A stretch of DNA of 17,752 nucleotides, taken from positions 1 through 17,752 of the forward strand of contig JAKQSI010000077.1 of assembly GCA_029570205.1 (NCBI GenBank), written 5' to 3'. Both the position numbers and the translations under genes were made by a program. This document shows, piece by piece, positions 1 through 17,752 of the stretch. The notes under the pieces were generated by a model that was not told the origin of the DNA, ran no database searches, and was given only the letters and a program-made list of their open reading frames with translations. Source of the stretch: Candidatus Omnitrophota bacterium. Its GTDB lineage: Bacteria; Hinthialibacterota; Hinthialibacteria; Hinthialibacterales; JAKPRU01. Within the stretch, counting starts at the first letter, position 1. Each line of letters begins with the position of its first letter.

Positions 1-270
1 TCTCAATTATAAGTTTATCCGGTTCTTTTATACCACAAACCGCCCGAGTCCGGCAGTCTGACGGGGTGCGGGTTTCTCTGTTTATCCTGACTTGCATGGT
101 CTCATCTCTTCAAGAAACCACTCGCCGCGATTATTCTCGCGATATGCAACGGGTCTCACCCCCTCTTCTGACGGGCTTGTGAGAAATGCGGGTTAGAGGT
201 GTCGGTACCAGCGTCGGCAGTTGTGCGACTTTGCCTGACATCCATCGGCACGGGGTGGGACAAAAAGCCG
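1..270. other. Noncoding left edge, no gene recognised
   Basis: No open reading frame here looks like a protein. The frames that cross it are short, have no recognisable motif, and run through the tRNA-Leu and its flank. The segment lies downstream of the minus-strand tRNA-Leu. I see no repeat or RNA gene in it beyond the terminator that begins at 271. Confidence 0.5.
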
Positions 271-302
271 AAAAAAAAACTGCTATCACAAATCTGGTAA
301 CA
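271..302 (-). terminator. Probable Rho-independent terminator after tRNA-Leu
   Basis: Read on the minus strand, TGTTACCA (302-295) can pair with TGATAGCA (288-281), with one G-U pair and one C-A mismatch. The arm is followed by an uninterrupted run of nine T (279-271). It lies about 60 nt downstream of the tRNA 3' end, which is a reasonable place to end the tRNA transcript. The stem is imperfect, so this is only a moderate call. Confidence 0.4.
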
Positions 303-362
303 TGAGTATCTTGGGCGAGTTCCGGCACGGAAAAGCGCTGAATGACAAAAATAACATGATCC

Positions 363-448
363 TGCCGGAGGTGGGAATTGAACCCACACCCAGGGTAACC
401 TGGACCAGATTTTGAGTCTGGCGCGTCTGCCAATTCCGCCACTCCGGC
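363..448 (-). tRNA. tRNA-Leu(CAA)
   Basis: The minus strand folds as a class II tRNA. The acceptor arm GCCGGAG (448-442) pairs with CTCCGGC (370-364), and the discriminator base is A at 363. The anticodon arm is CCAGA-CTCAAAA-TCTGG, giving anticodon CAA, which reads the leucine codon UUG. It has the long variable arm expected of tRNA-Leu and the T-loop GGTTCAATTCC. CCA is not encoded. It is a single tRNA with no neighbouring RNA genes, and no integrase or duplicated 3' end suggests use as an attachment site in this window. Confidence 0.97.
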
Positions 449-564
449 CCGGCAAGATCACAAAAACAGAAATATCGAATTCTCGATTCGATTCTCAGGC
501 GAATACCATACCGCGTCGTTGATCCGCTGCCAAGAACAGACCCGTTTCGTAAAATGGGAAACAA

Positions 565-849
565 TCATTTCTCCCTGGGGCTGGAGGTGTTCGATATGGT
601 GTCGAGAATCCGGGTTATGCAGTCAGGCTTGGGTGCGGAAAGGATGCGCCGGATGTCATCCTCAGAAAAATGAGCAAGCAAATACCCCGCGATATCAAAC
701 ACTCCGGCCCAGCATTCGACCACTTTCGAACAAGGCAATTTTCGATTCATTCGGCGGCAATAATTGAACGTCACCGGCCCGCCGAGCTGCGGACATCTCC
801 AGCGCTCACGGTCATCATACATTTCCACAGAAGGATTCGGCGAATTCAT
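565..849 (-). CDS. Small cysteine-rich conserved protein (94 aa)
   Basis: A 94-residue protein with five cysteines (19, 31, 40, 46, 77). The first four sit in a C-x11-C-x8-C-x5-C pattern, in the segment RCPQLGG...NYCRR...LPC...ECW, and could bind a metal or an Fe-S cluster. The charged C-terminal half has a 'SEDDIRRIL' helix. The pattern resembles small uncharacterised proteins I recall from deltaproteobacteria and related groups, whose function is unknown. GGAG lies about 8 nt before the ATG; an internal ATG at residue 10 is an alternative. It lies 134 bp downstream of the PHP gene on the same strand and could be co-transcribed with it. The longer opposite-strand frame here has no protein-like character. 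Confidence 0.6.
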   Translation of the reverse strand: MNSPNPSVEMYDDRERWRCPQLGGPVTFNYCRRMNRKLPCSKVVECWAGVFDIAGYLLAHFSEDDIRRILSAPKPDCITRILDTISNTSSPREK

Positions 850-983
850 CGACGCTCCGAAACGAACGAGGATTCCGACACATACGCTGTCATACTATCA
901 CACGATTCAATCTATGGTATGTCGCCCTGCTGCAAGCCGGCAACAGCGTGTCGGTGGGACTATGTTTCCCTCAATCCGGCGGG

Positions 984-1769
984 CTATCGGTTGTGGACAA
1001 CCGTGCGGATATCCAGAAAATGCCTGTTTTGTATTCCGAGCGTGCGCATGGGAACCAGAAATGTCCGTGTGATCCCGACGGCGTCCAGGGAGTGCGCATC
1101 ACTGCCGGATGACAACAAAACTCCGCGTCGCACACAGGTTTTTGTGAAACGGAGAAGGAATTCGCGATACGCCGCTGAGATGGCATGTCCCAATCGGAAT
1201 TCGATTGCAATGGAGTTGCTTTTCGCCATATCGGCCAGCTCGATCAATTCATCGTCACGAATGGATTCCAGAATGGCCGTGTCGCCCCATGGTCCGAGGC
1301 TTTCGGTGTGGGAAAAGGGGTGGGGAATAATGTCCGCCCACGGTTTGGAGGCTGCCCGGCGGTGCAATGCCAGAACCCACTCCGCCATCTGTCGGGGGGT
1401 AGATACGCGCGGGATATATTGGTCGAACACATGATAATGGCTGGCGGCGAGCAAAATCACGTCGTAAATGTCCGCTTCCCAATCCGGGAGACTGACAATT
1501 TCGGGGGAGAGAACCTCTGCCTCACAGCCCACATAAACATCAAGAGGGGTTTCAATCTCCAGAAGATCGGCGCACGTTTCCTGAAAAAGAGCCGGATCGG
1601 TGTCCAGATGGCGATGGTCGGTGATGCAGACAACCTGAAAATGAAGCTGTTGGAACCGTTCCAGGACAGCCTTGGGAGTGCATTCGGGCAGTCCGCAGGA
1701 TGAGCGCAATGTGTGGACATGAGTGTCCTGGGTCTCAAGAATCGTTGTTGCGGGAACTACCAGACTCAC
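984..1769 (-). CDS. PHP-domain metal-dependent phosphoesterase
   Basis: A 261-residue protein of the PHP superfamily, which carries a polynuclear metal site and typically hydrolyses phosphoesters (histidinol phosphatase, nucleotide phosphatases and similar). The metal-ligand motifs occur in order: DTHVH (15-19), DH (51-52), GCEAE (81-85), HYH (111-113), HP (150-151) and SDAH (223-226). The substrate cannot be told from sequence. The chosen start is GTG at 1769 because AAAAAGGAG sits 6 nt upstream; a longer frame to 1862 has no such site and adds an unrelated N-terminus. It is divergent from the glycoside hydrolase gene, with a 173-bp gap. No signal peptide is visible, so it is probably cytoplasmic. 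Confidence 0.88.
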   Translation of the reverse strand: MSLVVPATTILETQDTHVHTLRSSCGLPECTPKAVLERFQQLHFQVVCITDHRHLDTDPALFQETCADLLEIETPLDVYVGCEAEVLSPEIVSLPDWEADIYDVILLAASHYHVFDQYIPRVSTPRQMAEWVLALHRRAASKPWADIIPHPFSHTESLGPWGDTAILESIRDDELIELADMAKSNSIAIEFRLGHAISAAYREFLLRFTKTCVRRGVLLSSGSDAHSLDAVGITRTFLVPMRTLGIQNRHFLDIRTVVHNR

Positions 1770-1817
1770 AAAAGACTCCTTTTTGCAGGGATACTGCGCC
1801 GAGTCGGCGCGCACGGT

Positions 1818-1846
1818 TTGAACTTTGCCGAAATGCCTGATAAGGT
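1818..1846 (+). promoter_or_regulatory. Possible promoter of the glycoside hydrolase gene
   Basis: TTGAAC (1818-1823), a 17-bp spacer and TAAGGT (1841-1846) lie about 100 bp upstream of the start at 1943. The match to sigma70 boxes is 4/6 and 3/6, so this is a weak candidate chosen for position and spacing. Confidence 0.25.
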
Positions 1847-1942
1847 TGCATTCGGCGCCCATGAGCAGGTCGAAGGGTGGTTTTCCTGGCCGCTCAACGC
1901 AAGTTTACAGATTTCAACAGGTCGGAAAAGGGAGAAGAGACG

Positions 1943-4900
1943 ATGAAAGACTTGGTCCGCCGTTTTGAAAATCCGGGGTCCGAATATCGCGGCAAGCCGT
2001 TTTGGGCCTGGAATGGCGCTCTGGAAGAGTCGGAATTGCGACGTCAAATCCGGATCATGCATCGGATGGGACTCGGAGGGTTTTTCATGCACTCCCGTGT
2101 CGGACTTGCCACGCCGTACCTGTCACCGCAGTGGTTTGACCTGGTCCGTGCCTGTGTTGACGAAGCCCGCAAGTGGAAAATGGAGGCCTGGCTGTACGAT
2201 GAGGACCGCTGGCCCTCCGGCGCGGCGGGCGGCCTGGTTACGCAGGACCCCCGTTTCCGGCTCCGTCGGCTGCGGATGTCCGTCCACCGCCCCGACAAAT
2301 TCAAATGGGAGGACGATATCCTCTCCGCCTGGGCCGCCGAGGTCAAAGGGACCACTGCCCGAAACCTCACCCCAATAATACGGGACAGCAAGATACCTTC
2401 TTCCGGTGTTATCCTTTCCTTCCGGAAAACGATTCAACCTCTCAGTTCCTGGTATAACGGCTACACATACCTGGACACGCTCTCCGAGGCCGCTGTTCAG
2501 AAATTTATTGAGGTTACGCACGAGAAATACCTGGAAGCCATCGGCAGCGAGTTCGGCAACGTTGTCCCCGGTATTTTTACCGATGAACCCAATTACGGCG
2601 AGCACCACAGACTGGACAAAACGGAGGAAGGCGTTCTCGCCGCATGGGAATTTCCCTGGACGGATTCTTTGCCCCAGGTGTTTGAAAAACGTTATGACTA
2701 CTCCATCCTGGAACATCTCCCCGAATTATTCCTTGACGTAGACGGAATCGAGGTATCCCGCGCCCGCTACCATTACCATGACTGCATTACCGCACTGTTT
2801 GTGAAAGCGTTCGCCAGGGGAATCGGCGACTGGTGCGGTAGTCATCGCCTGATGATGACCGGCCACGCTTTGTGCGAGGAAACCTTGTCGAGCCAGACCT
2901 TCGTTACCGGAAGCGCGATGCGGTTTTACGAGTACATGCAGGCTCCGGGAATCGATAATCTGACGGAAAACAACTACGAATTCGATACGGCAAAACAGTG
3001 TTCCTCCGTGGCGCATCAGATGGGCCGTTCCTGGGTTCTGTCCGAGCTGTACGGATGCACCGGCTGGGACTTCCCATTCGAAGGCCATAAAGCCGACGGG
3101 AACTGGCAGGCGGTACTCGGTGTCAATCTTCGCTGCCCGCATCTCGCCTGGTACACCATGCAGGGAGAGGCCAAACGGGATTACCCGGCCTCGATTTTCT
3201 TCCAGTCGCCCTGGTGGCAGCATTACTCGAAAGTAGAAGATTACTTTGCGCGAATCAATACCGTACTCCACAACGGAAAAGCGGTTCAGAATCTCCTGGT
3301 TATTCACCCGATCGAGAGCATGTGGCTTCGATTCCGGGTCGATCATGAAAAGCAGAAAGAGATTCAATCGCTGGACCGCCGGATACAGGAGCTGCGGAAC
3401 TGGCTGCTGGAGGCGCATCTCGATTTCGATTATGGCGATGAGGAAATCCTTTCCCGCTGCGCGGGAGTCACTGCCGGACCCTCCGGCGCAATTCTTGGAG
3501 TGGGGAAAGCACAATATCACGCGGTAGTTGTCCCGCCGCTTTTGACAATTCGGGCTACAACTCTTCGACTGCTTCGCCAGTTCCGGGAAAAAGGCGGATT
3601 GGTTATCTTTGCAGGCGATCCACCCCGGTATGTAGATGCGATAAAGGACCGGGATGCGCTAGAGATAGCCCAAACCTGTACGGTGGTTCCGTTTACCCAA
3701 AAGGCTGTTGTTGACTCGTTGAATGAACGAGTCCGTCTTGTCTCCATTATGGATCAAGGCGGTAATGAAATTCCGGCGCTTTTCTATCAATTGCGCGAAG
3801 ATGAGGATGCCTGGTATTTGTTTATTGTGAACAATGACCGCAAAAACGGCTATGAGGCCACGATTCGCACCGAGCCTGTCGGCGCGCCAGAGGAATGGGA
3901 CCCCGAAACGGGTAAACGATACGCCGCGGTACAAGAGAAATCGGACCGATTTTTGACCCTCCGCACGGATTTCCCGCCGACCGGCAGCCGCCTCTTTGTT
4001 ATTCGGAAAAAAGGCCGCTCGTCGTTGCCCCCGCGTCCCCAAGAGAACACGGCCTCCAAGATCGTGTTGCGCAACAAACGGTGGGATATTCAGCTCAATG
4101 AACCGAATGTTCTGGTATTGGATCGACCGAAATACCGAATCAAACAGGGCGCAATCCGGGGGCCGGAAGAGATTCTGCGTGTGGATCAGAAGGTGCGCAA
4201 ATCTCTCGGTATCCCCATACGCGGCGCGATGATGGTGCAGCCGTGGGCGCAGACAAAACAGGAAAAGGGACCGTCCGCGCCGATTGAACTGATTTACACG
4301 ATTACAGTCCATGATTTACCCACGGCGCCGCCGGACCTTGCCGTGGAGCGCCCGGGTCGTTTCGAGATCTCGTTTAACGAATTTCCGGTAGACAGCGATT
4401 CCGAATGCGGGTGGTGGGTGGATCCGTGTCTGCGTCGCTTGACTTTGGACCCATCCTGGTTCCGATTGGGAGAGAATACGCTTGTTTTAAAAACCCACTA
4501 CGGCTCCGCGGATGGCCTTGAGGCAATGTTTTTACTGGGTGATTTTGGGGTAAAGGTTCGTGGGACACAGACGAGTATGGAAACGCCCGTTCGTCAATTA
4601 ACGTTGGGAGATTGGACAAACCAGGGGCTTCCATTTTACTGCGCATCGGTAATCTATTCCACCCACGCGACACTTCGACCGGCGAAAAATCGCCGGATTG
4701 TATTGGCCGTTCCCGAATGGAAAGGTTGCTGTATTCGGGTTCTTGTGAACGGTCAAGATGCCGGGATTATTGCCTGGCAGCCGCATGAAATCGACATTAC
4801 GGGTTTCGTAAAACCCGGGGCAAACGATATCCGCATTCAATTGATTACCAGCCGCCGGAACGCATTCGGACCGTTACATCAGGCGAATCCCGAAAACAAA

Positions 4901-5020
4901 TGGACCGGCCCGTTCGAGTTCATCACCAGCGGGGACCGCTGGATAGAAGAGTATAATCTCAAACCGCACGGTCTTTTTGCGCCGCCGGTGATTGAGATGA
5001 GGGAGCCGGTTTCACACTGA
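1943..5020 (+). CDS. Large glycoside hydrolase, GH106-like, with C-terminal sugar-binding-type domain
   Basis: A 1025-residue protein resembling the family of large bacterial proteins annotated as GH106 alpha-L-rhamnosidase-like or 'glycosyl hydrolase'. The N-terminus is characteristic: KPFWAWNG (18-25), then MGLGGFFMHSRVGL (42-55), then YDEDRWPSGAAGG (85-97). Candidate catalytic acids are Glu215 in FTDEPNYG and Glu368 in SELYG. The last 250 residues look like the beta-sandwich sugar-binding domain common in these enzymes (for example WKGCCIRVLVNGQDAG). There is no signal peptide, so the substrate is probably an imported oligosaccharide or glycoconjugate. The start is ATG 1943, with GGGAGAAG 5 nt before it; the frame opens earlier, at 1877, without a good site. 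It converges on the ABC exporter gene. The exact substrate is unknown. Confidence 0.8.
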   Translation: MKDLVRRFENPGSEYRGKPFWAWNGALEESELRRQIRIMHRMGLGGFFMHSRVGLATPYLSPQWFDLVRACVDEARKWKMEAWLYDEDRWPSGAAGGLVTQDPRFRLRRLRMSVHRPDKFKWEDDILSAWAAEVKGTTARNLTPIIRDSKIPSSGVILSFRKTIQPLSSWYNGYTYLDTLSEAAVQKFIEVTHEKYLEAIGSEFGNVVPGIFTDEPNYGEHHRLDKTEEGVLAAWEFPWTDSLPQVFEKRYDYSILEHLPELFLDVDGIEVSRARYHYHDCITALFVKAFARGIGDWCGSHRLMMTGHALCEETLSSQTFVTGSAMRFYEYMQAPGIDNLTENNYEFDTAKQCSSVAHQMGRSWVLSELYGCTGWDFPFEGHKADGNWQAVLGVNLRCPHLAWYTMQGEAKRDYPASIFFQSPWWQHYSKVEDYFARINTVLHNGKAVQNLLVIHPIESMWLRFRVDHEKQKEIQSLDRRIQELRNWLLEAHLDFDYGDEEILSRCAGVTAGPSGAILGVGKAQYHAVVVPPLLTIRATTLRLLRQFREKGGLVIFAGDPPRYVDAIKDRDALEIAQTCTVVPFTQKAVVDSLNERVRLVSIMDQGGNEIPALFYQLREDEDAWYLFIVNNDRKNGYEATIRTEPVGAPEEWDPETGKRYAAVQEKSDRFLTLRTDFPPTGSRLFVIRKKGRSSLPPRPQENTASKIVLRNKRWDIQLNEPNVLVLDRPKYRIKQGAIRGPEEILRVDQKVRKSLGIPIRGAMMVQPWAQTKQEKGPSAPIELIYTITVHDLPTAPPDLAVERPGRFEISFNEFPVDSDSECGWWVDPCLRRLTLDPSWFRLGENTLVLKTHYGSADGLEAMFLLGDFGVKVRGTQTSMETPVRQLTLGDWTNQGLPFYCASVIYSTHATLRPAKNRRIVLAVPEWKGCCIRVLVNGQDAGIIAWQPHEIDITGFVKPGANDIRIQLITSRRNAFGPLHQANPENKWTGPFEFITSGDRWIEEYNLKPHGLFAPPVIEMREPVSH

Positions 5021-5085
5021 CAGGCCCAAGCCTTCATGCGGTGTGTGCGGAATCCATGAATTGCCCCCACGGCCACCGCGCCGCC

Positions 5086-5105
5086 ATTCCGGCGAAAGCC
5101 GGAAT
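5086..5105. repeat. REP-like palindromic hairpin between convergent genes
   Basis: ATTCCGGC-GAAA-GCCGGAAT is a perfect 8-bp inverted repeat closed by a GAAA tetraloop. It sits in the 148-bp gap between the ends of the hydrolase gene and the ABC exporter gene. Palindromes of this type are dispersed in many genomes as REP-like elements. In this place it could also protect or end both transcripts, although no T-run follows. Only one copy occurs in this window. Confidence 0.55.
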
Positions 5106-5168
5106 CCAGGACGCCGGTGCTACCCGGCTTCGTTTCCCCGATCGCGTGTCTGAACATAGAGAACAGGT

Positions 5169-6974
5169 TCAAGTCCCCGATTCCTGATTGCAGAATTGCA
5201 GCTGGTACAGGCGGGAATAGATACCGCCGCGTTCCAGTAGGTCTAGGTGGGTTCCTGCTTCGACTATTCTTCCCTGGTGAAGTACCAGAATACGATCCGC
5301 CCGTCGAATCGTGGATAGCCGATGGGCAATGACGATATTCGTGCGGCCGGTGAGAAGTGTTTCCAGCGCCTCTTGAATAAGCGATTCCGTCTCGGTATCG
5401 ACGCTGGACGTGGCCTCGTCCAGGATGAGCAGGTGCGGGGCATGCGCCAGCGCACGCGCAAAGGAGAGCAGTTGTCGCTGCCCGACCGACAATGTCGCTC
5501 CTCGTTCCTTTACCGGTTCCTTGTACTCTCCCGGCAGATGCCGAATAAACGGATCGGCCTGGACCGTTTCACACGCGGCCCGGACCTGTTCCTCGGTGAT
5601 TTCCGCGCGGTCCAGACGGATATTACCCGCAATATCCCCGGAAAAAAGAAAGACATCCTGTAAAACCAGACCGATCTGTCGGCGGAGAAATTGCAGGTCC
5701 ATGTCCCGGATATCAATACCGTCAATGTAAATCCCGCCTTTTTGCGGATCATAAAACCGGAACAGAAGGTTAATGATTGTAGTTTTTCCCGCGCCGGTCG
5801 CGCCGACTACCGCAACCGTCTGCCCGGGTTGCACGGTAAAGGACACATCTTTTAAAACCCAGTCCTCGTCATCATAAGCAAACCAGACATTTCGAAACTC
5901 GACCAGCCCGGAAAAAGCGGGCGGGCGGACAGGGGAAACAGGATCGGGGATGATATCGTTCGTGTCGAGCATTTTGAAAATCCGCTCGGAGGAAGCCATC
6001 GCCGCCTGCATGATATTGAACTTATCCGCCAGTTCCCGTACCGGTGCGAAAAACCGGCTCATCGCCTGGATAAACAAAAATACCGTGCCCAACGTCAGCG
6101 GATCCGGTGAGCCGGCCGTACGAAATACTTTTTTTGCCCCGTACCAGAGTATCAGCGCCAGGGAAAGATTGCCCAGAAATTCAACCATGGGAAAGAATAT
6201 GGAGTAATGAAACACCGTATCGACCTGTGCGTCGATATAATCCCGGTTGCGCTCGGAAAACTGCCGCGCCATGCGTTTCTCCTGCGCAAACACCTGGATT
6301 GTAGTCATCCCCTGAATACATTCCTGTAGGAAAGCATTGATTTTTGCCAGACGAACCCGCACCTCGCGGTAGGAGTCGCGAACCTTGCGCTTGAATCGAA
6401 CAGAAGCCCAGACAATCACCGGCAGCACGGAGAAAGAAACCAGCGCCAATTCCCAGTCGATCCAAAGCAGCAGCGCCGTGGCGCCGATCAACAGGAACAC
6501 ATCCTGAAACACATACACCACGCAGTTGGAGAACATGTTGTCCAGCGCTTCCACATCGGATGTGATCCGTGTCAGCAGACGCCCGACCGGATTCCGGTTG
6601 AAAAATCGCAAGGAATAACGCTCTAGCGTGCGGAAAATCTGCATCCGTAAATCGAACATCGCACGCTGGCTCATTGCGCTTGTGAGATAAAGCACGAAGT
6701 ACTGGACAAAAAGCGAAACCGTCAGAACAATCAAATACCATCCGGCAATTCGGTACAACCCGACGACATGATCCGGCCGGATGTACCGATCAATGATAAT
6801 CTTGGTAAGATAAACAATATAAAGATCCAGGGCGGCAAACAAAAGAACGAGCAGCACAGCGGCAATGGCGATGTGCCGGTACGGGCGGAGATAAGTCAAA
6901 AGACGCCGCATCAGACGGCTGTCGTACGCTTTCCCCAGAATTTCATCTTCTTGAAAGGTATTGATCGGAGGCAT
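5169..6974 (-). CDS. ABC exporter, fused membrane and ATPase domains (MsbA/LmrA-like)
   Basis: A 601-residue half-transporter, the usual length for type IV ABC exporters. The transmembrane domain covers about residues 30-315, with hydrophobic helices near 34-60, 72-100, 150-190 (two), 257-282 and 292-312. The ATPase domain follows: Walker A GATGAGKTT (391-399), Q-loop Gln439, signature LSVGQ (495-499), Walker B LLILDE (515-520) and switch His551. The catalytic Glu520 is present, so this is a competent ATPase site. The N-terminal 'YDSRLMRRLLTYLRPYR' resembles one subunit of heterodimeric multidrug exporters, but no partner gene is adjacent. It may act as a homodimer or pair with a subunit encoded elsewhere. 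Substrate unknown. It is divergent from the deacetylase gene, 84 bp away, and no strong ribosome binding site was seen before ATG 6974. Confidence 0.93.
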   Translation of the reverse strand: MPPINTFQEDEILGKAYDSRLMRRLLTYLRPYRHIAIAAVLLVLLFAALDLYIVYLTKIIIDRYIRPDHVVGLYRIAGWYLIVLTVSLFVQYFVLYLTSAMSQRAMFDLRMQIFRTLERYSLRFFNRNPVGRLLTRITSDVEALDNMFSNCVVYVFQDVFLLIGATALLLWIDWELALVSFSVLPVIVWASVRFKRKVRDSYREVRVRLAKINAFLQECIQGMTTIQVFAQEKRMARQFSERNRDYIDAQVDTVFHYSIFFPMVEFLGNLSLALILWYGAKKVFRTAGSPDPLTLGTVFLFIQAMSRFFAPVRELADKFNIMQAAMASSERIFKMLDTNDIIPDPVSPVRPPAFSGLVEFRNVWFAYDDEDWVLKDVSFTVQPGQTVAVVGATGAGKTTIINLLFRFYDPQKGGIYIDGIDIRDMDLQFLRRQIGLVLQDVFLFSGDIAGNIRLDRAEITEEQVRAACETVQADPFIRHLPGEYKEPVKERGATLSVGQRQLLSFARALAHAPHLLILDEATSSVDTETESLIQEALETLLTGRTNIVIAHRLSTIRRADRILVLHQGRIVEAGTHLDLLERGGIYSRLYQLQFCNQESGT

Positions 6975-7058
6975 CGTATTGGTTCTGTAAGAAGTGTAGC
7001 CTAAACAGAAATCGAATCAATTGAAAGCCGCATCCCGATTTATGAGAATGTCCGGGCG

Positions 7059-7910
7059 ATGAGTCTATCCTCCATTCCGTGCGACGATCTTCCACCGATT
7101 ATTCTGACCGTAGATGTCGAAGACTATTTTATGAGTCCGGAGGGGATTCCGGTGGAACGATGGGGAGAATATCCCTCGCGAATCCGTGAAGGGATGGCCG
7201 CCACCCTCGAACTGTTTGCCGAATACCGGGCACGGGCCACCTTTTTCTTTCTGGGCTGGGTTGCCGACCGGTTTCCGGACCTGGTCGCGGAAACCGCCCG
7301 ACAGGGACATGAAATCGGAACTCACTTGTACGACCACAGGTTTGTTCACAACCAGACTCCGAGTGAATTCGAGTCCACATTGGAGCATAGTCTCTCGGCC
7401 CTCCAGGCAATGGGAATTACCGGAGTGACAAGCCATCGGGCGCCGGGATTCTCTCTTTCCCGAAACAACGTCCGGCAATTCGAGATACTGACTCGACTGG
7501 GAATCCGGAACGACTCCTCGATCAATCCCCATGCCACATACCTGTATGGGGAGCATGGCGCGCCACGGTTTCCATACCGGATCGGGGAGGTTTTGGAATG
7601 GCCGCCGGCAACCATCGAGGTTGCCGGGCGGGTATTTCCGGTGGGAGGAGGAGGAACCCTTCGGATTCTCCCCGCCTGGTATTGCCGCTGGGCAAGGCGG
7701 CATTACCTGTCTGAAGGATGGCCGCCCGTGATTTATCTGCATCCCTGGGAACTGGACCCCGCGCCGCCCAGAATCCAACTTCCTTTCCGTCAGGCGCTTA
7801 TTCATCATCTGGGGCTTTCCGGAATGAGAAACAAGGTTCGGGATTTGTTGCGGGAACACAAGACCTTGACCCTGGCGGAGGCTGCAAGAATCTGGGGGGA
7901 TTCCATTTAG
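7059..7910 (+). CDS. Polysaccharide deacetylase (DUF3473-type, XrtA-associated family)
   Basis: A 283-residue NodB-fold deacetylase. TVDVEDYF (17-24) is the first motif and carries the catalytic and metal Asp residues. ATFFFLGW (60-67) is the core strand. GTHLYDH (87-93) gives the metal histidines His89 and His93. RAPGFS (127-132) is the third motif. YLHPWELDP (226-234) is characteristic of the DUF3473-type C-terminus found in deacetylases of exopolysaccharide or PEP-CTERM loci. The family removes N- or O-acetyl groups from polysaccharides. This protein has no signal peptide, as is usual for the subfamily. No exopolysaccharide or exosortase genes are next to it, so the target is unknown. The ribosome binding site before ATG 7059 is weak. 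Confidence 0.9.
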   Translation: MSLSSIPCDDLPPIILTVDVEDYFMSPEGIPVERWGEYPSRIREGMAATLELFAEYRARATFFFLGWVADRFPDLVAETARQGHEIGTHLYDHRFVHNQTPSEFESTLEHSLSALQAMGITGVTSHRAPGFSLSRNNVRQFEILTRLGIRNDSSINPHATYLYGEHGAPRFPYRIGEVLEWPPATIEVAGRVFPVGGGGTLRILPAWYCRWARRHYLSEGWPPVIYLHPWELDPAPPRIQLPFRQALIHHLGLSGMRNKVRDLLREHKTLTLAEAARIWGDSI

Positions 7911-7993
7911 CATAACATCTTTGAATTCAATAGATTGCAGACGAATTCCAGTTAATTTCGGGATTTTCCTCTTGAGAATACTTACCGTTTTTT

Positions 7994-8022
7994 TTGACAG
8001 AATTGCGTGGAATTTCTACAAA
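7994..8022 (+). promoter_or_regulatory. Strong sigma70-like promoter candidate
   Basis: A perfect -35 box TTGACA (7994-7999) is followed by a 17-bp spacer and TACAAA (8017-8022), which matches 4/6. Transcription would start near 8030. No gene follows before tRNA-Gln at 8306, so it would make either a long tRNA leader or a small RNA. Confidence 0.45.
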
Positions 8023-8132
8023 AATACGTTAAGTTTGAGAAAATGAAGGAGTTAGTGCAATTCCAGCAGTCGCGATGTCTCGAAAAAACCCCAATTTCCA
8101 GTGCTGGGAGTAAGAGTTTTCTATATAGATGT

Positions 8133-8171
8133 TTGTCAATTATCTCGCGAGAAATGCGGCAAAATTGACAA
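8133..8171. repeat. Nested inverted repeats (9-bp arms around a 10-bp palindrome)
   Basis: TTGTCAATT (8133-8141) and AATTGACAA (8163-8171) are perfect inverted arms. Between them lies the perfect palindrome TCTCGCGAGA (8143-8152). This could be a compound operator for dimeric regulators or an RNA hairpin. There is no T-run, so it is not a standard terminator. Confidence 0.5.
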
Positions 8172-8234
8172 TATACGATATTTTATTCCTTTTTCAAAAA
8201 TAGAATTGATCTCCCGTAATTTCTAATGAAGATC

Positions 8235-8263
8235 TTGACGGGAAATCGTGGGGATGGTAGTTT
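8235..8263 (+). promoter_or_regulatory. Possible promoter of tRNA-Gln
   Basis: TTGACG (8235-8240), a 17-bp spacer and TAGTTT (8258-8263) would start transcription about 35 nt before the tRNA. The -10 match is only 3/6. The -35 box overlaps the right arm of the TCCCGT/ACGGGA inverted repeat. Confidence 0.3.
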
Positions 8264-8305
8264 GTAGCCGCTGCTTTTACCAACTCGTTTTAATAAACGA
8301 AACGT

Positions 8306-8378
8306 TGGGGAGTGGTCGAATGGCTAAGACGTCTGACTCTGGATCAGAAGGCTGGAGGTTCGATCCCTCCCTCCCCAG
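8306..8378 (+). tRNA. tRNA-Gln(CUG)
   Basis: The acceptor arm TGGGGAG (8306-8312) pairs with CTCCCCA (8371-8377), and the discriminator base is G. The anticodon arm TCTGA-CTCTGGA-TCAGA gives anticodon CUG, reading CAG. The T-arm GGAGG-TTCGATC-CCTCC is standard. The U1-A72 acceptor pair is typical of bacterial tRNA-Gln. CCA is not encoded. Confidence 0.97.
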
Positions 8379-8384
8379 TACCTG

Positions 8385-8409
8385 AAAATACGTGACTTAC
8401 GATATTTTT
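8385..8409 (+). terminator. Possible AT-rich terminator of tRNA-Gln
   Basis: AAAATACGT (8385-8393) can pair with ACG-A-TATTTT (8399-8408) around the loop GACTT, with one bulged A, and a T-run forms the 3' arm. It lies 7 nt after the tRNA. The stem is weak. Confidence 0.3.
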
Positions 8410-8487
8410 CCCCTCCAAAGAGGAAAAGGCGCCTGACAAAAAAATGTCGACTTAATCACCATTCCCCTCCTCAAAAAGGAAAACCCG

Positions 8488-9555
8488 ATGACCCCGAAAG
8501 AACGCGTGCTGACTGCCCTCGCCTGCCGGGAACCCGACCAGGTTCCGCTGGATTACTCGGCGAATCCTGGAATCGACAGAAGGCTGAAAGCGCATTACGG
8601 ACTTTCTCCCGATGATGATGAAGGGCTGCGGCTTGCTCTCGGTGTGGATTTCCGCTGGGTTGACGTCGATTATGTCGGGCCGAGGCTTCACCCCGAAATC
8701 CCCGGTCGCCGGGTCAACGACCAATGGGGGATTCGCACCCGCTGGATCGAACACGAAAGCGGCGGATACTGGGATTATTGTGACTTCCCGCTCAAAGAGG
8801 CCGATGAGGAAACCGTCGCGGCCTGGCCGATGCCGTCCCCGGACGATTACAATTACAAGCTGGTTCCGGAGACCTGCGACCGGTATCGGGAATATGCGCT
8901 GTTCACGGGTGGCGCGGGGCTTTGCGATATCATCAACAGCACAGGGATGCTTCGAAGCATGGAGGAAGTGCTGGTAGATCTCATCACCGACAACCCGGCC
9001 GGTCTGCTTCTGATCGACCGAAAAATCGAAATCCATTTGGAAACCACACGGCGCACACTGGAGGCCGCACGGGGGAAAATCGACTTCCTCTGGATGGGCG
9101 AAGACTTGGGCACGCAAATCGCCCCGATTATCAGCCTGGACCTGTTCCACAAGCACATCCGTCCCCGTCACCAGAGATTTGTGGACTTGGCGAAATCGTT
9201 CGACCTGCCGGTGATGATCCACACCTGCGGTTCAAGCAGCTGGGCGTACGAGGATTTCATCGAAATGGGAATCGACGCGGTCGATACGCTTCAACCGGAG
9301 GCGGTCAACATGTCGCCGGAGTACCTCAAGAAGACTTTCGGCGGACGGCTGGCCTTTCATGGGTGCATTTCTACCGCCGGACCGGTCGCAACCGGGACCC
9401 CGGAAGATGTGATCGCAAACGTGCGGCAAACCCTGGAGATCATGATGCCGGGCGGCGGATATTGCTGCGCACCCACCCATCAGCTTCAGGATAATTCCCC
9501 CACGGAAAACGTGATCGCCATGTACGACACAGCCCGCGAATATGGGCGGTATTGA
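8488..9555 (+). CDS. Uroporphyrinogen-III decarboxylase family protein (MtaA/CmuA-like)
   Basis: A 355-residue URO-D superfamily protein. It begins with the typical MTPKERVLTAL...PDQVPLDY. The zinc-site motif of the corrinoid or coenzyme M methyltransferase branch is present: His245-x-Cys247 (HTCGSS) and the late cysteines Cys326/Cys327 in GGYCCAPTHQLQ. EDLGTQ (205-210) is also typical. True heme-pathway HemE proteins lack the zinc motif, so a methyl transfer or demethylation role (methyltransferase 2 or a related activity) fits better than heme synthesis. No corrinoid protein gene is adjacent, so the substrate is unknown. The start is ATG 8488 with AAAGGA 7 nt before it. It follows tRNA-Gln by 109 bp. 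Confidence 0.88.
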   Translation: MTPKERVLTALACREPDQVPLDYSANPGIDRRLKAHYGLSPDDDEGLRLALGVDFRWVDVDYVGPRLHPEIPGRRVNDQWGIRTRWIEHESGGYWDYCDFPLKEADEETVAAWPMPSPDDYNYKLVPETCDRYREYALFTGGAGLCDIINSTGMLRSMEEVLVDLITDNPAGLLLIDRKIEIHLETTRRTLEAARGKIDFLWMGEDLGTQIAPIISLDLFHKHIRPRHQRFVDLAKSFDLPVMIHTCGSSSWAYEDFIEMGIDAVDTLQPEAVNMSPEYLKKTFGGRLAFHGCISTAGPVATGTPEDVIANVRQTLEIMMPGGGYCCAPTHQLQDNSPTENVIAMYDTAREYGRY

Positions 9556-9861
9556 GTCGATTTCGGATTTCAAAACAACGGGCCGATCTCAGGCCATAAA
9601 AAAACTCCACACACTCCTTCAGAGTAACAACCGGCCTGTCCTTTCGACCAAAGGGAGAAGTCTCATCAAGTTTATTTCAACGAGTTAATCACCACGCCAA
9701 TCCTCCGCAGCCGTGAAAACGCGCAAGTTGGAAAGACCCTTTCTCGAAACACCGGTTCCTGGTCTGTCGATGGGCCGACCTTTCGATCAACCCAAGACAC
9801 GCAGGATCAAGAACCGGCTCCGCACCGCGCTGCATTGGGAAACAGGGAGCCGGACTTGCGT
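9556..9861. other. Intergenic region, nothing recognised
   Basis: About 300 bp between the convergent ends of the URO-D-family gene and the minus-strand hypothetical gene. The frames here are short and arginine/proline-rich without motifs. GGCC-N7-GGCC near 9580 is followed by seven A, which would only resemble a weak terminator signal on the minus strand. Confidence 0.4.
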
Positions 9862-10428
9862 TCACTGGTCGTCCGGGGTTTCGGAAGATTCGGGATGGGA
9901 AACATGGCGCCATGCATGTTGGCCTGGGTCGAACCGGAAGAAAAACGGGCGCTTCGGAACAAATTCCCCCAGCGGCAGATGGCTCAGTTCATCCTCAAGA
10001 TGAAAATCCTCGGATGCAATATCCGGCCAGATCGGCAGAGAGACATACGGCGCGAAAACCTCCGCTCTGACCGTCAGCCACACCGCCGATTGGGGGGAAT
10101 CGGAGAAAAGCAGGTCCTCGGGGGAGTACCCTTCTTCGCGAATGATCTCGGCGACATCCATGCCGTTGACCGTCTCAAGTGTCAGCGCGTGCAAGGGCCA
10201 GGAAAACCGCCGACCCTTCCCGATGGGGATGCGGCAGGAATCGGTGAGCGATCCGAGTTCCGCAGTTACCTCGCAGCGGAGAATCGTATCTCCGTGCGCG
10301 AAGTTGGCGATAACAAATCGAACACGGAGAGGACTCTGCCGTTCGTTTATGGCGAGGATGCAGATAATGGGAATCCGAAGTTTCCCATCATTGAGCGCCC
10401 CCGATCCGGCATAAGGGATCCGTTCCAT
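9862..10428 (-). CDS. Hypothetical protein (188 aa), unrecognised
   Basis: I do not recognise this protein. Codon use and the alternation of hydrophobic and polar residues look like real coding sequence (for example LRVRFVIANFAHGDTILRCEV, a likely beta strand pair, and EIIREEGYSPEDLLF). The opposite-strand frame of similar length is rich in Arg, Gly and Pro and looks like a shadow. The start is uncertain. ATG 10428 is preferred; the frame stays open to a TTG at 10494, and an in-frame stop lies just upstream of that. The ribosome binding site is poor, and the beginning looks abrupt, as if the protein were the remnant C-terminal part of a larger beta-rich protein. There is no signal peptide or membrane segment. 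It is divergent from the GNAT gene. Confidence 0.55.
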   Translation of the reverse strand: MERIPYAGSGALNDGKLRIPIICILAINERQSPLRVRFVIANFAHGDTILRCEVTAELGSLTDSCRIPIGKGRRFSWPLHALTLETVNGMDVAEIIREEGYSPEDLLFSDSPQSAVWLTVRAEVFAPYVSLPIWPDIASEDFHLEDELSHLPLGEFVPKRPFFFRFDPGQHAWRHVSHPESSETPDDQ

Positions 10429-10486
10429 TGCCGTCTTGCCGCCTGGATACAGGGTCCCTGACTTGACTGAGGACCCGGCGCATGGT

Positions 10487-10515
10487 TTCACCAATTTATG
10501 AAACTAGGATATAGT
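10487..10515 (+). promoter_or_regulatory. Probable promoter of the GNAT-EutN operon
   Basis: TTCACC (10487-10492, 4/6), a 17-bp spacer and TATAGT (10510-10515, 5/6) would start transcription near 10522, about 20 nt before the GNAT start codon. Confidence 0.45.
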
Positions 10516-10541
10516 AATTTTTTCAATGGTCTCAGGTCTGT

Positions 10542-11057
10542 ATGGAACAAATTCTCATGATTCGACGCGCTCTTGTCCGAGATGTGAAAGAAATCAAGTC
10601 GCTCAATGACCGATACCGGGAGGAGGGCAACCTGCTGCCGCGGTCATTGACAGACATTTATGAAAACGTGCGGGATTTTTTTGTGATCGACAAGGATGGG
10701 AAGATTGGCGGATGTGTGGCTTTGCATGTGGTCTGGGAGGACTTGGCGGAGATCAAGTCCCTTGTCATCGACCGGGAATTTCGAAAGAAGGGGTATGGGG
10801 ACCGACTGTTTCTGACCGCGATGCGTGAGGCGCGGGATTTGCAGGTTGCCGATGTATTCGCGCTGACCGCGATTCCCGGATATTTCACCGCGAAGGGGTT
10901 CAAGGAGATCGACAAGTCCGTCCTGCCGCATAAAGTCTGGGCGGAATGTGTGAAATGCCCCAAGTTCCCCGATTGCGATGAGGTGGCGGTGATCGCGAAT
11001 GTGACGGAATGGTTTGCAACGTATGGGGCCAAGTTCGGAACCGAGGAGGTTGCCTGA
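10542..11057 (+). CDS. GNAT acetyltransferase, ArgA-like single-domain type
   Basis: A 171-residue GNAT-fold protein. The acetyl-CoA-binding motif A is in IKSLVIDREFRKKGYGDRL (71-89; RKKGYG holds the pyrophosphate loop). The C-terminal part 'GYFTAKGFKEIDKSVLPHKVWAECVKCPKFPDCDEVAV' is typical of short ArgA-like enzymes that acetylate glutamate in arginine synthesis in some bacteria. Cys137, Cys140 and Cys146 form a small cluster. Substrate assignment is by resemblance only. ATG 10557 (residue 6, MIRRALVRDVKEI) is a plausible alternative start, because this family often begins there. The stop codon overlaps the next start (TGATG), so it is translationally coupled to a microcompartment protein gene, an unexpected partner for an arginine enzyme. 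Confidence 0.85.
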   Translation: MEQILMIRRALVRDVKEIKSLNDRYREEGNLLPRSLTDIYENVRDFFVIDKDGKIGGCVALHVVWEDLAEIKSLVIDREFRKKGYGDRLFLTAMREARDLQVADVFALTAIPGYFTAKGFKEIDKSVLPHKVWAECVKCPKFPDCDEVAVIANVTEWFATYGAKFGTEEVA

Positions 11058-11356
11058 TGTTTCTGGGAAAAGTAGTCGGCACGGTGGTTTCCACTCAAAA
11101 AGATCCGAAGCTGCGGGGTGGAAAACTCCTGGTTGTTCAGCATGTCACGATGGACCTCGAACCGGCCAGGGGGTTTGCCGTCGCGATGGATTCGGTCGGC
11201 GCCGGGCAGGGGGAACTTGTCATTTGTGCCTCCGGATCCTCCGCGCGTATGACCGAAGTTACTGAGGGGCTGCCGGTGGATACCGTGATTCTGGGGATTG
11301 TGGACAGTTTGGAGATCGAAGGAAAGATTGTATTTCGCAAGGAAGAAGAAGGTTGA
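11057..11356 (+). CDS. EutN/CcmL family microcompartment vertex protein (copy 1)
   Basis: A 99-residue protein of the EutN/CcmL (BMC-P, Pfam PF03319) family, whose pentamers close the vertices of bacterial microcompartment shells. MFLGKVVGTVVSTQKDPKLRGGKLLVVQ is the standard N-terminal strand pair. GAGQGELVICASGSSAR (68-84) is the conserved loop region. VDTVILGIVDSLEIEG is the typical C-terminal strand. The start ATG 11057 overlaps the GNAT stop, with GAGGAGGT 7 nt before it. A second, divergent copy follows. No hexameric shell gene or encapsulated enzyme lies in this window. Confidence 0.93.
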   Translation: MFLGKVVGTVVSTQKDPKLRGGKLLVVQHVTMDLEPARGFAVAMDSVGAGQGELVICASGSSARMTEVTEGLPVDTVILGIVDSLEIEGKIVFRKEEEG

Positions 11357-11513
11357 CCCCCCTCCATCCCCCCGTAAACGGTGGGAAGAATCTCCCTCCC
11401 TGTTTACGGGGAGGGCCGGGGTTGGGGAAAGCTGTTCTTGCGGGGAGGGGCGGGGTGGGGGAGTGCTGTTCTCACGGGGAGGGCCGGGATGGGCAAAGAA
11501 GGAGTAACCTGTC
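11357..11513. repeat. G-rich iterated segment with a 10-bp inverted repeat
   Basis: CCCCGTAAAC (11370-11379) and GTTTACGGGG (11402-11411) are perfect inverted arms, 22 bp apart. They are followed by three imperfect copies of an element beginning GGGGAGGG and ending in a G/T-rich run; the last two are preceded by GCTGTTCT. The plus strand is very G-rich. It separates the two EutN genes and looks like a small non-autonomous or slippage-derived repeat. It could also form G-rich secondary structure in the mRNA. Confidence 0.5.
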
Positions 11514-11804
11514 ATGCAGATGGCGAAAGTAATCGGATCGGTTTGGGCGACGCGCAGACATTCCAGTTTGGGCGGGGTGAAACTATGTATTATCCAGCCG
11601 GTCGATCACGAGCGGAAACCACAGGGAGTGCCGTTAATTGCTCCCGATATCACCAACCAGGTCGGGCGTGGCGAGTTTGTCTTCTTTGTAGATGGCGGCG
11701 ATGCAACCCGCCTCGCCCCCGGCCCACGTCTACCGTATGACGCGGCTGTAGTGGGGATTATCGACAGTTTGTCGACGGATGGGGAAGAACTGACGGAAGT
11801 GTGA
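11514..11804 (+). CDS. EutN/CcmL family microcompartment vertex protein (copy 2)
   Basis: A 96-residue second member of the EutN/CcmL family, clearly diverged from copy 1. It has AKVIGSVWATRRHSSLGGVKLCIIQPVD at the N-terminus and the RGEFVFFVDGGDATR loop. The C-terminal strand is AAVVGIIDSLSTDG. Diverged pairs or trios of BMC-P paralogues are common in complex microcompartment loci, where they may occupy different vertices. The start is ATG 11514, with AAGGAG 9 nt before it; the ATG at 11520 is too far away. It is probably in the GNAT-EutN transcript despite the 157-bp repeat-rich gap. Confidence 0.92.
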   Translation: MQMAKVIGSVWATRRHSSLGGVKLCIIQPVDHERKPQGVPLIAPDITNQVGRGEFVFFVDGGDATRLAPGPRLPYDAAVVGIIDSLSTDGEELTEV

Positions 11805-11815
11805 AAACTGTGTAG

Positions 11816-11834
11816 GGCAACCGTCTTGGTTGCC
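11816..11834. repeat. Palindromic hairpin after the EutN operon
   Basis: GGCAACC-GTCTT-GGTTGCC is a perfect 7-bp inverted repeat, 12 bp after the stop codon of the second EutN gene. There is no T-run, so it is a REP-like element or an mRNA 3' stabiliser rather than a canonical terminator. Confidence 0.5.
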
Positions 11835-11868
11835 GAATTATCCGATCATCTCCCCTGATTTCCCCCTT

Positions 11869-11899
11869 AAAAAAATGGCCGCCCTTTTTGAGGGGCGGC
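11869..11899 (-). terminator. Rho-independent terminator of tracrRNA
   Basis: On the minus strand GCCGCCC (11899-11893) pairs perfectly with GGGCGGC (11884-11878) around an 8-nt loop. It is followed by CA and seven T (11875-11869). This is a strong, canonical terminator and also the last tracrRNA hairpin. Confidence 0.92.
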
Positions 11900-11947
11900 A
11901 TGACGCTCCGTAGAGCGGCGCCTGCGAATCTTTCGTCTTGTTACGAA

Positions 11948-11976
11948 TAGACTCTCAGGCTGAGATCAGTTACAAT
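11948..11976 (+). promoter_or_regulatory. cas9: Promoter-like element toward cas9, inside the anti-repeat
   Basis: TAGACT (11948-11953, 4/6), a 17-bp spacer and TACAAT (11971-11976, 5/6) read toward cas9, with transcription expected near 11983 and a leader of about 68 nt. It is the plus-strand face of the tracrRNA anti-repeat and corresponds to the promoter-like TTGACT-16-TACAAT in each CRISPR repeat. No better cas9 promoter is visible between here and the start codon. Confidence 0.45.
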
Positions 11977-11982
11977 AACCGT

Positions 11983-12011
11983 ACTATACAGCAATCGTAG
12001 CGGACTGTCAA
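11983..12011 (-). promoter_or_regulatory. tracrRNA promoter
   Basis: On the minus strand a perfect TTGACA (12011-12006) is followed by a 17-bp spacer and TATAGT (11988-11983, 5/6). The start would be about 7 nt downstream, at the first base of the anti-repeat. It lies between tracrRNA and cas9 and faces the putative cas9 promoter. Confidence 0.9.
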
Positions 12012-12050
12012 TACCTTCTATCGATCTTTTTCATGAGGAGGAATCCTTCC

Positions 12051-15038
12051 ATGTCGGATTACACACTCGGAATCGACCTGGGGCCGAATTCTATCGGATG
12101 GGCGCTTGTGGATGAGAAGGCCGGATGCCTGCTGAATGCGGGAGTCCGCGTGTTTCCCGAAGGTGTGGACCGCGATCAGCAGGGCGGAGAACTATCCAAG
12201 AATGAAACACGACGAACTGCACGGGGAACACGTCGGCAGATTGCGCGCCGTGCCCGACGGAAGAAACGTTTGCTGAAACAATTGGTCGAAGCGGGTCTAT
12301 TTCCGTCCGATCCCGGCGAACAAGAGAAACTGTTTTCCGCCGATCCGTATCAACTAAGGCTCCGCGCCTTGACGGAGCGTCTCTCCATTCATGAGTTCGG
12401 AAGAGTACTGATCCACCTGAATCAACGTCGCGGATTCCTCTTAAACCGAAAGAGTGACCGGGTCAAGAAAAAAGAGACTTCGGACATGCTGAAGGAAATC
12501 AGCGAACTGGCGAATCGGATTGAAAGTGGCGGGCATCAGACACTCGGCGAGTACCTGGCTGTCTTCCAGGAAGAGTCAAGGCAGAGTTCTGCAAGAGGAT
12601 TGCCCGAAAAGATTAGGGGCAAACATACCCGGCGCGATATGTACGAAAGGGAATTTGCTCTCCTCTGGCAAAGACAGCAGCAATACCATCCCGATCTGCT
12701 CACCGATGACCTTCGGCAGAAGATTCATGATACCATTTTCCATCAGCGTCCCTTGCACCCGGTTGCGAAACTCGTGGGGCGATGCGAACTCGAACGTGGG
12801 GAACGCCGATGCCCCAGGGCGGATAGGCAAGCCCAGCGGTTTCGCCTGTTCCAGGAAGTGAATAACTTACGGTTGCTCGACATGACCACGGGCGAGGAAA
12901 GGCCCCTGGAAGAGAGGGAACGCCGGACATTACTGGAATACCTGGCAACGGGGAAAGAAAAGAGTTTTGACGATATCCGCGAGAAACTCGGATTCTTTGA
13001 AAGCTGCAAGTTCAATTTCGAAGATGCAAAGCGGACAAAACTTCAGGGAATGCAAACGGACGCGATATTGGCGAACAAGAATCTCTTCGGGAAACACTGG
13101 TACGACTTCCCGGAACCGAGAAAGAACGAGATTGTCGAAACGCTTCTCGAAGAACAAGACCCGAAGGCCTTGATTGAAAAGGCCGTCGGAGAGTGGTGTG
13201 TTACTCCCGAAGTGGCCGAGAAATTGGCGGATGTGGATCTTCCTGCCGGGTATATGAACTTCAGCCGGAAGGCCATCGAGAAATTGCTGCCTCACCTGGA
13301 GCGCGGCCTTCCCCTCATGGCGGGAGATAATTCTCCGTCTGCAATGACCGAAGCCGGGTATCTTCGACCCGATCAAAGACGATCAAAGCCGTTGGGATTC
13401 CTGCCCCGACCTCCACAGGACATCCCGAATCCCATTGTCAGACAGGCGTTGCACGAAGTGCGCGGTCTGGTCAATGCCATTATCCGCGAATACGGAAAAC
13501 CGGCACGGATTCAGATTGAATTGGCAAGGGAAGTGAAAGGCTCCTTGAGAAGCCGTGAGGAAATTCTCAAGACGAACAGAGAGCGGGAAAGAGAGCGCAA
13601 AGAGGCCGCTCAAAAGATTGAGGAAGAGGGGCATAAACCCACACGAGACGCCATCGAACGATATCGCCTCTGGGAGGAACAAACTCATATCTGCATTTAT
13701 TCGGGAAGAACCATCAGCCTCGCGCAAGTACTCGGCGGCGAAGTGGACGTGGATCATATTCTTCCATACGCGCGCAGCCTGGATAACTCCTATGCGAACA
13801 AGGTGCTCTGTTTCCGATCCGCCAACGCCGAGAAGAAAGACCGAACGCCTTATGAGTGGCTTGCGGAATCCGATGCGGCCCGCTACGACGAAATCCTTCA
13901 GCGCGCACAGAAATTGCCGTACAACAAACGGCGTAAGTTCAGCCGGAAAGATGTGGAACTGGACCATTTCATCGCTCGGCAGTTGGTCGATACGGCCTAT
14001 ATCAGCCGGAAAGTGGCGGAATATGTCCGTTGTCTTGGTGCAGATGTTGTTTGCACTAAAGGTCAGTTGACCGCCGAATTGCGCCATTTCTGGGGGCTTG
14101 ACAACATTCTCAATCCGGCCTGGGAAGGTTATGAGAAATGCCGGGACGATCATCGTCATCATGCCGTCGATGCCATCGTGATCGCCTTGACAGACAGATC
14201 TCGCCTTCAGCAACTCGCAGCAGTCCGGCGATATACCCGCGATCCCCTGCAAAGAATGCTGCCGCCGCCGTGGGACAATTTCCGCGACGACGTGGAAAAG
14301 GCTGTGAATGCAATCAATGTATCCCACCGCGTTAGGCGGAAAGTGTCGGGAGCGTTGCACGAAGAAACCATTTACGGGCCGACAAAGCAGGAGGGAGTCT
14401 TTGTTTATCGCAAACCGGTGGAGTCTCTCACCACCAGTATGATTGAGGATATCCGCGATCCGTCCATCCGGGAAATCATTGTTCGGCGTCTGCGAGAACA
14501 CGGCATCGATCCTTCAGCGAAACAGAAGATCTCCGCCGCTGTTTGGAAAGAACCGCTCACCATGCCGTCCGGTGTGCCGATCAAGAAAGTGCGCCTCCTC
14601 AGAAAAGACAAGACAGTTCAACGCATTCGGAATGGAGATGCAGCGGCTTATATCAAACCCGGCAGTAACCACCATGTCTGCATCTTCGAGATGCCGGACG
14701 GGAAACGAGATGCCATCTTTACTACTATGCTCGAAGCCGCCCGCCGCACCAGGGATGGGGAACCGATTATCCGGCGGGAACACCCAACCTGCCCGGAGGC
14801 GAAATTCCTTAGGTCCCTGAGTGCAAATGAGATGGTGATCATTGAAAATGGGGGCAAAAAAGAACTGTGCCGATTTGAAACCGCCGCCGCAACAAGTCGG
14901 CAAATGTGGTTCCGCCACCACACATTCTCTGGGAAGAGCAGTGACAAACGGGGACAGATTAGCAGGATGCCGAACAGCTTTGAGGGACGGAAAGTGACCG
15001 TGGATCGCTTAGGGCGGATTCGCTGGGCGAATGATTGA
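12051..15038 (+). CDS. cas9: CRISPR-associated endonuclease Cas9, type II-C
   Basis: A 995-residue compact Cas9, the RNA-guided enzyme that cuts both strands of target DNA. RuvC-I is LGIDLGPNSIGWAL with Asp9. The Arg-rich bridge helix spans about 52-80. RuvC-II is IQIELARE with Glu490. The HNH nuclease lies around ICIYSG...DVDHILPYARS, with Asp568, His569 and probable Asn592. RuvC-III is HHAVDA with His704 and Asp707. All nuclease residues are present, so the protein should be active. The short recognition lobe and the size fit subtype II-C (CjCas9 and NmeCas9 are about 980-1080 aa). ATG 12051 follows AGGAGGA by 7-8 nt; a frame-extending ATG at 12033 lies before this site and is rejected. The PAM cannot be read from the sequence. 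cas1 follows after 27 bp. Confidence 0.97.
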   Translation: MSDYTLGIDLGPNSIGWALVDEKAGCLLNAGVRVFPEGVDRDQQGGELSKNETRRTARGTRRQIARRARRKKRLLKQLVEAGLFPSDPGEQEKLFSADPYQLRLRALTERLSIHEFGRVLIHLNQRRGFLLNRKSDRVKKKETSDMLKEISELANRIESGGHQTLGEYLAVFQEESRQSSARGLPEKIRGKHTRRDMYEREFALLWQRQQQYHPDLLTDDLRQKIHDTIFHQRPLHPVAKLVGRCELERGERRCPRADRQAQRFRLFQEVNNLRLLDMTTGEERPLEERERRTLLEYLATGKEKSFDDIREKLGFFESCKFNFEDAKRTKLQGMQTDAILANKNLFGKHWYDFPEPRKNEIVETLLEEQDPKALIEKAVGEWCVTPEVAEKLADVDLPAGYMNFSRKAIEKLLPHLERGLPLMAGDNSPSAMTEAGYLRPDQRRSKPLGFLPRPPQDIPNPIVRQALHEVRGLVNAIIREYGKPARIQIELAREVKGSLRSREEILKTNRERERERKEAAQKIEEEGHKPTRDAIERYRLWEEQTHICIYSGRTISLAQVLGGEVDVDHILPYARSLDNSYANKVLCFRSANAEKKDRTPYEWLAESDAARYDEILQRAQKLPYNKRRKFSRKDVELDHFIARQLVDTAYISRKVAEYVRCLGADVVCTKGQLTAELRHFWGLDNILNPAWEGYEKCRDDHRHHAVDAIVIALTDRSRLQQLAAVRRYTRDPLQRMLPPPWDNFRDDVEKAVNAINVSHRVRRKVSGALHEETIYGPTKQEGVFVYRKPVESLTTSMIEDIRDPSIREIIVRRLREHGIDPSAKQKISAAVWKEPLTMPSGVPIKKVRLLRKDKTVQRIRNGDAAAYIKPGSNHHVCIFEMPDGKRDAIFTTMLEAARRTRDGEPIIRREHPTCPEAKFLRSLSANEMVIIENGGKKELCRFETAAATSRQMWFRHHTFSGKSSDKRGQISRMPNSFEGRKVTVDRLGRIRWAND

Positions 15039-15065
15039 GGGCACAATTCGTGCGGGAGGCGGATC

Positions 15066-15992
15066 GTGATCAAACAGACCATCGAGATTTCGAGCAAGCC
15101 GACCCATCTGCGGGTGCGGAACGGCCAACTGCAGATCGAACAACGGGAGGATGAATCGAAAACAACCGCAAGCGTTCCGTGTGAGGATATCGGTATCCTG
15201 GTGGTGGACCAGGTTCAGACCACGTATACCCACAGCGCGCTTACGACATTGGCGGAGTCCGGGGCGATTGTGCTGGTCTGCGGCCAGGACCATTTGCCGG
15301 TCGGGATGCTGTTGCCGCTGGCGGAGCACACCGAGGTGGTCTGGCGTATTGCGGAACAGATCGACATTTCAAAACCGCTTCAGAAACAATTATGGCGTCA
15401 GCTGGTCCAGGCAAAGATTCGCGCCCAGGCGAAGAACCTCCCGGAGAACACCCCGCAGAGGACGAGACTCTTGAATCTTGCGCAGCGGGTCCGGTCCGGC
15501 GATCCGAGCAACATGGAGGCGCAAGCCGCAAAGGTATACTGGTCTGCCTGGCTCGAAGAGAATCATCCGTTCCGGAGAGACCCGGACGGGAAAGACCCTC
15601 TGAACAGCCTCCTGAACTACGGCTATGCGGTGCTTCGGGCCGCAGTGGCGCGGGCGGTGGTCTGTGCGGGATTGCTCCCCGCCATCGGGCTTCACCATGC
15701 CAACCGTTCGAATGCGTTCTGCCTGGCGGATGACCTGATGGAGCCGCTTCGCCCGCTGGTGGATGCCCGTGTCCGGTCGCTGTATGGAAGCGGCTGTCGG
15801 GAAATCGATCCGGCCGCCAAGCAGGAGTTATTGGGGATTCTGACGCAAAAAGCTTCGTCAAAAGATGGCGCGACGGGGCCGCTTATGGTATCCTTACAGC
15901 GAATGGTGGCATCATTGGTTCATTGCTTCGAGGGAAATGAGAAGGAAATCGACATCCCAACTGCAGTCGACACTTGCGAATCATGCAATTGA
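15066..15992 (+). CDS. cas1: CRISPR integrase Cas1, type II
   Basis: A 308-residue Cas1, the integrase that with Cas2 inserts new spacers. The N-terminal beta domain is followed by the alpha-helical catalytic domain. The metal ligands are visible as Glu151 in NMEAQAAKVYW, the His pair 210-211 in IGLHHANRSN, and the acidic residues 222-226 in LADDLMEPLRP. The sequence is of the type II (Cas9-associated) kind. The start is GTG 15066, with GGGAGG 8 nt before it. It overlaps cas2 by 10 bp, so the two are translationally coupled. No csn2 or cas4 is present, which fits subtype II-C. Confidence 0.97.
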   Translation: MIKQTIEISSKPTHLRVRNGQLQIEQREDESKTTASVPCEDIGILVVDQVQTTYTHSALTTLAESGAIVLVCGQDHLPVGMLLPLAEHTEVVWRIAEQIDISKPLQKQLWRQLVQAKIRAQAKNLPENTPQRTRLLNLAQRVRSGDPSNMEAQAAKVYWSAWLEENHPFRRDPDGKDPLNSLLNYGYAVLRAAVARAVVCAGLLPAIGLHHANRSNAFCLADDLMEPLRPLVDARVRSLYGSGCREIDPAAKQELLGILTQKASSKDGATGPLMVSLQRMVASLVHCFEGNEKEIDIPTAVDTCESCN

Positions 15993-16312
15993 GCGGATAT
16001 CGGTGCATGTGGATTGTTGTCATGTTCGACCTGCCGATGGATACCAAGAAGGCGCGCTATGCATACGCGCAATTCCGGAAAGAACTGCTGAAGGACGGAT
16101 TCGAGAAGATGCAATATTCGGTGTATATCCGTCATTCCTCAAGCGAGGAGAATGCGGAAGTTCACGAGAATCGCGTGAAGCGGACTCTCCCCCCAGACGG
16201 GGAGGTTCGGATTCTCACGATCACAGACAAACAATTCGAGCGGATGCGCGTTTTCTGGGGAAAACGCCGCAAACCGCCCGAATCTCCACCCCAACAACTG
16301 ATGTTTTTCTGA
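15983..16312 (+). CDS. cas2: CRISPR adaptation protein Cas2
   Basis: A 109-residue Cas2, which forms the dimer that bridges two Cas1 dimers during spacer acquisition. The ferredoxin-like strand MWIVVMFDLPMDTKK holds the conserved Asp16. The C-terminal 'PPQQLMFF' is typical of type II Cas2. ATG 15983 lies inside the end of cas1 (10-bp overlap). The N-terminus MQLSGYRCMW matches the form common in type II Cas2 proteins, so this start is preferred over ATG 16007 or the upstream TTG. The CRISPR array begins 48 bp after the stop. Confidence 0.95.
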   Translation: MQLSGYRCMWIVVMFDLPMDTKKARYAYAQFRKELLKDGFEKMQYSVYIRHSSSEENAEVHENRVKRTLPPDGEVRILTITDKQFERMRVFWGKRRKPPESPPQQLMFF

Positions 16313-16360
16313 AGCCTTCTGCACCTAACTCCCTGTCAATTCAGGACTTGCGACAGGCAG

Positions 16361-16396
16361 ATTGTAACTGATCCCAGCCTGAAGTCAATCCGCAAC
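16361..16396 (-). promoter_or_regulatory. Promoter embedded in the CRISPR repeat (first of 21 full copies)
   Basis: Read on the minus strand, repeat bases 9-14 are TTGACT and bases 31-36 are TACAAT, separated by 16 bp. Both boxes match sigma70 consensus at 5/6. Every full repeat in the array has both boxes; the variant repeat at 17019 also keeps them, because its substitution lies outside. Transcription would start several bases inside the neighbouring spacer. This repeat is the last one, so its promoter would read leftwards into the end of cas2. Confidence 0.7.
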
Positions 16397-17752
16397 ACAG
16401 ACAGAAGAGAAATCGCCGCAATCAATTGTAACTGATCCCAGCCTGAAGTCAATCCGCAACGGTGAACACTTCGGGCATTGTCGGTCGTACATTGTAACTG
16501 ATCCCAGCCTGAAGTCAATCCGCAACGAGGAACCGCCTGCAACCGGGGAGGAACCTATTGTAACTGATCCCAGCCTGAAGTCAATCCGCAACGAATAAGG
16601 TTGGCGAACATCGAGGACACTGATTGTAACTGATCCCAGCCTGAAGTCAATCCGCAACCGTTGTATTCGATGGCTGCGTCCGGTAAGCATTGTAACTGAT
16701 CCCAGCCTGAAGTCAATCCGCAACATCCTGATGGTGGTTTCGGTCTGTCCACAAATTGTAACTGATCCCAGCCTGAAGTCAATCCGCAACACACCGGAGC
16801 ATTTGGATAATTCATGTACGATTGTAACTGATCCCAGCCTGAAGTCAATCCGCAACGCCCCTGTCAATTCGTCTTTTCGTACCGCAATTGTAACTGATCC
16901 CAGCCTGAAGTCAATCCGCAACCACTGCGTCCACAGTGTCTATTGGGCCTTTATTGTAACTGATCCCAGCCTGAAGTCAATCCGCAACAGCCCGATACAC
17001 CGAGCGGCAAGCGGCTTCATTGTAACTGATCCCAGCCTGAAGTCAATCCGAAACAATAGGACCCAACCGCTTTGCCGGTACTCTATTGTAACTGATCCCA
17101 GCCTGAAGTCAATCCGCAACGGTTGCATAGGAGATCCCTGATGCCTGTGCATTGTAACTGATCCCAGCCTGAAGTCAATCCGCAACATCGCAATCGGGTC
17201 CCCTGCGATGCGGTAATTGTAACTGATCCCAGCCTGAAGTCAATCCGCAACGTTGTTTTGTCGGGGCATTTTGTCGGAAGTATTGTAACTGATCCCAGCC
17301 TGAAGTCAATCCGCAACTATCGCAATCGGGTCCCCGGCGATGCGGTAATTGTAACTGATCCCAGCCTGAAGTCAATCCGCAACGATTTGGCGTTGGTGCA
17401 GCAATCGGGTGGGATTGTAACTGATCCCAGCCTGAAGTCAATCCGCAACAAATACATTACCATCGCTCGGCGTGGTGGGATTGTAACTGATCCCAGCCTG
17501 AAGTCAATCCGCAACGATTTGGCGTTGGTGCAGCAATCGGGTGGGATTGTAACTGATCCCAGCCTGAAGTCAATCCGCAACAACAGGATGGACACGAGAC
17601 GGCGATGTCCAATTGTAACTGATCCCAGCCTGAAGTCAATCCGCAACAAGACTGAGTTGACATGGGCGCAAATGATAATTGTAACTGATCCCAGCCTGAA
17701 GTCAATCCGCAACAAGCGCTTCACTCGATGTACCCAATTCAATATTGTAACT
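16361..17752 (-). CRISPR. Type II-C CRISPR array, 21 full repeats plus a partial one, open at the right edge
   Basis: The repeat is 36 bp. On the plus strand it begins ATTGTAACTGATCCC and ends GTCAATCCGCAAC. Repeats start at 16361, 16425, 16491, 16557, 16623, 16689, 16755, 16821, 16887, 16953, 17019, 17085, 17151, 17216, 17282, 17348, 17414, 17480, 17546, 17612, 17678 and 17744 (the last is cut off). Spacers are 30 bp except the first (28) and the thirteenth (29). All repeats are identical except the eleventh, which has one substitution at 17051. The crRNA direction is minus: this gives the GTTG...ACAAT form known for II-C repeats, and the tracrRNA anti-repeat pairs with that strand. The array therefore converges on cas9-cas1-cas2. 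The far end and any leader are outside the window. Confidence 0.98.

What the first reader, a model, noticed from the sequence alone, without database searches (positions are those of the whole stretch)
16361..17752. Every CRISPR repeat carries its own promoter, so each crRNA may be made independently
On the crRNA strand each 36-bp repeat contains TTGACT-16-TACAAT, with the -10 box forming the last six bases of the repeat. A start about 7 nt downstream would fall inside the next spacer and leave about 23 nt of guide. This is the design described for Neisseria meningitidis type II-C, where each repeat has a promoter and crRNA 5' ends come from initiation rather than processing. Here the sequence of the repeat is different, and the -35 box is close to consensus, so the same logic seems to be kept in a distant lineage.
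Basis: partly seen in the sequence, partly recalled or inferred. Interest (0 to 1): 0.75.

Follow-up and report, generated by a model that had tools for sequence, protein, structure and literature searches.

The report
A promoter in every CRISPR repeat
This bacterial immune locus from an uncultured lineage very probably starts a separate guide RNA from a small promoter inside each CRISPR repeat, as is known for type II-C systems; comparing about 130 loci suggests that the promoter is kept by selection and changes to the form that the host's own RNA polymerase reads.

Summary
All 21 full repeats (16361-17713) read GTTGCGGATTGACTTCAGGCTGGGATCAGTTACAAT on the minus strand: TTGACT-16-TACAAT, with the -10 box as the last six bases. 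A tracrRNA gene (anti-repeat 11940-11976, hairpins, terminator, its own TTGACA-17-TATAGT promoter) fixes the crRNA strand independently. The locus is type II-C (cas9-cas1-cas2, array transcribed toward cas2). A promoter in each repeat is already the published rule for II-C, so this is a new member of a known kind, in an uncultured phylum. My added tests support promoter function. In 50 non-Bacteroidota repeat clusters, 46 end in TAnnnT (shuffles 1.4). In Bacteroidota, whose known promoter is TAnnTTTG, that 3' end is mostly lost (4/28) and TAnnTTTG appears instead (>=5/6 match in 21/28, against 4/50 elsewhere). The oldest repeat loses its crRNA handle but keeps this promoter end. Weak point: the "-35" TTG is a II-C-wide motif, present even where promoter spacing is wrong, so it is not independent evidence. 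No RNA data exist for this organism, so initiation-defined 5' ends remain inferred. The host-dialect switch is the novel part; I found no report of it in the open literature searched.

The parts
16361..17752 (-). CRISPR array, 21 full 36-bp repeats plus a partial one at the window end; crRNA sense is minus; continues on contig C76 (23 repeats in all)
16361..16366 (-). -10 box TACAAT in the cas2-proximal repeat; the same hexamer is at the low-coordinate end of every repeat (16425, 16491, ... 17678)
   Evidence: conservation
16383..16388 (-). -35-like TTGACT in the cas2-proximal repeat, 16 nt from the -10; repeated in every copy
   Evidence: functional weight doubtful
11878..11976 (-). tracrRNA gene: anti-repeat, two hairpins, intrinsic terminator
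   Evidence: anti-repeat score 51 against the repeat, no other hit above background; fold z = -5.3; terminator
11940..11976 (-). anti-repeat of the tracrRNA
11878..11899 (-). intrinsic terminator of the tracrRNA, 7 G-C pairs then a T run
11983..12011 (-). tracrRNA promoter TTGACA-17-TATAGT; start predicted at the first base of the anti-repeat
   Evidence: same place in most related loci
12051..15038 (+). cas9 (995 aa; the longer frame starts at 12033, inside the ribosome-binding site)
   Evidence: TIGR01865 749 bits, Pfam RuvC_III, HNH_4, Cas9_a
15066..15992 (+). cas1, type II (NMENI)
   Evidence: TIGR03639 247 bits
15974..16312 (+). cas2
   Evidence: TIGR01573 72 bits; PADLOC Cas2_II
16313..16360 (.). 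leader-like region between cas2 and the array, conserved in a second species of the genus and partly in the order

Best explanation
This is a type II-C CRISPR-Cas locus in which each repeat carries a sigma-70-type promoter. RNA polymerase binds within a repeat, with the -10 as its last six bases, and starts 6-8 nt into the following spacer. The transcript holds about 24 nt of guide and then the next repeat, whose first part pairs with the tracrRNA and binds Cas9. New spacers enter at the other end, beside cas2, so transcription runs toward the leader and no leader promoter is needed. Shown by sequence comparison: array, strand, tracrRNA, conservation of the promoter core, its change to TAnnTTTG in Bacteroidota, the old end at the crRNA 5' side. 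Inferred: that the promoter is active in this organism, the start position, and that 5' ends need no processing.
For: Repeat and promoter in every copy. tracrRNA sets the strand. Three relatives of the window's class keep TTGA and TACAnT at 16-nt spacing although the rest differs: GTTGCGGATTGATCACAGATTGGGATTGATTACACT (L015, Cas9 59% identical) and GCTGTGGCTTGACGGGAATCCCCGCTTGGATACACT (L016, 38%). Outside Bacteroidota, 46 clusters: T31 46/46, A32 46/46, A34 40/46, T36 42/46; 25 of 27 clusters in a second set collected after the pattern was seen. Columns 18-25 pair with the anti-repeat about as faithfully but vary freely, so pairing alone does not explain the fixed hexamer. In Bacteroidota the hexamer is lost (4/28 against 46/50, p = 4e-12) and TAnnTTTG is present (>=5/6: 21/28 against 4/50, p = 2e-9; shuffles 8.0 of 29 expected, 21 seen). 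The crRNA-5'-most repeat is mutated in 22/57 arrays, the 3'-most in 2/69, and its mutations fall in columns 1-8 (72) and hardly in 26-36 (4, two of them toward TATAAT). Internal initiation was shown experimentally in C. jejuni (PMC3656092) and is reported for N. meningitidis (cited in PMC7038990). Guide lengths of 23-26 nt in C. cellulolyticum (PMC7038990) and 24-25 nt in Defluviimonas (PMC7708072) fit a start 5-7 nt into a 30-nt spacer.
Against: No RNA data from this lineage. The promoter score of the repeat is lower than that of the tracrRNA promoter in the same loci (mean 7.7 against 10.9). The TTG of the -35 is present in II-C repeats whatever the promoter type. No sign of start-site selection in 1156 spacers, although none is required. 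Erosion of the oldest repeat from outside would also leave its 3' end, and heavily truncated copies were not detectable.
Confidence: 0.82

Rival explanations
1. The fixed 3' end of the repeat is kept for crRNA:tracrRNA pairing and RNase III cleavage, and its likeness to a promoter is a by-product.
For: The anti-repeat matches columns 17-33 of the repeat in 83-100% of loci.
Against: Equally well paired columns 18-25 vary freely through changes on both sides, while 31, 32, 34 and 36 do not. Pairing cannot explain the change to a host-type promoter motif in Bacteroidota.
Confidence: 0.08
2. The fixed end is a Cas1-Cas2 integration signal at the repeat border rather than a promoter.
For: The motif sits exactly at the repeat border, and T at column 26 is also highly conserved (37/46) with no clear promoter role.
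Against: In Bacteroidota the border sequence is different (mostly CAAC/CAGC) and the conserved motif sits inside the repeat with the host promoter's sequence. The oldest repeat, no longer used for integration, keeps this end.
Confidence: 0.06
3. The array is made as one long precursor from an outside promoter at its crRNA 5' end and processed; the internal promoters are silent.
For: One weak 9/12 site reads toward the array about 240 bp upstream (L009 478-451). Internal activity is unmeasured.
Against: No promoter-like site within about 240 bp upstream of the first repeat; the conserved leader is at the opposite end, next to cas2. Selection evidence as above.
Confidence: 0.04

Closest known systems
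Neisseria meningitidis / Pasteurella type II-C arrays with repeat-embedded promoters
   Same: cas9-cas1-cas2, tracrRNA beside cas9, 36-bp repeats ending in TACAAT, array transcribed against the cas operon; closest solved Cas9 relatives are 1,082-1,092-residue Cas9 chains such as 6jdq, which I take from memory to be NmeCas9
   Different: Those repeats have an extended -10 (TGCTACAAT) and no TTG at the -35 place (L169, L197); this repeat has TTGACT at 16 nt and no TGn
Campylobacter jejuni II-C minimal system (PMC3656092)
   Same: one start in each spacer, -10 in the 3' part of the upstream repeat, shown by dRNA-seq
   Different: repeat sequence; per reference 31 in that paper C. jejuni RpoD promoters lack a -35 box
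Clostridium cellulolyticum II-C (PMC7038990)
   Same: end of repeat resembles an extended -10; transcribed opposite to cas genes; 23-26-nt guides
   Different: no -35 described; different phylum
Bacteroidota II-C arrays (Flavobacterium, Bacteroides fragilis, Phocaeicola, Prevotella)
   Same: same locus plan, same conserved GTTGTG..TTG start of the repeat
   Different: 46-47-bp repeats are common, with TAnnTTTG-type core instead of TAnAnT; Riemerella repeats were reported to lack promoters (PMC5006608), and F. columnare was credited only with a TTG at -33 (PMC8092290)

Membership tests
CRISPR-Cas type II-C | Cas9 effector with RuvC and HNH domains | tested here: met
   TIGR01865 749 bits over the whole protein; Pfam RuvC_III and HNH_4
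CRISPR-Cas type II-C | only cas9, cas1, cas2 (no csn2, no cas4) | tested here: met
   No other gene lies between cas9 and the array; the genes upstream are EutN/CcmL and GNAT. Genes beyond the far array end on C76 showed no cas gene among the frames listed by eye
CRISPR-Cas type II-C | Cas1 of the II/NMENI family | tested here: met
   TIGR03639 and PADLOC Cas1_II
CRISPR-Cas type II-C | tracrRNA with anti-repeat and terminator | tested here: met
II-C arrays transcribed from repeat promoters | array transcribed against the cas operon, toward the acquisition end | tested here: met
   Orientation by tracrRNA. Old end at the crRNA 5' side shown across the set; the window's own array is nearly mutation-free and does not show it by itself
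II-C arrays transcribed from repeat promoters | -10 box at the repeat 3' end in each repeat | tested here: met
II-C arrays transcribed from repeat promoters | primary 5' end in each spacer | not testable with these tools
   needs 5'-end mapping of RNA
Neisseria-type repeat promoter | extended -10 (TGnTAnAAT), no -35 | tested here: not met
   triplet before TACAAT is AGT; TTGACT lies 16 nt upstream

The most novel reading that the evidence does not exclude
CRISPR repeats of type II-C follow the promoter dialect of their host: sigma-70-type TAnAnT at the repeat end in most phyla, TAnnTTTG inside the repeat in Bacteroidota. The repeat is thus a three-way compromise of Cas9/tracrRNA handle, integration site and host-specific promoter, and a II-C array moved between such hosts should fail to make crRNA until its repeat changes.
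Probability: 0.65. Interest if true: 0.65.

Novelty: new member of a known kind. Interest (0 to 1): 0.45.

Why it matters
For the window itself: it extends a known design to an uncultured phylum. More widely, the comparison gives evolutionary evidence that repeat promoters are general in II-C and under selection, including in Bacteroidota where they were reported missing or only partly recognised. If the promoter must match the host polymerase, it limits which hosts can use a transferred II-C array. It also means that orthogonal Cas9 arrays carried into a new host by plasmid may need their repeats checked, or an outside promoter added.

Tried and rejected
(1) -35 as independent evidence: TTG at 16-17 nt is in 23 of 27 clusters and the shuffle test is strong (Fisher 2e-13), but the same TTG is in Bacteroidota repeats at wrong spacing and column 14 is never A, so I do not count it. 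(2) Trade-off between -35 and extended -10: p = 0.01-0.31 depending on clustering; suggestive only. (3) Tree of primary sigma factors to split Bacteroidota by class: badly resolved, and one row was a wrong frame; not used. (4) tracrRNA promoter as a per-locus reading of host dialect: clear outside Bacteroidota, but in 46-47-bp-repeat loci the tracrRNA 5' end could not be placed. (5) Start-site selection in spacers: none seen. (6) A type II-A control set was not obtained with these tools. (7) Rfam holds no match for the tracrRNA.

Full report
What is there. The window holds a CRISPR array from 16361 to its end: 21 full 36-bp repeats and a partial one. Contig C76 of the same genome overlaps the last spacers and completes the array at 23 repeats and 22 spacers. 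Upstream on the plus strand lie cas9 (12051-15038), cas1 (15066-15992) and cas2 (15974-16312). A tracrRNA gene lies just before cas9 on the minus strand: a 37-nt anti-repeat (11940-11976), two hairpins, a G+C-rich terminator with a T run, and a promoter TTGACA-17-TATAGT placed so that transcription would begin at the first base of the anti-repeat. Because the tracrRNA is on the minus strand, the crRNA is read from the minus strand too. This fixes the orientation without using the promoter argument.

The claimed promoter. On that strand each repeat reads GTTGCGGA TTGACT TCAGGCTGGGATCAGT TACAAT. A dinucleotide shuffle of one repeat reaches this score with P = 0.003, or 0.0014 with the -10 exactly at the end. 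The 21 copies are one sequence and not 21 pieces of evidence.

Relatives of the window. The host phylum is small in the collection (14 genomes sampled). Four of those searched have Cas9, the window's own genome among them. A second species of the genus has the identical repeat. A genome of the same order (Cas9 59% identical) has GTTGCGGATTGATCACAGATTGGGATTGATTACACT, and one of the same class (38%) has GCTGTGGCTTGACGGGAATCCCCGCTTGGATACACT. The order and genus relatives carry old labels of Candidatus Omnitrophota.

Wider test outside Bacteroidota. I collected Cas9 loci from named GTDB contigs, from samples of the window's phylum, Pseudomonadota and Planctomycetota and from named plasmids. Arrays were found by script and oriented by anti-repeat plus terminator for most loci. 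A minority were oriented by likeness to tracrRNA-oriented repeats, and a few by the G[TC]TG start. In the 46 clusters outside Bacteroidota (more than 22% different), column 31 is T in 46, column 32 A in 46, column 34 A in 40 and column 36 T in 42, while columns 33 and 35 vary. This is the tolerance pattern of a sigma-70 -10 box. The second set, gathered after the pattern was noticed, gave 25 of 27 clusters with TAnnnT. Shuffling the 3' part gives 1.4 of 50 on average, and 46 were seen. The anti-repeat pairs with columns 17-33 nearly everywhere, and columns 18-25 change freely with it. Pairing alone therefore does not hold the hexamer fixed.

Bacteroidota. The promoter of these bacteria is TAnnTTTG with a TTTG near -33 (used as such in PMC10309648). 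Of 395 sampled Bacteroidota-phylum genomes, 61 have Cas9; I read 40 loci and added named ones. Their repeats (36 to 47 bp) rarely end in TAnnnT (4/28 clusters) and instead hold TAnnTTTG: 6/6 in 8 of 28 (0 of 50 elsewhere, p = 1e-4) and at least 5/6 in 21 of 28 (4 of 50 elsewhere, p = 2e-9). Shuffles of the same repeats give 0.6 and 8.0 of 29. Named Bacteroidia agree: Phocaeicola and Prevotella have TATCTTTG, and so does the B. fragilis repeat printed in PMC9367070. Four clusters have neither motif, and one has both in weak form. Balneola-type members keep a sigma-70-like end (TAGATT or GATATT), so the split within the phylum is not fully resolved. Higher A+T in Bacteroidota is handled by the shuffles and does not explain the loss of the TAnnnT end: 23 of 26 A+T-rich clusters outside Bacteroidota keep it. 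I found no paper in the library that reports this switch; Riemerella repeats were said to lack promoters (PMC5006608), and in F. columnare only the TTG was noted (PMC8092290).

The old end. In crRNA orientation the first repeat is mutated in 22 of 57 arrays, the last in 2 of 69, internal ones in 12 of 1352. The array therefore grows at the crRNA 3' end, next to cas2, where a leader-like stretch is conserved in the genus and order. In 27 decayed first repeats outside Bacteroidota the changes are 72 in columns 1-8, 18 in 9-14, 13 in 15-25, 0 in 26-30 and 4 in 31-36; two of those four change C33 to T, toward TATAAT. Feussner and others had already reported that such changes cluster in the first 15 nt and suggested promoter retention (PMC12080349). 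A caveat is that erosion from outside also leaves the inner end, and strongly truncated copies would be missed.

What speaks against parts of the claim. TTG at columns 9-11 lies where repeat and anti-repeat do not pair well (46% and 29% match at columns 9-10), so it is not held by pairing. But it is also in Bacteroidota repeats, at a distance that usually does not fit their promoter. Columns 12-14 are not enriched for ACA. The near-consensus TTGACT of this window is thus partly lineage-specific luck on top of a II-C-wide motif. Neisseria-type repeats (L169 Pasteurella, L197 with the repeat I know as that of N. meningitidis, L166, L168) have TTCCC or CTCCC there and an extended -10 instead. A trade-off between the two solutions is suggestive but not robust. 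The tracrRNA promoters of the same loci score higher than the repeat promoters (10.9 against 7.7, p = 7e-7).

Verdict. The window feature is a new member of the known II-C class with repeat promoters. The evidence that these promoters are real is now comparative and fairly strong; direct RNA evidence for this lineage is missing. The observation that the repeat promoter follows the host's promoter type is the part worth following.

Noticed in passing
window 11940-11976 (+): Read toward cas9, the anti-repeat carries a degenerate copy of the repeat promoter (TAGACT-17-TACAAT), about 70 bp before the cas9 start; anti-repeats of most related loci keep the TACACT/TACAAT end. It could serve as a cas9 promoter.
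   Followed up: partly
window 17384-17413 and 17516-17545; 17187-17215 and 17318-17347: One spacer occurs twice exactly, and another pair differs by one base plus one extra base, which suggests rearrangement within the array or repeated uptake of the same protospacer.
   Followed up: no
L016 7500-8500: The same-class relative has an array whose repeats are mostly degenerate, with many small insertions and deletions, while cas9 is an open frame; decay or sequencing error.
   Followed up: no
all arrays with 36-bp repeats outside Bacteroidota: 1156 pooled 30-nt spacers show a weak symmetric bias near the middle (less C at 11 and 14, more A and less G at 17), perhaps a trace of prespacer selection.
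   Followed up: no
repeat column 26: T is conserved (37/46 clusters, 27/27 in the first set) at -17 of the promoter, with no clear role.
   Followed up: no
window 11009-11804: Two EutN/CcmL shell-vertex genes (bacterial microcompartment) lie directly upstream of the CRISPR locus.
   Followed up: no
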